DNA from: Sulfuricurvum sp.
GTDB taxonomy: Bacteria; Campylobacterota; Campylobacteria; Campylobacterales; Sulfurimonadaceae
Length of the DNA: 64,000 bases
NCBI RefSeq assembly: GCF_028681615.1
Contig: NZ_JAQUHV010000001.1
Coordinates: forward strand, 496,001-560,000
Reading direction: 5' to 3'
Shown here: one piece after another, positions 1 through 64,000 of the stretch
Numbering within the stretch: position 1 is the stretch's first letter
Layout: the number at the start of each line of letters is the position of its first letter
The notes under the pieces: model-generated
The model's database searches: none
What the model was told of the DNA's origin: nothing
Seen by the model: only the letters and a program-made list of their open reading frames with translations
Program-made: the position numbers and the translations under genes

Positions 1-428
1 AGTAATACGGCTGTCTTTTTTTCTGCCCCTGAGTAATAGTTCAGTTCGCTTGAATAATGGAGCTGCTCATCCTCTACCAACTCTTTTGAAATAGTTGATA
101 ACGGAACATACCCCTCATCGATCAATTTTCCGGTTAACGAACGTGAAGAAGAGACAGCAATACTGTTACCGTCCATTGACAAGGAAAGTACCCCAAATGC
201 GCCGTCGATTGCACATGCTTGATCCAATAGAGTTTGGATAGTTTCCAAACGATTTTGCTGGAGCGATTTTTGGATATCTTCTTCCAGACGAAAAATATTT
301 TGATTTATATTTTCAGAAATATAGTTCAGCGTTCCAATCCGTTCAACATAATAAAAACTGCCCGATAAAGTCCCGATAATCAGAAAAAAACCGATTAGGC
401 TTAAAAAAGCAAACCGTTGTATTTTCAT
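1..428 (-). CDS. N-terminal part of a membrane sensor protein (cut by window edge)
   Basis: The reverse strand from an ATG at 428 is open to the window edge, giving about 142 residues of a longer protein. It begins MKIQRFAFLSLIGFFLIIGT, a strong N-terminal membrane segment. A predicted extracytoplasmic segment follows, with an amphipathic stretch and a small-molecule-sensor-like region. This is how Campylobacterota histidine kinases, diguanylate cyclases and chemoreceptors start, but the output domain lies outside the window, so the class cannot be named. The ATG overlaps the TGA of the upstream binding-protein gene (ATGA), so the two are translationally coupled. That suggests the binding protein delivers the signal to this sensor. 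Confidence 0.7.
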   Translation of the reverse strand, partial: MKIQRFAFLSLIGFFLIIGTLSGSFYYVERIGTLNYISENINQNIFRLEEDIQKSLQQNRLETIQTLLDQACAIDGAFGVLSLSMDGNSIAVSSSRSLTGKLIDEGYVPLSTISKELVEDEQLHYSSELNYYSGAEKKTAVL

Positions 429-1324
429 GGTAACAACCTATCGGTTTTGACATGCTGCGTATTCAGATGGGTAATGATTTCTTTAGGCACTTTTGCATAC
501 ATCCACTTTATCTGCTTCGTACTGGACATAAACTCTTCGTAACTCTGCCCCTCCAAATATCCTTTGATCGTCTCATAATATTCTCTCGGATTGCTATTGA
601 AATGCTCCACCGACAAGGCAAATAGCTCTCGTAAATGGGCAAACTCTTTTGCTCGTCCCAGGACTACCTGTTCATTTACAAAAAGAGCATCAACAACGAA
701 GAAATTTTCCATACTTCGAGTCGATGCGATAGGCTTAAAGCCTTTTTTGATTAACTCTGAAAGATACGGCTCATATGAGATGATTATGATAGGTTTTTTG
801 CCAAATTCTGTCGTAGTAATACTTTTCTGGGAGGCATCCATTTTGCGGAACTTACTGCTATCCAACCCGTACTCAGAAATGAATGCTTCAAAAAAATCAT
901 CTTGCAACGATCCTTGTTCTATATATACATCGACACTCTCTTTAGAAAAACGGATTTCTTCTATCGAGTGGTTTGAGACGATTGCATCCGCGCCGAAAGA
1001 GCGATCGATCAAAAAAACCGGTTTGATAGTATTGGCATGTTTGAAATGCAGTAATTCATATTGGGTTGCGGTAAAACCTTGTGTAAATCCCCGTTCATAC
1101 AGACGGGCATTATCACTCAAATCAACCAGCCAAATGAAACGAAACGGGGTATTCTCCAACCACCCTTTTTCCTGAGCGTATATAAACGGGGTAAATCCAA
1201 CCCACGGATTGGTTGATATTTGAATTTTCGAAGATTCAGTCGAACGGTTCACGTAAAAATATATGATGGCTGCGGCACTCATCAAAAGAACCAAGACAAA
1301 ACCCAATACGCGCACTTTTTTCAC
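425..1324 (-). CDS. Membrane-anchored NMT1/SsuA-like periplasmic substrate-binding protein
   Basis: A protein of about 299 residues with one N-terminal hydrophobic segment (about residues 6-25) and no lipobox, followed by a type 2 periplasmic-binding fold of the NMT1/THI5/SsuA group. Visible family features are the opening motif STNPWVGFTPFIYAQEKGWL and the central FTATQYE segment. No ABC permease or ATPase gene follows. Instead a membrane sensor is coupled by an ATGA overlap, so a sensory role is more likely than transport (inference). The first codon is GTG at 1324, but the AGGAG sequence abuts it. A second in-frame GTG at 1315 has better spacing (8 nt), giving 296 residues. The ligand cannot be told from sequence. 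Confidence 0.75.
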   Translation of the reverse strand: MKKVRVLGFVLVLLMSAAAIIYFYVNRSTESSKIQISTNPWVGFTPFIYAQEKGWLENTPFRFIWLVDLSDNARLYERGFTQGFTATQYELLHFKHANTIKPVFLIDRSFGADAIVSNHSIEEIRFSKESVDVYIEQGSLQDDFFEAFISEYGLDSSKFRKMDASQKSITTTEFGKKPIIIISYEPYLSELIKKGFKPIASTRSMENFFVVDALFVNEQVVLGRAKEFAHLRELFALSVEHFNSNPREYYETIKGYLEGQSYEEFMSSTKQIKWMYAKVPKEIITHLNTQHVKTDRLLP

Positions 1325-1444
1325 TCCTATCTCTTTTCAATATCAACATAAGTAAATAATAATACACTATTTCTTTATAAATGTTCTAAAGCATTTTTTC
1401 ATCTTGCATGAGAAAGAAAAAATTACGTTTCATTCCCTTAATGC

Positions 1445-1450
1445 TACAAT
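1445..1450 (+). promoter_or_regulatory. Candidate -10 box (TACAAT) for the M23 peptidase operon
   Basis: TACAAT follows an AT-rich stretch in the 154-bp divergent spacer. It lies 28 nt before the ATG at 1479, and a GGAG Shine-Dalgarno sits at 1471-1474. No clear -35 box is seen, as is usual for sigma-70 promoters in Campylobacterota. Confidence 0.45.
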
Positions 1451-1478
1451 TGCATTTATCTAGTATTTTTGGAGTCTC

Positions 1479-2306
1479 ATGCGTCTTTTGATCAGTTTAT
1501 TTCTCGGATTTATATCTTTGTGGGGGATAGACGGGTACAACGGTAAAAGTATTATTATTACCCTCCCTTCGCCTGCGGGAGTCGTTTCCATGAATGAACT
1601 GAACGTCAGCGTTTTATCCCATCCACTCGATCCGACCAAAGGGATCGTCTTTCTTCCGATTGATTATTATACGCCTAGCGGTGACATCAATCTTACCTGG
1701 ATTTCCCCGGGAAAAATCACTCCTCTAACGTTAAACGTCCAAAGTGCCCCATATCCTATTGAAACACTTAGCGTTGATCCTGCGCTCGTATCTCCTCCTC
1801 CGGAGGCGTTGGAGAGAATTGCCCGTGAACGTGCGGAAGCGATGGCGATTTACGGGCACTTTACCCCGATACGGTATTGGAACAAACCTTTTATCAAACC
1901 GATCGAGTCGATCATTACCAGTGAGTACGGTTCTGCTCGCACTTATAACGGAAGCCTCAAAAGCTATCACGGCGGAGTCGATTTTAGAGCCAAAACCCCT
2001 ACACCTATTCTGGCCTCAAACGATGGTATCGTTGTCCTTACAGAGGAACGCTATTACTCCGGAGGGACGATTATCATCGATCACGGGGAAGGGCTGTACA
2101 CCTGCTACTTCCATCTCAGCCGATTTGATGTCAACGTGGGTGATTACGTCAAACAAGGACAGCCTATTGCACTGAGCGGTGCTTCCGGCCGTATTACAGG
2201 GCCTCATCTTCATTTTGGGATTATGGTACACGGGATCCAAGCCGATCCTTTGGATTTACTCGCACAAATCGATCAATTATTTCAAACGGCTAAGATATCT
2301 CAATGA
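1479..2306 (+). CDS. M23-family (LytM) peptidoglycan endopeptidase
   Basis: A 275-residue exported zinc metallopeptidase predicted to cut peptidoglycan cross-links in the periplasm. It has a signal peptide (about residues 1-16), an N-terminal beta-rich region, a short helical linker (about 108-125), and a complete LytM domain from about residue 145. The zinc ligands are all present: H164 and D168 in the HxxxD motif, and H245 in HLHFG, with catalytic H212 (YFHLS) and H243. It is therefore expected to be active, unlike degenerate EnvC/NlpD-type activators. A GGAG Shine-Dalgarno precedes the ATG. The stop overlaps the start of the Tsx-like channel gene (ATGA). It could be a cell-shape protease like the Csd proteins of Helicobacter, but the substrate bond is not determined. 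Confidence 0.88.
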   Translation: MRLLISLFLGFISLWGIDGYNGKSIIITLPSPAGVVSMNELNVSVLSHPLDPTKGIVFLPIDYYTPSGDINLTWISPGKITPLTLNVQSAPYPIETLSVDPALVSPPPEALERIARERAEAMAIYGHFTPIRYWNKPFIKPIESIITSEYGSARTYNGSLKSYHGGVDFRAKTPTPILASNDGIVVLTEERYYSGGTIIIDHGEGLYTCYFHLSRFDVNVGDYVKQGQPIALSGASGRITGPHLHFGIMVHGIQADPLDLLAQIDQLFQTAKISQ

Positions 2307-2998
2307 AACGGGCGTTCATCATCAGTGCGCTCCTTACAGCCCAATTAAGTGCCTTTTCGACCACTAACATCCAATATCTCTACGGAAATTTTGAAGGTCC
2401 TACCTTCCTCGATACCCAAAGCGGAAACAAGCAGACAGTAACCATAGAGCATTATCGGACATTTGAGTATGGGGATTTGTTTACTTTCGCCGATTACGTA
2501 CACGCCCCGAAAGGGCTCCGTTTTACCGATAAAAAGAATGATCTCTACGGTGAATTTTCCCCCCGCTTAAGCCTCAATAAAATTGCGGATATTGCACCTT
2601 CCGAGGGGCTTGTAAAAGAGTGGTATACCGCATTTCAGTACAACGGTTCCAGTACCTATCATGCATGGCTTTACGGAATCGGGAGCGACTTAAACATTCC
2701 GGGGTTCAGCGTATTTGGACTCAATCTCTACCGAAAGATCCAAGATGTGGGAATCGATACCTATCAGCTCTCGGCAAACTACTATGTTCCTTTGGGTGAA
2801 CGTTGGCATTTTGAAGGATTTTCCGACTGGACGACACGAGATTTTTTAAGCCAAAACCAGCTGTTGTTTGATCTTGCGCCGAACATTGGAATATCAAAAG
2901 GGAAATTAGAAATCGGAACGGAGTGGCATTACTACCATGAAAACAGTTATCATAGCGATAACGATGTCTTTCAGGCAATGATTAAATATGTGTGGTAA
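2303..2998 (+). CDS. Tsx/OmpK-like nucleoside-specific outer membrane channel
   Basis: A 231-residue protein with a cleavable signal peptide (about residues 1-18, ending near SAFS). The rest is alternating beta-strand sequence ending in YVW, as expected for an outer membrane barrel. The N-terminal NIQYLYGN segment, the TIEHYRTFEYGDLFTFADY stretch and the length fit the Channel_Tsx (OmpK) family, whose characterised members pass nucleosides. It overlaps the M23 gene by 4 nt. The 3-prime end is one base from the convergent 31-codon gene, with no terminator visible between. Nucleoside uptake would fit the nearby nucleoside phosphorylase, but that link is inference. Confidence 0.8.
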   Translation: MKRAFIISALLTAQLSAFSTTNIQYLYGNFEGPTFLDTQSGNKQTVTIEHYRTFEYGDLFTFADYVHAPKGLRFTDKKNDLYGEFSPRLSLNKIADIAPSEGLVKEWYTAFQYNGSSTYHAWLYGIGSDLNIPGFSVFGLNLYRKIQDVGIDTYQLSANYYVPLGERWHFEGFSDWTTRDFLSQNQLLFDLAPNIGISKGKLEIGTEWHYYHENSYHSDNDVFQAMIKYVW

Positions 2999-2999
2999 A

Positions 3000-3095
3000 T
3001 TAGTCTTTTTTCATTGCGGCCCATACAAAACCGCCTAAACCGACACCGACAACGAGCACTAAAAACACGATTTGAATCCAGTCCATTCCGGTCAT
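3000..3095 (-). CDS. 31-residue single-pass membrane protein coupled to rlmN
   Basis: A 32-codon frame starts at an ATG overlapping the rlmN stop (ATGA at 3092-3095). A purine-rich ribosome site (GGAAG) lies just upstream, inside the last codons of rlmN. The product has a short polar start, one hydrophobic helix (about residues 7-27, beginning [17 protein letters not shown]) and a basic end (MKKD). Such a composition with a coupled start is unlikely by chance. It is too short for a family assignment. A role as a small membrane peptide is all that can be said, and its co-transcription with rlmN may be incidental. Confidence 0.6.
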
Positions 3096-4165
3096 ATCAC
3101 TTCCTTCAATTCTTTTTCTTTGAGCTGTCCGCATGCCGCACTGATATCCAGACCTTTGGAATCGCGAATGGTACAAAGTACCCCGTGTTTGATCAGATAC
3201 TCTTGAAACGCCACCATATCGGCACGGGTCGGACGCTGATAATCAGACCCCTCATACGGGTTAAAATAGATCAGATTCACTTTGGCTTTGATGCCGTGTA
3301 ACAGTTTGACCAGTTTTTTTGCCGATCCAAGATCGTCATTTTTATTTTTGATAACCAAATATTCAAACATTACCCGTTTACGGGTATCGATCGGAAACCG
3401 TTTTACCGCATCAATGATGGAGGCGATATTATACGCTTTATTCATCGGTATCAATTCACTGCGCAGCTCATCATCAACCGCATGAAGCGAAATAGCGATG
3501 TGAACGCCCAAATCCATCGCACCGAGCTTATCGATTTTCGTACTCAACCCGCTTGTGGAAACCGTTTGCCGTTTCCCCGAAATCGATAATCCCTCTTCGT
3601 CTTTGAGAATAGTAATGGCTTTGGCCAGATTCTCGAGATTATCGAGCGGTTCCCCCATCCCCATATAGACGATGTTGAGACGGCGGTGTGCGGCGAGGTT
3701 GTTGTCCATTTTGACTGCCAGCACCTGCGCTACGATTTCCCCCGCACTCAGATCACGGGTAAATCCCCCTTTTGCCGTCAAACAGAATGAACACCCCACT
3801 TTACACCCGACCTGCGTCGAAACACAGACGGTATATCGTGCTTCGTGTTCGATATTTCCTTCTTCGTCGATGCTCTCGTCCTTCATCTTGAGCCATACCG
3901 TCTCGACGGTCTTACCGTCACTCAGTTCGAAAAGATATTTGATCGTCCCATCGGTGGAACACTCTTTACGAGCAATTTTGAGGGGCATAATTTCATATTG
4001 GTTTGCCAGCTCTTCGCGCATCGCTTTGGGGAGATTCGCCATCGACTCAAAACTCGTCGCATACTGATGATAGATCCAGCCCCAAATCTGTTTGGCACGA
4101 AAGGAAGGTTTCACCACGCTAGCGAGTTCAGCTTTGGTGTAATCCAAAATACATAATTTAGGCAC
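3092..4165 (-). CDS. rlmN: Dual-specificity 23S rRNA/tRNA adenine C2-methyltransferase RlmN
   Basis: A 357-residue radical-SAM enzyme that methylates C2 of A2503 in 23S rRNA and, in characterised homologues, A37 of some tRNAs. The radical-SAM cluster motif CxxxCxxC is C121, C125 and C128. The two mechanistic cysteines appear as C114 (in the [11 protein letters not shown] motif) and C345 (near the C-terminus, in AACGQL). The SAM-binding MGMGEPL motif is intact and the length is typical. The start at 4165 overlaps the end of the nucleoside phosphorylase gene by 8 nt. The stop is coupled to the 31-codon membrane peptide. Housekeeping gene, high confidence. Confidence 0.95.
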
Positions 4166-4694
4166 GAATCATCCCTTTGTTTACCAGATGTTCACGAAGC
4201 AATACTTTTGCAAACCCATGGTTAGCGATAAAGTCACGATGGGCATTCGCGTCACAATAATTCGTAACACAAAAAACGCCTCCCGCCGGAATACCAAAGA
4301 CTTGTGCTACACGCATAACACTAAAAAACTCCATGTTTTCGAGTCCCATACCAAGTGCTCTCATTTTTACCATAGCATTTTCGCTGGTAGTAATGTAATT
4401 CGAGGAGTTGACGATAACATCCTTGATCTGCTCCGTTTGTGCCGATACGACATTGTCGATCGGAGTATAGGCACTTTTATCTAAAAACCCTAACTCGATG
4501 TTAGCCGCTGTTTTAGACTCGATAATCTCATGGATTTTGTGTTCGCCATAACTTCCGGCACTTCCAACAAAAAGGATAAATTCGGGTTTATGAACCAAAC
4601 AGTGACGAGTCAAATTGATCGCACTGTCAATCAAACCTACACCGATAGGGATAGCAAAATCAAACGTCTCGTTATTACCGGCACAGAGAATCAT
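4158..4694 (-). CDS. Nucleoside phosphorylase superfamily protein (PNP_UDP_1 fold)
   Basis: A 178-residue protein from the ATG at 4694. A GTG one codon upstream is possible, but AAGG sits 6 nt before the ATG. Family features include the glycine-rich core [10 protein letters not shown], the GLENMEFF segment typical of the nucleoside-binding strand, and [13 protein letters not shown] near the C-terminus with the conserved Asn/Asp region. Relatives include purine nucleoside phosphorylases and MTA/SAH nucleosidases. At under 180 residues it is shorter than the usual 230, so the substrate is left open. Its first 20 nt lie inside mcrC, so it reads as the first housekeeping gene after the defence cassette. 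It overlaps rlmN by 8 nt. Confidence 0.75.
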
Positions 4695-5916
4695 CACACA
4701 CCTTATTGTTAATTAAATCGAAGAATACTACTTTTAGATTTAGACCTTGATTTGATTTACAAGTTGATTCTTTGAAATAGTGAAAATGGGTTCCTTGCAC
4801 TTCTTTACTTTTTGGATAAATCAAATACATATCTTTGCATTCCTCGTATTTTGTGCCGTATGCGTAAAGCTGATACATATCACTTTGCGTGACACCATTG
4901 TTTGTTTTCTCTTCGTCTAAAATTTTCCATTTGGTATCGGCAATGATCATCTGCCCATTGTGATGAATAACGATATCGGGTTTGAGTCTAAATTTCCCCG
5001 AACCGTTTTCATACGCCAAATGGTGTGTTTTATCCTGAGTAGTGATATGCTCATACTGTCGGCGCAAATATGCCGCTACATAGCTTTCAAATAGTAAATT
5101 CATATCAAACAAAAGTGCGAACGAAAGATCATCTCCTTTGTAAGGGCTAAAGCTGTTATTCTCCAAAAATGTTTTGCACCAAATCAAGACTTGCTCATAA
5201 TCTCTCATCTGTCGATTGAGTTTTACTTTAGAGAAATCTATTTCAAAATCCACCGACGGTGAAATCGAATCGAATACAAACAAAAATTCTCGAATTCGTT
5301 GCTGATTACGGTTAGAGGAAGAGCGTTTATAAAGATATTGCAACGAGGTTTTGATCAGCCTATTTTCAATACGATCACTGCTAAACTCTGCATACTCGAC
5401 AAAAAAACGCTCTTTATGAATAAAGTTATATTTGATATGCTCTCCCATTTTGAGCTTCCCTTTGAGAAAAGAGAGATTCTCTTCGCGGGCAATGTAATCG
5501 CTTTTGATTCCACGCTGAACGATTTTGGCAAGCTCATCCAAAAACATCGTAATAAATATCTCAAACAAAGGCATTTTAGCACTCTGCAAATGTGCCGAAT
5601 TAAAACTTTTAAAAGGGGAGTTTCGGACCGTCCGAAGCATTTTAAACAAAATCTCTTTTGCTTGTTTCGGATCGTCGTTTTGAGCGATTTTAGGGAGAAT
5701 TTCGATGGTCGTGCCGTCTTTGGTTTGGATCACTCCCACAAAATTTTGTGCTTGCAATACTTTGCCAAAACCTTTTTTGGTAGTAAGTTTGAAATATTCA
5801 ACGGTCGGTTCGTTTTCGAGCACGAATTTTTCAATCGCTTCAAAATTTTGACGTGTGATAAAATGAGGTCTTTGCTCATCTTTACACTGTAAAAATTCGT
5901 ACTCTTTGATAATCAT
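4675..5916 (-). CDS. mcrC: McrC-family nuclease subunit of a McrBC type IV restriction system
   Basis: A 413-residue protein. McrC partners with the McrB GTPase; McrC carries the nuclease and stimulates GTP hydrolysis, cutting modified foreign DNA. The N-terminal two thirds contain the McrC_2-type region (LPKIAQ near residue 75, DRIENRLIKTSLQYL near 181-195). The PD-(D/E)xK nuclease core lies at about residues 312-331: D314, D327 and K329, in RLKPDIVIHH and MIIADTKWK. All catalytic positions are present. The start overlaps mcrB by 4 nt (ATGA). The last codons, encoding VCDDSLCR, overlap the start of the following nucleoside phosphorylase gene. Probably active. Confidence 0.9.
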   Translation of the reverse strand: MIIKEYEFLQCKDEQRPHFITRQNFEAIEKFVLENEPTVEYFKLTTKKGFGKVLQAQNFVGVIQTKDGTTIEILPKIAQNDDPKQAKEILFKMLRTVRNSPFKSFNSAHLQSAKMPLFEIFITMFLDELAKIVQRGIKSDYIAREENLSFLKGKLKMGEHIKYNFIHKERFFVEYAEFSSDRIENRLIKTSLQYLYKRSSSNRNQQRIREFLFVFDSISPSVDFEIDFSKVKLNRQMRDYEQVLIWCKTFLENNSFSPYKGDDLSFALLFDMNLLFESYVAAYLRRQYEHITTQDKTHHLAYENGSGKFRLKPDIVIHHNGQMIIADTKWKILDEEKTNNGVTQSDMYQLYAYGTKYEECKDMYLIYPKSKEVQGTHFHYFKESTCKSNQGLNLKVVFFDLINNKVCDDSLCR

Positions 5917-7532
5917 GATTGCAGTTTTGTGTAATCAAAACTCTCTTTGATCGAATAGATGAATTTTTCATCTTCGAGATAGTCATCGGGTTTATAATCA
6001 AAAATATCCGATTTTACTTCTCTTTTTTCGATAAAGCCATCACCCAATACCATTAAAATCTTTTCCCAATCGTCGTAAAAATATTCCTGCAAAAGAGGGA
6101 AAATTTTGTTACGCATCACATCGTCTAAATCTGCTTTGCTTTTAACGTCGATAAAATAGGCATGCCCAATCGTGTGATCCCGATCATAGAGATATTCGAC
6201 ACGCTGATTAATTGTTGAGAGAATTTTTTTGAGATCAATCCCCTCAATCATTTTGTCATTTAGCGTTTCCAAATCGGGCATCATCTCTTCAAAATGAAAC
6301 CGTCGGCGTAACGCCGTATCCATGAGCGCAATACTACGATCTGCCGTGTTCATAGTTCCCATGATATAGAGGTTTTGAGGAACACCAAACTCTTCATTAC
6401 TATAAGGGAGTTGGAGCTTGATCGCTTCATCTGCACCGATACGCTTACTCGGTTCAATCAAAGTAATAAGTTCTCCGAAGATTTTAGAAATATTACCGCG
6501 ATTAATTTCGTCGATAATAAGAATGTAGTTTCGTTTTTCTTGATCAAGATTGAACAAATTATTTTCTACAGAAATCTCTTTCCAATCGGTATAACCGTTT
6601 GATTGTCTTCCGAGAATCACCGAAGATGCTGCACTCATACTTTGGAAAATATAATCCTCTTCCATAATATAAAACTCTGCTTCTTCTTTTAGTTTGGCAT
6701 GTTCTAAAAGTTTGTTTTTCAGTGCAACATAGTTGTAATTTTCAAATGATGCGGCTTGACCTTTACGGATTTTTGAGCCTTTTAATACTCTGTAGGTGTT
6801 AGCATCTTCTTCGATCATTTCAGCTTGGATATTCAATGTTTTAGCATGAAGGAAAAATTTTCTTTTACTTGAAATGGGATTACTGCTTTTGGTGTAATTT
6901 TCCAATGATGTTTTAGACATTCTTTTAAAAATTCCATCTTTAACAGCGTAAATCATCTCTTCGCCGTCTTCATTTCCCTCTTCTCCGACGGGTATAGCTC
7001 TGATTCCTTCGACAAACTCTTCATACCCGTAGCTTTGATGAAATGTGACAAACTCTATTTGTCCCGATTTGCGGTACTCCTCAAATTTGGCTTTTGCCTC
7101 TTTTCGCTCACTTGGAACATTTCCATCGATAATTGCTAACGCTTTGTTAATTGTGTTATAGGTTTTTCCTGTGCCGGGAGGACCATAGAGAATTTGATTT
7201 AGAGAAAAAACAGTTTTCTGTTGATTTTTTTGTTGTAAAAATTCAATATATTTCTTGATTGCAGCACTTGGTTGTCTGTTATAAGTCTGTTCATTAAATT
7301 CAAAAAGATCACCATTACGAAGAAGTCGATGATATAGAGTACTCAACCAATCAATATCTGTAGTCTGAAAAATTGATACAAATGAATCACCTTTCTCACC
7401 TAACTCTCTTAATTTATTAGGTAATAAATTATTCATTGATGATCTAATATAGTCATCTATAGAAGATTTATTTTTGACTGTAGTAGCGGCCCATTCTCTA
7501 AATTTTTTTTGTAATTCTTCCTGATTAGTCAC
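5913..7532 (-). CDS. mcrB: McrB-family AAA+ GTPase with an inserted DUF4357-like domain
   Basis: A 539-residue motor subunit of the McrBC system, with a GTG start at 7532 behind GGTGG. Residues 1-110 are an unassigned helical N-terminal region, which in this family usually recognises the DNA modification. Walker A is GPPGTGKT (117-124), FHQSYGYEEFVEGI follows (165-178), Walker B is ILIIDE (337-342), and the McrB signature MNTADRS is at 394-400, with the RRRFHFEEM finger at 409-417. Between the switch region and Walker B, residues about 224-320 match the DUF4357 pattern (VLKGS, then SMSAASSVILGRQSNGYTDW). This places an accessory domain inside the motor domain. It is preceded by the HepT/MntA genes in the same direction. 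Confidence 0.9.
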   Translation of the reverse strand: MTNQEELQKKFREWAATTVKNKSSIDDYIRSSMNNLLPNKLRELGEKGDSFVSIFQTTDIDWLSTLYHRLLRNGDLFEFNEQTYNRQPSAAIKKYIEFLQQKNQQKTVFSLNQILYGPPGTGKTYNTINKALAIIDGNVPSERKEAKAKFEEYRKSGQIEFVTFHQSYGYEEFVEGIRAIPVGEEGNEDGEEMIYAVKDGIFKRMSKTSLENYTKSSNPISSKRKFFLHAKTLNIQAEMIEEDANTYRVLKGSKIRKGQAASFENYNYVALKNKLLEHAKLKEEAEFYIMEEDYIFQSMSAASSVILGRQSNGYTDWKEISVENNLFNLDQEKRNYILIIDEINRGNISKIFGELITLIEPSKRIGADEAIKLQLPYSNEEFGVPQNLYIMGTMNTADRSIALMDTALRRRFHFEEMMPDLETLNDKMIEGIDLKKILSTINQRVEYLYDRDHTIGHAYFIDVKSKADLDDVMRNKIFPLLQEYFYDDWEKILMVLGDGFIEKREVKSDIFDYKPDDYLEDEKFIYSIKESFDYTKLQS

Positions 7533-7569
7533 TATTCACCACCATTTTGTCAAGTCATAATACTAAATA

Positions 7570-7962
7570 TTAAGATTCTGATTGTTGATATGTTTCATCC
7601 AATATCGTCATCGTCACACTTAACAATCCATCAATCTCATTCGCACAAATCTCGAAAATCGTTTCAGCATCGAGGTCAAAATAGTGATGGGACAAAATAT
7701 CTCGTATCCCTTTGACCTGTTTCCACGGAATTTCTGGGTATTTTTCCAAAAGCTGGTAATCGGTGAGCTTATCGACGTTTTTAAAACCCTCCCCGATAGC
7801 AATGAGACGCATCGAGATGCTGTCGAGTTTTTCAAGTCCATGTTCATCTTTTAGAAAATCATCCGCCGTTTGGATGCTTTTAAATCGTTGTTGGATGAGT
7901 TTTAACGAGGTGATAATATCTTCGAGGGTAGAACGGAGGATCAAAAGTCGATCATTGTGCAT
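7570..7962 (-). CDS. HepT-like HEPN ribonuclease toxin
   Basis: A 130-residue helical HEPN/DUF86 protein. In characterised MntA-HepT pairs the toxin is an RNase whose active motif is RX4HXY. Here R87, H92 and Y94 in RDILSHHY match exactly, and Y94 is the residue that the partner nucleotidyltransferase AMPylates in known systems. The start lies inside the last codons of the antitoxin gene (11-nt overlap), the standard antitoxin-first order. It ends 37 nt before mcrB, so the pair and McrBC are probably one transcript. Motif-complete and likely functional; confidence is high for the family and moderate for toxicity. Confidence 0.88.
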   Translation of the reverse strand: MHNDRLLILRSTLEDIITSLKLIQQRFKSIQTADDFLKDEHGLEKLDSISMRLIAIGEGFKNVDKLTDYQLLEKYPEIPWKQVKGIRDILSHHYFDLDAETIFEICANEIDGLLSVTMTILDETYQQSES

Positions 7963-8254
7963 AAATCACATCTCGCTTGATCATCTCTAAAAAGAGAGGT
8001 TTCATGTGTTTGTGTTCACGGACAATGTCCACTTTTTTGTGCAGATCATTTTCAATCTGCTCTTTGATCGCGACCATATCGAACAATGAGGGCTTCATTT
8101 TGACAAAAATATCGATGTCACTGTTCTCTTTGGCTTCGTCACGTGCGTAACTTCCAAACAGTCCGATTTGTTCGACATTATATTTGGTTTTGAACTCTTG
8201 AAAATGTTGTAAAAGGTAGTCTAAAATATCTGACTTTTTAATGTTTGTCGTCAT
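7952..8254 (-). CDS. MntA-like nucleotidyltransferase antitoxin
   Basis: A 100-residue minimal nucleotidyltransferase. The GSxAR motif is GSYAR (34-38), followed by the metal-binding pair D46 and D48 in SDIDIF. These features define the MntA/MNT family, which neutralises HepT by transferring AMP onto its active-site tyrosine. A very strong Shine-Dalgarno (AAGGAGG) sits 6 nt before the ATG, and a TATAAT box lies at 8291-8296, so this is the first gene of the MntA-HepT-McrB-McrC run. Strong translation of the antitoxin followed by an overlapping toxin start fits the usual dosage logic. Confidence 0.88.
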   Translation of the reverse strand: MTTNIKKSDILDYLLQHFQEFKTKYNVEQIGLFGSYARDEAKENSDIDIFVKMKPSLFDMVAIKEQIENDLHKKVDIVREHKHMKPLFLEMIKRDVIYAQ

Positions 8255-8290
8255 AATATCCTCCTTTTTCCCATAACTTTTATTAGCTCA

Positions 8291-8296
8291 ATTATA
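8291..8296 (-). promoter_or_regulatory. -10 box (TATAAT) for the MntA-HepT-McrBC run
   Basis: On the minus strand the sequence GTTATAATTGAG lies in the 55-bp gap after hisF, about 35 nt before the mntA ATG. It is the only good -10 match in the gap and would make the defence genes independent of hisF. Confidence 0.55.
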
Positions 8297-8309
8297 ACAC
8301 ATTGAAAAC

Positions 8310-9074
8310 TTAGAGCCGTACCGGAATCCCGTTAGCCGATAGATAACGTTTCAGATCCATAATATCGATCTCTTTGTAGTGGAAGATACTCGCCGCCAGG
8401 GCCGCATCGGCACCGTGCTCGAACGCCTCTTTGATGTGTTCCATCGTCCCGGCTCCTCCGCTGGCTATGACCGGTACATTGACGGTGCGGCTGATTTGTT
8501 CGGTGATAGAGAGATCAAATCCGGCTTTCGTACCGTCGGCGTCCATCGAGGTAAGCAGAATTTCACCTGCTCCGCGGTCGACTACCTCTTTGGCCCATTC
8601 GAGCGCATTGATCCCCGTATCGACACGTCCGCCGTTGAGATAGACGTTGTATTGGTCGCCCGTCTTTTTAACATCGATCGCGACAACGATGCACTGGGAA
8701 CCGAACCGTTTGGCCCCTTCGTTGATAAATTCAGGACGTTTGATCGCTGCAGAATTGACGCTCACTTTATCGCAGCCCACGGCAAGGAGTTTATAAATAT
8801 CATCGAGCACACGGATCCCGCCGCCGACAGTGAGGGGGATAAAGACCTCTTTCGCTACCTGCTCGACGATATGAACGATCGTATCCCGCTCTTCATGGGA
8901 TGCGGTTATATCCAAAAAAGTAATCTCATCTGCACCCTCTTCATTGTAGCGTTTTGCCACTTCAACAGGGTCTCCCGCATCTTTAAGTCCAACGAAATTA
9001 ACACCCTTTACGACTCGTCCGTCTTTTACATCCAAACAGGGGATTATCCGTTTTGCAAAATAGTTATTGTCCAT
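8310..9074 (-). CDS. hisF: Imidazole glycerol phosphate synthase cyclase subunit HisF
   Basis: A 254-residue (beta/alpha)8-barrel that closes the imidazole ring in histidine synthesis, using ammonia from HisH. The opening [19 protein letters not shown], with catalytic Asp in CLDV, is diagnostic. The second catalytic Asp lies in VVAIDVKK. The phosphate-binding segments TVGGGIRVL and ASGGAG are intact and the length is standard. It stands alone here with no other his genes adjacent, and a possible TATACT box precedes it at 9103-9108. Confidence 0.96.
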
Positions 9075-9102
9075 TTAAAACCTTGCATGTAATCATTGTG
9101 AA

Positions 9103-9108
9103 AGTATA
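9103..9108 (-). promoter_or_regulatory. Candidate -10 box (TATACT) for hisF
   Basis: Minus-strand GATATACTTTC lies 29 nt before the hisF ATG, in the divergent spacer shared with rsmA. Confidence 0.35.
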
Positions 9109-9217
9109 TCCCCCATTACCAAAAGTAACGATAAAGGAAATAAGTTGTCTAACTTCATTCAAAAAGCTTATAAACGTTTTGTTTTGTGGTTTAATTGGGG
9201 ATTAACACTTTATCAGG

Positions 9218-9223
9218 TACAAT
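9218..9223 (+). promoter_or_regulatory. Candidate -10 box (TACAAT) directly before rsmA
   Basis: TACAAT ends only 7 nt before the preferred ATG at 9231, so transcription would begin at or next to the start codon, giving a leaderless or nearly leaderless mRNA. An upstream promoter cannot be excluded. Confidence 0.35.
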
Positions 9224-9230
9224 CAGGCCA

Positions 9231-10010
9231 ATGCAAAAAGACCGTGCCGCAATTGCCAAAAAGAAATTTGGACAGAACTTTTTAAAAGATGAAGCTGTTT
9301 TAGCACAAATCATCCAATCGATGCCCGATACGCCTCATCGTATCGCAGAAATCGGGCCTGGATTAGGTGATTTAACTAAGTATTTAGTTGATGTCAAAAG
9401 TGTTACCGCTTTTGAGGTCGATACCGACTTGTGCAAGCATTTGACGCACCAATTTGCCGATGCTATCGCTACCAACGCCCTTACCCTCCGTTGCGGAGAT
9501 GTGTTAGAGCATTGGAAGAGTGAGCTTTTGGATGAACCGTACGATTTAGTGGCCAATTTGCCTTACTATATCGCGACAAATATCATCCTCAAAGCCCTCG
9601 CCGATCCGGCGTGCCGAAACTTGCTTGTCATGATACAGCGTGAAGTGGCGGAGAAATTCTCTGCCGCACCCGGAGAGAGAGCTTTTGGAGCGCTCAGCGT
9701 AATTACGCAGAGTGTCGGAGAGGCGGAGATCGTTTTACACGTTCCTCCCACCGCATTCGATCCTGCTCCCAAAGTCGATTCGTGCGTACTGCTCATTTCT
9801 AAACGTACGAATCGTAATGATGAAGGGTTTGAAGAATTTTTACGAACGGCCTTTACACAGCCACGTAAAACCCTCCACAAAAATCTAACCGCACGCTATG
9901 ATGGCGATCTTCTCGTTCGAGCCTTTCAAGAGCTTGAGCTAGAACGTTCCATCCGACCTCATCAGCTTGACACCTCTGACTTTCACCGGCTCTACGCCCT
10001 TATAAAATAA
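9231..10010 (+). CDS. rsmA: 16S rRNA adenine(1518/1519)-dimethyltransferase RsmA (KsgA)
   Basis: A 259-residue SAM-dependent methyltransferase that dimethylates two adenosines in helix 45 of 16S rRNA late in small-subunit assembly. The KKKFGQNFLKD start, the SAM motif IGPGLGDLT and the catalytic NLPYYIAT motif are all intact. The ATG at 9231 is preferred over a TTG 12 codons upstream, because homologues begin just before the KKKFGQNFL motif. No good Shine-Dalgarno is seen before it (only CAGG three bases away), which fits the nearby -10 box. It is followed by rnj on the same strand. Confidence 0.94.
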   Translation: MQKDRAAIAKKKFGQNFLKDEAVLAQIIQSMPDTPHRIAEIGPGLGDLTKYLVDVKSVTAFEVDTDLCKHLTHQFADAIATNALTLRCGDVLEHWKSELLDEPYDLVANLPYYIATNIILKALADPACRNLLVMIQREVAEKFSAAPGERAFGALSVITQSVGEAEIVLHVPPTAFDPAPKVDSCVLLISKRTNRNDEGFEEFLRTAFTQPRKTLHKNLTARYDGDLLVRAFQELELERSIRPHQLDTSDFHRLYALIK

Positions 10011-10091
10011 CCTTTCTCAGGGCATTTTAGAGCATCTATAACATACTAAAATATATTGCGCTTTTTAACAAAGCGTCCAGAAGGAAAATTT

Positions 10092-12200
10092 ATGTCCGAT
10101 GAACAAACAACCGAACCCCAAGCACAACCTCAGGGAGAAACCGGTCAACGCCGAAACAACCGAAGACCGTTTCGAAGCCGAAATAACAACCGCCCGGAGG
10201 GTACTGAAGGTAACGTAAGTACCGAGCCACGCCAAGACAATCGCCCTCCGCGTACCGACAACAGACCTCCGCGTCAAGATAACCGTCCTCCACGTACCGA
10301 CAATCGACCACCACGTACCGATAACCGTCCTCCGCGTCAAGACAACCGCCCTCCGCGCACTGAGGGAGTTGAAGGCAATGCAGCCGATGCTGAACCAAAT
10401 CGCGGCGGACGTGACCGAGGCCGAGGCGGCCGTCGCGGAGCCCCAAGTGCACCGATTGACAGCAATTTGCGCGATTTCGTCGTTAAAAATCAGGATGCGC
10501 ACAAAAATCGTCTAAATCCCCATTTTAAACTCAATCTTGAGAACAACGATAAAGTCCGTATCACCCCATTGGGCGGTCTTGGAGAAATCGGTGGAAATAT
10601 CACGGTTATCGAAACCGAAAATGAAGCCATTGTTATCGATATCGGGATGAGTTTCCCGGATGAAGAGATGCACGGTGTCGATATCCTCGTTCCGGATTTC
10701 AGCTATTTGAGAGAAATTCGTAAAAAAATCGTAGCCGTTATCATTACTCACGCCCACGAAGACCACATCGGTGGGGTCCCTTATCTATTCAAAGAGATGC
10801 AATTCCCGATTTACGGAACACCTTTGCCTCTTGCCATGATCGGCAACAAATTCGACGAGCACCACATGCGTGATTTCCGTCGTTATTTCAACCCGATCGT
10901 TAAACGCCAAGTCTATCGCATCGGAAATGATTTTGATATCGAATGGATGCATATGACCCACTCGATTATCGACTCATCATCATTGGCAATCACAACCAAA
11001 GCGGGAACCATTATCCATACGGGTGACTTCAAAATCGACTTTACTCCTATCGATGGGTACACAGCCGATATTCACCGCCTTGCGCACTATGGGGAAAAAG
11101 GGGTTTTGTGTCTATTAAGCGACTCAACCAACTCGTACAATAAAGAGTGGACACCAAGTGAACTTACCGTTGCTCCCGGATTTGACCGTATCTTCTCGAA
11201 AGCAGAAGGTCGTATCATCATGTCAACCTTCAGCTCGAATATTCACCGTGTATACCAAGCAATCCAATACGGGCTCAAGTATAACCGTAAAGTATGTGTA
11301 ATCGGCCGTTCAATGGAACGTAACCTTGAAGTATGTATGCAATACGATTACATCAAACTTCCTAAAAACATCTTCATCGATGCCGAAGAGGCCAATCGAA
11401 TGAACGATAAAGATGTCTTGATCGTCACCACCGGAAGCCAAGGTGAACCAAGCTCAGCCCTTTTCCGTATGGCAATCGGAGAACACCGTCACATCAAGAT
11501 CAAACCGACCGATATGATCGTCCTCTCCGCGCGTGCGATTCCGGGGAATGAAGGATCGATTTCAGGAATGCTCAACTACCTGCAACGTGCCGGCGCACGT
11601 GTTGCTAACGACCGAGATATTCACGTATCGGGGCATGCAAGCCTTGAAGAGCAGAAATTGATGCTTCGCCTTACTAACCCGAAATTCTTTCTCCCGATCC
11701 ATGGTGAATATAACCATATTATGAGACACCGTGAAACGGCTATAGCTTGTGGAGTACCAGAGCGTAATATTCTCCTAATGAGTGATGGTGACTGTATCGA
11801 AGTCAACACAAAAATGATGCGTAAAACCAAAACGGTTAAAACGGGTAAAACATACATCGACAACCAAAACAACCACCAGATCGAAGATGATATCGTTATC
11901 GATCGTCAAAAAATGGCATCTGAGGGGATGGTTATGCTGGTTGCACAAGTCAGCGCCTCTGAATCACGACTCCTCTCTAAACCTCTTGTTACCAGCTTCG
12001 GTATCGTCGCTGACCGTCATGACAAGGCGTTTGCCCAAGAGATGGAAGATGTATTAGAGCACTTCTTGATCAACCTCAAACCGGGGCTCATCGAGAACCC
12101 TAAAGCCTTGGAAAATGATCTACGTCAAGTAGTACGTAAACATATCTATCGCAAAATGAAAAAATATCCTCTTATCGTTCCTCACGTATTTATAATGTAA
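10092..12200 (+). CDS. rnj: Ribonuclease J with Arg/Pro-rich repeat extension
   Basis: A 702-residue endo/5-prime exoribonuclease central to mRNA decay and rRNA maturation in Campylobacterota, which lack RNase E. Residues 1-130 are disordered and rich in Arg, Pro, Asn and Gln, with six tandem DNRPPR(T/Q) units. A metallo-beta-lactamase/beta-CASP core follows from about residue 150, with the zinc motif HxHxDH at H220, H222, D224 and H225. The beta-CASP region holds SARAIPGNE and HVSGHA, and the C-terminal domain ends LIVPHVFIM. The start is set by AGAAGG 8 nt before the ATG at 10092; an earlier in-frame ATG lacks a site. H. pylori RNase J also has a long N-terminal extension. A terminator follows at once. 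Confidence 0.94.
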   Translation: MSDEQTTEPQAQPQGETGQRRNNRRPFRSRNNNRPEGTEGNVSTEPRQDNRPPRTDNRPPRQDNRPPRTDNRPPRTDNRPPRQDNRPPRTEGVEGNAADAEPNRGGRDRGRGGRRGAPSAPIDSNLRDFVVKNQDAHKNRLNPHFKLNLENNDKVRITPLGGLGEIGGNITVIETENEAIVIDIGMSFPDEEMHGVDILVPDFSYLREIRKKIVAVIITHAHEDHIGGVPYLFKEMQFPIYGTPLPLAMIGNKFDEHHMRDFRRYFNPIVKRQVYRIGNDFDIEWMHMTHSIIDSSSLAITTKAGTIIHTGDFKIDFTPIDGYTADIHRLAHYGEKGVLCLLSDSTNSYNKEWTPSELTVAPGFDRIFSKAEGRIIMSTFSSNIHRVYQAIQYGLKYNRKVCVIGRSMERNLEVCMQYDYIKLPKNIFIDAEEANRMNDKDVLIVTTGSQGEPSSALFRMAIGEHRHIKIKPTDMIVLSARAIPGNEGSISGMLNYLQRAGARVANDRDIHVSGHASLEEQKLMLRLTNPKFFLPIHGEYNHIMRHRETAIACGVPERNILLMSDGDCIEVNTKMMRKTKTVKTGKTYIDNQNNHQIEDDIVIDRQKMASEGMVMLVAQVSASESRLLSKPLVTSFGIVADRHDKAFAQEMEDVLEHFLINLKPGLIENPKALENDLRQVVRKHIYRKMKKYPLIVPHVFIM
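10236..10361 (+). repeat. Six tandem 21-bp units encoding DNRPPR(T/Q)
   Basis: Six consecutive 7-codon units in the rnj 5-prime region, identical in amino acids apart from the last position (T or Q) but varied at third codon positions. The repeat is therefore old and held at protein level rather than a recent slippage product. Confidence 0.9.
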
Positions 12201-12202
12201 TT

Positions 12203-12220
12203 GACGCTTTAGCGTCTTTT
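12203..12220 (+). terminator. Rho-independent terminator of rnj
   Basis: Stem GACGC/GCGTC with a TTTA loop followed by TTTT, starting two bases after the rnj stop. Confidence 0.75.
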
Positions 12221-12234
12221 ACACCTTACTTAGT

Positions 12235-12240
12235 TATACT
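12235..12240 (+). promoter_or_regulatory. Candidate -10 box (TATACT) for thyX
   Basis: AGTTATACTCTC lies after the rnj terminator and 60 nt before the thyX ATG, which has an AGGA ribosome site at about -13. Confidence 0.4.
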
Positions 12241-12300
12241 CTCTCACAATTACTTTCATAAATGCTAAATGAATGTAACCCTATTAATTAGGAATAATAA

Positions 12301-13167
12301 ATGTCAATTACAAAAATCAATAGTAAAGAAAATATCTTCGGTGACAATATCGCCTTTGTAGAAGAATGGGATTTTTCACACGCTAACACTTCGGAAGAGA
12401 ATCGTATTTTAGCAATCACACAGGTAGCATCGATTTGTTATCAATCTCCAAAAGCGTTAGGCAGTGAAACCCTGTATAATCGGCTGATGGCAGAGTCCAT
12501 GGGACTCCCTTCAAGCTCATTCGAGTTTGTACCTGTTTTACTTAATTTTAAAAATCCGATGCATTCAGAATTGCTCCAAAAAGAGTATAGCAATGTAAAA
12601 AAATTTGGAGAACTTGTTGAAGACGGCAAGTATTTACTGACAAACTATCGTGCCATTGTTTATGATTTTGAAAATGATAAAGACGGGTATAGCTTTGATA
12701 TACGACAAATTTACAATACTTTGGACGATGCAGAAATTATCCGCAAAAACTTTCATGTATTTCTATACAAAGTCGATTTGCCGACACGATCTCAGATGGT
12801 TCGTCATCGCATAAACTGGCAAGAACTGTCACGAAGATATGTCTCCGGCAAACGGGTCCCGTTTGATTTTTACATTAGTGAGAAAATGGTTCCGATTACA
12901 ACAGGCGACTATGACACACAAAAAATTATCGATCTATGCGTAGAGCACTATATGAACGCGATTGATGCCGGGGTCAAACCTCAGGAAGCACGAAGAATCA
13001 TCCCTCAAGCCGCTTATACACAAATCTGGGGAGCATTTATGCCTACCCAGCTTGCAAATTATTTCAAATTACGTCTTGATGAACATGCGCAATGGGAAAT
13101 TAGAAAAACAGCGGAAGCAATGAAAGAATTAATCCAAAACCCACTTAAACAGGAACACACATTATGA
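12301..13167 (+). CDS. thyX: Flavin-dependent thymidylate synthase ThyX (long form)
   Basis: A 288-residue FAD/NADPH-dependent enzyme that methylates dUMP to dTMP using methylene-tetrahydrofolate. The nucleotide/FAD motif begins RHR at 168-170 and continues INWQELSRRY. The spacing from RHR to S177 is six residues, one fewer than the usual RHRX7-8S. The C-terminal ARRIIPQAAYTQIWGAF segment fits the family. The protein is longer than typical ThyX (about 210-250), with about 80 extra N-terminal residues. It has its own promoter and is coupled to the following lipoprotein gene by ATGA. The family call is firm; whether the altered spacing changes activity is unknown. Confidence 0.9.
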   Translation: MSITKINSKENIFGDNIAFVEEWDFSHANTSEENRILAITQVASICYQSPKALGSETLYNRLMAESMGLPSSSFEFVPVLLNFKNPMHSELLQKEYSNVKKFGELVEDGKYLLTNYRAIVYDFENDKDGYSFDIRQIYNTLDDAEIIRKNFHVFLYKVDLPTRSQMVRHRINWQELSRRYVSGKRVPFDFYISEKMVPITTGDYDTQKIIDLCVEHYMNAIDAGVKPQEARRIIPQAAYTQIWGAFMPTQLANYFKLRLDEHAQWEIRKTAEAMKELIQNPLKQEHTL

Positions 13168-13406
13168 AAAAAACTCTCTTCTTCGGCATTACTGCCGCTA
13201 TCGTAGTACTCAGCGGATGCGCTGAAAAACAAATTGCCGTTAACGGACTCATCTGTCCGGCAGGGACAACCCAAGATCGTATGAAAGCCGATTTCGAAGA
13301 GTGCCGTTATTATGATCTCAAAGCCGCCGGAGAAGCATCTAAAGCTCCGATAACCGTTGAATGCAAAACGTGTTTAGAGAAAAAAGGGTATAAAATCGAA
13401 CAGTAA
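13164..13406 (+). CDS. Small cysteine-containing lipoprotein
   Basis: An 80-residue protein with a signal peptide and lipobox LSGC (lipidated cysteine at 19). The mature part has four further cysteines at 35, 47, 72 and 75 (the last two in CKTC), which could form disulfides in the periplasm. The start overlaps the thyX stop (ATGA). No family was recognised. The pairing with thyX probably reflects operon packing rather than shared function. Confidence 0.78.
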   Translation: MKKTLFFGITAAIVVLSGCAEKQIAVNGLICPAGTTQDRMKADFEECRYYDLKAAGEASKAPITVECKTCLEKKGYKIEQ

Positions 13407-13466
13407 ATCGTTCTTTGAACGGTTTATAAGTGTAATAAAGTAGGAATTTGATTAGAAGATTGAAGG

Positions 13467-13488
13467 TTTCAGGGATAAATCCCTGAAA
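13467..13488. terminator. Bidirectional hairpin between the lipoprotein gene and rplT
   Basis: A perfect inverted repeat with arms TTTCAGGGA and TCCCTGAAA and a four-base loop lies between convergent genes. T-tracts on both sides are weak, so efficiency is uncertain. Confidence 0.6.
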
Positions 13489-13498
13489 TGTTTAGAAT

Positions 13499-13852
13499 TT
13501 ACAGTGCTGCTTTAGCTTGAGTGGTGAGGGCAGTAAATGCCGCTGCATCGTTCATTGCCATGTCAGCAAGGATTTTGCGATCAAGTTCGATGTTGGCACG
13601 TTTAAGGCCGTTCATGAATACTGAATAGCTCATTCCGTTTAGGCGGCATGCCGCATTGATACGGATAATCCACAATTTACGGAATTCACGTTTTTTCTGT
13701 TTACGGTCACGGAACGCGTATACGAGTGAGCGCTCGAGTTGCTCTTTCGCTTTACGGAAATGTTTGTGGCGTGCACTGTAGAAACCACGTGCGAGTTTCA
13801 ATACTTTTTTATGACGTCTGCGTCTTACGACACCAGTTTTTACTCTTGGCAT
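13499..13852 (-). CDS. rplT: 50S ribosomal protein L20
   Basis: A 117-residue very basic protein that binds 23S rRNA early in large-subunit assembly. It begins [20 protein letters not shown] and carries the conserved RLWIxRINAAxR-type segment ([18 protein letters not shown]). Length is standard. It is the last gene of thrS-infC-rpmI-rplT, with a ribosome site (AAGGAAA) before the ATG. In other bacteria L20 represses this operon by binding its own mRNA. The rpmI-rplT spacer here contains two hairpins that could serve such a role. Confidence 0.97.
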
Positions 13853-13899
13853 TTTTTTCCTTTCTTGACCCGGTTCATTTCAATTTTAATGACGGGGTG

Positions 13900-13931
13900 C
13901 CGCTTTGCGGACTTGCCCAGCGTTATGCTGG
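13900..13931 (-). promoter_or_regulatory. Two adjacent hairpins in the rpmI-rplT spacer
   Basis: On the transcribed strand a CCAGC/GCTGG stem (13917-13931, loop of 5) is followed by CCGC/GCGG (13900-13910, loop of 3), 48 nt before the rplT start. L20 autoregulation through structured mRNA is known in E. coli and Bacillus, so this is a candidate control site. It may instead be a member of the short palindromic repeats seen at 42659. Confidence 0.4.
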
Positions 13932-13950
13932 AGGGTTAAAAAGTAGATTA

Positions 13951-14145
13951 TTAGTCTACGATCATCTTTTTGATAGCTTTAACGTCTACGTTAGCAACCA
14001 CTTTTGGTGCATTTTGCTTACGTCGAGTCCCAGCATCTTGTTTTGTCAAAATATGGCTGCGGAATGCGCTACCACGTTTGATTGTGCCGTTTTTCTTCAC
14101 TTTGAAGCGTTTTACCGCCCCTTTTACCGATTTCATTTTTGGCAT
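13951..14145 (-). CDS. rpmI: 50S ribosomal protein L35
   Basis: A 64-residue basic protein beginning [20 protein letters not shown], a clear L35 with the usual [15 protein letters not shown] core. It has its own TATAAT promoter at 14187-14192 inside the operon, about 45 nt upstream. Hence rpmI-rplT can be made without reading through thrS and infC. Confidence 0.97.
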
Positions 14146-14186
14146 CGACTTGATCCTTTCGCAAAAATTCTCTAAACGAGACGCGG

Positions 14187-14192
14187 ATTATA
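14187..14192 (-). promoter_or_regulatory. Internal -10 box (TATAAT) for rpmI-rplT
   Basis: The minus strand reads GGTATAATCCGCG. The same TATAATCCGCG string occurs at the thrS promoter (16669-16679), including the GC-rich discriminator that often marks growth-rate-controlled genes. Confidence 0.6.
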
Positions 14193-14240
14193 CCATAAAA
14201 AAGCTTTTTATTCATTGATTGACATATTAGAGGAGAGAGG

Positions 14241-14299
14241 CGTTCGTGCTGAGTATGTCGAACCATGAGCGCTGCCCTTCGACAAGCTCAGGGCGAACG
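14241..14299. repeat. Palindromic repeat element after infC
   Basis: Left arm 14241-14263 and right arm 14277-14299 are inverted copies matching at 18 of 23 positions (shared blocks CGTTCG, CTGAG and TGTCGAA), with a 13-base centre. Its GC content is above that of the surrounding spacer. From memory, similar sequences are scattered in many bacterial genomes as REP-like elements; this was not checked. It lies just after the infC stop and before the internal rpmI promoter. Confidence 0.65.
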
Positions 14300-14307
14300 G
14301 AGATAAA

Positions 14308-14838
14308 TTACTTCTTATCGTCTTTTTTCGGATGAATCATCATATTGCAATAACGCCCTTCCATAGCTGGCGCTTTATACATAGTCCCGATATCTTCAAC
14401 CATAGGCCAAACACGTTGTAATACCGCTACAGCCGATTCAGGGTGTGCCATCTCACGACCGCGCAAGAATACACGGAAATGGACATGTTTACCTTCTTCG
14501 AGGAATTCACGTGCATGTTTTACTTTATAGCCGACATCGTTATCCGCGATTTTAACCGAAAGTTTGATCTCTTTGACTTCAACTTTGGTTTGCTTTTTGC
14601 GGGCTTCTTTTTTCTTTTTCTCTTCTTGGTAATGAAACTTACCGTAGTCCATGATTTTTGCGACAGGGGGTTTCGCATCCGGAGAGATGAGAACTAAATC
14701 TAGTCCCAGTTCGTTTGCTTTGTTCATCGCCTCATTGATTGAGATGATACCTAATGCTTCACCGCCGTCTACAACACAGCGTACTTCAGGGACCCTGATC
14801 TCTTCGTTCATCAGGACTCGGTCTTGTTTTTTAATCAA
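14308..14838 (-). CDS. infC: Translation initiation factor IF-3, non-ATG start
   Basis: A 176-residue factor that binds the 30S subunit and checks start-codon pairing. The opening is [20 protein letters not shown], then [20 protein letters not shown], a clear IF-3. The best start is TTG at 14838: GAGG lies 7 nt before it, and the TTGA overlaps the thrS stop. The next codon is ATT, the codon E. coli infC itself uses. Either way IF-3 would discriminate against its own start codon, which is the known feedback. The gene sits between thrS and rpmI as in most bacteria. Confidence 0.94.
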
Positions 14839-16643
14839 AAATGTACCTCATTAATTTTTTGTTTAACCAAGGAGAGGAAATCCTCTTCGCTTAGATTATA
14901 TTGTTCACGTTTGCGTCGATCACGCACCGCAATACTTTTGTTAGTAACCTCTTCATCGCCTAAAACGATAATCATAGGCACACGTCCTTTTTCCGCTGTA
15001 CGGATACGTTTATTGAGACTTTCATTTTTATCGAAAATCTCAAAATCGGCGCCCAAATCGATCAATTTATCGGCCAATTCACGTGCGTACGCTTCGTGTG
15101 CAGGGGCGATCGGAACGATAGCCACCTGCGTCGGAGCGATGAACATCGGGAATTCCCCAGCGTAATGCTCCGTCAATATACCAACAAATCGCTCAAACGA
15201 ACCTAAAATTGCCCGGTGAATCATTACCGGCTGAATTTTAGCGTTCTCTTCACCGTTGTATTCGAGTTCGAAACGTGCCGGTAAATTGAAATCGAGCTGG
15301 ATTGTACCGCATTGCCACTCACGTCCGATAGCATCGGTGATTTTGATATCGATTTTAGGGCCATAAAACGCTCCGCCCCCCTCATCGATCTCATACGCGA
15401 GATTATTTTTATCCATCGCCGTTTTCAAAGCGTTGGTCGAAATTTCCCATACCGCATCATCACCGACCGCTTTTTCAGGTTTTGTCGAAATCATCATTTT
15501 ATAATTAAACTCAAACGTTTTCATGATTTTGTCAACAAAATCGACGACTTCGATAATCTGCTGTTCAATCTGATCCGCCGTACAGAAAATGTGTGCATCG
15601 TCTTGGGTAAACTCACGAACACGGAATAATCCATGAAGCGCTCCCGTCATCTCATGACGGTGCACAACACCGTACTCGAAATATTTGAGCGGAAGGTCAC
15701 GGTATGAATGCAAGTCGTGTTCATACACCTTGATGTGACCGACACAGTTCATCGGTTTAACCCCAAATTCCAGCTCATCGATATTGGTGAAATACATATT
15801 CTCACCGTAGTTTTGATAGTGGCCTGATACTTTCCACAAATCACTTCGGAGCATTTCCGGACCGCGAACCGGCTCATATCCGCGTTTGCGGTGCGCTTTG
15901 AAGAGGAGCTGTTCCAATCGCGAGCGCATACGTGCACCGGCCGGAAGCCAGATCGGGAAACCCGCACCCACCTCTTCACGGAACGTAAAGAGTTTCATCT
16001 CCGCACCGATTTTACGGTGGTCCCGTTTTTCCGCTTCCGCCATTTGATCAAGATAGGCTTTAAGCGACTCTTTATCGGCGAATGCGATTCCGTAGATACG
16101 GGTAAGCATTTCATTTTTACTGTCACCGCCGAGATACGCACCCGAGATTTTGGTCAATTTAAAATGGCGAATCAATCCTACGCTTGGCAAATGCGGTCCA
16201 CGGCAGAGATCTTCAAACGCGCCTTGCTTATAGATCGTTACCGTATCGCTCGGAATGCGGTCCATAACCGCTTGTTTAAGATGATCGTTTGCAAATTTTG
16301 CCCGCGCTTCTTCTTTGGTGATTTCATAACGCTCAATCTTCTCTTTGCCTTTGGCAATCTCAAGCATTTTTTTCTCAATCGTTTTAAGATCTTCTTCACT
16401 AATGTGTTCGTTGACTTTAAAATCGTAGTAAAAGCCCTCTTTTACCGTAGGCCCGACGAAAAATTTCGCATCGGTGTAAAGTGCTTTGATCGCTTTAGCC
16501 ATCAAATGAGCACAGGAATGTCGAATCACTTCGAGAGACTCGGGCGAATTATCGTAGACGATCTCTTCACCCGTAATTCCAAGTGCCCCAGCGGTTTGTA
16601 AATCGATTATTTGATCGTTATGTTTGATCGCAATAATATCCAT
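14835..16643 (-). CDS. thrS: Threonyl-tRNA synthetase
   Basis: A 602-residue class II synthetase charging tRNA-Thr. It starts with a reduced N-terminal (TGS-like) segment of about 45 residues, then the editing domain with [10 protein letters not shown] (near residues 43-52). The catalytic core has class II motifs (the [21 protein letters not shown] region split across motif 2, and [15 protein letters not shown] as motif 3), and an anticodon-binding domain follows (VAIVPIA onward). The shortened N-terminus matches what I recall of Helicobacter ThrRS. It is the first gene of the operon, with a TATAAT box at 16674-16679. Confidence 0.96.
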
Positions 16644-16673
16644 AGGGGTGCCTCGTATGAGAAAATATCGCGG

Positions 16674-16679
16674 ATTATA
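16674..16679 (-). promoter_or_regulatory. -10 box (TATAAT) for thrS-infC-rpmI-rplT
   Basis: Minus-strand CGTATAATCCGCG lies about 31 nt before the thrS ATG. It shares the TATAATCCGCG string with the internal rpmI promoter. Confidence 0.6.
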
Positions 16680-16755
16680 CGTGATTGTTGATTGGTTTAC
16701 GATTAAAAAATAAAAGTGATGCTATCTTTGAGAAAAATAATTCGGAAATATACTT

Positions 16756-17400
16756 TTATTTTATATCCGTTACATTGACCTTTTGCAGAAATTCATTTAC
16801 TTGAACTATTGCATGTACATCGTGAAGAGTCATTGCTTTAAAATCCCCTGGCTTATCTATATTAGGTATAGATTCTTCCCATCTAATCCAAGTAATTATC
16901 CCATATTCTCCATGCGGGATATTGTTAAAAAGAAAATTTCCATTAATTTCACATACCGTTTCTGCTAATTTTTTATCTAATATTGCTTTAAAACGATCAG
17001 ATTCCAATTCTTTAACTGCCAGAAGTGCTTTATGGTATTGGGTCATACTTCCAGTGTGAGTCACATTTAGATCAGGATATTTTTCTAACAAATTTTGGTA
17101 ATCTACTGCGTAATCCACAAATTTATCTTTTTTCCAAGATATGCAATTCAGTGTTGTTTGGACTTTTTTCATTTTTTTACTAATGTCTTGCAACGTTATA
17201 CTGTCATCTTTACTAAGCAAAAATACTTTTTCACCTGCACATGTTTTTATATCTCCATTTTCTACTTTTAAATGTCCTTGCCCTTCAATAGTTGTTCTTT
17301 TAACCGCTGGAATAGAATTATCATTAATTTCTTGACTAGCCAATAAAGTCAAACACATCAATGTGCCTGTGACAAGTGTTAGTAAAATTTTATTTTTCAT
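16756..17400 (-). CDS. Exported protein with a carboxypeptidase-regulatory-like beta domain
   Basis: A 214-residue protein with a signal peptide (about residues 1-22). The pattern EGQGHLKVENGDIKTCAGEKVFLL at the start (split around residues 38-62) and GNFLFNNIPHGEYGIITW near residues 155-172 recall exported proteins with a transthyretin/CarboxypepD_reg-like fold (GxAFLKTRGGDVK ... GNFEFKNVPAGxY). The three cysteines at about 54, 85 and 149 may be paired. The gene is clearly more AT-rich than its neighbours and stands alone next to tRNA-Val, which hints at horizontal origin. Function unknown. Confidence 0.65.
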   Translation of the reverse strand: MKNKILLTLVTGTLMCLTLLASQEINDNSIPAVKRTTIEGQGHLKVENGDIKTCAGEKVFLLSKDDSITLQDISKKMKKVQTTLNCISWKKDKFVDYAVDYQNLLEKYPDLNVTHTGSMTQYHKALLAVKELESDRFKAILDKKLAETVCEINGNFLFNNIPHGEYGIITWIRWEESIPNIDKPGDFKAMTLHDVHAIVQVNEFLQKVNVTDIK

Positions 17401-17703
17401 AATAAAACTCTTATTTTTTCATTGATTTTAAGTAATATCTTATCTCAAATACATTTGAAGTTAAAGATCAAGGCTAACATTCCCTTTCTCTTGATCTTGT
17501 ATATTATTTTTGATAATTGTTCCATGTTATTGCAATAATTCTAAAACATAGATAACTAATTATGATTATTTTGTATTTTGAAATTCATATTAAAGAACAG
17601 TTAATGATTCAAATACGTTGGCCAACACTATTAAATTTTAAGAAAAAAGAAGTAACTTACTATACATAAATATAGTAACTGGTGTTTTATGAAGTTTTTT
17701 TAA
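17401..17703. other. 303-bp AT-rich gap between the exported protein and tRNA-Val
   Basis: No convincing gene is seen. It holds two perfect inverted repeats: AAGATCAAG/CTTGATCTT (17464-17472 and 17490-17498, 17-base loop), upstream of the exported-protein gene, and TTACTATA/TATAGTAA (17657-17678) near the tRNA end. No copy of the tRNA 3-prime end was found, so no integration scar can be shown. Confidence 0.6.
17657..17678 (-). terminator. Candidate terminator of tRNA-Val
   Basis: On the minus strand an 8-bp perfect AT-rich stem (arms TTACTATA and TATAGTAA, 6-base loop) is followed by GTTACTTCTTTTTTC, 25 nt after the tRNA end. Confidence 0.45.
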
Positions 17704-17779
17704 TGGTGGTCCCAACAGGACTCGAACCTGTGACCACTACCTTGTCGAGGTAGTGCTCTACCAACTGAGCTATAAGACC
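17704..17779 (-). tRNA. tRNA-Val (anticodon GAC)
   Basis: A full 76-nt cloverleaf with encoded CCA: 7-bp acceptor stem (with two G-U pairs), D stem GCTC/GAGC, anticodon stem CTACC/GGTAG, and T stem ACAGG/CCTGT with a TTCGAGT loop. The seven-base anticodon loop reads TCGACAA, so the anticodon is GAC (valine) and position 33 is C instead of the almost universal U. A TATAAT box lies 24 nt upstream. Confidence 0.92.
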
Positions 17780-17802
17780 ATCACAATTAATGCAAGAGCG
17801 AA

Positions 17803-17808
17803 ATTATA
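17803..17808 (-). promoter_or_regulatory. -10 box (TATAAT) for tRNA-Val
   Basis: Minus-strand GGCTATAATTTCGC between lspA and the tRNA places a start site about 17 nt before the mature tRNA 5-prime end. Confidence 0.6.
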
Positions 17809-17831
17809 GCCGTGCAGAAGTTAAAAGTCAC

Positions 17832-18275
17832 TTAACTTTTACACATCTGTGGACGAAAGTTTAAAATCATCAAGGCGATAACGGCGATATCAATCATTAC
17901 ATCCGCGAAATTAAAGACGGCGAAATTAAATCCGCAATGCCAATAAACGTAATCGACCACTCCGCCATGGATAAAACGGTCCGCAACATTAGAGAGTCCC
18001 GCACCCGCCATAATGCCTACAGGGACAAGATAACACGTTTTTTTGAGCCAAAGGGTATAGCCGATCACTCCGGACAACAATGCAAGCTGAATCCATTTCA
18101 ACGCTTCGTCTAAAAAAGCGAACATCGAAAAAGCGACCCCTTTGTTAAAAATCAAGATAAGATCGATACATTGGGTATTGAGCCGAAATCCGCCCAGAAA
18201 AATTGATTTAATCGCTTGATCGATGAAAAAAACACTGCTCATCGCCAGCAACAAAATAACAATCGATCTAGCCAT
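17832..18275 (-). CDS. lspA: Lipoprotein signal peptidase (signal peptidase II)
   Basis: A 147-residue inner-membrane aspartyl protease that removes signal peptides from prolipoproteins. It has four hydrophobic segments. The catalytic pair is D108 (in GGVVDYVYW) and D125 (in FNFADVMID), and the conserved N96 and R100 lie in NVADR. The start overlaps the glmM end by 8 nt, so the two are coupled. Its substrates would include the lipoprotein encoded at 13164-13406. Confidence 0.95.
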
Positions 18276-19608
18276 TCAATGCCTTTTCAAAAAAGCTTAC
18301 CATCTCGTCCATCGCTTTTTCCATCACTTTTGCATCTTTTCCTTCGAGTAAAACACGAAGTTTATTTTCCGTACCGGAATAACGGATAAGGTGACGCATA
18401 TGTGCGGCTTCGATTTCAGCGAGTTTATCCTCCAGCCCTTTGATTTGATCAAGCGGTTTTTTGGTTTTAACTTTGATATTCACCAATTTTTGAGGATACA
18501 ATTTAAACGGCCGTAAGATTTTACTCGCTTTTTCTCCTGAGGTAATCATTAACGATAAAACCTGTAACGCGCTCACCAACCCATCCCCTGTTTTAGCGAA
18601 ATCATGCAAAATAATGTGGCCGCTTTGCTCACCGCCGAAGTTGATACCGTGCTCACGCATCATTTCAAGAACGTATTTATCTCCGACACTTGAGCGGTAA
18701 AGTTTAAGTCCATGAGCGTTTAACATATCTTCCAATGCCTGATTACTCATTACGGTAGCAATGATACCGTCACCCTTAAGTGCTCCGTTTCGTTGTAAAA
18801 ACAAACTCAATGCACCCAATATCTGATCACCGTCGACCTCATCCCCTTTTTCATCAATTACGATTAGGCGATCGGCATCCCCATCCAGTGCCAAACCGAT
18901 ATCAGCCCGGTATTGCTTAACTGCACTTCGAAGATCTTTGGTGTGCATTGCACCGCACTCTTCGTTAATGTTAAATCCGTTCGGTTTATCATGAAGAACA
19001 ATCACCTCAGCACCCAACTCTTCCAAAACGGTTGGCCCGACACGATACCCTGCACCATTAGCAGTATCCAAAACAATACGCAAGCCATGAAGGGTCAAAT
19101 CACTCGAAAAGGAATTTTTAAGATGGACAATATAACGACCGATAACATCATCAATCCGCTTTGCGGCTCCTAAACTCTTGCCTGTCACCTGAGCATCTTG
19201 AATTAACCCCGGATCATTAGCAATTACCTCAATTTGTGCTTCCACATCTTCAGAAAGCTTATTACCGTTAGCATCGAAAAATTTGATTCCGTTATCTTCG
19301 AACGGGTTATGGCTTGCGGATATCATAATCCCGGCATCACAGCGCATATTTTTGGTCAAAAATGCAATTGCAGGAGTCGGCATCGGTCCGATTTGTATCA
19401 CGTCATACCCTACTGCCGTCAATCCACTGACAATTGCATTCTCAATCATATAGCCGCTTCTACGCGTATCTTTTCCAACCAGAATTTTTTTTGTTCCAGA
19501 ATGATCTCTAAAATAAACCCCTGCTGCCATTGCTACACGCATTGCCAATCCGGCACTTAAAAATGAGCCGGCTTCCCCTCGTACGCCATCTGTTCCAAAC
19601 AATTTCAT
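18268..19608 (-). CDS. glmM: Phosphoglucosamine mutase
   Basis: A 446-residue enzyme converting glucosamine-6-phosphate to glucosamine-1-phosphate for UDP-GlcNAc, hence peptidoglycan and LPS. The phospho-serine is S99 in SASHNP (97-102). The magnesium loop is DGDADR (242-247), the sugar-binding GGEQSGH is present, and the phosphate-binding [10 protein letters not shown] lies at the C-terminus. Normal length. The glmM-lspA pair overlaps and runs towards tRNA-Val. The divergent neighbour is rpsT. Confidence 0.96.
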
Positions 19609-19724
19609 TCCGTTTTCTCCCTAAAATATTCGTCATTCTATTACACTCTATAAAATTTAACTTAATTTTAATTATCTTTAAGGTAGTATTCTACCCTAAA
19701 AAAAATTCGACAAGGATAAATGCC

Positions 19725-19991
19725 ATGGCAAACCATAAGTCAGCATTGAAACGTATCCGTCAGACGGAAAAGCGTACTGAACGCAACCGATTCTATCGCA
19801 CACGTATTAAAAACATCGTTAAAGCAGTTCGCACTGCAGTAGATGCAGGAAACAAAGAAGAAGCGCAAGCTGCTCTTGTCATTGCTAACGCCAACTTACA
19901 CAAATATGTTAGCAAAGGTGTCTTGAAAAAAGAGACTGCTGCACGTAAAGTAAGCCGTCTTCACCTCGCTGTTAACGCAATCGCAGCCTAA
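19725..19991 (+). CDS. rpsT: 30S ribosomal protein S20
   Basis: An 88-residue basic helical protein beginning [17 protein letters not shown], typical S20, which binds 16S rRNA. AAGGA lies 8 nt before the ATG at 19725. Another ATG five bases upstream is out of frame. An imperfect terminator-like hairpin follows the stop, before prfA. rpsT-prfA is a conserved pair in Campylobacterota. Confidence 0.97.
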
Positions 19992-20018
19992 GCTTGACCC
20001 CTCTGGGGTAGCTTTTCT
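19992..20018 (+). terminator. Hairpin with T-rich tail after rpsT
   Basis: Stem ACCCC/GGGGT with loop TCT, extended by outer GCT/AGC pairs with a small bulge, followed by TTTTCTCTT. It may be a partial terminator that sets the rpsT:prfA ratio. Confidence 0.55.
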
Positions 20019-20059
20019 CTTCTAGATTTTCTCAAAACGCCTCTTTTAGGACCACACGT

Positions 20060-21127
20060 ATGTTATCCGACAAACTCACCCCTTTTATCAACCGTTACAA
20101 CGAATTGACCGAACTGCTTAGTTCTCCTGATATCGGCAATGACATCAAACGGATGACCGACCTCTCTAAAGAGCAATCTTCCATCCAAGCGATTGTAACC
20201 AAAGCAACCGAGTATAAAAAACTTCTCGATGATATCGAAGAGAACAAAGCTCTTGCGTTCGATGCTGAACTCGGTGAGCTTGCAAAAGAGGAACTTCGCA
20301 GTCTTGAACCGATGGTTGCACCGCTCGAAGAAGAGATCAAAAAACTTCTCATCCCCGCCGATCCGAATGATAAACGCAATATCTATATCGAATTACGAGC
20401 AGGAACAGGTGGAGATGAAGCAGCTATCTTTGTCGGTGATTTGTTTAACGCTTATGTCCGCTATGCGGATGTTAAAGGGTGGAAAATCGAGTTAATGAGT
20501 TCCAGCCCATCCGATGCCGGAGGATACAAAGAGATCATTGCCCTCATCAAAGGAGAGCAGGTTTACTCACGTCTCAAATATGAAGCTGGAACCCACCGCG
20601 TACAGCGTGTCCCTGCAACCGAGTCTCAAGGGCGTGTTCACACTTCCGCCATCACTGTTGCCGTAATGCCGGAAGTCGATGACGTCGAAGTCACGATCAA
20701 TGAGAATGATCTGAAAATCGACGTTATGCGTTCCTCCGGATCAGGTGGGCAAAGTGTCAATACGACCGATTCCGCAGTTCGTATTACCCATATTCCTACC
20801 GGTATCGTCGTCACCAACCAAGATGAAAAATCCCAGCATAAAAACAAAGATAAAGCGATGAAAATTCTCAAAGCGCGTATCTATGAAATGCAGATCGAAG
20901 AGGCAAAAGTAAAAGAAATGTCTGAGCGTAAAGAGCAAGTAGGAACCGGAGACCGTTCAGGCCGTATCCGAACCTACAACTATCCGCAAAACCGTATCTC
21001 GGACCACCGTATCAATCTCACCTTGTACCGTCTCGATGAGATTATGCAGGGGGGATTGATGGATGATATTATCGAGCCGTTGATCGCCGATGCTCAGGCA
21101 CAAATAATGGAAAGAGCAGGCTTATAA
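20060..21127 (+). CDS. prfA: Peptide chain release factor 1
   Basis: A 355-residue class I release factor reading UAA and UAG. The codon-recognition tripeptide PAT is at 185-187 (in [10 protein letters not shown]). The GGQ that triggers peptide release is at 229-231 (in [15 protein letters not shown]). Full length. It follows rpsT on the same strand. A structured repeat and a strong hairpin separate it from the convergent dapF. Confidence 0.97.
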
Positions 21128-21140
21128 CTTTTAATATTCG

Positions 21141-21214
21141 TCTCTCTGGCTTCCTTGGAAACCACGCGCGATGGCAGAAGTGCCAAGAGTCGCGTGAGCG
21201 CTTTGCCAGAGAGA
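21141..21214. repeat. Nested-stem palindromic repeat after prfA
   Basis: An outer perfect 10-bp stem TCTCTCTGGC/GCCAGAGAGA (21141-21150, 21205-21214) encloses CACGCG/CGCGTG (21163-21168, 21191-21196), which encloses GGCA/TGCC. It is non-coding and lies between convergent genes. It probably belongs to a dispersed structured repeat family (inference). Confidence 0.65.
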
Positions 21215-21227
21215 TGCACTTCTTTTG

Positions 21228-21255
21228 TTTCTTTTCTTGGTGACAAGAAAAGAAA
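21228..21255. terminator. Bidirectional terminator-like hairpin between prfA and dapF
   Basis: A perfect 12-bp stem of TTTCTTTTCTTG and CAAGAAAAGAAA with a 4-base loop, 8 bp from the dapF stop. The low GC of the stem is offset by its length. Confidence 0.6.
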
Positions 21256-21262
21256 GTAAGTA

Positions 21263-22012
21263 TTAATTTCTCCAAATGGTTTCAAAAACCCCTTTAACTT
21301 CCCCTTTGAACGTTATCGTCCCCTCATCAAGTCCCAGATAAAGTGTCTCTCCGCTTTTAGGAAACACACGAGCATTATCCGCAACCATCCCCTCGATTGA
21401 AGCGCGATAGAAACACGCAGCCATCCCTGTTCCGCACGCTAACGTCTCATCTTCTACACCGCGCTCATAGGTACGGACACGAATAGCCCCATTGCTCTCG
21501 ACATGAGCGATATTGACATTGGCATTGTATTTATAACGAAGCTCTCTCGCCATCGCAATATCAAAGTTATCCATGTGGGCATCGAATGTTACAAGATGAG
21601 GAACACCTGTATCGAGAAGCCACCACGTCATCTCATACTCTGAGATAGCGTCATTGATAACAAGCGGCGGAGTCAAGTCGCTTTGAACCATATCCCCCTC
21701 AACGGCAGCTTTGATAACGCCAGCACCCGTCAAAAATTCCATTTTTTCACCTGCCAAACCGAAACGATGCGCATAATGGGCACATGCGCGGCTTCCGTTT
21801 CCGCACATCGAAGCGGTAGAACCATCGGCGTTGTAAAATTCCCATTCAAAATCATGCTGTTCATGCGGAAGAATGACAATCAATCCATCTGCTCCGATAC
21901 CGTTTTGGCGGTCACACAGCGTTCGGGCAAGTCCGGATCGATCCGCGCCCTGGAAAGCATGAAAGATGACAAAATCGTTGCCGCTTGCACAATATTTGGC
22001 AATTTGAAGCAT
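21263..22012 (-). CDS. dapF: Diaminopimelate epimerase
   Basis: A 249-residue enzyme turning LL- into meso-diaminopimelate for lysine and peptidoglycan. The two catalytic cysteines are C70 (in SMCGNGSRAC) and C193 (in LACGTGMAAC). The opening YCASGNDFVIF and ADGLIV also fit. AAGGA precedes the ATG. A TATAAT box at 22043-22048, inside the end of coaE, gives it its own promoter. Confidence 0.96.
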   Translation of the reverse strand: MLQIAKYCASGNDFVIFHAFQGADRSGLARTLCDRQNGIGADGLIVILPHEQHDFEWEFYNADGSTASMCGNGSRACAHYAHRFGLAGEKMEFLTGAGVIKAAVEGDMVQSDLTPPLVINDAISEYEMTWWLLDTGVPHLVTFDAHMDNFDIAMARELRYKYNANVNIAHVESNGAIRVRTYERGVEDETLACGTGMAACFYRASIEGMVADNARVFPKSGETLYLGLDEGTITFKGEVKGVFETIWRN

Positions 22013-22042
22013 GGTAATCCTTTGGGATTAATAATAAGTGTA

Positions 22043-22048
22043 ATTATA
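22043..22048 (-). promoter_or_regulatory. -10 box (TATAAT) for dapF
   Basis: Minus-strand GGTATAATTACAC overlaps the coaE stop codon, 31 nt before the dapF ATG. Confidence 0.5.
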
Positions 22049-22649
22049 CCTTAGGAGCGGGATAGAGAGCTTTAATTGTTTCGACAAAGTGTTCACACTC
22101 ACTCTGAAGGTGTTTTAAATTGGAGGAGTTATCGATCACCCATGTCGCACGGGCTTTTTTCTCCTCTATATCCATTTGGCTCTCGATACGTCGAAGAGAC
22201 TCCTCTTCCGAAAAACCGTTTCGCTTCATAAAACGCTCCAGTTGCAATGCTTTAGGGGTGTAAACAACGACAGAATTTTGTATCGGATAGGATAATGTCT
22301 CGAAAAAAAGGGGAATATCGATCAAATAGGGATATTTAAGACGGTCTTGTTTCTCACTTTGCTCTTCAATAGCTGCCCGTATCTTAGGATGTAAAAAAGT
22401 TTCAAGCTCTTTTTTGGCTTCCGGATCGGCAAAAACTATTTTGCCCAATGCAGGACGGTCTACTTTTCCGTTTTTGACAAAGTCACCACCAAACCGTTCG
22501 GCTACCCAAAAGCTGTTTTCATCCAAAATACGATGTGCAATAGTATCGGCATCGATAATACGCAAACCGTTTAGACCCAGCAAAGATGCAACCGTACTTT
22601 TACCTGTTGCGATCCCTCCCGTGAGTGCAATGGCATATTCAAATGCCAT
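22044..22649 (-). CDS. coaE: Dephospho-CoA kinase
   Basis: A 201-residue P-loop kinase for the last step of coenzyme A synthesis. The Walker A is GGIATGKST (11-19), DADTIAH follows near residue 35, and the IDIPLFFE segment is present. Length is standard. No good Shine-Dalgarno is visible before the ATG, which is unusual here. The upstream bases belong to a dispersed repeat (22674-22750), whose insertion may have replaced the original leader. A 43-codon frame from that repeat overlaps the coaE start by 11 nt. Confidence 0.95.
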   Translation of the reverse strand: MAFEYAIALTGGIATGKSTVASLLGLNGLRIIDADTIAHRILDENSFWVAERFGGDFVKNGKVDRPALGKIVFADPEAKKELETFLHPKIRAAIEEQSEKQDRLKYPYLIDIPLFFETLSYPIQNSVVVYTPKALQLERFMKRNGFSEEESLRRIESQMDIEEKKARATWVIDNSSNLKHLQSECEHFVETIKALYPAPKV

Positions 22650-22770
22650 AATTATCTCGAATAGCGTGGTTTACTGCGCGTGGGCTCTCCGCCGAGGAGA
22701 ACTTAGCGTTAGCGTAGCTATCGGGACGTGTTCCGATGGCGTGATAAAAAAGATGATACTCAAAAGCCAT
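22639..22770 (-). CDS. Possible 43-residue ORF formed across the repeat between speE-like and coaE
   Basis: An ATG overlaps the speE-like stop (TAATG at 22768-22772), and the frame runs through the whole repeat to a TGA inside coaE. It begins MAFEYHLFYHAIG, and its first five residues equal those of CoaE. Copy D of the repeat, read in the matching frame, gives a related peptide (YANAxFxSAxSPR), but copies B and C have no start codon in that frame. It may be an accidental frame; listed because of the two gene overlaps. Confidence 0.25.
   Translation of the reverse strand: MAFEYHLFYHAIGTRPDSYANAKFSSAESPRAVNHAIRDNYGI
22674..22750 (+). repeat. Dispersed two-hairpin repeat, copy A
   Basis: Copy A of a family also seen at 28421, 28782 and 34776 (the last two inverted). 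Hairpin 1 is TCTCC/GGAGA (22686-22700) around a GCCGA loop. Hairpin 2 is ATCGG/CCGAT. The linker between them contains TAGCGTTAGCGTAGC. It fills the gap between the SpeE-like gene and coaE. Confidence 0.85.
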
Positions 22771-23324
22771 TAGTTACGGATAATCCCCAAATAATTTTTA
22801 CGAACATATTGCGGCATCGCAAATGCGGCAACATGAATGTCACAATTATAGTATTGATGCCCTTCCAGTAAATCGCTGCGTTGCAAAATCAAATCTGCCG
22901 TCGGGTGATACTCTTTTGAACACAACAAGAGAGTAGAACCGTCTTCTAGGTGATACGGCATAATGATTTTGAAATAATTTCCTAAAATCTGCATCAGATT
23001 TGTATTTGCACTTACATCATCCAAATCAGGATGCTTTATAACCATAAGAGCGTCATCTTTTAAAATACGGTTTATATGTGCCAATACGGCACTATCGCTG
23101 CTTAGGGTATCGATCATAGCGACGTCAAGCGTTTTGTCTGCTACGTTTCGTAACGATTCAAGCAAATTGCCGCTTTCCACAACTACTGAATGAATATCAC
23201 GATAACGGCCAAGCTCTTCTCCAAACAGATCACTATTCTCCGTTGCTAACAAAACGAAAGTAGGATTTTTATGCGTACACATAGGGACGTGTACCATCAT
23301 TTCGGGATAAATAAATGTTTTCAT
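22770..23324 (-). CDS. Short spermidine-synthase-like protein
   Basis: A 184-residue protein resembling the Rossmann core of spermidine synthases. MVHVPMCTHKNPTFVLLA aligns with the conserved H(I/V)PL.THKNP...VLVIG opening, and a later AMIDTLSSDS segment corresponds to the DxxD region. It is about 100 residues shorter than SpeE. The canonical glycine-rich GGGDGG loop is replaced by LATENSDLF, so aminopropyltransferase activity is doubtful. It lies upstream of coaE and dapF, separated by repeat copy A. Best described as a degenerate or repurposed SpeE relative. Confidence 0.6.
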   Translation of the reverse strand: MKTFIYPEMMVHVPMCTHKNPTFVLLATENSDLFGEELGRYRDIHSVVVESGNLLESLRNVADKTLDVAMIDTLSSDSAVLAHINRILKDDALMVIKHPDLDDVSANTNLMQILGNYFKIIMPYHLEDGSTLLLCSKEYHPTADLILQRSDLLEGHQYYNCDIHVAAFAMPQYVRKNYLGIIRN

Positions 23325-23441
23325 GAGTTGCGTTATCTCTTCTTTACGGAATTTTTGAGCGATTGTAACACGCTGAGATTAAAAGGGTTTGAATATTCCA
23401 GCTATCTTTCTACATTAAAGCTTCTGCTATCCGCTTTTGAT

Positions 23442-23447
23442 ATAATT
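23442..23447 (+). promoter_or_regulatory. -10 box (TATAAT) for the small membrane protein
   Basis: TTTTGATATAATTTT lies in the divergent spacer, 36 nt before the ATG at 23483. Confidence 0.5.
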
Positions 23448-23482
23448 TTACCAAATTAATCCTATTATAGAATGGAGTTATA

Positions 23483-23686
23483 ATGTGTGCTGAAAAAATT
23501 CAACGTTTTTTGATGGCAATCGTCTTGACAATCGCGATGGTATTGTTTGCAACCGGGAATTTGCAGTGGGGTGTCATTATTCAAACGTTTGTTATCGTCA
23601 TGATCGTGGCATGGGCATTGACTGATTTCTGCCCTTCATTATGGTTTTTCAAAAAAGTTTTTGGCAAATGCCCCCAAAAAGATTAA
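23483..23686 (+). CDS. Small two-helix membrane protein (DUF2892/YgaP-like)
   Basis: A 67-residue protein with two hydrophobic helices (about 9-27 and 29-47) and the motif LTDFCPSLWFFKKVFG near the end. The short MCAEKIQRFLMAI start and two-helix plan match DUF2892-type inner membrane proteins, found alone or fused to rhodanese domains. GGAG lies 6 nt before the ATG, and a good TATAAT precedes it. Function unknown. Confidence 0.75.
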   Translation: MCAEKIQRFLMAIVLTIAMVLFATGNLQWGVIIQTFVIVMIVAWALTDFCPSLWFFKKVFGKCPQKD

Positions 23687-23708
23687 TCCCCTAAATTTCC
23701 CCTAACAA

Positions 23709-23746
23709 CTCATCTGATATAATTCCCTCATTACAACAGATGAGGG
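23709..23746 (+). promoter_or_regulatory. purM promoter with dyad repeats around the -10 box
   Basis: A TATAAT at 23718-23723 lies between arms CTCATCTG (23709-23716) and CAGATGAG (23737-23744). A second dyad, CCCTCAT/ATGAGGG (23725-23731, 23740-23746), overlaps it and covers the GAGGG ribosome site of purM. This arrangement suits an operator, or an mRNA hairpin if transcription starts upstream. Confidence 0.5.
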
Positions 23747-23751
23747 ACTTC

Positions 23752-24747
23752 ATGAGTCAAATCAGCTATAAAGATGCCGGTGTCGATATCGATGCAGGTA
23801 ACAGTTTTGTCGAAAATATCAAACCACTCGTTAAATCGACGGCTATCCCCGGCGTATTAGGCGGAATCGGATCATTTGCGGGAGCGTTTGAACTCCCTAC
23901 AGGCTACCGTGAACCGGTTATGCTTGCCGCAACAGACGGTGTAGGCACTAAGCTCAAACTTGCCATCGACTCAGGTATCCATAATACTGTTGGTATCGAT
24001 TTGGTCGCGATGTGCGTTAACGATCTCATCTGTAATTTTGGAACCCCTTCATTTTTCCTCGATTATTATGCAACCGGCAAGCTCGATGTATCTGCCGCTA
24101 CAGCCGTAGTTAGCGGTATTGCTGAAGGATGCCGTCAGGCTGAATGTGCCCTCATCGGCGGTGAGACGGCAGAAATGCCTGGAATGTATCACTCCGATGA
24201 TTACGATTTGGCAGGATTTGCCGTCGGTATCGGAGAAAAAAGTGAACTTGACCGCAGTGATAAAGTGCATGCAGGGGATGTCCTCATCGCTCTACCAAGT
24301 TCCGGCTTGCATTCAAACGGATTCTCATTGGCCCGTAAAGTATTGTTTGAAAAAATGGGGATGAAGTTTGAAGATGAATTCGAAGGAAAACCACTCATCG
24401 AAACCCTTCTCACTCCGACACGTATTTATGTCAAAACGTTTAAAGCACTCAAAACTAAAATTCAAGCATTGGCACACATCACCGGCGGAGGAATCGTAGA
24501 AAATTTCCCTCGCGTACTACCGGAAGGGTTGCGTGCCGTTATCACCGAATCTTCAATCCGCGTATTACCGATTTTTGAACTTATCGGCCAGCACGTCGAA
24601 CGCTCAGAAATGTTCCGTGCGTTCAATATGGGTGTCGGGATGATCCTCGTTGTCAAAGAAGCAGATGTAGCAGATGTACTAGCATCTACAGACGGCTATA
24701 TTATCGGTCACCTCGAAGAAGGTCCACGTGAAGCGGTACTCGTCTAA
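23752..24747 (+). CDS. purM: Phosphoribosylformylglycinamidine cyclo-ligase
   Basis: A 331-residue ATP-dependent enzyme making aminoimidazole ribonucleotide, step 5 of purine synthesis. Features are DAGVDIDAGN at the start, the ATDGVGTKL nucleotide/metal motif, VNDLICNFGTPSFFLDYYA, GGETAEMPGMY, and THITGGGI-type AHITGGGIVENFPR. The ATG at 23752 is chosen over one at 23740 because GAGGG lies 5 nt before it and homologues begin near the ISYKDAGV segment. A terminator follows. Confidence 0.96.
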   Translation: MSQISYKDAGVDIDAGNSFVENIKPLVKSTAIPGVLGGIGSFAGAFELPTGYREPVMLAATDGVGTKLKLAIDSGIHNTVGIDLVAMCVNDLICNFGTPSFFLDYYATGKLDVSAATAVVSGIAEGCRQAECALIGGETAEMPGMYHSDDYDLAGFAVGIGEKSELDRSDKVHAGDVLIALPSSGLHSNGFSLARKVLFEKMGMKFEDEFEGKPLIETLLTPTRIYVKTFKALKTKIQALAHITGGGIVENFPRVLPEGLRAVITESSIRVLPIFELIGQHVERSEMFRAFNMGVGMILVVKEADVADVLASTDGYIIGHLEEGPREAVLV

Positions 24748-24764
24748 CTAAACGCCTTTTTCCT

Positions 24765-24792
24765 CCCATCTTTGCTCTTTGAGATGGGTCTT
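24765..24792 (+). terminator. Terminator of purM
   Basis: A 7-bp stem CCCATCT/AGATGGG with a 10-base loop, followed by TCTTCTTCTC. Confidence 0.6.
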
Positions 24793-24888
24793 CTTCTCTT
24801 CCTTAAAACAAAGCTGTTCTTTTTCTATTAACATTTCTTTTGTGTTTATATATTATTATTCTATTACTCTATGTTAAAAGGATTTTTA

Positions 24889-25350
24889 ATGAAGGTAAAA
24901 ACCATTGCAATCGCTGCAATAGCAATCGCTGTAGGAATACAGTTTATCCCATATGGCAAAGATCATACTAACCCCCCTGTTATGAGCGAACCGCAGTGGG
25001 ATTCGCCGCGGACACAAGAGCTCTTCAACCGTGCATGTGCCGCCTGCCACTCCAATGAGACCAAATATCCTTGGTACAGTAATGTCGCCCCTGTATCATG
25101 GCTCTTGGCGCGTGATGTCGATGAAGGCCGTGAACATTTCAATGTCTCAATGTGGGGAATTCAAAAGAAAAATGAAGGTAAAGATGCCGCCAAAGAGGTA
25201 CGTGAAGGGGATATGCCACCATGGTTTTTCCTCCCTACGCACCCTGAAGCCAGACTCAGCAGTACTGAGAAACAAGAGCTAATCAGCGGTTTGGAAAAAA
25301 CATTCGGTAAAGAGGGAAAAGAAGGTGCTGAAGAGGGAGAAGAAAAATAA
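24889..25350 (+). CDS. Haem-binding domain protein (Haem_bd type)
   Basis: A 153-residue exported protein with an N-terminal membrane anchor/signal (about residues 1-18). One c-type haem site is present (CAACH, in [19 protein letters not shown]). The downstream [19 protein letters not shown] pattern is typical of the Haem_bd family (PF14376). The C-terminus is a Glu/Lys/Gly-rich tail. The ATG at 24889 has AAGGA 8 nt upstream and is preferred over an ATG six codons earlier. It converges on ccoG, sharing a hairpin terminator. Likely a periplasmic monohaem electron carrier or sensor; partner unknown. Confidence 0.8.
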
Positions 25351-25356
25351 TCCTAA

Positions 25357-25381
25357 CTTCTCCACTTTAAAAGAGGAGAAG
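25357..25381. terminator. Bidirectional terminator between the haem protein gene and ccoG
   Basis: Arms CTTCTCC and GGAGAAG are separated by 11 bases. TAA on the left and ATTA on the right extend the symmetry with one extra base. Confidence 0.65.
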
Positions 25382-25382
25382 A

Positions 25383-26849
25383 TTAGTCTTCTCCTTTATT
25401 TTTTTCTACTTCTTCCACAAGATCTTCTCGCGGGAAAGTAAAGGTCGATTGGCGAGTGACAACCACTTTGTCTTTTGCATCCGTTGCATATGCACGAATT
25501 GTAATCGGTATAACCGTATCTTTACGGTCATCTTTAACTAACATCTCATCGGTATATAGAACAACCACTTTTTTCTTAACAATACCCGGTTTCACTTTGA
25601 ACGGTTTTTCAGGCTCACCGATTTTGATTTTACCTTCCATTCCGGCAGGAGCAATTACATCAAAATAATAATCATGATCTTCATTCAACGTATTTTGTAC
25701 CAAGAACGTATAGGCATTATCAACACGTACTTTTCCATCGTCTGTTTTATTAATTGAATACAAACGGTTTTCTTTGTTGATATTAAGGAGCATGTACTCT
25801 TTTTTGCTTCCCATCATCCCCAAAATAACGCTGACAATGATTAAGATTGCCATATACCCTATAATTTTCGGACGGAAATAATGAGTTTTCCCTTTCATAA
25901 AGAGTGTCTCTTTTTCACTCGACCATTCAACGAGGCTCGGTTTTCCGAGTTTACCCATGACTTCAGTACATGCATCAACACATTCCAAACAATTGATACA
26001 CTCAAGCTGAAGCCCTTTACGGATATCGATATGGGTCGGACATACCGTTACACAGCTTTCACATGTAGTACATTCGGCTTTTGGATTAATTGATAATAAA
26101 TCTTTTTGTTTGGTGAATAATTTCTCTTTATTTTCATTATAAATGTCTCCGCCGCGGTTTGGATTATAGATCGCCATTACGGTATCTTCATCGTACAATA
26201 CCGATTGAATACGGGAGTAAGGACATACATAGACACAAAAATTCTCTTGTAAGAAAATAACGTCATACACCAAAAAGGCAACGATTCCAAGAATCGACCC
26301 GACAAGTACGGTATGATCCATCGGATTTTGAATATATGCCAAGAAATCTTCCGGCGGAACAAAGTACCACATCAAATCTGCCGCTGCAATAAACGCCAAT
26401 CCGGTCCATAACAAAATACCGACCACGCGTTTGATTTTATTCTCAAATTTAGAGTAATCCGGCTCTTGTTGTTTATTTTTGATCCGTTTACGAAGTCCTA
26501 AGAGTTTTGTTTCAATAAGATCACGGTAAACGACACGGAAAATAGTCTGTGGACACATCCATCCGCAAAATACCCGTCCGCCCAAAACGGTAATACCGAA
26601 AATACCGATGAAGAGTATCATCAGCAAAAACGGCATCAAATAGAGCTCTTGCATATCAAATTGAATAAACATCAAATGGAGTTTAAGTTTATCAAAGCTC
26701 AACAAAAAGAGATGATTTCCACCCACTCTTATCCATGGTACCGCTAGAGCGAAAATCGTAATCAGTCCGTAAAACCAATACCGTCTAATTCGCCACGGTG
26801 TCCACCCTGACAGATACTCTTTTCCTTGAGGACTTACTACTTCACTCAT
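25383..26849 (-). CDS. ccoG: Cytochrome cbb3 oxidase accessory protein CcoG (FixG/RdxA)
   Basis: A 488-residue inner-membrane ferredoxin-like protein that helps deliver reduced copper to cbb3-type oxidase. It has about five membrane segments with FCGWMCPQTIFR and FCVYVCPYSRIQ motifs. A double 4Fe-4S ferredoxin region follows (CTTCESCVTVCP, then ECINCLECVDAC), and a C-terminal Ig-like periplasmic domain (FixG_C) starts near residue 375. All cluster cysteines are present. The start overlaps the upstream recombinase-like gene by ATGA. The cbb3 subunits themselves are not in this window. Confidence 0.93.
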   Translation of the reverse strand: MSEVVSPQGKEYLSGWTPWRIRRYWFYGLITIFALAVPWIRVGGNHLFLLSFDKLKLHLMFIQFDMQELYLMPFLLMILFIGIFGITVLGGRVFCGWMCPQTIFRVVYRDLIETKLLGLRKRIKNKQQEPDYSKFENKIKRVVGILLWTGLAFIAAADLMWYFVPPEDFLAYIQNPMDHTVLVGSILGIVAFLVYDVIFLQENFCVYVCPYSRIQSVLYDEDTVMAIYNPNRGGDIYNENKEKLFTKQKDLLSINPKAECTTCESCVTVCPTHIDIRKGLQLECINCLECVDACTEVMGKLGKPSLVEWSSEKETLFMKGKTHYFRPKIIGYMAILIIVSVILGMMGSKKEYMLLNINKENRLYSINKTDDGKVRVDNAYTFLVQNTLNEDHDYYFDVIAPAGMEGKIKIGEPEKPFKVKPGIVKKKVVVLYTDEMLVKDDRKDTVIPITIRAYATDAKDKVVVTRQSTFTFPREDLVEEVEKNKGED

Positions 26850-27511
26850 AACACTGTTTCCTTCGAATTAATTTCAATATTCGGGCATCGGATCGTACCG
26901 ATAACCATTGCTTCCGCATCAACATCATCTCCGATGCCGATTACACCGCTCACAACTTCTTTAAGTTCACGCGATTCGATATAGTCTTTCAGCGAGCTTC
27001 GGCTCACCCCCAACACTCGTGCAATCTCGCTCACACTTTTTCGTTTCTTCAATAAATCGATAATTTGTTCTAAATACATATCGAATTTTGAAGATGATTT
27101 AGATCCTTTTGGTCTTCCGATCCCTTTTTTGGCATCATCTTGGAGGACCTGACGTAATTGATCAATAAGACCTAAAACGACCATTGTATCACTTTTACGG
27201 TCGATTACCACTCCCGGTTTGACAAAATGTATGGTATTGTCATTTTTAAGTAGACAGCTAAACATTTGAACCAAATCCTCGATATAGCTGCTTAATGTCC
27301 ATGTATCGTAAATGATTAAAGTATCTCCGTTGAGTGAGCGAAAAAATCGAACCACTTCGTGTCGATCGGCTATCCGTTTATTCTGAGAGGTCTGATCGAC
27401 TAACTCTTCTTGGATAGCAATCTCTTTTTGATCGGCATAGCCGTTAATCAATTTAAGCTGCTCATAAACACCATCGAAATCTTTATCGGGACGGATATAA
27501 CTGACGGTCAT
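26846..27511 (-). CDS. Recombinase-fold protein with HTH, catalytic residues missing
   Basis: A 221-residue protein in two parts. The N-terminal half (residues 1-130) looks like the resolvase domain of serine recombinases (VSYIRPDKD opening, GDTLIIYDTW strand). The catalytic serine position is D9 in YIRPD, and the usual DRLGR arginines are replaced by DTWTLS. A GRPKGSK hinge (132-138) leads to an HTH (about 145-180, SVSEIARVLGVSRSSLKDYI), as in Hin-type invertases. A further 40 residues follow. It is coupled to ccoG by ATGA. The missing residues argue against recombination and for a DNA-binding regulator, perhaps of the oxidase-assembly operon (inference). Confidence 0.75.
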   Translation of the reverse strand: MTVSYIRPDKDFDGVYEQLKLINGYADQKEIAIQEELVDQTSQNKRIADRHEVVRFFRSLNGDTLIIYDTWTLSSYIEDLVQMFSCLLKNDNTIHFVKPGVVIDRKSDTMVVLGLIDQLRQVLQDDAKKGIGRPKGSKSSSKFDMYLEQIIDLLKKRKSVSEIARVLGVSRSSLKDYIESRELKEVVSGVIGIGDDVDAEAMVIGTIRCPNIEINSKETVL

Positions 27512-27588
27512 TGTATGCTTAAATCCTTTGCAATGTTTAATTTCATCGTCATTTTATCAACTATGACGATGAAAGTCAATACAAAAGA

Positions 27589-28386
27589 TTATTTTTTCGT
27601 CAAGTTTTTGCCGTCCATGATTACAACTTCACATTGCAGATCGATATTAAACTGTGCTTTTACACGAATTTTGGCTTCTTCTATAAGACTTAATGCATCC
27701 GCATACGTCCCTCCGCCGGTATTGACGAGGAAATTAGCATGTACGTCACTAAACGCCATTGCACCGACGCGTTTTCCTTTTAATCCGACCGCTTCAATAA
27801 GCCGTCCTGCATAATCATTCGGCGGGTTTTTAAAACAACTTCCCGCACTCGGGTCATTCGGCTGGTTCGAGCGCATCTGTGCAAACATTTCGTACCGCTC
27901 AACCGAATACCCTTTTTGCGCTTCGAATACGGCTTCAAAAACCACTTCATTGATTGACGTTTTACGATAGCCGTATTCAATCTCCCCTTTTTGTTTCCAA
28001 CCGCTTTGGGTACGAATAGCAATGAGGTGGTTAAAGATTTCATACTCTTTCAGCCCAGCATTCATCTTGAGCATTCCGCCGAGGGTTCCGGGGAGCTTTG
28101 ATAAATATTCAAAGTGGGCGATGTCGTGCTTTTTACAGAAGGAAACCACCCGCCCTCCCGGTGTGGCGGCACCGATATGGAGCCCGTCTTCTTCGAGTCG
28201 GATAAAATCATATTGCTTGGAAAGAATCATTAATGGCGGAGGAGTAGGAGAGACTAGGAGATTATTAGCACTTCCGACGATAAAATGCCCCTCCGGTACA
28301 CCATCGTTTTCAATTAGGGCCACATCGACAATCGGACCGATCCGAATCGAACTAAATTTGGAAAAATCGATGGTTTTTGTATTCAT
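27589..28386 (-). CDS. murB: UDP-N-acetylenolpyruvoylglucosamine reductase
   Basis: A 265-residue FAD enzyme of peptidoglycan precursor synthesis. It has the FAD-binding region with LPGTLGGMLKMNAG, the proton-donor serine in PSAGSCFKNP, and KRVGAMAFSDVHANFLVN near the end. It is a type II-like short form, as usual in Campylobacterota. GGAG lies upstream of the ATG, beyond repeat copy B. murB next to fliQ is a recurring order in this phylum. Confidence 0.94.
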   Translation of the reverse strand: MNTKTIDFSKFSSIRIGPIVDVALIENDGVPEGHFIVGSANNLLVSPTPPPLMILSKQYDFIRLEEDGLHIGAATPGGRVVSFCKKHDIAHFEYLSKLPGTLGGMLKMNAGLKEYEIFNHLIAIRTQSGWKQKGEIEYGYRKTSINEVVFEAVFEAQKGYSVERYEMFAQMRSNQPNDPSAGSCFKNPPNDYAGRLIEAVGLKGKRVGAMAFSDVHANFLVNTGGGTYADALSLIEEAKIRVKAQFNIDLQCEVVIMDGKNLTKK

Positions 28387-28420
28387 AAATGAAACTTACT
28401 CCAAAAGTGCAGTTAAAGCA

Positions 28421-28494
28421 CGCAAGCGCGCATGAGCCCTCCGCTGAGGAGAACACAGAGTTATCGTAGCCATCAGGACGCGTTCTGATGGCGT
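28421..28494 (+). repeat. Dispersed two-hairpin repeat, copy B
   Basis: A more diverged copy, in the same orientation as copy A. Hairpin 1 is CTCC/GGAG with a GCTGA loop. Hairpin 2 is CATCAG/CTGATG, where a G:C pair of copy A is replaced by A:T on both sides. It fills the gap between fliQ and murB. Confidence 0.8.
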
Positions 28495-28500
28495 CTAAAA

Positions 28501-28770
28501 TTACTGAGTAAAGGTAGGTATCATATTAAACATACGGATCGTGAAATCCTGCATCTCATTCATCATCCACGGCATCGTTAGAATAATGACGATAACAATT
28601 CCGATAACTTTGGGAATAAAACTCAGCGTCATTTCGTTGATCTGAGTCGTGGCTTGAAAAATACTGACCGCAAGCCCTAAAAACATCCCGACAAGCAATG
28701 CCGGAAGCGCTAAAATCAACGCTATTTTAAATGTCTCGATCCCCAGCCCGATCAAATCTTCTTGCATCAT
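28501..28770 (-). CDS. fliQ: Flagellar export apparatus protein FliQ
   Basis: An 89-residue inner-membrane protein of the flagellar type III export gate, with two long hydrophobic helices (about 14-40 and 50-78). The motifs FKIALILALPALLVGMFLGL and ATTQINEMTLSFIPK are diagnostic. Starts at either of two adjacent ATGs (28770 or 28767), with AAGGA upstream. Its presence implies flagellar motility. The other export genes are outside the window. Confidence 0.95.
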   Translation of the reverse strand: MMQEDLIGLGIETFKIALILALPALLVGMFLGLAVSIFQATTQINEMTLSFIPKVIGIVIVIILTMPWMMNEMQDFTIRMFNMIPTFTQ

Positions 28771-28781
28771 CTTGATATCCT

Positions 28782-28859
28782 TACGCCAACAGAACTCGTC
28801 CCGATGGCTACGCTAACGCTAAGTTCTCCTCGGCAGAGAGCCCACGTGCAGTACACCGC
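28782..28859 (-). repeat. Dispersed two-hairpin repeat, copy C
   Basis: The copy closest in sequence to A but inverted. It lies between mqnD and fliQ. It keeps the GCCGA loop, the AGGAGAACTTAGCGTTAGCG block and the tail. Its hairpin 1 innermost pair is a U-G wobble. Confidence 0.85.
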
Positions 28860-28866
28860 ATTCATA

Positions 28867-29730
28867 CTAACTGTACCTCAATTCTGTATATTCAAGAGGA
28901 ATCATAAAGTCTTTTGGATTAATTTGAGCATCAAAGAAGCCATGCTTATGCCCCAGTTCAAACAAAAGTTCAATGGCTTTGTATTGAGTTTCGTTCAACG
29001 TAATCGATTCATCGTTTGCATACAACTCTAAATATTTTTCCAATGTCGGTGCATCGATGCGGACCAATGATCGCTCCATAAGCATTTTAGAAAGATTCGA
29101 TTTATGGTCTCTCGCGATCTGAACCGCTTTGGTTAAAAGATTTTCATACATAATGGCGGATGTCAGCGGCAAGGAACGGCGGATTGCCATTCCACCGAGA
29201 GGAAGCGGAAGTTCGCCGCCGGAGAGCTCGCACCATACATCCCACAGCTCCCGTTCCACTTCAAGTGATTCGTCATACCCTAATATCGATTCATGGATCA
29301 ACACACCGGCATCCACTACTCCGTCCAAAACTGCTTGCTCAATCTCTAAAAAATTCATATAGACTATTTTAGCATCCGGATACGCGATACGAAACAGTAA
29401 TGCATTTGTGGTGTATTTACCGCTGAGCGCCACTTTGAACCGTTTTTTAAGAACGGTATCTTTTTTACGAATCAATTTAGGACCGTAACCTTGTCCGAAA
29501 CTCACTGCCGTTCGCAATAGGGCATAATCATTCCGGATATGAGGGTATAGACCGAAACTTATGGCACTGATATCGTATGTCCCGTTTAGGGCTTCGACAT
29601 TTAGCGTTTCAATATCCAATGCAATGTTATCGAACTGAATATTGCTATCCCCGACCCAACCAAACTTGATTGCATAATACATAAAAATGTCATCTGCATC
29701 CGGAGAGTGGGCTATCACCATTTTTTTCAC
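28867..29730 (-). CDS. mqnD: Menaquinone biosynthesis protein MqnD (futalosine pathway)
   Basis: A 287-residue periplasmic-binding-fold enzyme that makes 1,4-dihydroxy-6-naphthoate from cyclic dehypoxanthinyl futalosine. The opening VIAHSPDADDIFMYYAIKFG, ALDIETLNVEALNGTYDISA, SFGQGYGPKL and GELPLPLGGMAIRRSLP fit MqnD. Campylobacterota use this pathway rather than MenB/MenD. It runs towards fliQ and murB on the minus strand. The related MqnA is the main alternative, but the SPDxDD start favours MqnD. Confidence 0.9.
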   Translation of the reverse strand: MKKMVIAHSPDADDIFMYYAIKFGWVGDSNIQFDNIALDIETLNVEALNGTYDISAISFGLYPHIRNDYALLRTAVSFGQGYGPKLIRKKDTVLKKRFKVALSGKYTTNALLFRIAYPDAKIVYMNFLEIEQAVLDGVVDAGVLIHESILGYDESLEVERELWDVWCELSGGELPLPLGGMAIRRSLPLTSAIMYENLLTKAVQIARDHKSNLSKMLMERSLVRIDAPTLEKYLELYANDESITLNETQYKAIELLFELGHKHGFFDAQINPKDFMIPLEYTELRYS

Positions 29731-29814
29731 TGAAAATCCTGTTCACTTAGCTATATCAATTAAATTTTAACCAAATAACGCTAAAATATCTCTATTCCAG
29801 AATGTGAATTATTA

Positions 29815-29867
29815 ATATTTCAATTTGTCATATTTTTTAAATATATTTCAATTTGTCATATTATGAC
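29815..29867 (+). promoter_or_regulatory. Direct repeat and palindrome upstream of recA
   Basis: The 20-bp sequence ATATTTCAATTTGTCATATT occurs twice without mismatch (29815-29834 and 29843-29862), 28 bp apart. The second copy runs into a perfect palindrome, GTCATA-T-TATGAC (29855-29867), that also contains a TATTAT -10-like string. Candidate operator or duplicated promoter of the recA-eno operon. Confidence 0.5.
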
Positions 29868-29903
29868 GCAATTTTAAACACTTTAGTCTCAGGAGAGCAC
29901 CAC

Positions 29904-32208
<2,305 letters not shown>

Positions 32209-32209
<1 letters not shown>

Positions 32210-32493
32210 TGCAAAAAGACGACCATACCCTGCTGCATGAGGAAAAAGAGAGCTTAAGCGAGCGCTACTTTGGCCTCCCTACCGCTAAATTCCTTCTTGC
32301 GGCGGGATTTGTTTTGGTTGCCGGTATTTATTTGGGTGTCATCTTTTTCGGTGACAATTCATTAAGCGTTTTACTCGATCTCGAAGAGCGTCAAAATTAT
32401 CTCAGCGAAGACATTGAACATCTCAAAGTTGAAAATGCTGCTTTGCAAAAGCAGTATTTTGAGCTTAAAGAGCTCGATGCCGACTCACAATAA
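32209..32493 (+). CDS. FtsB/DivIC-like septum protein
   Basis: A 94-residue bitopic protein with a cytoplasmic N-terminus of about 25 residues, one membrane helix (about 27-47, KFLLAAGFVLVAGIYLGVIF), and a periplasmic coiled coil (LLDLEERQNYLSEDIEHLKVEN segment, about 53-85). This is the plan of FtsB/DivIC division proteins. The ATG at 32209 overlaps the eno stop (TGATG); a GTG one codon upstream is also possible. Probably part of the divisome, though sequence similarity is low. Confidence 0.7.
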
Positions 32494-32507
32494 ATCAGGG
32501 AGACTCA

Positions 32508-33121
32508 TGAAACGATCACTTTATCTGTCTCTCATACTCCTAGCACCTTTGATAGCACGTGATAATCCTTTCTTTGCCGCGGACGAAACAAAAAAAGAAA
32601 AAATTACCTCCAATTGTCCTGATAATAAACCTCAATTGCAGAGCGTCAACTACACTTTGCCAGATCAAGCACGTATTCTTAAAGAGGTTACCTTTACAAT
32701 TCAAAATCTCGACGGCAGTATTGAAACCCGTAAAATTGAGGTTGATCAAAGTATCGATTGGCATAAATCTCTAACTATTTCTCAAACCAGAAATGGCGCA
32801 AACCCTCGCGCTACAGCCGATGGTTCCGGCTCTGCTGACTTTGGGTTTATCCGATTTGATTCAAAAGGAAAACGCCTCTCCATTAAAACATCTGATACGC
32901 TTATGAGACATTTTGTGTTAAGCAATCCAAATCGCATTGTTCTTGATTTCAAAAACAGTTCCGTTTTTAAAATAACACAAAAAGATTTAGGTGCCTCTCC
33001 ATATGTCAATGTCGTTGTAGGCAATCATGGTAAATTTATGCGAGCGACGATAACACTGGACGGACGTTACAGTTATAGCTTGAGTAAAACGGACGAGTTT
33101 ATTAGTATTATTTGTAAATAA
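32508..33121 (+). CDS. AMIN-domain periplasmic protein
   Basis: A 204-residue protein with a signal peptide (about residues 1-18). Residues 105-200 form an AMIN-like beta domain (RFDSKGKRLSIKTSDTLMRHF, then LSNPNRIVLDFKNSS and KFMRATITLD). AMIN domains bind peptidoglycan or target proteins to the septum. The ATG at 32508 follows AGGGAG. It is the last gene of the recA operon, beside the FtsB-like gene, which fits an envelope or division role. Confidence 0.75.
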
Positions 33122-33144
33122 AAAGAATCTGATTGGAAAAGAGG

Positions 33145-33166
33145 TTTCTCTCCGAATGGAGAGAAA
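33145..33166. terminator. Bidirectional terminator between the AMIN gene and tpx
   Basis: A perfect 9-bp stem TTTCTCTCC/GGAGAGAAA with a GAAT loop lies in a 51-bp convergent spacer. Confidence 0.7.
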
Positions 33167-33172
33167 GAGAGA

Positions 33173-33676
33173 TTATTTAACGGCAGCCAATGCAGCGTCG
33201 TAGTTCGGTTCTTCTGTGATTTCAGGAACGATTTCTTTGTATGTTACGATTCCTTCTTCGTTTACTGCGAAGATCGCACGACATGTAACACCAGCAAGTA
33301 CTGAACCGCCAAGTAATACGCCATATGCATTTGCGAAATCTTTGTTACGGAAGTCTGAACATACTGTCAATTTATCAATCCCTTCAGCTTGGCAGAAACG
33401 TCCTGCAGCGAATGGCAAGTCCAAAGATACGATAGTAGCTTTTACACCTTCGATTGAAGACGCTTTTGCATTGAAGTTACGAGTTTCAGTAGCACACACA
33501 CCTGTATCCAAAGAAGGAACAACTATGATAAGTTGCTTAACGCCTTGCGCTCCACCAACTACTACGTCGCCCAAACCGGCTGAATTTACAACCGTTACTT
33601 CAGGTGCTTTATCCCCAACATTAACTTCATTTCCTAGAAGTTCTACGTCTGTACCTTTGAATTTTGTCGTTGCCAT
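33173..33676 (-). CDS. tpx: Thiol peroxidase (Tpx)
   Basis: A 167-residue atypical 2-Cys peroxiredoxin reducing hydrogen and lipid peroxides. The peroxidatic C61 lies in SLDTGVCATETRNFN and the resolving C95 in FCQAEG, both at the standard positions. The N-terminal TKFKGTDVELLGNEVNVGDKA-type segment also fits. It stands alone between terminators or spacers, so it is probably singly transcribed. Confidence 0.95.
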   Translation of the reverse strand: MATTKFKGTDVELLGNEVNVGDKAPEVTVVNSAGLGDVVVGGAQGVKQLIIVVPSLDTGVCATETRNFNAKASSIEGVKATIVSLDLPFAAGRFCQAEGIDKLTVCSDFRNKDFANAYGVLLGGSVLAGVTCRAIFAVNEEGIVTYKEIVPEITEEPNYDAALAAVK

Positions 33677-33777
33677 ATTGGCTCCTTCTTTTGTTTTTTT
33701 TATTTGATGAAGAAGTATATTTTAAATCGGATAATTTAACTCTGAATTCTGTAATAGATGTTTGTGTTTAAGCTATT

Positions 33778-34755
33778 TCACAGTTTACAACGGGGATTGA
33801 TCGGTATAGCATGATAATCACACTGTGCACCGAGTCTATAAGCTTCAAGGGCAGCACGCCCTATCATCGCGGCATTGTCGGAACAATACTTGAGCTCTGA
33901 AAGAAGCATCTCTGCATTATGTGGACGTAACAGTTCGCTTACGCGTTCACGCAAATAAAGATTGGCACTTGCACCGCCAACAATAGCAAAACGATGCGGA
34001 GGATGCAATTTAAAATATTTTTTGAGTTTTTGAATCAAGTGTTCCGTCGCCGTATGTTGAAATGCCGCTGCAATATCCGGATAAGATGATGCTTCGTTCG
34101 CTTCAATTGCAAGGCGCACCTGATTTTTGAGCCCTGAATAGCTAAACGCGATCAAAGGTGACTGCCACAGAGGAACTGTAAACGTTACTCGGCTTGCATC
34201 ACCGTTAGCAGCAAGTTTCTCAATCAAGGGCCCGCCCGGATACCCCAAGCTCATCATTTTCGCTACTTTATCAAAACTCTCGCCGTAACTGTCATCCATT
34301 GTCGTAGCGACTGTTTCCATATGATCATACGATTTCACTTCGATGAGCTGTGTATGCCCTCCTGAAACCAGCAATACCGAAATAGGTAAAAGGGCTTCTT
34401 TTTCTATAAATAAAGAATAGATATGTCCTTTGAGGTGATTGATCGGAAGAATCGGGATATTAAGAGAGATACTCAATGCTTTTGCCATCGTAACCCCTTC
34501 GATCAAGGTTACACCTAATCCCGGTTCATTGGTAACGGCAACCGCTTTGAGTTGCTCGAACCAGGGTTCACACTCCGCTAAAATACGCGGTAATGCCTCG
34601 GCATGCAAACGGCTGGCGAGTTCGGGGACAACACCGCCATAGACGGAATGTTCTAACTCTTGAGATATTTTCTTATGATAAATAAGTTTTTTTGTCGCTA
34701 TTTCCGTTATAGCAATTGAACTGTCGTCACATGAACTTTCTATGCTCAGGATCAT
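33778..34755 (-). CDS. tsaD: tRNA N6-threonylcarbamoyladenosine transferase subunit TsaD
   Basis: A 325-residue ASKHA-fold ATPase that transfers the threonylcarbamoyl group to A37 of ANN-decoding tRNAs with TsaB and TsaE. Start [12 protein letters not shown], metal ligands H107 and H111 in [18 protein letters not shown], and ANLYLRERV fit. The ATG lies in a perfect 7-bp inverted repeat (GGATCAT, 3-base loop, ATGATCC, 34749-34765) that could hide the start codon in the mRNA. Repeat copy D lies upstream. Confidence 0.95.
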
Positions 34756-34775
34756 TGCATGATCCTTCGCTTTTT

Positions 34776-34857
34776 ATACGCCATCTGAGCAAAGCCCAGC
34801 TTGGCTACGCTAACGCTATGTTTCCTTCGGCAGGAAGCCCACGCACAGCACACCGAG
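34776..34857 (-). repeat. Dispersed two-hairpin repeat, copy D
   Basis: An inverted copy. Hairpin 1 is TTCCT/AGGAA around GCCGA: three base pairs differ from copy A, and all three are changed on both sides. Hairpin 2 is a shorter-loop stem CTGGGC/GCTCAG with one G-T pair. It lies between the RBBP9-like gene and tsaD. Confidence 0.8.
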
Positions 34858-34876
34858 CTTTTAATCTCATCACATA

Positions 34877-35407
34877 TCATTGCGTAACCCACTCTTTGAC
34901 CCATGGCCATTCACCGAATCCGGAAGCGGTGTTGATGTGCCCGCCATTCTCAATCACCCTCATCTCTATGCCAAGTACTTTTTGAAGCTCCGAAGCCTCT
35001 TCGATAGACATGTACGGATCATTCGTTGACGTAACCAATAATGCCTCTTCGGCAAACAGATTTTTAGGAGCTTCCAAAGGAAAAAAGGTTTTAAGTGTTT
35101 CGATTTCACAGGTCAAATGAGGAGGAGCGACAAGCAAGAGGCGTTTTACGGGAGAAATTTCCCCTTCATTACATAAATGAAACCATGCGATATTTGCCAA
35201 TGAATGACATATAACGACATCAGGTTGAAAATCAGCAAGAATCGATTTGATTTGCTTCATCCATCGGTTTTTACTCGGAAAATGGGGATTGTCTAAAAGA
35301 GGAAAAGAGACTGTGCCGTATTTTTTGGCGATTTCACTTGCAAGCCAAGCCTGCCAATGTGGATCATCACTTCCGCCCCAGCCGTGCAGCATCAGCACTT
35401 TTAACAT
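34877..35407 (-). CDS. RBBP9/YdeN-family alpha/beta hydrolase
   Basis: A 176-residue small serine hydrolase. The N-terminal VLMLHGWGGSDDPHWQAWL is typical of the family. The nucleophile elbow is CHSLAN (VVICHSLANIAWFHL), a variant of GxSxG. A late Asp (TSTNDPYM) and His (NGGHINTASGFGEWP) complete the triad. Start overlaps the dxr end by 7 nt, so it belongs to the cdsA-dxr run. Substrate unknown. Confidence 0.85.
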   Translation of the reverse strand: MLKVLMLHGWGGSDDPHWQAWLASEIAKKYGTVSFPLLDNPHFPSKNRWMKQIKSILADFQPDVVICHSLANIAWFHLCNEGEISPVKRLLLVAPPHLTCEIETLKTFFPLEAPKNLFAEEALLVTSTNDPYMSIEEASELQKVLGIEMRVIENGGHINTASGFGEWPWVKEWVTQ

Positions 35408-36477
35408 GCTAATCCCCGAACATAACGGCGTATTTCCTCATCCATTTCAAAAATTGCATCGATCGATTCAGGAATTTGGGTGAAATGATCGTATGCGCTA
35501 AGAATCATCGTGGAGATATCGATAAAACGGATATCACCACGCACAAAACGCTCGATTGCCGCTTCATTCGCCGCATTGACGATTACACCCCGTGCAGGGT
35601 TTTGAAGCAAGTCTTCTTTGATTGCCCAAATCGGATAACGCTCTTTTTCAATCGGACGAAATTCGAGCGCTCCGATTTTGGTTAGATCGATTCGCTCTAC
35701 AATCGGCGTATCCACTTTTCCCATCAATGCATACGCAATAGGAAGACGCATATCCGCATGTGCGAAATGGGCCGTAGTCGAACCGTCCGTATAATCAATC
35801 ATCGCATGGATCAAGGATTTCGTCTCAACAAGAGCATCGTACTCCCCCTCTCCGAAAAGCCACCGCGCTTCCAAAAGTTCAAACAGTTTATTCACCATTG
35901 ATGCACTGTCTATGGTGATTTTTTGCCCCATAGACCAGTTCGGGTGCTTTAACGCATCTTCCAGCGTCGCAGTTGATAATTTCTCCAACGGCCAATCCCG
36001 AAAGGCGCCGCCGCTGGCAGTAATGACCATCCGTTCAACCTTGCGAGCACCTTGGTTCAAATACCACAATCCGAAATGTTCACTGTCAATCGGGATAATG
36101 CGTGAGGTATCGACAAACGAACCCCCTACGACAAGAGACTCTTTATTCGCCAACGCAATTTTCTTGCCGCATTCCAACGCTTTGAGGGTAGGTCTGAACC
36201 CGACAAAACCGACCAATGCATTGATGACATGATTCGACTCGGACTCTTCTATTGCATTTAAAATTGCCGTTTCGCCCGCATAAACATTCATATGCTGGAC
36301 TAAAGAACGGTCTTCGTCCCGCATAACGACGACACGTTTAGGATTATGACGTTTGATTTGTTCATTTAAAAGAGTGATGTTGCGTCCGGCGACGAGGGTA
36401 TCGACCGATAGATGAAATTGTTCTGCAATATTAAGCGCGTTGACCCCGATCGATCCGGTGGAGCCTAATAGAATCAA
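35401..36477 (-). CDS. dxr: 1-deoxy-D-xylulose 5-phosphate reductoisomerase
   Basis: A 358-residue NADPH enzyme of the MEP isoprenoid pathway. It begins almost at once with the NADPH motif LGSTGSIG (4-11), so the TTG at 36477 must be the start; there is no room for a later one. The Mg/substrate motifs IDSEHFGLW, ITASGGAFRDWP and HPNWSMGQKITIDSASM are intact. TTGA overlaps the cdsA stop, with GGGG 6 nt upstream. Pairing with cdsA (isoprenoid and phospholipid synthesis) is common in bacteria. Confidence 0.95.
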   Translation of the reverse strand: MILLGSTGSIGVNALNIAEQFHLSVDTLVAGRNITLLNEQIKRHNPKRVVVMRDEDRSLVQHMNVYAGETAILNAIEESESNHVINALVGFVGFRPTLKALECGKKIALANKESLVVGGSFVDTSRIIPIDSEHFGLWYLNQGARKVERMVITASGGAFRDWPLEKLSTATLEDALKHPNWSMGQKITIDSASMVNKLFELLEARWLFGEGEYDALVETKSLIHAMIDYTDGSTTAHFAHADMRLPIAYALMGKVDTPIVERIDLTKIGALEFRPIEKERYPIWAIKEDLLQNPARGVIVNAANEAAIERFVRGDIRFIDISTMILSAYDHFTQIPESIDAIFEMDEEIRRYVRGLAC

Positions 36478-37232
36478 ACAAGGCCCCGCAACAAGACCAG
36501 CATGACAATGGAGGCAAAAAGATATCCGTCAATGCGGTCAAGAACTCCGCCATGTCCCGGCAAGATACTGCCGCTGTCTTTTACTCCGGCTCGGCGCTTG
36601 AGATAACTCTCGAATAAATCCCCGAAAACGGCACTGATTGCCGCCATCATAGAAATAATAATCGCTTGGGGCATATCAACAATCGTAATGCCGATAAAGA
36701 ATCCGGCAGCTGTTGCGACAGCGATACCTCCATATACCCCTTCACGTGTCTTGCTCGGACTTGAGATACTAAACGGAGTTTTTCCGATACTGCGGCCAAC
36801 CACATAAGCTCCTACATCCGCGGATGCAACCACGACAAGAAGCCATAAGAGTGAGGTTATCCCATATTCTTGGTACATACTAAGGGTGAAAAGCATCCCT
36901 GCACTCGGATAGACAAACGGAAAAAAGTTTTTCCACGGAATATTCTGAGTATAGGCAACCGCTGCGGCAAAAATAAGTCCGGCAATGATAAACAGATCCT
37001 CACCGTAGGGGTACAGTGCTGCTGCAAGCCAAAGGATTGCTGCATAGGCATAAAGCGAATTATTGTTAATTCCGAACAAACGTGTCGCTTCGTGAAATGC
37101 AAGAAGATAGATAACTCCCAGCACTGTCCAGATAAGCCAAAAATTATTGATCAATCCGACAACGAGGACGCCGGTGACTAAGAAGATCGCAGTTACAATG
37201 CGTTCTTGAGTTGAGTTTTTCGCGGTTTGCAT
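36474..37232 (-). CDS. cdsA: Phosphatidate cytidylyltransferase
   Basis: A 252-residue polytopic membrane enzyme making CDP-diacylglycerol. The family signature is at the C-terminal end (VKDSGSILPGHGGVLDRIDG). Several membrane helices precede it. The ATG at 37232 is preferred over an in-frame start 19 codons earlier, because a TATAAT promoter (37265-37270) lies between the two. No clear Shine-Dalgarno is seen. Coupled to dxr by TTGA. Confidence 0.93.
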   Translation of the reverse strand: MQTAKNSTQERIVTAIFLVTGVLVVGLINNFWLIWTVLGVIYLLAFHEATRLFGINNNSLYAYAAILWLAAALYPYGEDLFIIAGLIFAAAVAYTQNIPWKNFFPFVYPSAGMLFTLSMYQEYGITSLLWLLVVVASADVGAYVVGRSIGKTPFSISSPSKTREGVYGGIAVATAAGFFIGITIVDMPQAIIISMMAAISAVFGDLFESYLKRRAGVKDSGSILPGHGGVLDRIDGYLFASIVMLVLLRGLV

Positions 37233-37264
37233 AGTTTGATTAACCAATGGTTTTAAAATTTCGC

Positions 37265-37270
37265 GATTAT
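37265..37270 (-). promoter_or_regulatory. -10 box (TATAAT) for cdsA-dxr
   Basis: Minus-strand TGCTATAATCGCG, an extended -10, 33 nt before the cdsA ATG. Confidence 0.6.
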
Positions 37271-37314
37271 AGCATTTATTTGATTGCAAAAAGCGCGGTT
37301 AACCTTCTAAAATT

Positions 37315-37623
37315 CTAAACTTTGATATCTAAAAGGTGTAGAGGTTTTTGCACCTTTGGTTCCTCACTTGATTCTTCCTGATGGGTTGAGCGTCTCTCTT
37401 CTTGCTCCGCTTGCTCTTTTGTATGTTCACGATCGGGATCGACCCCTTGATTCTCTTCGGTCGGGCGAACCTCTTCGATCTCTTTTTTTTCCTCTTGAGC
37501 AGCCGATGCGGCAGCCAATGTCTGCAACTCAAAACGGTTCAAAACTGCATTTTTATCACTCGCCACGCTTGCCATTTGTTGGTTTACATAGATAGCGCCG
37601 CCAATGGGACCGATATCTGCCAT
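37315..37623 (-). CDS. Charged, Glu-rich protein of unknown function
   Basis: A 102-residue protein with no signal peptide or membrane segment. Residues 1-45 are ordinary in composition (MADIGPIGGAIYVNQQMASV opening). Residues 46-92 are very rich in Glu, Gln and Arg and probably disordered. It ends with a hydrophobic LHLLDIKV. The end pieces may be short interaction motifs. It begins 3 nt after the upstream NFACT gene stop and is co-transcribed with it. No family recognised. Confidence 0.65.
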   Translation of the reverse strand: MADIGPIGGAIYVNQQMASVASDKNAVLNRFELQTLAAASAAQEEKKEIEEVRPTEENQGVDPDREHTKEQAEQEERRSTHQEESSEEPKVQKPLHLLDIKV

Positions 37624-37626
37624 TTT

Positions 37627-38952
37627 TTATCCTTTTTGGACATTCAAGGTCTTATAGTTGGTGTAAAGGACATTAGCGCCCTCTTGCACACGGACTTCTC
37701 TTCGAGGAGTATAATCGACCAAATAGGCTCCCTTTTCAAATACCGAAAAATCTACGCACAATTTTGCCGCTGCTTCAAGTAGCCGTTCAGGGAGCTGCTG
37801 TTTGTCGGTTGTGATGATGACATGCGCGGAAGGTCGGTCTTTGAGGTGCATCCAGATATCCCGCGCTTTTGCATTACGGAGCAGTTCAATGTTCCCTTTT
37901 TCACTTTTACCCAGTGAAACTTTGACTCCGTCAATCCAAAATTCGGCAATCGAATCCGAAGATTTGAGTTTAGATCCCCCTGTTTTGCTCGGGAACAGCA
38001 ATGCAATCTCCTCTGGTGTCGATGCCTCCGTTACGGTTTGAATAAAGAGTTCGTGATGACGGATTTTGGATTCGAGATTGCTCCTCTCTTGATGCAATCC
38101 GATCGCTTTTTGTTTTGCTTTTTTGGATCGTTTGAAAAAACTCTCGGCACATCCGGAAGCACTGTGGCATCCGGAGGGAAGTTCCAACCGGATCGGCGTA
38201 CCGTCAAAATCATTCAACTCAACACTCTTTTCATAAGGCTTTATCAAATCCAAGTTTGCCAGAACCAAATGCCCTGAATGCTGAGACTTTTCGGCTTCTT
38301 CCATTAATGCGGATTCGCTTTCAAGTCCATCCAAATGCTTTTGCAACGTTGCTAATCGCTTCTTTAAGAGTGCTATTTTCTCAAGTTTTAACCGATTGAG
38401 TTTGTCATTACTGCGACGTCGGAACTCATCAACTAAAAATGCGCGTACATCTTCCAGCGGATAAGATTTCGGTTCATAAGGAGGCTTGGGCATATCATCC
38501 AAAACCTGTCCGACCCGAACACATCGCGATGAAACTTCTTTATCGATATGGCGCAATGCTTCCAGCACGACTTCATCTTTGTCTAAAATAATGACATTGG
38601 TATTTTTTCCGGTAAATTCAAACTGTAAAATCGTCGTTTCCGATTTATACGAGCCGCTTGTATTGACCGTAATTCGAATGATCTTATCATGATTATGGAG
38701 CGTAATAGACTGGATGGTTGAACGATTAAATCGTTTGGCCAATAATACGTCAAAGGGAGCCTGATAGACTTTCCCGCGGTTAGCCGCCTCGCCGATACTG
38801 ATCGTCGAATTGCCCCTTTGCATATCGAAATTCCAACTGTTTTCCCGATCAAATATAAGCCGAATTCCCGTATCGTCATACCGATATGCAGCGACGATAT
38901 GGGTAAAGCGAACCATATACTCCGCAATCTGCTCTAAATAAGAAAATCTCAT
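37627..38952 (-). CDS. NFACT-family protein (RqcH/FpbA-like)
   Basis: A 441-residue protein with an N-terminal NFACT domain (1-130), a coiled-coil region (about 170-230, [19 protein letters not shown]), a helical segment near 260-300, and a C-terminal NFACT-R RNA-binding domain (about 335-430, with [18 protein letters not shown]). Homologues such as RqcH bind 50S-peptidyl-tRNA complexes and add alanine tails to stalled chains. The old name fibronectin-binding protein is probably misleading. It is shorter than Bacillus RqcH, as usual in this phylum. Divergent from the chemoreceptor gene. Confidence 0.88.
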
Positions 38953-38981
38953 ATTTTACCTTCGCTTTAGAAAAAGAAAAC

Positions 38982-38987
38982 TACAAT
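38982..38987 (+). promoter_or_regulatory. Candidate -10 box (TACAAT) for the chemoreceptor gene
   Basis: ACTACAATCATG in the 67-bp divergent spacer, 32 nt before the ATG at 39020. Confidence 0.35.
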
Positions 38988-39019
38988 CATGCCATCACAC
39001 AGAGAATGGGTATCCGTAC

Positions 39020-40597
39020 ATGAATCTTTTCAACACAATCAAAGCTAAATTTATCGTTAATCTGGTGGCTGCCGTGAGCGCCATCCTTATTAGTGTCATT
39101 GTAGCATACTTCATCGCTACCAGCTCGATTAAAACCATCATGACCAACGATCTCAATTCAGTTGCCGATGCTTTGGAAAAAAATGTCAACTTTATCGCTA
39201 AAATCGAGCCGAAAGCCTACGAAGACGAAGCATTTAAAAAGGACATCAAAAGCATTAAAATCGGGAAAAGCGGTTATGTCTATTTTATCAATGCCGATGG
39301 TGTCATGACCATTCATCCTAAACCCGAAGACGAAGGGCAAAACAAAGCGGGTCACGACTATATCGATCATATCCGTGCAGACAAAGCAGGTGGGATTTAC
39401 GAATATGTCTCCGCAACTACGGGACAGGACAAAATCGCAGCATACCGCTATATTCCGGCCTGGGATATGTGGGTCATTCCCGGAATCAACAAAGCCGATT
39501 ATTTTGATGAGCTCAAAACAAGCTTTTTTAAATGGTTTTTACTGTTAGGGAGTATTCTTACCGGCTTTTTGGTTGCGATTAATTATTTTTCCGGAACCAG
39601 TATCCTTCGCCCTATCGAGGAGCTAGACAATGTATCGTCCGATCTCGCACACGGAAACGGCGATTTAACAAAACGTCTCCCAATCCTTAATAAAAACGAT
39701 GAGATCGGGATAGCGAGTAATTATTTAAATCAGTTTATCGTAAAAATACAAAGCACCATCAACGATACCAAACGGATCACCTCATCGGCGGTAACCTCTA
39801 CAGAAGTGCTCAATGATGCGGCTACTAAACTATCTGCCCAATCGGAAAAAACTAATACCATCGCCCAAAATACCAACTCTACCGCTGCCGAAATCGGCGT
39901 AACGCTGGAACAAAGTGTCAGTATGGCAAAAAGTACGCTCGAAAACAGCCAATCCACTGAAAAAGAGTTGGGGCAAGTTCGTGAAATTGCCGGTGCTATT
40001 ACCCGTGAGATTCATAACACTACCCAAATGAGCAATGATCTCTCCGAACGTTTTGCCCAGCTCTCCAGCGATGCCGCAAGTGTCAGCGGGGTACTCAGTA
40101 TCATCTCCGATATCGCAGACCAAACCAACCTCCTCGCGCTCAATGCCGCGATCGAAGCGGCACGTGCCGGTGAACACGGCCGCGGATTTGCCGTCGTTGC
40201 CGATGAAGTACGTAAACTGGCCGAACGTACCCAAAAAAGTTTGACTGAAATCAATTCCACCATCTCTATCGTCATCCAATCGATTTCCGATTCTTCCGAC
40301 ATGATGAACTCAAACAGCGAAAATATCGAACGTCTTGCCGAACGAAGCGAAGAGATCGACGCAAAAATCAATTCTGCATCCAATGTTTTACGTTCCAATG
40401 TTGATGCCAGCCGTAAAAGCGTTCAGGAAGCGGAAAATATGGCACGAAAGATCAATGAAATCATCAGTAAAGTTTCTGAGATGTCCAACCTCTCTGAAAA
40501 CAATCAATTAGAGATCAAACAAATCTCGAAAATTGCCGGTGAGCTCTACAATGCCGCCACAAATCTTAATACCCAATTAGGGCAGTTTAAGTCCTAA
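39020..40597 (+). CDS. Methyl-accepting chemotaxis protein with periplasmic Cache domain
   Basis: A 525-residue transmembrane chemoreceptor. TM1 is about residues 12-35, followed by a single-Cache-like sensor ([20 protein letters not shown], then [18 protein letters not shown]), TM2 at about 173-193, HAMP to about 250, and a coiled-coil signalling domain with the conserved tip [20 protein letters not shown]. No C-terminal CheR-tether pentapeptide is seen. It would report ligand binding to CheA and steer the flagella, matching fliQ elsewhere in the window. Ligand unknown. Confidence 0.93.
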
Positions 40598-40609
40598 AAC
40601 CCTTTTCGC

Positions 40610-40615
40610 TATAAT
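40610..40615 (+). promoter_or_regulatory. -10 box (TATAAT) of the leader ORF / TonB receptor unit
   Basis: TTCGCTATAATTCCC, 12 nt after the chemoreceptor stop and 27 nt before the leader ORF ATG. Confidence 0.6.
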
Positions 40616-40642
40616 TCCCAAAAAATTTGGGGAGGATTAGCG

Positions 40643-40888
40643 ATGCATGCACCGAAGGGATTTGGTAAAACCTATTTCTCTCTCGTCGCCATACAAGCCT
40701 ACGCTTCTGAAATCCGTCTATTACAAAATATCACCCGAATTGCGTGGATTTGTCCTACTCATCCGATCCACACCTACTCTACTGTTTCCCCACCAAAAAG
40801 TGTCCTGAACTCATCCATTATTACGACATTATTTCAAGGACATTTATGTTTAAAATCACCCTTTCATTTGTTGCTGCGGCAACATTAG
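40643..40888 (+). CDS. Possible 81-residue leader ORF ahead of the TonB receptor
   Basis: The ATG at 40643 has one of the strongest ribosome sites in the window (GGGGAGG, 7-nt spacing) and lies just after a TATAAT promoter. The frame is open for 81 codons and ends 43 nt inside the TonB receptor gene, in another frame. The peptide (MHAPKGFGKTYFSLVAIQAY at the start) has no recognised family and an odd His/Ser/Thr/Pro-rich middle. It may be a translated leader that couples or gates receptor translation. It could also be a real small protein. Confidence 0.4.
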   Translation: MHAPKGFGKTYFSLVAIQAYASEIRLLQNITRIAWICPTHPIHTYSTVSPPKSVLNSSIITTLFQGHLCLKSPFHLLLRQH

Positions 40889-42651
40889 TCGCCTCTGCAC
40901 AGGCTAGTGACCTTACACTCGATCCTATTATCGTCAGCGCTTCCAAAATCGAACAGTCTCTCAAAAACACTACCTCCGATACGGATATCATCACAGCACA
41001 AGAATTAGAAGAAAAACATATTACCTCTGTCATAGAGGCTTTACGTCTGCTCGGCAATATCCCTATCGCCCAAAGCGGCGGTATCGGCCAGCAAAGTTCC
41101 TTTTTTCAACGCGGATTCAGTTCAGAGAATACGGTCGTCATGATTGACGGTATTCGCTACAATGATCCGACCACAACCAAAGGTCAAAGCCAACTAGAGC
41201 ACCTGATGGTAAATGACATCGAACGAATCGAAGTGATCCACGGAGCACAAAGTGGCATTTGGGGAGCCAATGCCGTTGCCGGGGTTATCAATATCATTAC
41301 CAAGAAACCGACTGAAACGCTTCAGGCCAACACCTCCCTCGAGTACGGAAGTTATGCTACAACGAAAATCGGAGCCAATCTATCACAGCGCGTAGGCGCG
41401 CTTACGTATTACGTCGGAGCCAACCAGCTAAAAAGCAACGGTATCTCTGCACTGACGCCTCAAGGTGAAAGTCCGAAGCAGTATGAATCCGACGGCTATC
41501 TGAACCAAACGATCAACGCAAAATTAGGATACGATCTAACCTCTGCAGACGCACTTCGAACACAGCTGACGTTGATCGATGCGAAAGTCCATTACGATCA
41601 ATTCAGTCCCAATGATGTTCCCAACGAAATTCACCAAATCAACCGTTTGGGTAATATTGGGTATCGCCATACATTCAACAGTTCGGATTATTTCGATACC
41701 ACCTATGCAATAACGACGTTTGATAAAAAAGATCCGCTCGGCTGGACCAGTGCTTTTAAGGGGGTCAATAAAGAGCTGAACCTTCTTGGAACATTTCATT
41801 ATGCACCGGATGCGTTTGTTATAATCGGAGGAAGCACTCTCCAATCAAAAGACACGATCAGTTCCAAAGAACTGAATTCAAAAGGGGTCTTTGCTACCAA
41901 TACCAATCGATGGGAGAAATTTATCCTGAGCGAATCGATCCGTCGAGACGCTTACGATACGTTTAAAGATAAAACAACCGGAAAAATCGGTGCAAAATAT
42001 CTGTTTGACGAGGACATCACACTAAGTGGCAACTATGGAACGGCGTATCGCACCCCCTCTTTAGCTGAGCTGTATACACCGATATACGGGAACGTGAACC
42101 TGCAGCCTGAGACCACTAAGAGTTTTGATACGACGGCGCAATACAAACATCTAAGCCTCACGTATTATAATAACCGTGTAAATAATCTCATCGGCTACAA
42201 TCCGTCTACTTATGTGAATGAGCAAGTCAGCGGGACATCTACGTTTAAAGGATACGAAGTGCGTTATAACAATACGTTTGCCGATATTCTTGCAATGAGT
42301 CTCTCCTATAACAGACTTTTCGCAAAAGATAAAAACGGCAACGCGTTGATACGCCGTCCGAACGATACCTTTAACGGATCGCTTACCTACTATCCGAGTG
42401 ACAAACTAACGCTGGGTACTGCCGCAAGTTATATCGGAACCCGTCCGGACACCGACTATTCCACCTATCCGGCTACTTTGGTACAAACAGGGCGTTATAC
42501 CCTTTGGAATGCATTTGCAAACTACGATATCACATCCAACCTGAGCGTCTACCTCAAAGCTGACAATCTAACCGACAAACTCTATCAGGAAGTTTTCGGA
42601 TACGGAACATACGGTCGTACCTTCGCAGTAGGTTTAAATGCAAAGTTTTAA
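40846..42651 (+). CDS. TonB-dependent outer membrane receptor (BtuB/FepA-like)
   Basis: A 601-residue barrel with signal peptide (about residues 1-20, ending AQA). A TonB-box-like start (DPIIVSASK) is followed by a plug domain with EALRLLGNIPI, VVMIDGIRYNDP and GANAVAGVINIITKKP, and a 22-strand barrel ending in AKF. The ATG at 40846 follows AAGGA and begins a good signal peptide; the upstream in-frame extension is not signal-like. The compact size and plug motifs recall the cobalamin receptor group, but no B12 riboswitch is seen and the substrate is unknown. Confidence 0.88.
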   Translation: MFKITLSFVAAATLVASAQASDLTLDPIIVSASKIEQSLKNTTSDTDIITAQELEEKHITSVIEALRLLGNIPIAQSGGIGQQSSFFQRGFSSENTVVMIDGIRYNDPTTTKGQSQLEHLMVNDIERIEVIHGAQSGIWGANAVAGVINIITKKPTETLQANTSLEYGSYATTKIGANLSQRVGALTYYVGANQLKSNGISALTPQGESPKQYESDGYLNQTINAKLGYDLTSADALRTQLTLIDAKVHYDQFSPNDVPNEIHQINRLGNIGYRHTFNSSDYFDTTYAITTFDKKDPLGWTSAFKGVNKELNLLGTFHYAPDAFVIIGGSTLQSKDTISSKELNSKGVFATNTNRWEKFILSESIRRDAYDTFKDKTTGKIGAKYLFDEDITLSGNYGTAYRTPSLAELYTPIYGNVNLQPETTKSFDTTAQYKHLSLTYYNNRVNNLIGYNPSTYVNEQVSGTSTFKGYEVRYNNTFADILAMSLSYNRLFAKDKNGNALIRRPNDTFNGSLTYYPSDKLTLGTAASYIGTRPDTDYSTYPATLVQTGRYTLWNAFANYDITSNLSVYLKADNLTDKLYQEVFGYGTYGRTFAVGLNAKF

Positions 42652-42658
42652 AATACTT

Positions 42659-42726
42659 TGCCGCTTAGCGGCAGACTTTAGTGCCATAGCGGCCAGCAAA
42701 AACAAAGGGATTTTATTCCTTTGGTG
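42659..42726. repeat. Double-hairpin element after the TonB receptor gene
   Basis: TGCCGC/GCGGCA with a 3-base loop (42659-42673), then CAAAGG/CCTTTG with a 9-base loop (42703-42723). It probably acts as a terminator. The first hairpin resembles the TGCCGCTT-GCGG hairpin in the rpmI-rplT spacer, hinting at a small repeat family. Confidence 0.5.
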
Positions 42727-42735
42727 TTCTAAAAA

Positions 42736-43296
42736 ATGAAACTTCATTTCCGGCCCTATCTCCGCTACAAATTTTTAAACTCCCTCTTCACCGGAATGGT
42801 GGGAGGATCTGTTTTTACCATTTACGGTTCGCTTAGCCCCTCCACCTTTTCTGCCGGAGGGATCATGCTCGCACTTGGACTCATGGGAATGGCGTACGTG
42901 TATCATCATCTTATGCGGCTGGAGCGCTTTTTTATCCTCTCTCTCGCCGCAGAAATCATTATGCTCGGCATGATCGGATATTTTCTCGTTTTTCCCAAAT
43001 ATCAGTTAACGGCACTTATCGTCTACGGAGCTTATCAGCTCTCCTTTGTGTTCGGAGGGTATTTGGTTCGGGCAGAAACCCATTTTGCCCAAAAAGCCCG
43101 TATCATGGGATGGATCGATATTGCCAAACAGCAAGGTTATCTCGCCGGGCTCCTCCTCTCGTACGGATTTTATAAACTCCTTGAACATTACGAATTCAGC
43201 GATGCGAAGATGCAGGTTTACGGGCTTCACATTCTTCTGTTTCCGTTAGAGATTACTATTATTATGTTACTGTTTGGGGCTTTTAGGGTAAAATAG
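42736..43296 (+). CDS. Polytopic membrane protein of unknown function
   Basis: A 186-residue protein with about six hydrophobic helices and positively charged ends (MKLHFRPYLRYKF at the start). The helix pattern recalls half of an MFS-type transporter, but no signature motif is seen. There is no Shine-Dalgarno before the ATG. It lies 23 nt upstream of tamA, so co-transcription with the envelope assembly genes is possible. Family not recognised. Confidence 0.65.
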   Translation: MKLHFRPYLRYKFLNSLFTGMVGGSVFTIYGSLSPSTFSAGGIMLALGLMGMAYVYHHLMRLERFFILSLAAEIIMLGMIGYFLVFPKYQLTALIVYGAYQLSFVFGGYLVRAETHFAQKARIMGWIDIAKQQGYLAGLLLSYGFYKLLEHYEFSDAKMQVYGLHILLFPLEITIIMLLFGAFRVK

Positions 43297-43319
43297 AGAA
43301 GTTTTAGAGAGGAGAATGT

Positions 43320-45014
43320 ATGCGCATTGTTTTGCTGCTCGCGGCATGGACATTTTGTCTTTTTGCATCTCCTCTTCTCCTCACTTTTGAGGGCAACAAA
43401 AAAATATCCGATAGTGATCTCTATGATGCACTGGGTTTACGAAAACCCTATCCCATAGAGGTATGGGAAGATCGCCCTGCCATCGAATCCGTGGCAATTT
43501 CCCAAAGTCTCTCCGCGTTGACAAGCTTTTACCGATCCAAAGGGTTCTATCACACAAAAATTACTTCAGAGACCAGAGAAAACGAGGTTGTTTTTAAAAT
43601 AGAAGAAAACGATCCTATCCTGGTCGGTGACGTGAAAATCAACAGTCCGATTGACGTGGATTCAGCTGTTTTACTCCAGAATGATGACCTTTTCGACCAA
43701 GGAAAATTCTCCGAATCCAAAGCCGAAATCAAAAAACGTTATGCCCAGGCGGGGTATTGCAACGCTCAATTCAACTCCAAGGCATGGGTTGATATTGAAA
43801 CCAATCATGCCTATCTCCTCTTCGAAGCTACTCCGGGAGAACTCTGTACATTCGGTCCCGTCACCGTCGAATCGACTCCGAATATCAACGGAAAGCTTAC
43901 CGCCTCAATGCTCCGCTTTAAAGAGGGAGACCCCTATAATGTCGAGGCCATCCGCCAAAGTTACGAAGCCCTCTACGCACGAGAAGGGGTCACACGCGTT
44001 ATTATCAACGACAACGAACGCAACGGCAGTGTGGTTCCGATTATGCTCAACATCGAAGAGGCCGAACTTCCGATCCGATTTACCGCGGGATTGGGGTACA
44101 GCAGCGATGAGGGGATTACGGCGCAGACAGGGATTAAACACCGTAATTTTTTAGGAGATCTAAAGACCCTTTCACTGGATGCACGCTATTCTCCGATCAA
44201 ACAAGAAGCATCGGGAACCTTTGGTTTACCACTCGAAAACCGTGGACTTTTAGGTGCTGAAATCGGATATAAAAACGAGATTTTTGACGGGTATAAAACT
44301 GAAAGTACCTATGAAAAATTTACGGCCAAGTATCAGGACATTCCTGCTTCGGCGATGATGGGGGTATTATTTGACGAAGTCAAAACGTATCAAAGTAAAG
44401 ATATCGCAACCTTTCCAAACAGCAAGCTTTTCATCGCTTCCCCGATTGGAGAGCTCAATTACGATACACGCGATAAACCGCTCAACCCTACAAAAGGGTA
44501 TTGGCTGAATGCCAACGTGATGGGATCGTTGTATACACCGTGGCTCTCCGATGCCACCTACCTTAAAACGCTTCTTTCCGGTGCATACATCACCAGTATC
44601 GATGAACATGTCTTCGGAGCCAAACTCAAATGGGGAACCCTTCGTGTCTACGACGGATCGGTCCCCTCCTCGTATCGTTTTTACGCCGGTGGGATGAATT
44701 CCAACCGTGCCTACATGTATCGGGATTTGGGACCAAAAAACAGTGACGGAGACCCTATCGGATTTGCATCGATAACGGAAGGGACAGTAGAATACCGTTT
44801 TCCGATTTATCAGGAGTTTCGAGGGGTTTTATTCAGCGATGTCACCTTTGCGTCTCAAAATATCATTCCCGACTATGCAAAAGACGGATATCTGGGGGTT
44901 GGTTTTGGATTCCGCTATGTCACTCCGGTAGGACCGGTCGCAATCGATTTTGGGTTTAATCCCGAAGATTTTGCCCAAAATGCGATCCACTTTCGTATCG
45001 GAGAACTGTTTTGA
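43320..45014 (+). CDS. tamA: Omp85-family outer membrane assembly protein (TamA-like)
   Basis: A 564-residue protein with signal peptide (about 1-16), POTRA domains (about residues 20-245; LTFEGNKKISDSDLYDALGL is a POTRA start) and a 16-strand barrel. The barrel carries the Omp85 (V/I)RG(F/Y)-like lid region, here SYRFYAGGMNSNRAYMYRDLG, and ends in RIGELF. Directly coupled to a TamB-like gene by TTGA, it is best called TamA, which works with TamB in outer membrane protein and lipid transport. A strong GAGAGGAG ribosome site precedes it. The separate BamA is presumably elsewhere. Confidence 0.85.
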   Translation: MRIVLLLAAWTFCLFASPLLLTFEGNKKISDSDLYDALGLRKPYPIEVWEDRPAIESVAISQSLSALTSFYRSKGFYHTKITSETRENEVVFKIEENDPILVGDVKINSPIDVDSAVLLQNDDLFDQGKFSESKAEIKKRYAQAGYCNAQFNSKAWVDIETNHAYLLFEATPGELCTFGPVTVESTPNINGKLTASMLRFKEGDPYNVEAIRQSYEALYAREGVTRVIINDNERNGSVVPIMLNIEEAELPIRFTAGLGYSSDEGITAQTGIKHRNFLGDLKTLSLDARYSPIKQEASGTFGLPLENRGLLGAEIGYKNEIFDGYKTESTYEKFTAKYQDIPASAMMGVLFDEVKTYQSKDIATFPNSKLFIASPIGELNYDTRDKPLNPTKGYWLNANVMGSLYTPWLSDATYLKTLLSGAYITSIDEHVFGAKLKWGTLRVYDGSVPSSYRFYAGGMNSNRAYMYRDLGPKNSDGDPIGFASITEGTVEYRFPIYQEFRGVLFSDVTFASQNIIPDYAKDGYLGVGFGFRYVTPVGPVAIDFGFNPEDFAQNAIHFRIGELF

Positions 45015-47836
45015 AACGATTCCGTTCGCTCCCTTGGCTAAAGTGGCTGAAACATCTGTTTGTAACATTTCATTTTCTCCTTTACAGTGCCGTATTACTC
45101 GGTTCGGCAGCTTTTTATATCGCGTTTCGACCCGACAGTCTTGATATCGTCAACACCTACTTTCTCGAACCCTTTGACATCCACTATTCACGATCTGAAG
45201 GATCATTACTCACAGGGTTCACCCTCCATGATGTCCAAAATAAAAAGGCAAAAGCCAAAACCCTCATTCTCAAATACAACCTCGTAAAAATGTTGGAAGG
45301 AGAGCATACAATCGATTCTATCCGTATCGACGGGCTGCAACTCCATCTGAGCGATTTTTTGAGTGATGAATCCTCCCCATGGCCGTTTCCGACATTTAAG
45401 CTCCGCGAAGTCACCGTCACCAATCTTCAACTCATCAGCACCTATCCGATCGAACTCGATATTCATGCCAAAAACGGCAGTTATGACGGAGACGTACTCG
45501 ATTTCGCATCCTTCGATGCAACCCTAAAATCACGCTATGCCAGCGGTGCGGTTCATGGCAAAGTATCCAAAAATGCCCTCGTAGGAGTGGGTGATCTTTA
45601 TCCAAATGCAGTCGAGCTGGCTCCCTACATCGGGAAATTTACGACATTGCCGCGCGTTGTTCGGGTTAAAATCAACGAACTTTCCGATACCAAAGCCCTC
45701 TTACAGACTTCCATTGCCAGCCTCCCATCCAAACAAGATGCGCTGCTCAATGCCAATACGATAGCCATCGATTTTCGCTATCGCTATGACGATGATTATT
45801 TTGATATCGACGCAACCTATCTTCTACAACGCCTCCAAGATTCGATGCAAACCAAACAACACCTCCGTTATGCCCTTGAAGGAAAAACAACAACCGAATT
45901 TGACGGCCTTATCACCTCCGCACATCCGCTTCCATCCAATACCCTGCACGGAGAATTTGCCGATAATACGAAGGGAGTGAACGGTACCATGACCCTCGAT
46001 GGAAGTACGCTGCATCTCTCCAGCCACGATTACGAGCGTTTTGTATGGGAGCTCCAAAGCGAACACCAAAATCTCAATTTCATCCCCTCTCTTCCTACAT
46101 TTCTAAGCGCTTCACCTTTGAATCTCAAGGCCAAGGGCGACTATCTGCTTAGCTCGGATGCGATTGAGGGTTTCATCGACGCAACCCATGATTCAGCGAT
46201 CTTTAGCGGAAAATTTTCCACCCAAAACGGCCATCATTCACTCAAAGGAAATCTCACTCTTCCACCCGATGCACCGTTATGGAAAGGGTGGAAACATAAA
46301 CCGCCCGAACATCTCGCACTCTATCTCAGCAACGAATCCAATGTCAGTCAGATCAATCTCTCAGCAGACAATTTGGCTCTAACGGCGACGTTGCACGGAG
46401 AGAGTATCAAAGGTTCGGGAAACTATATCGGTGCCTTCTTCGACTTTGACGGCAGTCTGTCCGCCAATCAAACCACCCTCAATATTGACACCCTGATCCC
46501 GTCCGCGTTCGCTTCTCTCTCCAAACTGGACCCCATAGAGCTAAGTCACGGCGAGTACTACGATATGGAAGTCCGGGCAAAAACACATGTAACCCTAAAT
46601 AATACCCTCCATATCCAGAGCGATATAACCATTCCCTGGTATGCGGCCGTTCTGGATTCTCAACGCTCTTTCGGAGGAACTGACGGCAAAATCAGTGTTT
46701 CGTATAACGACGGCAACATAACGATCCCCCGCTACCGCCTCGAAGTCGCCGGACATGACGTTATGAGCGATAAAACCTCACATATGCATCTGGGAACCGA
46801 TGGCAAACTCAGTATCGATGAGTTTTGGATCTACGATTCATTGCTTCTCACCGGAACCGTCTCTCCCGACTTGAGTACCTCCCTGCGGCTGCGATCGGAT
46901 CGGTTTAGTTATCACGGTCCGGAAGGTTCTGCCCATGCGGCGGCGGATATCACTTTTGAACGCGATGCCCAAGCAAACCAGATGCTTGCGGGTTCCATCA
47001 ACATCTTGGACGCAACCATCACCTATCTGCCGCTGCAACAGCTGAAAGTTATGGACGATGACATTATCATTATCCAGGATGTCCGCCCTCCTAGCCAAAT
47101 AAAGCTTGCCATGAATCTCCATATCACGGCACAGCAACCGATCCACTACCAGACGAAAGAACTCGATTTACGGATAAACCCCGATATCACCCTCTGGAAA
47201 GACCCTATTGCTCTGATGCAGATTTTAGGGATGGTGAGTATCTCTTCCGGTACGGCAAAAACAAGCGGAAAAGAGTTCACCATCAAGCCGAGTGAAATCT
47301 ATTTCGGCGGGGATGTCCCTCTCAATCCATACTTAAATTTGACGATTGCCTATGAAGTCGATTATAAAAAAATCCTCATCTACGTCACGCACACCCTCGA
47401 TTCGCCAATTTTTCTCTTTAGCTCGGATCCGGTGATGACGCAAAACGACATCATGAGCTATATCCTCTTCGGTACCCCAGCCGGTACGGCAACGGGAGAC
47501 AACAGCTCTTCCGGAGTCCGTGCCGATGCAACAAACTTTATGTTAGGAGCAGGGATAAAAGGTCTCATCAACGGAGCAACAAAAATCCAAATCGACACGA
47601 TGAATATCCTCTCTAACGCCGAGGGGGGGATGGGGTTTGAAGTAGGTGCGAAGCTGAACAAAGACCTCCGTGTCCTCTATAAAAATGACACCCTTTCCAG
47701 TGTTCTCGTGCAATATCAGGTCAACCGATGGTTACGCTTGGACGCCGACATCCATGCTCTTGGACAGGGGATCAATGCCGTCTACATCAAAGATTTCAGA
47801 GACTTTCTTCCGCATAATAAGCCCATTAAAAAATAA
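45011..47836 (+). CDS. tamB: TamB-like translocation/assembly module protein
   Basis: A 941-residue protein anchored by one N-terminal helix (about 20-38), followed by a long beta-rich periplasmic body typical of AsmA/TamB bridge proteins. The C-terminal DUF490 domain has DIMSYILFGTPAG and ends near GINAVYIKDFRDFLP. E. coli TamB is about 1260 residues, so this is a short form. The start is TTG at 45011, with GGAG 7 nt upstream and a TTGA overlap with tamA. It probably moves phospholipids or substrates between membranes with TamA. Confidence 0.85.
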   Translation: MKRFRSLPWLKWLKHLFVTFHFLLYSAVLLGSAAFYIAFRPDSLDIVNTYFLEPFDIHYSRSEGSLLTGFTLHDVQNKKAKAKTLILKYNLVKMLEGEHTIDSIRIDGLQLHLSDFLSDESSPWPFPTFKLREVTVTNLQLISTYPIELDIHAKNGSYDGDVLDFASFDATLKSRYASGAVHGKVSKNALVGVGDLYPNAVELAPYIGKFTTLPRVVRVKINELSDTKALLQTSIASLPSKQDALLNANTIAIDFRYRYDDDYFDIDATYLLQRLQDSMQTKQHLRYALEGKTTTEFDGLITSAHPLPSNTLHGEFADNTKGVNGTMTLDGSTLHLSSHDYERFVWELQSEHQNLNFIPSLPTFLSASPLNLKAKGDYLLSSDAIEGFIDATHDSAIFSGKFSTQNGHHSLKGNLTLPPDAPLWKGWKHKPPEHLALYLSNESNVSQINLSADNLALTATLHGESIKGSGNYIGAFFDFDGSLSANQTTLNIDTLIPSAFASLSKLDPIELSHGEYYDMEVRAKTHVTLNNTLHIQSDITIPWYAAVLDSQRSFGGTDGKISVSYNDGNITIPRYRLEVAGHDVMSDKTSHMHLGTDGKLSIDEFWIYDSLLLTGTVSPDLSTSLRLRSDRFSYHGPEGSAHAAADITFERDAQANQMLAGSINILDATITYLPLQQLKVMDDDIIIIQDVRPPSQIKLAMNLHITAQQPIHYQTKELDLRINPDITLWKDPIALMQILGMVSISSGTAKTSGKEFTIKPSEIYFGGDVPLNPYLNLTIAYEVDYKKILIYVTHTLDSPIFLFSSDPVMTQNDIMSYILFGTPAGTATGDNSSSGVRADATNFMLGAGIKGLINGATKIQIDTMNILSNAEGGMGFEVGAKLNKDLRVLYKNDTLSSVLVQYQVNRWLRLDADIHALGQGINAVYIKDFRDFLPHNKPIKK

Positions 47837-47911
47837 ATCTTGATTTCCGTCAAGATGTATCCCTATCGATCCTCTTATACTTTCGGTTATACTCTTATCA
47901 AGGAATTTGCC

Positions 47912-48346
47912 ATGATTTTCGAATTTATGCGTGACGATCACCGTGCCTGCGACCATTTGTATACCGAAGCGGAAAATGCATTGGCAGCCAAAAACACTGA
48001 AAGTGCCAAAGAGCTGTTCGAAGCATTTTCCAGTGCCACGAACCATCATTTTGATATGGAAGAGAAAGAACTCTTTATCACTTTCGAAAAACGGACGGGG
48101 ATGATGGGCGGACCGACACAGATGATGCGCTATGAACACCAACAGCTCCGAAGTTTGATCGAATCGATGCGATCGGCTTTAAGTGAAAACCGTGTTAATG
48201 ATTTTTTCGGGATCGGAGAATCGATGATGATTATGCTGCAGCAGCACAACATGAAAGAGGAACAAATGCTCTACCCGATGATCGATCGTGCGCTCAACGG
48301 CGACGCGGAACTCATGATCCAAACGTTGCGGGATATGCCGCTATGA
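47912..48346 (+). CDS. Hemerythrin-domain protein
   Basis: A 144-residue four-helix protein with the hemerythrin ligand pattern: H10, H45/H46 with E50 (HHFDMEEKE), H76 (RYEHQQL), and H112 with E116 (HNMKEEQ). It is expected to carry a di-iron site binding O2 or sensing/repairing NO or iron-sulfur damage. The ATG at 47912 has AAGGA 8 nt upstream; TATACT at 47888-47893 is a close promoter. It is coupled by ATGA to a DUF2249 gene and then a polytopic membrane protein, a grouping seen near NO- and oxygen-response genes. Confidence 0.88.
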   Translation: MIFEFMRDDHRACDHLYTEAENALAAKNTESAKELFEAFSSATNHHFDMEEKELFITFEKRTGMMGGPTQMMRYEHQQLRSLIESMRSALSENRVNDFFGIGESMMIMLQQHNMKEEQMLYPMIDRALNGDAELMIQTLRDMPL

Positions 48347-48579
48347 TTCTTCTCGACACCCGAGAACTCGATCATCCCGTTCCGCTGGAAATGGCGGTCG
48401 ATGCGTTCAAAAATCTCAAAAGCGGTGAGGTGATCCATATGATTCATCGACGCGAACCGACCCCACTGTTCGAGATTATCGCTAAAAACGGCGGCAAATA
48501 CCTCTCGTACGCAGAGAGCGAAAACGTTTGGCATATTTATATTACCCGCGACGGGGATTTGGAGGTGTATCGTGTTTGA
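48343..48579 (+). CDS. DUF2249-domain protein
   Basis: A 78-residue protein covering a complete DUF2249 (TusA-like two-layer sandwich): LLDTRELDHPVPLEMAVDAF, then SGEVIHMIHRREPTPLF, then WHIYITRDG. In other genomes this domain accompanies hemerythrins and denitrification or NO-response proteins. Start overlaps the hemerythrin gene (ATGA). Its last codons hold the GGAGG ribosome site of the following membrane gene. Biochemical role unknown. Confidence 0.88.
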   Translation: MILLDTRELDHPVPLEMAVDAFKNLKSGEVIHMIHRREPTPLFEIIAKNGGKYLSYAESENVWHIYITRDGDLEVYRV

Positions 48580-49837
48580 GGGGTTATCACTGGATCAGGC
48601 ACCTCCGATTTCGGTTGTGATGCGCTTTTTTCTGAGCGTACCGATTTTCGGCATCGCCTTATCACTGCTGATGATCATCGCTCCGACAGAGGTTCTCACA
48701 CCAAATCACCCCCTCTCACTCGCTGCGATACATCTGCTGTTTTTAGGAATTATTACGATGAGCATGATCGGTGCGCTCTTCCAGATGCAAAGCGTCCTCG
48801 GCGGTCGTCCTATCCCTGCTCCGGCAGGAAATGCTTTTATTATCCATGCGTTGTTGAATATCGGTATTTTTTCTTTGGCGGGGGCATTTATCACTCAGGC
48901 GGCACCGTTGTATGTTATAGCGGCTGTTTTACTCGGAAGTGCTTTGGTGTATACCGTTTTTTTAATCACACCGTTATTGATCAAAGGGGGGAATCACAGT
49001 ACGCTTCGCGGGATGCTGGTTGCATTGGTCTCCCTTTTTATTGCGGCATTGCTCGGAATTGAGATGGCGGATGCATACGCCCAAATGAGTCTTTCTACCC
49101 TCCACACACTTATTCGTGAAACCCACTATTCGTTTGCCCTTATCGGTTGGATCGGCGCATTGATAATCGCGGTTGCGTTTCAAGTGGTGGAGATGTTTTA
49201 CGTCACAACAGCCTACAGCGACTGGTGCAAACGAAATGTTTTTCGGATCCTGCCTGCCGCATTGGCGCTTAAAACACTTTGGCTTTTTTATGATCTTCCC
49301 TACGTTTGGGTGTTTGACCTTCTGATGGCGGGGGTCCTTATGGGATTTTTGACGACGACGGTTCGACGCCTGCGTGAACGCAAACGTCGTGTTAGCGATG
49401 TTAGTATCTGGTTTTGGGGCACAGGGATGGGGTTGCTTTTGATCGCTTTGGTCAGCTATATGCTCTCCCTTGTCAGCAACGCCGAACAATTCGTTCAGAT
49501 TGCTCTGATAGCCTATGCATTGTTTGCCGTATCGATTATTTTGGGGATGATCGGAAAAATTGTCCCGTTTCTGGTCTGGTTCCATCTCAATTCCGCAGGA
49601 TATATGGATGCACCGATCATGTCGAATATTATCCCTCTCAAACGTTCCCAATCGCTGTTCGGTTTGTTTGTTCTCGTATCCGTTACGGCGATCGTATCGG
49701 TAGTGTATCCGCCTCTGCTCATCCTCGCGGGGATAATCGCATTCGCCCTCTTCGCACTTTTAGGCTACAACCTCATCGGTGCATTGAAACTATACCGTTA
49801 TACTCTCGATCACGGTACCCGCTTCGAACAGGTGTAA
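48572..49837 (+). CDS. Twelve-helix membrane protein, NnrS/haem-copper-like
   Basis: A 421-residue protein with about 12 membrane helices and several intramembrane histidines (AAIHLLFLGIITMSMIG, IIHALLNIG, RETHYSFALIGWIG). The pattern resembles NnrS and, more distantly, haem-copper oxidase subunit I. NnrS proteins protect against NO stress. The GTG at 48572 lies 5 nt after GGAGGT and overlaps the DUF2249 gene by 8 nt, so hemerythrin, DUF2249 and this protein form one operon. The 3-prime end overlaps the convergent SIMPL gene by 28 nt. Confidence 0.7.
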   Translation: MFEGLSLDQAPPISVVMRFFLSVPIFGIALSLLMIIAPTEVLTPNHPLSLAAIHLLFLGIITMSMIGALFQMQSVLGGRPIPAPAGNAFIIHALLNIGIFSLAGAFITQAAPLYVIAAVLLGSALVYTVFLITPLLIKGGNHSTLRGMLVALVSLFIAALLGIEMADAYAQMSLSTLHTLIRETHYSFALIGWIGALIIAVAFQVVEMFYVTTAYSDWCKRNVFRILPAALALKTLWLFYDLPYVWVFDLLMAGVLMGFLTTTVRRLRERKRRVSDVSIWFWGTGMGLLLIALVSYMLSLVSNAEQFVQIALIAYALFAVSIILGMIGKIVPFLVWFHLNSAGYMDAPIMSNIIPLKRSQSLFGLFVLVSVTAIVSVVYPPLLILAGIIAFALFALLGYNLIGALKLYRYTLDHGTRFEQV

Positions 49838-50493
49838 TCGACGGTAGCTTCCAGCAGTGTTATCTCGTCGCTTTGGATAGGGCTCTCCGTAGGGGCTGAG
49901 GCCATCATCGCCATCCCCTTCGCCATTATCGGCATCGGACGTGATGCACCGCCGAAGTTGACACTGCTCACGAGGCATTCCATCCCCGTCTCTTTGGAAA
50001 ATGCTTCGGACTGATTTCGGGCTTTGCGTAAAAGTTCCAATCGCATGCCACCTTGAACCTCAGCCTCCCGAACACTGCTGACCCCCCAATTCAAAGCTCC
50101 CTGGTTCTTTCGGACACCGGTAGCCGTAACCTTATCGATCACCGTACTCAGTTCATTATAGGTATCAATGCTCTTAAACTCGCAATTGAAATTGAGGTTA
50201 GCGCTGTAGCCGATAAATTCACGTTTTTGATCTTTGTAGCTGTATTGCGGAGAGAGGTAATATCCACCGCCTCGGCATATCTTTGCATTCGGATCAAACC
50301 GTTTTACCTCGGCAACGATGGCATTGAGATGCTCTTTGATCGTATTTTGATTTTTGCCCTGCTCTTCAAAACCGATCTGCCCCTGAAGGACATCGGGCTT
50401 CAAAGCCGTTTCCACCCGTTCAACCGTCGTAATATTCATCTGAGCGTTGAGTATTACCGGAATAAAAAATAGTATAAAAAATCTATATTTCAT
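49810..50493 (-). CDS. SIMPL (DUF541) domain periplasmic protein
   Basis: A 227-residue exported protein: signal peptide (about 1-17) and a SIMPL domain, recognised by the overall pattern ITTVERVETALKPDVLQGQI ... VTATGVRKNQGALNWGVSS ... LLRKARNQSEAFSKETGM. SIMPL proteins form periplasmic oligomers, some linked to oxidative stress. It ends 28 nt inside the convergent membrane protein gene and is divergent from the HD-GYP regulator. Function unclear. Confidence 0.83.
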   Translation of the reverse strand: MKYRFFILFFIPVILNAQMNITTVERVETALKPDVLQGQIGFEEQGKNQNTIKEHLNAIVAEVKRFDPNAKICRGGGYYLSPQYSYKDQKREFIGYSANLNFNCEFKSIDTYNELSTVIDKVTATGVRKNQGALNWGVSSVREAEVQGGMRLELLRKARNQSEAFSKETGMECLVSSVNFGGASRPMPIMAKGMAMMASAPTESPIQSDEITLLEATVDYTCSKRVP

Positions 50494-50647
50494 GACAATC
50501 CTTTTATAAGCAATTCAATTTTCAAAAAATTTGTACCGAAGCACAATTGTACCCTCTCTTTTGAGCGGAAGTAATAATATATTAATATAAAAAAGAATAA
50601 GATGAAAATATAAGCAATATTAACGTTTTTTACGACGCGGAGTAAGA

Positions 50648-52435
50648 ATGCTGATTGATTTAAAACCGTTAAAAGTTTTGTACGTTGAAGACGACGCAAT
50701 GACGCGTGAAGAGATTCTTTTTTCGCTTACCACTTTCATCGAAACTATCTATACGGCTGAAAACGGTGAAGTAGGGAAAGAACTTTTTTATACTCATCTC
50801 CCAGACCTGATCATTACCGATATCCAAATGCCTGTACTCGACGGGCTTAGCATGATCAGTGCGATCAAACAAACCCATCCGAAAATCCCGGTTATCATTA
50901 TGACCGCGTTTAACGACACCTCCTATTTGTTTAAAGCGATTGAATTAGGAATTACCCAGTACGTCACAAAACCGGTCAATCTCAAGAGCCTACTCTCCAA
51001 AATCGATGAAATCGCCGAACAGATTACCCTGAAGAAAAAAGCACTTTGGCAGGAAAAACTCCTAAGTCAGTACAAAACCGCAATTGATCAGACACTGGCG
51101 GTGAGTAAAACGGATGCGCTTGGAATCATCACCTATGTCAATGAAAAGTTTTGTACTTTGAGCGGGTATACCTACGATGAGATCATCGGAAACTCCCATT
51201 CCCTATTCCGTTCACTCCATGAAAAAAATGAAAAATTTAATTCCCTTTGGGAAACAATCACCAAAGGGGGGCAATGGCACGGCGTGATCGAAAACCGGGC
51301 GAAAAACGGAGATCATTTTATCCTCGATCAAACGATTTTTCCACTCTACGATGCGGATAACAACGTCATCGAATACATCTCTATCGGCGATGATGTGACC
51401 GAGCTCTTCCATTATCGGGATTTTTTGGAGGTTGAACTTCATCGAAACCGTAAAAGTTTGGCTGAAACGCTCCATTTTCTCGAGCAGTACCAAGAAGCGC
51501 TCCAAGTCGGAACAGCCGTATGCCACATGTCCCTCGACGGTAACATTATCGATGCAAACGAAACCTTCTGCAATTTGCTCGGATACACCAAAGATTCTAT
51601 TATAGAAGTGAAAGAGTGCTCTATTTGTCAAAGCGAAGGATTTGATATTAGCTCCATCCGCGAAACGCTGGCAAAAGAAAATATGTATCGAAAAGAGTTT
51701 CACTACCGCACCCGAGAAGGAAGTATTAAAACATTTGATTCCGTATTCGTCCCTATCAGCGATAGCAGCGGCACTATCGTTGAGATTCTCAGTATGCACC
51801 ATAACATTACCGATCTGCTTGAACTCAATCAAGAGGTTATCAAGACTCAGCATGAAGTGCTCACGGTTCTCGGTGAAGCTGCCGAAAACAAATCGGCGGA
51901 AACCGGCAGCCATGTCCAGCGCGTTGCTGCATACAGCCGTTTTTTAGCAGAAAAATATGGACTGAACGACGAAGAGACCCGTTTAATAGAGATGGTGGCA
52001 CCGATGCATGATATCGGAAAAATCGCCATACCGGACGCGATTTTGCACAAACCGGGAAAACTGAGCGAAGAGGAGATGGAAATCATGAAAACCCACTCTC
52101 AGAAAGGGTATCAAATGCTTTCACACTCCGATCGACCGCTGATGAAACACGCGGCACTCGTCGCGCTTCAGCATCACGAAAAATATGACGGAAGCGGCTA
52201 TCCGGCCGGTCTTTGTGGAGAGGATATCCATATTGCGGGACGGATTATTGCGATTGCCGATGTTTTTGATTCTCTGGGGAGTAAACGCTCATACAAAGAG
52301 GCATGGTCACAAGAACAGATTGTTGAGTACTTCCGCGAACAAAGAGGATGCCATTTCGATCCCGTTCTGGTCGATATTCTCCTCGAAAATCTCGATGAAA
52401 TCAATCTTATCAACACCCGCTTTAAGGATTCATAA
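50648..52435 (+). CDS. Response regulator with two PAS domains and an HD-GYP phosphodiesterase
   Basis: A 595-residue protein: receiver domain (8-125; phospho-acceptor D58, K108), PAS (about 145-265), PAS (about 280-400), and HD-GYP (about 405-580; HDIGKIAIPDAILHKPGKL, HHEKYDGSGYP). The catalytic HD and GYP motifs are intact, so it should hydrolyse c-di-GMP under control of a kinase. The receiver is a close paralogue of that in the GGDEF protein at 60126. It is the first gene of the signalling cluster, with GGAG before the ATG. The stop overlaps the next ATG (TAATG). Confidence 0.92.
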   Translation: MLIDLKPLKVLYVEDDAMTREEILFSLTTFIETIYTAENGEVGKELFYTHLPDLIITDIQMPVLDGLSMISAIKQTHPKIPVIIMTAFNDTSYLFKAIELGITQYVTKPVNLKSLLSKIDEIAEQITLKKKALWQEKLLSQYKTAIDQTLAVSKTDALGIITYVNEKFCTLSGYTYDEIIGNSHSLFRSLHEKNEKFNSLWETITKGGQWHGVIENRAKNGDHFILDQTIFPLYDADNNVIEYISIGDDVTELFHYRDFLEVELHRNRKSLAETLHFLEQYQEALQVGTAVCHMSLDGNIIDANETFCNLLGYTKDSIIEVKECSICQSEGFDISSIRETLAKENMYRKEFHYRTREGSIKTFDSVFVPISDSSGTIVEILSMHHNITDLLELNQEVIKTQHEVLTVLGEAAENKSAETGSHVQRVAAYSRFLAEKYGLNDEETRLIEMVAPMHDIGKIAIPDAILHKPGKLSEEEMEIMKTHSQKGYQMLSHSDRPLMKHAALVALQHHEKYDGSGYPAGLCGEDIHIAGRIIAIADVFDSLGSKRSYKEAWSQEQIVEYFREQRGCHFDPVLVDILLENLDEINLINTRFKDS

Positions 52436-53304
52436 TGCAAAAATGGGTGATATCCTTACTCGCAATGATTTTAGCAAGCTCTCTGTACGCTGAAAAAATC
52501 ACCGCTGGACTCTATGATCCGGTACTCAGTTCGCGTGTGTCGAAAAAAGATTACGTTATAGGAATGGACATTTTTCTTAAAGAGATCGTTCGTAACGAAG
52601 GAATTGACGCCGAAACCATCTCTTACGATGATCCCGTTAAATTGTCCCATGATTTTGAGAGCGGAAAGCTCAATATGATTGTTTGTGATCCGCTGACAAT
52701 CGTTGAAAACGTCCCCTTAAATTATCTCCAAAGCGGTATTATGGGGTATAAATACAATCAAACCGATTCCATGACCCTTCTCGTCCTCGTCAATGCCGAT
52801 GACACCCGTCCGCTCTCCGAGCAGCTGCACGGGAGTATCGCTATGGACGGGGATACGAGCGCAGAGCTCTTTCTCAAAACTCTCATGCTCCAAAACGGTA
52901 TAACGCAAACCCCCAATCTCATTTCCACTAAAAATCCCCAGCAGAGCATACTGAAACTCTTTTTTCATAAAGCCGATCTTACCCTTATCGATCGCGGTTC
53001 GTTTCTCACCGCCGTCGAACTTAATCCGCAAATCAAAACAAAAACAAAAATCCTCGAATCAATCCCCCTCACTCTCGGCTCGGTGAGCTATATGCGTAAA
53101 GGGATGTCCAAAGAGCTTCAACAAAAAATCTTCGCCCTAGGCAAACGGATGAACACTACCCCTCGGGGAAAACAGCTCCTCGCCCTCTTTCACGGAAACT
53201 ATATGGATGAATGCGATCCCAAAGACCTCGCAAGCGTCTATGCTCTCAAAAAAGAGTATGAAACGCTGCACAATCTAAAATCCCTGCACCGGAATAACCG
53301 ATGA
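52435..53304 (+). CDS. PhnD-like periplasmic binding protein, paralogue 1
   Basis: A 289-residue exported protein (signal peptide about 1-19) of the PhnD/phosphonate-binding superfamily: SYDDPVKLSHDFESGKLNMI, NPQQSILKLFFHKADLTLID, and MNTTPRGKQLLALFHG near the end. It is closely related to the next gene and more distantly to 55703-56578. No transporter partner genes are nearby. The TAATG overlap with the HD-GYP regulator ties it to signalling. The ligand may be a small oxyanion or phosphonate-like compound, but this is not testable here. Confidence 0.83.
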   Translation: MQKWVISLLAMILASSLYAEKITAGLYDPVLSSRVSKKDYVIGMDIFLKEIVRNEGIDAETISYDDPVKLSHDFESGKLNMIVCDPLTIVENVPLNYLQSGIMGYKYNQTDSMTLLVLVNADDTRPLSEQLHGSIAMDGDTSAELFLKTLMLQNGITQTPNLISTKNPQQSILKLFFHKADLTLIDRGSFLTAVELNPQIKTKTKILESIPLTLGSVSYMRKGMSKELQQKIFALGKRMNTTPRGKQLLALFHGNYMDECDPKDLASVYALKKEYETLHNLKSLHRNNR

Positions 53305-54176
53305 AACCGCTTTTTATGATTATTGCTTTGAGCATTTTTTCCCTTTCGCTGCATGCTGAACAGGTTTTGGTAGGGCTCGATGAAGTGTCACTTACCACCG
53401 GTATATCGAGAAAAGACTATACGCTGGGGATGACATTACTCCTGAACGAATTTCTAAAAAAAGAAAATATCGAAACCGTAGTAACGTCCTATGATGATCC
53501 AGCCCGCTTGATGGACGATTTTAAGAGTGGCAAGATCAACATGATCGCTTCCAACGCCATTAATGTTATCAAATACCTCCCCATCTCATCGCTCAAGAGC
53601 GGAATAACGGGCTATAAATACAACAAATCCGACAACCAAACCCTTTTGCTGCTTACACGTTCCGATAATATGCGTCCTCTGGATGAGCTCATCAAAGGGG
53701 TCATTGCGACCGATGGAGACAAGGTAGCCGACCTGTATTTTCGTACCCTGATGCTCCAAAATAAAGCAGCGGAATCCCCCAATTACCTCGTACTGAAAAA
53801 CAATCAGCAAAGCATTTTAAAACTCTATTTCAAACAAGCTGATATCGCACTGGTCGATCGGGGATCTTTTCTCGTCGCCGCTGAACTCAACCCCAGCCTC
53901 AATCGGGAACTGAAAATTGTAAAAGACATCCCCCTCACTCTCGGAACCGTCTGCTATACCCGAAAAGACATGTCGCCGGAGCTGCATTCAAAAGTCATCG
54001 CAATGGCCAAAAAAATCAATACTACTCCACGAGGGAAACAGCTGATGCAAATGTTTCACGCGGACAAGATGGACGAATCCACCCTTAACGAACTCGGCAG
54101 TGTATCGGCACTGATGAGCCAATACAACGAACTCACCCAACACAAACCAAACCCAACACTAGGAAAAAAACGATGA
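53301..54176 (+). CDS. PhnD-like periplasmic binding protein, paralogue 2
   Basis: A 291-residue tandem paralogue of the preceding gene, sharing the SRKDYTLGM, SYDDPARLMDDFKSGKINMI, QSILKLYFKQADIALVDRGSFL, IPLTLGTVCYTRKDMS and NTTPRGKQLMQMFH blocks. It has a signal peptide of about 19 residues. Coupled by ATGA to both neighbours. The duplication suggests two ligands, or high- and low-affinity versions of one sensor input. Confidence 0.83.
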   Translation: MKPLFMIIALSIFSLSLHAEQVLVGLDEVSLTTGISRKDYTLGMTLLLNEFLKKENIETVVTSYDDPARLMDDFKSGKINMIASNAINVIKYLPISSLKSGITGYKYNKSDNQTLLLLTRSDNMRPLDELIKGVIATDGDKVADLYFRTLMLQNKAAESPNYLVLKNNQQSILKLYFKQADIALVDRGSFLVAAELNPSLNRELKIVKDIPLTLGTVCYTRKDMSPELHSKVIAMAKKINTTPRGKQLMQMFHADKMDESTLNELGSVSALMSQYNELTQHKPNPTLGKKR

Positions 54177-55648
54177 GAAAAGCCCTCTTCTCTCTTGCAG
54201 TATTGAGTGCCGGTCTAATGGCACAAAATCTGAGCCTCGATGATGCAATCCGTATCGCACTGGAGAACAATCGCAATCTCAAGATTTCTCAAACGGCGTT
54301 GAAGATCGCCGATGCCCAGTACCATCAGGCGCTCAGTGCACGATATCCTCAGCTCACCGCTTCAGCAACCGCAATGCGGATGGATGAGGATCCGTCGTTT
54401 TTAATGAAAGGAACGTTCACTCTGCCTCAAGAGTTCACCAACGGACTAGCACTATCAGGGGCTGTGACTCAAGATGAAATTGCATCTATGATGAGCGGGC
54501 AACCAAGTAATCATGCTAACTTAGCAACCACATTGGGTTTGGTTCAAAGCGGTTCTATTCCTTCTCAATCCATTCCTCTTAACATGGATGTTAAACAAAT
54601 GGACCGTGACCTTGGGGTCCTGCGTCTGGATATGATGTATCCGCTCTATAGCGGTGGGAAAATCGATGCAGTTATCAAACAGGCTGCACTCAACAAAAGC
54701 ATCCAGTCTGAAGAAGCCCGTCGATCTGAGTCCGAAGTAATCTATGATGTCAAACGATACTATTATGGAGCTATGCTCGCCCAACATCTCAGCGCTGAGA
54801 CCCATGACACCCTCGAGCGGATGAACATGGTCAAAGATCTCACAGAAACCTTCTATCAAGGCGGATCGCTCAAAGTCAAAAAAACCGACTACCTCCGTAC
54901 TCTCACCACCGTCAACATGATCGCTTCGATGGACGAAGAGATGAAATCCAATGCCGAACTTGCCAAATCGGCTCTGATCAACGCCACCGGATTGCCATGG
55001 AACAGTACGGTCGAACTGACGCAGAACGAGTTCCCTGCACCTCAGCTCAGCGGCGATCTAAAAACTCTTGTTGATGATGCGTATAAGTTTAATCCAACCT
55101 ATGCACAGCTCAAGCTCGCCATCGATGTGCAGTCGGCTAAAGTGGATGAAGCTTCCAGTGCCTATCTTCCGAGCATCGCCCTCACCGCCAATGCCCAAAA
55201 ACTGCTCAACAGTTACGATGCAGGGGTGGTGAACGATACGAACAAAAACTCATGGACGATCGGAGTCGGATTACAATGGAATCTGTTTGAAGGATTCCGT
55301 ACCGATTATGCCGTCCAGGAAGCCAAACTGAATAAGCTCAACTTCCAACACAAAGAAGTCCTCCTCCAAGAAGGGTTGGCTTTACAGGTCAAATACGCCT
55401 TTATCAAACTGGGACAAAGCGAGCGCCAAAATGTTGCCCTCACCAATGCTAAAACGAGTGCCACAGAGAATGCCGACCTCAACACCCGTGCCTATCAAGA
55501 GGACATGGTAGAGACCAAAGACGTCATTGAAGCGCAAATAATGGAGACCTTCGCCAAAGCAGCCTACTGGAAAAACCTCCACGATTTTGCCGCATCCAAA
55601 GCACAGCTCGATTATATCATCGCATCTCAAAGCACTCAGGCTAAATGA
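54173..55648 (+). CDS. TolC-family outer membrane protein
   Basis: A 491-residue outer membrane factor: signal peptide (about 1-17), then two TolC repeats (LSLDDAIRIALENNRNLKIS near 21-40; a second repeat with FNPTYAQLKLAIDVQSAKVDEA near 305-327). It normally pairs with an inner-membrane pump and adaptor, but neither lies nearby. Instead it sits between binding proteins and histidine kinases, coupled by ATGA. It may serve a remote pump or act with the cluster in some export-linked sensing (inference). Confidence 0.88.
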   Translation: MRKALFSLAVLSAGLMAQNLSLDDAIRIALENNRNLKISQTALKIADAQYHQALSARYPQLTASATAMRMDEDPSFLMKGTFTLPQEFTNGLALSGAVTQDEIASMMSGQPSNHANLATTLGLVQSGSIPSQSIPLNMDVKQMDRDLGVLRLDMMYPLYSGGKIDAVIKQAALNKSIQSEEARRSESEVIYDVKRYYYGAMLAQHLSAETHDTLERMNMVKDLTETFYQGGSLKVKKTDYLRTLTTVNMIASMDEEMKSNAELAKSALINATGLPWNSTVELTQNEFPAPQLSGDLKTLVDDAYKFNPTYAQLKLAIDVQSAKVDEASSAYLPSIALTANAQKLLNSYDAGVVNDTNKNSWTIGVGLQWNLFEGFRTDYAVQEAKLNKLNFQHKEVLLQEGLALQVKYAFIKLGQSERQNVALTNAKTSATENADLNTRAYQEDMVETKDVIEAQIMETFAKAAYWKNLHDFAASKAQLDYIIASQSTQAK

Positions 55649-55702
55649 CGATGATAAATGTCGCCTTTAGCAAAATATCCTAAGCGCCTGGAAGAGGAAA
55701 GA

Positions 55703-56578
55703 ATGAAACTTTTTTGGATTCTCCTTTTTTTTCTGACAACCATACAAGCCGAAGAGAAAACACTCATGCGTGCGGGATATGTACTGGAAGGGACATCCGC
55801 AGCAGTATCACGTGACATGAAAGCAGGATATGAATTCATCTCCAAACGCTTTTCAAAACATTACAACGTTGAAACGGACGTCATTTTTTTAAAATCGCAT
55901 GACGATGCCATTGCTTCATTCAAACAAGGAGAACTGGATTATATTGCTATGCCGCTTGCGACATTCGCCCCCTATTACCAAGAGTTCATCCCCTATGAAG
56001 GACTCGTTTTCCTCAGCGGAAACGGAAACGATATCCTTCAGCCCTATATAACGCTGGTACGCAAAGAAGATCCTTCGTCGTTAAGTTCGTATGCAGGTAA
56101 ACGGGCAGCCCATGATGAGAATAATATCAATACCGATATTTACATGGACATGCTCACACTGAATCTTGCCGACAAGCACAGCCGTGAAATGTTTAACCTC
56201 GTTTCGACTCCCACACCGCAGAGGGCTGTTTTAATGCTCTTTTTTAATCAGGCAGATATTGCCTTTGTCCCTGTCACGAGCTGGGAAACAGTGAAAACGA
56301 TGAATCCCACACTGGAACAAAAGCTCAAAATAATCGACAAAAGTCCCAGTGTTTTCGGATACGGAATCGAAATATACCGCAAAAATCTCCCCCGAAACGT
56401 ACTAGAGGATATGATTAGAATGAACAACGATCTCACACGTTCTGAAGATGGAAAACAGCTGATGCGGATCATGAAGGCAAAAAAACGTTCTCTAATCGAA
56501 CCCAATCAAATTCCCTCGTACATCGACTATTATCTCCAATACGAGACCCTCTTAAAACGACATGAAAAGAAAAAATAA
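55703..56578 (+). CDS. PhnD-like periplasmic binding protein, paralogue 3
   Basis: A 291-residue protein with signal peptide (MKLFWILLFFLTTIQA). It is a PhnD-like fold more distant from paralogues 1 and 2 but sharing FKQGELDYIAMPLATF, TPQRAVLMLFFNQADIAFVP and SEDGKQLMRIMK blocks. The ATG at 55703 is preferred over one at 55658: it has AGAGGA upstream, starts a proper signal peptide and gives the same length as its paralogues. It precedes two histidine kinase genes. Confidence 0.82.
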   Translation: MKLFWILLFFLTTIQAEEKTLMRAGYVLEGTSAAVSRDMKAGYEFISKRFSKHYNVETDVIFLKSHDDAIASFKQGELDYIAMPLATFAPYYQEFIPYEGLVFLSGNGNDILQPYITLVRKEDPSSLSSYAGKRAAHDENNINTDIYMDMLTLNLADKHSREMFNLVSTPTPQRAVLMLFFNQADIAFVPVTSWETVKTMNPTLEQKLKIIDKSPSVFGYGIEIYRKNLPRNVLEDMIRMNNDLTRSEDGKQLMRIMKAKKRSLIEPNQIPSYIDYYLQYETLLKRHEKKK

Positions 56579-56708
56579 TGCATCTTGATTCTGCTATGAC
56601 CAACGCTGGCAAATATCTTTTTCAAACCAAAACTTCTCAGTACAATGCCAATTTGCGCTATTATAAAGAATATAAAACACTTTTAAGACCATATAAGGGA
56701 AAACATCC

Positions 56709-58295
56709 ATGATCTCTTTTTTCCGCCAAAAACTCCTCTATCAGGTCTATGCGATCATCATCATTCTCATGGCATTGATCATGCTGCTGATCGGTTATCT
56801 CGTCTTGCAGGAGCAAGAGCGGACAATTCTGAGCGTCATGCAGACACAGGCACAGACCCTCGCCAAATCGATCGAACTCGTTAGTGCCGATGCGATGGTC
56901 ACTGACGATCAGAGCTTTTTGGTCGAGCACAACCTAAATGTTCTCGCCCACAGCCCAACGATCCGTTTTATCATTATCTCCAAAAACGGACGAGATGCTC
57001 TCTTAACCCGTCAAGGAGAGTGGCGCCTTATCCAAAAACTCCCTGCATCCATCCAAAAACTCGAAAGTGACAATGAGCAGGAACAGATTCTAAACGACCC
57101 GTATGCCAAAAAAACTGAAAAAATCTATTATTACACCTATCCGCTCAATTTCGACGGTATTTCATGGGGATGGATCCATCTAGGCTTTTCACTGGAGAGT
57201 CTCAATGAAGCCTATAATGCTATCTACAGTGAAATTATTATGATTTTCTTCATCGTTTTCATCATTCTGAGTATCGCGATTTATTTTCTCTCCCGCTATA
57301 TTGTACAGCCTATCATCGCACTAAGCCATGCGAGTAAAAAAATGGCGCAAGGAGATATGAAAATCACGCTTGACACTACACGAAAAGATGAAATCGGAGA
57401 GCTCACGCGAAATTTCAGTGCGATGGCCAAAAGTCTCTCACAAAGTCAGCGAGAACTCAAAAACAGCAATTTTATACTAGAACAAAAAGTTGAAGAGCGT
57501 ACCCGTGAACTCGAAGAGATCAACCATACTCTGGATGAACGTGTCCGGACTGAAATAGCTCATCGCCGAGAGCAAGAACAGATACTGATTCAGCAGTCTC
57601 GCTTTGCAGCTATGGGAGAGATGATCGGGAATATCGCTCACCAATGGCGGCAACCCCTAAATGCCCTTTCTCTATTGCTTCAAAATATCGAAAATGCTTA
57701 TGATTCCGGCAGGCTTGATCATGCATTCATCCAGCGTGTCATTGAAAAAGGGACGCTGCTCACGACGAACATGTCAACCACGATCGATGATTTCAGAAAC
57801 TTCTTTAAACCCAATCGGAGTAAAGAGCTCTTTGATGTATCGGCACAGCTGAATACGGTATTACTCATGATGAGCGCCTCCTTTGTAGATAACCGTATCG
57901 AAACAATCGTTTCTCTGGAACCTGATTTGGAAGTAACTGGCTTTGCCAATGAATTTTCCCAGGTTCTTCTCAACATCCTCAATAATGCAAAAGAAGCATT
58001 GATTGAAACGCAAAAAGATCATCGTCTGATCCAAATTCGTGGATATCGACAAGCCAGTGCGCTTTGCCTAGAAATTTCTGATAATGCCGGAGGGATAAAC
58101 GAGCAGGTTATCGACAAGATTTTCGATCCCTATTTTACAACCAAAGACGAGGGTAAAGGGACAGGAATCGGACTTTATATGTCAAAAGTAATCGTTGAAA
58201 CCAATATGCACGGAAAACTAAGTGTCCGTAATGACTCTGACGGCGCTGTTTTCATGATTTGCCTTCCTACCTCATATGAGCAGGAGACGAAGTGA
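56709..58295 (+). CDS. Membrane histidine kinase with HAMP domain
   Basis: A 528-residue sensor kinase: TM1 (11-33), a periplasmic sensor of about 140 residues, TM2 (177-195), HAMP (197-250), a coiled coil (250-295), a HisKA-type dimerisation domain with phospho-accepting H311 in MIGNIAHQWRQPLN, and HATPase (LNILNNAKEAL, DNAGGI, GKGTGIGLYMSK). No receiver is fused. A possible promoter lies in the 130-bp upstream gap. It is coupled by GTGA to a sister kinase with nearly the same catalytic core. Likely phosphorylates one or both response regulators of the cluster. Confidence 0.92.
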   Translation: MISFFRQKLLYQVYAIIIILMALIMLLIGYLVLQEQERTILSVMQTQAQTLAKSIELVSADAMVTDDQSFLVEHNLNVLAHSPTIRFIIISKNGRDALLTRQGEWRLIQKLPASIQKLESDNEQEQILNDPYAKKTEKIYYYTYPLNFDGISWGWIHLGFSLESLNEAYNAIYSEIIMIFFIVFIILSIAIYFLSRYIVQPIIALSHASKKMAQGDMKITLDTTRKDEIGELTRNFSAMAKSLSQSQRELKNSNFILEQKVEERTRELEEINHTLDERVRTEIAHRREQEQILIQQSRFAAMGEMIGNIAHQWRQPLNALSLLLQNIENAYDSGRLDHAFIQRVIEKGTLLTTNMSTTIDDFRNFFKPNRSKELFDVSAQLNTVLLMMSASFVDNRIETIVSLEPDLEVTGFANEFSQVLLNILNNAKEALIETQKDHRLIQIRGYRQASALCLEISDNAGGINEQVIDKIFDPYFTTKDEGKGTGIGLYMSKVIVETNMHGKLSVRNDSDGAVFMICLPTSYEQETK

Positions 58296-60139
58296 GACTT
58301 CAAACCCAATTTTTACTTCTGTTTCTCATTCTATTTGCGATTTTGACTGCCCGTTTGTTTCAAAATGCGACGAATCAAAAAGAAAACATTGATGAAATCC
58401 AAAAAATCCGAATACATGAGTTTTCACAAACCTTTCACGAAATCATCGATTTAAAGGTATCAAAACCAAAAGTTTTTGCCTATGACTACAGCTATTGGGA
58501 TGAAATCGTTGATTTTACAACAAGTCATGATCTGGAATGGGCCCGTATCAATCTCGATGAAGGGCTAAAAACCTTTGAAAGCGACTATGTCTACGTATAC
58601 AACAGCAAAGGAGCCATGATTTATGAACAATACGATCATAAAAGCTATGATTCCATTGCCCGTTTAATCGATCCGAAAACCTTTAATTTCGATAAACCGC
58701 AGATTAAAAACTATTTTATCGTATCACATGGAACACCGATACAAATCTTTATTGCCCCGATTCAGCACAGTGACGACATGCATCGCACCGGCAAGCCCTT
58801 CGGATATCTGGTAATCGGAAAAGCATGGACGCCTAGTTTCGTAAAAGATTTTCAAAAAATCACCAAACAAACCGTTACCCTCGAAACACTGGACCGACTC
58901 CGCCGTAATCACTTTGATGTCATCTATCCGCTCAAAGGGGAGGACGGAAAAACCGTAGACGCACTAACCGTCAATTTAACGACAACCGCCAGTGATACAC
59001 TGCATAAGATGGCACAAACCAATATGCTTTCCATTATCGTCATCGGTATACTGGGAATGGGGCTTTCAGGATGGTTTGTCTACCGGCGTATTGTCATTCC
59101 GTTACGACAAATATCCAAAGCAATGCGAAGCGGGAATAACCATCCGATTCAATCCTTGCTGCACAAACAAGACGAATTCGGACAAATTGCCCACTTAATC
59201 AATAGATTCTTCGAACAAAAAAGTCTCTTGGAAGCCCAGTTAGTACGGACCAATCAGGCAGAACTTGAACAACGGAAACTGGAGGCGGAACTTCGCCTCA
59301 GCAACCAGATATTGGAACACAAAGTTGAAGAGCGGACCAAAGAGCTCGAAGCGGCAAATCATACGCTGGATGAGCGGGTTAAAACTGAAATCGCCCGTCG
59401 GCATGAGCAAGAACAGCTTTTAATCCAACAAGCGCGTTTTGTGGCAATGGGTGAAATGATCGGAAACATCGCCCACCAATGGCGGCAACCGCTCAATGCC
59501 CTCTCGTTGCTTCTGCAAAACATCATTTTCGCATATGAAACCAATCGGCTCGACGACGAACTCATGGAACGGGTTAACAGCAAAGGTAATCTACTGATCA
59601 ACACAATGTCGACAACCATCGATGATTTTAGGAATTTTTTCCAACCGAATCGCAATAAAGAGATGTTCAATATCGCCGCACAATTGGATAAAACGTTGGA
59701 AATACTGCAAGGTACACTTGAAAACAATCACATTGTGTTGGAAAAAGAGGTTGGAGCTGATCTCACTATGTCCGGATTTCCGAATGAGTTTTCACAAGTC
59801 ATCATCAACATCACTAACAATGCCAAAGATGCTTTAAATGAGCGTGCCGTTGATGAAAAAATCATCCGTATTCAAGGATACGACACTGCTGATGAGATCA
59901 TCATCCGTATCAGTGATAACGGCGGAGGGATTTCTAAATCCATTATAGATAAAATTTTCGATCCCTATTTTACGACGAAAAAAGAGGGGAAAGGGACGGG
60001 GATAGGGCTTTATATGTCCAAAGTAATCGTTGAATCCAGTATGAACGGGAAACTTGTCGCATCCAACGATGCTCATGGAGCGGTATTTACCCTTTACTTC
60101 CCGAAATCAATCCAAGGGGATACCGATGCTTCCCTCTAA
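58292..60139 (+). CDS. Histidine kinase with CHASE4-like sensor
   Basis: A 615-residue sister of the preceding kinase: TM1 (7-23), a CHASE4-like periplasmic sensor (about 40-240, with FAYDYSYWDEIVDF), TM2 (246-264), HAMP-like linker, coiled coil, HisKA with H395 in MIGNIAHQWRQPLN, and HATPase (DNGGGISKSII, GKGTGIGLYMSK). GTG start at 58292 with AGGAG 5 nt upstream, overlapping the previous stop. The kinase cores match closely but the sensors differ, so two inputs may converge on shared regulators. Confidence 0.92.
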   Translation: MRLQTQFLLLFLILFAILTARLFQNATNQKENIDEIQKIRIHEFSQTFHEIIDLKVSKPKVFAYDYSYWDEIVDFTTSHDLEWARINLDEGLKTFESDYVYVYNSKGAMIYEQYDHKSYDSIARLIDPKTFNFDKPQIKNYFIVSHGTPIQIFIAPIQHSDDMHRTGKPFGYLVIGKAWTPSFVKDFQKITKQTVTLETLDRLRRNHFDVIYPLKGEDGKTVDALTVNLTTTASDTLHKMAQTNMLSIIVIGILGMGLSGWFVYRRIVIPLRQISKAMRSGNNHPIQSLLHKQDEFGQIAHLINRFFEQKSLLEAQLVRTNQAELEQRKLEAELRLSNQILEHKVEERTKELEAANHTLDERVKTEIARRHEQEQLLIQQARFVAMGEMIGNIAHQWRQPLNALSLLLQNIIFAYETNRLDDELMERVNSKGNLLINTMSTTIDDFRNFFQPNRNKEMFNIAAQLDKTLEILQGTLENNHIVLEKEVGADLTMSGFPNEFSQVIINITNNAKDALNERAVDEKIIRIQGYDTADEIIIRISDNGGGISKSIIDKIFDPYFTTKKEGKGTGIGLYMSKVIVESSMNGKLVASNDAHGAVFTLYFPKSIQGDTDASL

Positions 60140-62348
60140 CTTTCCTGCATCATTGCGAATCCTTTATATCGAAGACGATAAAAACACCCAAGAAGAGGTC
60201 GCCTTCTTTCTCGAACCGCTCGTTAGCAATCTCTATCTGGCATCCAACGGTCAAGAGGGATTGGATCTCTATCGCTTCCATGCTCCCGATCTAATCATCA
60301 CCGACATTCAAATGCCGATAATGAACGGTTTGGAAATGATCAAAGAGATTCGGAAAAACGATTCCCGTACCCCTATTTTTATCACGACAGCCTATAATGA
60401 AACAACCTATCTTCACGATGCCATCAACAGTGGAGTCAATCGTTACATTCTAAAACCGATCAATTTCAAAAACCTTTCCGAAATTATCCGTGAGTTTTTC
60501 CCAAACAACACCAATTATCCCTACTCCATCTATATCGATCGTCACGGCACTATTGCTAACACAACCAATAATTGGTCGGAATTGACCGGATATACACTCG
60601 ATGATCTACGCAATCTTTCTTTCGAAAACTTCATTGCTCCGCAAGACCGTATGGAGTTTCACCGTTTTCTTGTAAATATGGATTCGCCTCAAGAACATCT
60701 CAAACAAAAATTCCATCTTCTCCATAAAAATCAAACTTCACTTGAAACCGTTTTGCATACGGTTCATATAAAATATTATGACGATGCCGCACCTCTCTTT
60801 CAGCTCGAATTCAAAACCCTTAATACCTATATCCATGATGAAGAACTCTTGAATAAAACCCTTGAAGCAGAGCGTTTTATCAAAAGATTGATACAGATGA
60901 ACTCCGTCATTTACAAAGAAATTGCACAAACACGAGAGAAAAATGTATTTCTTCAACACTTGACAGACATTTTCAGTAACAATGATATTTTTGAATTTGC
61001 CTTTATTACCTATGCGGATGAAAATAATCTTGTCTGGTTTTCGGAGCAAGGAGTTCATAATGCTCTGGATGCCAAATCGCTGTTCCCCATTCCGATTCCG
61101 ATGGGTGAGGTCGAATGTCCTATGGCGGAAGTACTCCAAAATCAGACGATCGTGCTGATCGAAGATCTTATCCGCTTTAGCAATTTTGCCAGTAAATCCT
61201 ATTGGATCGATAACACTATCCGGTCCATGGCGATTCTCCCTTTGTATCAAAAGTCCCGTAGCCAAAAAAGAGGCGCATTTTGTTTTATGCTCAACAAAGC
61301 ATACAAACTTGACAATGAAGTGTTCGAACTGTTTGAAAATATCACCGAAGCTTTAAACATGGGACTTCAATCGATAGACGATCAAATGGAACGCCACCGT
61401 CTCGAAAAACAACTCAGACAAGAGCGGAATTTCATCAAAGAGGTCCTTGAAACAGCGGGGAATATCATCCTTGTCTTTAATCGAGAGGGTTCGATTATCC
61501 AATTTAACAAAGCTGCGGAAAAATTTACAGGATATACCTTTGCCGAAGTCGTCGACAAACCATTTTTTTGGAAAAAATTTTTACTTTCGGAACAACAAGA
61601 TGCCGTAGAATCGATATTCTCAAACGCCTTTAAAAGCGATATTACGACACGCAATGAAAATTTCTGGATATCGAAAGGGGGAGAAAAACGGCTGTTTGAT
61701 TGGTCCAACACCGTCCTCAAAGATGAAAATGACGAAGTGCAGTATCTCGTTGCCATCGGCAACGATATCACCGAACGAAAACAGAGTGAAGAGATGATCG
61801 AACAGCTCGCCTTTTACGATCCGCTCACCCAGTTGCCCAACCGAAGACTTTTTAGCGATTATCTGAATAAATCGATTGCATCCAACAAACGCCACGAACA
61901 TTTTAACGCACTGCTGTTTTTGGATTTGGACAACTTCAAACCGCTCAACGACTTATACGGTCACGCGGTAGGGGATCTGCTCCTTATCGAAGTGGCCCGC
62001 CGTATCAAGAAATGCATACGGGAAAGTGATGTTGCCGCCCGCTTTGGAGGGGATGAATTTGTGATCGTTCTTGATAATCTGGATGAGGATAGAGCGTTAG
62101 CAACCGACTATGCCCGTATGGTAGCCGAAAAGATTCGCAGCAGCTTGGCCGAAGTCTATTTTTTATCCCCAAAAGAAGAAGAAACCGCTCCTGTTTTAAT
62201 AGAACATCACTGCACATCCAGTATCGGAATTGTCCTTTTCGGTAGCGACATTACGGATCAGAACACCCTTATCAAATATGCCGATTCGGCAATGTATCAA
62301 GCAAAAGAAGCCGGACGTAATCAAATAGTACTCTACAGTATGAAATAA
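60126..62348 (+). CDS. Response regulator with PAS, GAF-like and GGDEF domains
   Basis: A 740-residue protein: receiver (10-128; phospho-acceptor D60, conserved K in ILKPIN), PAS (about 135-250), a GAF-like region (about 285-440), PAS (about 450-570), and GGDEF (about 575-740; RFGGDEFVIV, complete active site). It should synthesise c-di-GMP when activated. The ATG at 60126 has AAGGGG 6 nt upstream and overlaps the kinase gene by 14 nt. Its receiver is paralogous to that of the HD-GYP protein at 50648, so the cluster contains opposing outputs with sister inputs. Confidence 0.92.
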   Translation: MLPSNFPASLRILYIEDDKNTQEEVAFFLEPLVSNLYLASNGQEGLDLYRFHAPDLIITDIQMPIMNGLEMIKEIRKNDSRTPIFITTAYNETTYLHDAINSGVNRYILKPINFKNLSEIIREFFPNNTNYPYSIYIDRHGTIANTTNNWSELTGYTLDDLRNLSFENFIAPQDRMEFHRFLVNMDSPQEHLKQKFHLLHKNQTSLETVLHTVHIKYYDDAAPLFQLEFKTLNTYIHDEELLNKTLEAERFIKRLIQMNSVIYKEIAQTREKNVFLQHLTDIFSNNDIFEFAFITYADENNLVWFSEQGVHNALDAKSLFPIPIPMGEVECPMAEVLQNQTIVLIEDLIRFSNFASKSYWIDNTIRSMAILPLYQKSRSQKRGAFCFMLNKAYKLDNEVFELFENITEALNMGLQSIDDQMERHRLEKQLRQERNFIKEVLETAGNIILVFNREGSIIQFNKAAEKFTGYTFAEVVDKPFFWKKFLLSEQQDAVESIFSNAFKSDITTRNENFWISKGGEKRLFDWSNTVLKDENDEVQYLVAIGNDITERKQSEEMIEQLAFYDPLTQLPNRRLFSDYLNKSIASNKRHEHFNALLFLDLDNFKPLNDLYGHAVGDLLLIEVARRIKKCIRESDVAARFGGDEFVIVLDNLDEDRALATDYARMVAEKIRSSLAEVYFLSPKEEETAPVLIEHHCTSSIGIVLFGSDITDQNTLIKYADSAMYQAKEAGRNQIVLYSMK

Positions 62349-62352
62349 CGCC

Positions 62353-63894
62353 CTAATAGCTAATGCAGTTCCTGCCGCTCGCTTTTGCCGCATACAAAGC
62401 TTTATCCGCCGCTTTTATCAACTCTTCTTTATCCAGACCTTTTTGCATGGTGGCAATCCCGACACTGACGGTTACTTTTGTATCTAAATGAAAATCAAAA
62501 TGTTCTACAATCGATCTAAAATGCTCGGCGAGCTTTACACTGTTTTCCAGATTGGTATTGAGCGCAAGAATCATAAACTCTTCACCGCCCCAGCGGACAC
62601 AAACATCGGTATCGCGCGTATGCTGATTCATAAGGGAACCTATCAGCTTGAGCACACGGTCTCCTTTATCATGGCCGTAGCTGTCATTGATTTTCTTGAA
62701 GTGATCCACATCCATAAAAAGAACCGAAAAAGGAGTTTCATACCGATTGTATTTTTGAACTTCATTGGATAATCTCTCAATCAATACCCTTCGATTATAC
62801 AATCCCGTCAAAGGGTCTGTTTGCGAGAGTGCATTGAGAAGCCCGTTTTGTCTGACGACATGCCGAATCAGGACCGCGATAATGGCAAACAGGATGAGAA
62901 GGATGACAATTACCCCTTTTTGAGTACTGATAACCCCCTCTTTTTCAACGAGGTTTTCTTTTTGTTTTTCTATCTCTTGATTTAAATGTGCCAACTCATC
63001 ATTGGCTCTGGTAATTTCTTGCTGTTTTTGTTGATGCGATTTGAGGAGAAATTTAAACACACCCTCTTTTTCCGCAATTTTTTTCTCTCCCGCACTCAGT
63101 TTTTCTTTTTGCTGATCGATACTTTTTCGTATAGCTTCCGCTTCACTCTGTTGTGAGTCAATCGTATTTTGTTGATCATTGATCGATTGGAGCTGTTGCG
63201 CAATTATCTTGTTTTGGGAATCAATCTTCGCTTGCTGCTCAATCAACCCTTTTTTTTGTGTCTCTATCGCACTGATTTTTTCACTGAGTTCCGTATTTCT
63301 CTCTTTGATTTTTTTATTCAATTCGGAGATAGTCTCTTTTTGCTCTTTGAGTTCATTTTGGGAACTTTTATACAGTTTTGCGACATCGATTTCCGTACCG
63401 CCGAGTAAAATAAGGTCAGGAGAAATCGATAAAGATCTGTTGATCAGATTCGGTTTATTGATCTCAAACGTGATCAAATTCCCACTTTGGACCAGATTGA
63501 TCATTACTTTTTGTTTATCTTTATAATCATCGCTGATAAACAATACGTCATCCGACTCATAGTCATGAAACAGTTTCTCATACAGGGCCGAACTTTCATT
63601 ATCGACATAAATCGCTTGAAGATTTTTGGGAGGTTTACCGTCATTGTAAAAAAAGACTCTGATTTTTTTATCTTCGAGCAATTTTCTCGAAGAGAGCATC
63701 AAAAACATATTTTTCAGATTCTCATTTTTCGAAACCACGAGAAGATTGTATTCACTGAATTTAGATTCATTTTGCCAAGTTGTATGTTTTAAAAAATTGT
63801 AGACATACGCGACTTTTACCTGATCGCTGTTAATCTCTTTTGCATTCAGCACACTGAGCAACAATCCTAAAACTAACCAAATAACAACTTTCAT
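62353..63894 (-). CDS. YfiR-domain diguanylate cyclase with long coiled coil
   Basis: A 513-residue protein: signal or TM helix (1-18), YfiR-type (DUF4154) domain (about 25-165; VAYVYNFLKHTTWQ), a long coiled coil (about 170-325, rich in Gln, Glu and Lys), one TM helix (about 330-350), and GGDEF (about 355-513, active-site motif GGEEF, acceptable for activity). In Pseudomonas YfiR is a separate periplasmic protein controlling a cyclase; here it is fused. AGGA lies just upstream of the ATG, 4 nt after an upstream barrel gene in the same direction. Converges on the GGDEF regulator with only 4 nt between. Confidence 0.9.
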   Translation of the reverse strand: MKVVIWLVLGLLLSVLNAKEINSDQVKVAYVYNFLKHTTWQNESKFSEYNLLVVSKNENLKNMFLMLSSRKLLEDKKIRVFFYNDGKPPKNLQAIYVDNESSALYEKLFHDYESDDVLFISDDYKDKQKVMINLVQSGNLITFEINKPNLINRSLSISPDLILLGGTEIDVAKLYKSSQNELKEQKETISELNKKIKERNTELSEKISAIETQKKGLIEQQAKIDSQNKIIAQQLQSINDQQNTIDSQQSEAEAIRKSIDQQKEKLSAGEKKIAEKEGVFKFLLKSHQQKQQEITRANDELAHLNQEIEKQKENLVEKEGVISTQKGVIVILLILFAIIAVLIRHVVRQNGLLNALSQTDPLTGLYNRRVLIERLSNEVQKYNRYETPFSVLFMDVDHFKKINDSYGHDKGDRVLKLIGSLMNQHTRDTDVCVRWGGEEFMILALNTNLENSVKLAEHFRSIVEHFDFHLDTKVTVSVGIATMQKGLDKEELIKAADKALYAAKASGRNCISY

Positions 63895-63900
63895 AACGTC

Positions 63901-64000
63901 CTAAATACTCATAGTAAATGCGATAGAAAACATTTGTGTGTCTTGTGGGGATTTGTATTTTGAACTGCTATTATAGCGTACACCGTAATAATGCTCGTCG
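63901..64000 (-). CDS. C-terminal end of an outer membrane barrel protein (cut by window edge)
   Basis: The last 32 codons of a minus-strand gene end 6 nt before the YfiR-GGDEF ATG. The peptide ends TQMFSIAFTMSI, with alternating hydrophobic residues, the usual closing strand of a TonB-dependent receptor or porin. In other bacteria YfiR-like genes often follow such receptors, which would couple outer membrane transport state to c-di-GMP. Only the end is visible, so the class is tentative. Confidence 0.55.
   Translation of the reverse strand, partial: DEHYYGVRYNSSSKYKSPQDTQMFSIAFTMSI

Follow-up and report, generated by a model that had tools for sequence, protein, structure and literature searches.

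Why should a TolC-family outer-membrane protein be encoded among PhnD-type binding proteins, histidine kinases, and enzymes that make and degrade c-di-GMP? TolC proteins are the exit ducts of pumps and secretion systems, and the eight-gene run that raises this question contains neither a pump nor an ABC permease, as the preliminary description of this DNA had stated. The run occupies positions 50648-62348 of the window, i.e., the whole 64,000-nucleotide stretch that was analyzed, which comes from the sulfur-oxidizing bacterium Sulfuricurvum and corresponds to C1:496001-560000 of its genome (G000). The present study points to an answer to which we give an even chance: a binding-protein/kinase/regulator system of the AioXSR kind has had its output switched to c-di-GMP and includes a TolC of its own as a functional component.

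The gene run and its conserved core

An eight-gene run on the plus strand had been proposed, and all eight open reading frames (ORFs) are present in the ORF list, with the family of every protein borne out by Pfam search (Table 1). Most junctions had been said to overlap by a few bases, which is true of five of the seven (1, 4, 4, 4, and 14 bp). At the other two junctions, TolC and PhnD3 are 9 or 54 bp apart according to which start codon is used, and PhnD3 and HK1 are separated by a 130-bp gap. The start of PhnD3 is probably ATG 55703, with the signal peptide MKLFWILLFF. A scan for promoters and terminators gave no signal beyond shuffled expectation. A convergent gene on the minus strand (62353-63894) ends 5 bp from the run; its product combines a YfiR/DUF4154 periplasmic domain, a long coiled coil, and a GGDEF domain, which unites the roles of YfiR and YfiN in one protein.

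Table 1. Features of the run, in gene order (window coordinates).
Feature	Position	Strand	Evidence
REC-PAS-PAS-HD-GYP response regulator, c-di-GMP phosphodiesterase (Pfam REC/PAS/PAS/HD_5)	50648..52435	+	ORF, Pfam
PhnD1, secreted type II binding protein (Phosphonate-bd)	52435..53304	+	ORF, Pfam
PhnD2, secreted binding protein (Phosphonate-bd)	53301..54176	+	ORF, Pfam
TolC-family outer-membrane protein (OEP), separate subfamily	54173..55648	+	Pfam, profile searches, tree
PhnD3, binding protein adjoining HK1 (Phosphonate-bd)	55658..56578	+	ORF, Pfam, model
3′ remnant of a further PhnD gene (NANLRYYKEYKTLLRPYKGKHP*)	56579..56708	+	sequence read
HK1: TM - Cache/PAS-like periplasmic domain - TM - HAMP - histidine kinase (HAMP-HATPase)	56709..58295	+	Pfam, model
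HK2: CHASE4 sensor and HK1-like kinase core (CHASE4-HATPase); GTG start	58292..60139	+	Pfam
REC-PAS-GGDEF response regulator, diguanylate cyclase; ATG 60126	60126..62348	+	ORF, Pfam

Relatives were gathered by searches with PhnD2, PhnD3, and TolC and with profiles of the HK1 sensor and of TolC; 30 kinase loci were annotated, and the in-depth search covered one phylum. Among the loci examined, the full eight-gene set was found solely in the window. The sole close relative from the single-protein scan, Sulfuricurvum sp. STB_144 (L008, genome G070), has a locus that is 91% identical and holds seven of the eight genes, PhnD3 being missing. At two other Sulfuricurvum loci (L051 and L052), neither HK2 nor the HD-GYP protein is encoded. 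Other genera of the same family (L053, L056, L057, and L058) show the arrangement PhnD-TolC-PhnD-HK1 with HD-GYP, EAL, or GGDEF regulators. In a second family (f7), which by inference is probably Arcobacteraceae, PhnD-HK1 often adjoins ftsH together with an HD-GYP and a GGDEF regulator. TolC of f7 occupies another fixed site, with or without a PhnD-HK1 of its own; its neighbors, identified by reading the sequences, are a TrkA-like protein, an aminotransferase, and a MurC-like ligase.

Since synteny across Sulfuricurvum, its family, and f7 is partial, the conserved unit, as judged from gene content, is a core of TolC, PhnD, HK1, and c-di-GMP response regulators, not all eight genes. The earlier view of the eight genes as one unit is not supported: apart from this species, HK2 was found in a single close relative, and PhnD3 is missing in two Sulfuricurvum. 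HK1 is the conserved kinase of the module.

The signaling residues of the run are in place as read from the sequence. Both receivers keep the acidic pair, the phospho-acceptor Asp, Thr, and Lys; the phosphodiesterase retains HHEKYDGSGYP, and the cyclase retains GGDEF as well as the RESD inhibition site upstream of it. A GAF domain, which had been included in the last protein (as REC-PAS-GAF-PAS-GGDEF), was not detected in the window copy, though the cyclase counterpart at L056 has one. The opposing c-di-GMP outputs described earlier recur, with response regulators of opposite sign at 12 of the 30 annotated kinase loci. Three f7 loci (L067, L069, and L188) also carry a second kinase of ~855 aa and a REC-only protein of ~300 aa between the HD-GYP and GGDEF regulators.

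Binding proteins and the HK1 sensor

PhnD1 and PhnD2 are 49% identical, and the PhnD proteins of the window match PF12974 weakly (35-53 bits). A profile of 44 PhnD relatives finds ArrX, PhnD, and AioX among solved structures, ArrX being the best sequence match. The predicted structure of PhnD3 (pLDDT 94) likewise has ArrX as its closest fold, followed by XAC2383, AioX, PtxB, and PhnD (TM 0.5-0.65). The oxyanion pocket of AioX and PhnD is made of a Ser-x-Ser and a His (AioX residues 161, 163, and 192) (PMC5908839). In the alignment columns taken from ArrX and PhnD, the Ser-x-Ser was found in 0 of the 44 homologues and the His in 0 of 44; given this absence, neither a phosphonate nor an arsenic oxyanion is predicted as the ligand. 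BstB, a PhnD-fold protein that binds sterols, illustrates how far the fold strays (PMC10942540). The preliminary description had left it to be seen whether the binding proteins belong with an ABC transporter encoded elsewhere. In a genome-wide search of this 99.99% complete genome, the best PhnE permease match scored 28 bits against a cut-off of 216.7. With synteny conserved in part as well, neither of the two outcomes named beforehand as going against the earlier proposal was observed. Phosphonate uptake was rejected on the lack of a PhnE over this cut-off together with the missing pocket residues.

That the PhnD proteins serve signaling, as proposed, gains support from gene fusions within this genome and from covariation with the HK1 sensor. 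Four PF12974 proteins are encoded outside the run, all fused or adjacent to signaling proteins. One is a PhnD adjoining a hybrid kinase and a REC-PAS-GGDEF protein, and three Rosetta-stone fusions occur in the genome (PhnD-PAS-GGDEF, PhnD-HD-GYP, and PhnD-PAS-GGDEF-EAL). Covariation was assessed from pairwise simple distances over 16 loci, with the nearest PhnD taken at each locus. PhnD versus the periplasmic part of HK1 gave a partial r of 0.62 given the kinase core and 0.58 given TolC, whereas, given the HK1 sensor, the values were -0.03 for PhnD versus the core and -0.04 for PhnD versus TolC. The HK1 sensor versus TolC, given the core, gave 0.50. By this measure, PhnD divergence appears to track the HK1 periplasmic domain, not the kinase core or TolC, and a contact between PhnD and the HK1 sensor is suggested. 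At the suggestive level of 16 loci and simple distances, the HK1 sensor would be central, contacting PhnD and perhaps TolC.

HK1 and HK2 had been regarded as sister kinases. This stands for their cytoplasmic cores, which are ~61% identical and both carry HQWRQPLN and complete ATP-binding boxes. It fails for their periplasmic domains, which are unrelated: HK2 has a CHASE4 domain, and HK1 is without a Pfam sensor match. The model of the HK1 periplasmic domain shows a Cache/PAS-like order of strands and helices (residues 20-190 at pLDDT 82-90); because kinase cores dominated the fold-search matches, the putative Cache/PAS-like class is assigned from topology only. A PhnD lies within 9 kb at 27 of the 30 HK1 loci, mostly directly adjoining, the exceptions being L135, L190, and L191. 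Thus, as in AioXSR-like systems, a separate secreted PhnD-fold protein is encoded beside a histidine kinase, with a response regulator in the same cluster.

The set of PhnD genes turns over among relatives: remnants precede HK1 in both the window and L008, and PhnD1 is broken in L052. In the window, the remnant is the 3′ end of another PhnD gene within the 130-bp PhnD3/HK1 gap; in L008, which is without PhnD3, the matching remnant upstream of HK1 is all that is left at that place. In genome G008, TolC is surrounded by a row of six different PhnD paralogues (L055, 4165-11130 and 11313-12224), and the HK1 relative of that genome bears an extra N-terminal multi-helix membrane domain, the gene being cut by the contig end.

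A TolC subfamily without a pump

In our tree, the TolC subfamily forms one clade (support 1.0) related to the OEPs of a bicistronic RND pump. Profile searches of a 397-genome phylum sample, with a strong HK1-sensor match taken as over 170 bits, found the TolC subfamily in 12 genomes and the HK1 sensor in those 12 and no others. The Fisher values of ~1e-22 (4e-23 for the 397-genome sample) are naive, because the genomes are phylogenetically related and shared ancestry is ignored; the value from the genus-level count, 6e-6, is more sober. Among the 104 genomes of f7, TolC occurs in 27, HK1 in 27, and both in 26, and the same 9 of 20 genera carry the two. The exceptions are G609, a 440-contig draft with TolC only, and G616, an 86% complete draft with a partial kinase. 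Furthermore, TolC and HK1 are unlinked yet both retained in at least six genomes (G502, G516, G611, G613, G614, and G579); in G579, TolC lies beside a PhnD, and the kinase lies beside a cyclase elsewhere. In G491, one and the same IS disrupts both the HK1 gene and the TolC gene (L139 and L140), which are ~1.8 Mb apart, and both copies of it encode an identical 454-aa DDE transposase. This double disruption may reflect joint loss of use, or merely an active element.

Co-inheritance with HK1 makes TolC, as far as gene content tells, one of the most consistent parts of the module, and it speaks against the earlier picture of a self-contained binding-protein/kinase module with TolC as a bystander. 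Across related bacteria, a genome nearly always has both TolC and the kinase or neither, however distant their loci, and this suggests that the sensing system has an outer-membrane component, which is uncommon. The idea of TolC as a passenger was rejected on this co-inheritance, the retention when unlinked, and the double IS disruption.

The genome encodes 13 OEP proteins. The other 12 adjoin RND, ABC, MacB, or FUSC exporters, and every full-length RND transporter has its own OEP. No adaptor or inner-membrane exporter is encoded with the subfamily TolC in the window run or in the relatives' loci examined. The protein has the OEP repeats (PF02321) and the conserved periplasmic tip segments of a TolC-type outer-membrane factor. 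Compared with pump-linked OEPs, the subfamily has an insertion of 2-3 residues at the N-terminal tip and MVETKD versus LASMSD at the C-terminal tip. The tip segments are, however, conserved in the related pump-linked OEPs too, and therefore the tips alone do not show a new partner. A subfamily-only signature of 'KKTD' plus the C-tip, suggested by comparison with the other OEPs of the genome, was weakened by this related clade and given up. Two adaptor-type genes, one on C25 and the other accompanied by an ABC-2-like exporter on contig C3, have no visible OEP, and they leave room for an unlinked exporter partner of TolC. On C25 lie an ABC gene, which is truncated by the end of the contig, and the genes for HlyD and a 2552-aa protein; the complete copy on C14 puts an OEP where C25 is cut. 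Both loci (L186 on C25 and L174 on C14 of genome G000) are type I secretion loci with giant adhesin-like proteins.

Candidate mechanisms and known systems

In the mechanism we favor, the periplasmic PhnD-type proteins would bind a small ligand, predicted to be neither phosphonate nor arsenate, and the ligand-bound protein would dock on the Cache-like periplasmic domain of HK1 and alter its autophosphorylation. HK1, here with HK2 as a second input, would phosphorylate the paralogous receivers of the HD-GYP and GGDEF regulators, and the phosphodiesterase and the cyclase would move c-di-GMP in opposite directions. Ligand binding by PhnD and phosphotransfer to both regulators are what we infer. 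TolC may stand on the input side, where it would form an outer-membrane channel or a platform on which the binding proteins or the kinase sensor dock; for this placement, we consider the scales roughly level. A more specific proposal, possible though tentative, is that an efflux-derived TolC forms the outer part of an envelope-spanning sensor, its tip docking either PhnD or the periplasmic domain of HK1; a condition at the outer membrane or outside the cell would then set c-di-GMP.

Co-inheritance with HK1 would also follow if TolC were the regulated output, with PhnD-HK1 controlling, via c-di-GMP, the export of an adhesin, polysaccharide, or signal through an exporter encoded elsewhere. The secretion genes on C25 without a visible OEP agree with such an output, as does the c-di-GMP control of large adhesins that is established for Lap-like systems in the accounts we cite (PMC6890996, PMC13090378). 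Yet no exporter travels with TolC at any locus examined, and C25 is cut inside the ABC gene, where the C14 copy leads one to expect an OEP. We regard the output role as possible but less likely than the input side. It is unlikely that a shared pump recruits TolC as a conventional outer-membrane efflux factor and that the kinase senses envelope or efflux stress. Its relationship to pump-linked OEPs fits this idea, and so do tips still conserved as expected for docking a periplasmic partner; but all full RND transporters of the genome already own an OEP, most Sulfuricurvum examined are without the TolC subfamily despite having other OEPs, and TolC is present or absent together with HK1. Phosphonate-bd, as the family is called, is a name for transport proteins, and the PhnD proteins might serve an ABC importer encoded elsewhere, their clustering here being incidental. 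With kinases as the conserved neighbors of PhnD, no PhnE over the cut-off, and the pocket residues missing from all 44 homologues, this possibility is very improbable and largely excluded.

The input-side mechanism can be set against several known systems. Among open-licence papers, we found none that combines PhnD, a histidine kinase, TolC, and c-di-GMP, and the broader TolC-signaling literature, by title and abstract, yielded only unrelated papers. AioXSR and ArrXSR are three-component systems headed by a PhnD-fold binding protein (PMC5908839). Like them, the module combines a histidine kinase and a response regulator with a free periplasmic protein of the PhnD fold, and ArrX is the best match of its PhnD family in both sequence and fold. 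In contrast, their regulators bind DNA, whereas those of the module are c-di-GMP enzymes; the module has one to six PhnD paralogues plus TolC, and its PhnD proteins are without the Ser-x-Ser and His of the oxyanion pocket. XAC2383-XAC2382, as cited in PMC10380989, pairs a PhnD-fold receptor with a diguanylate cyclase. By that account, it shares with the module a free periplasmic receptor of this fold tied to c-di-GMP synthesis, and XAC2383 is among the top three fold matches; it differs in pairing the receptor with the cyclase, where the module interposes a kinase and response regulators and adds TolC. The GGDEF, EAL, and HD-GYP proteins with PBP domains (PMC8846402) resemble the module in PBP-clan sensing, and fused versions exist in this genome, but in the module, the binding protein and the enzyme are separate and joined by a kinase. 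With the TolC factors of RND pumps, the module TolC shares the family and fold (PF02321) and a relationship to the pump-linked OEP clade; unlike them, it is without a pump, co-inherited with a sensor kinase, and altered at its tips.

Systems of a PhnD-fold binding protein, a kinase, and a regulator are thus already known; what is new is a TolC that has no pump and is co-inherited with HK1. Inheritance of a TolC subfamily alongside a sensor kinase, and not alongside a pump, would put the fold to a new use, and, if this reading of TolC is true, the module offers a tractable case for outer-membrane input to c-di-GMP.
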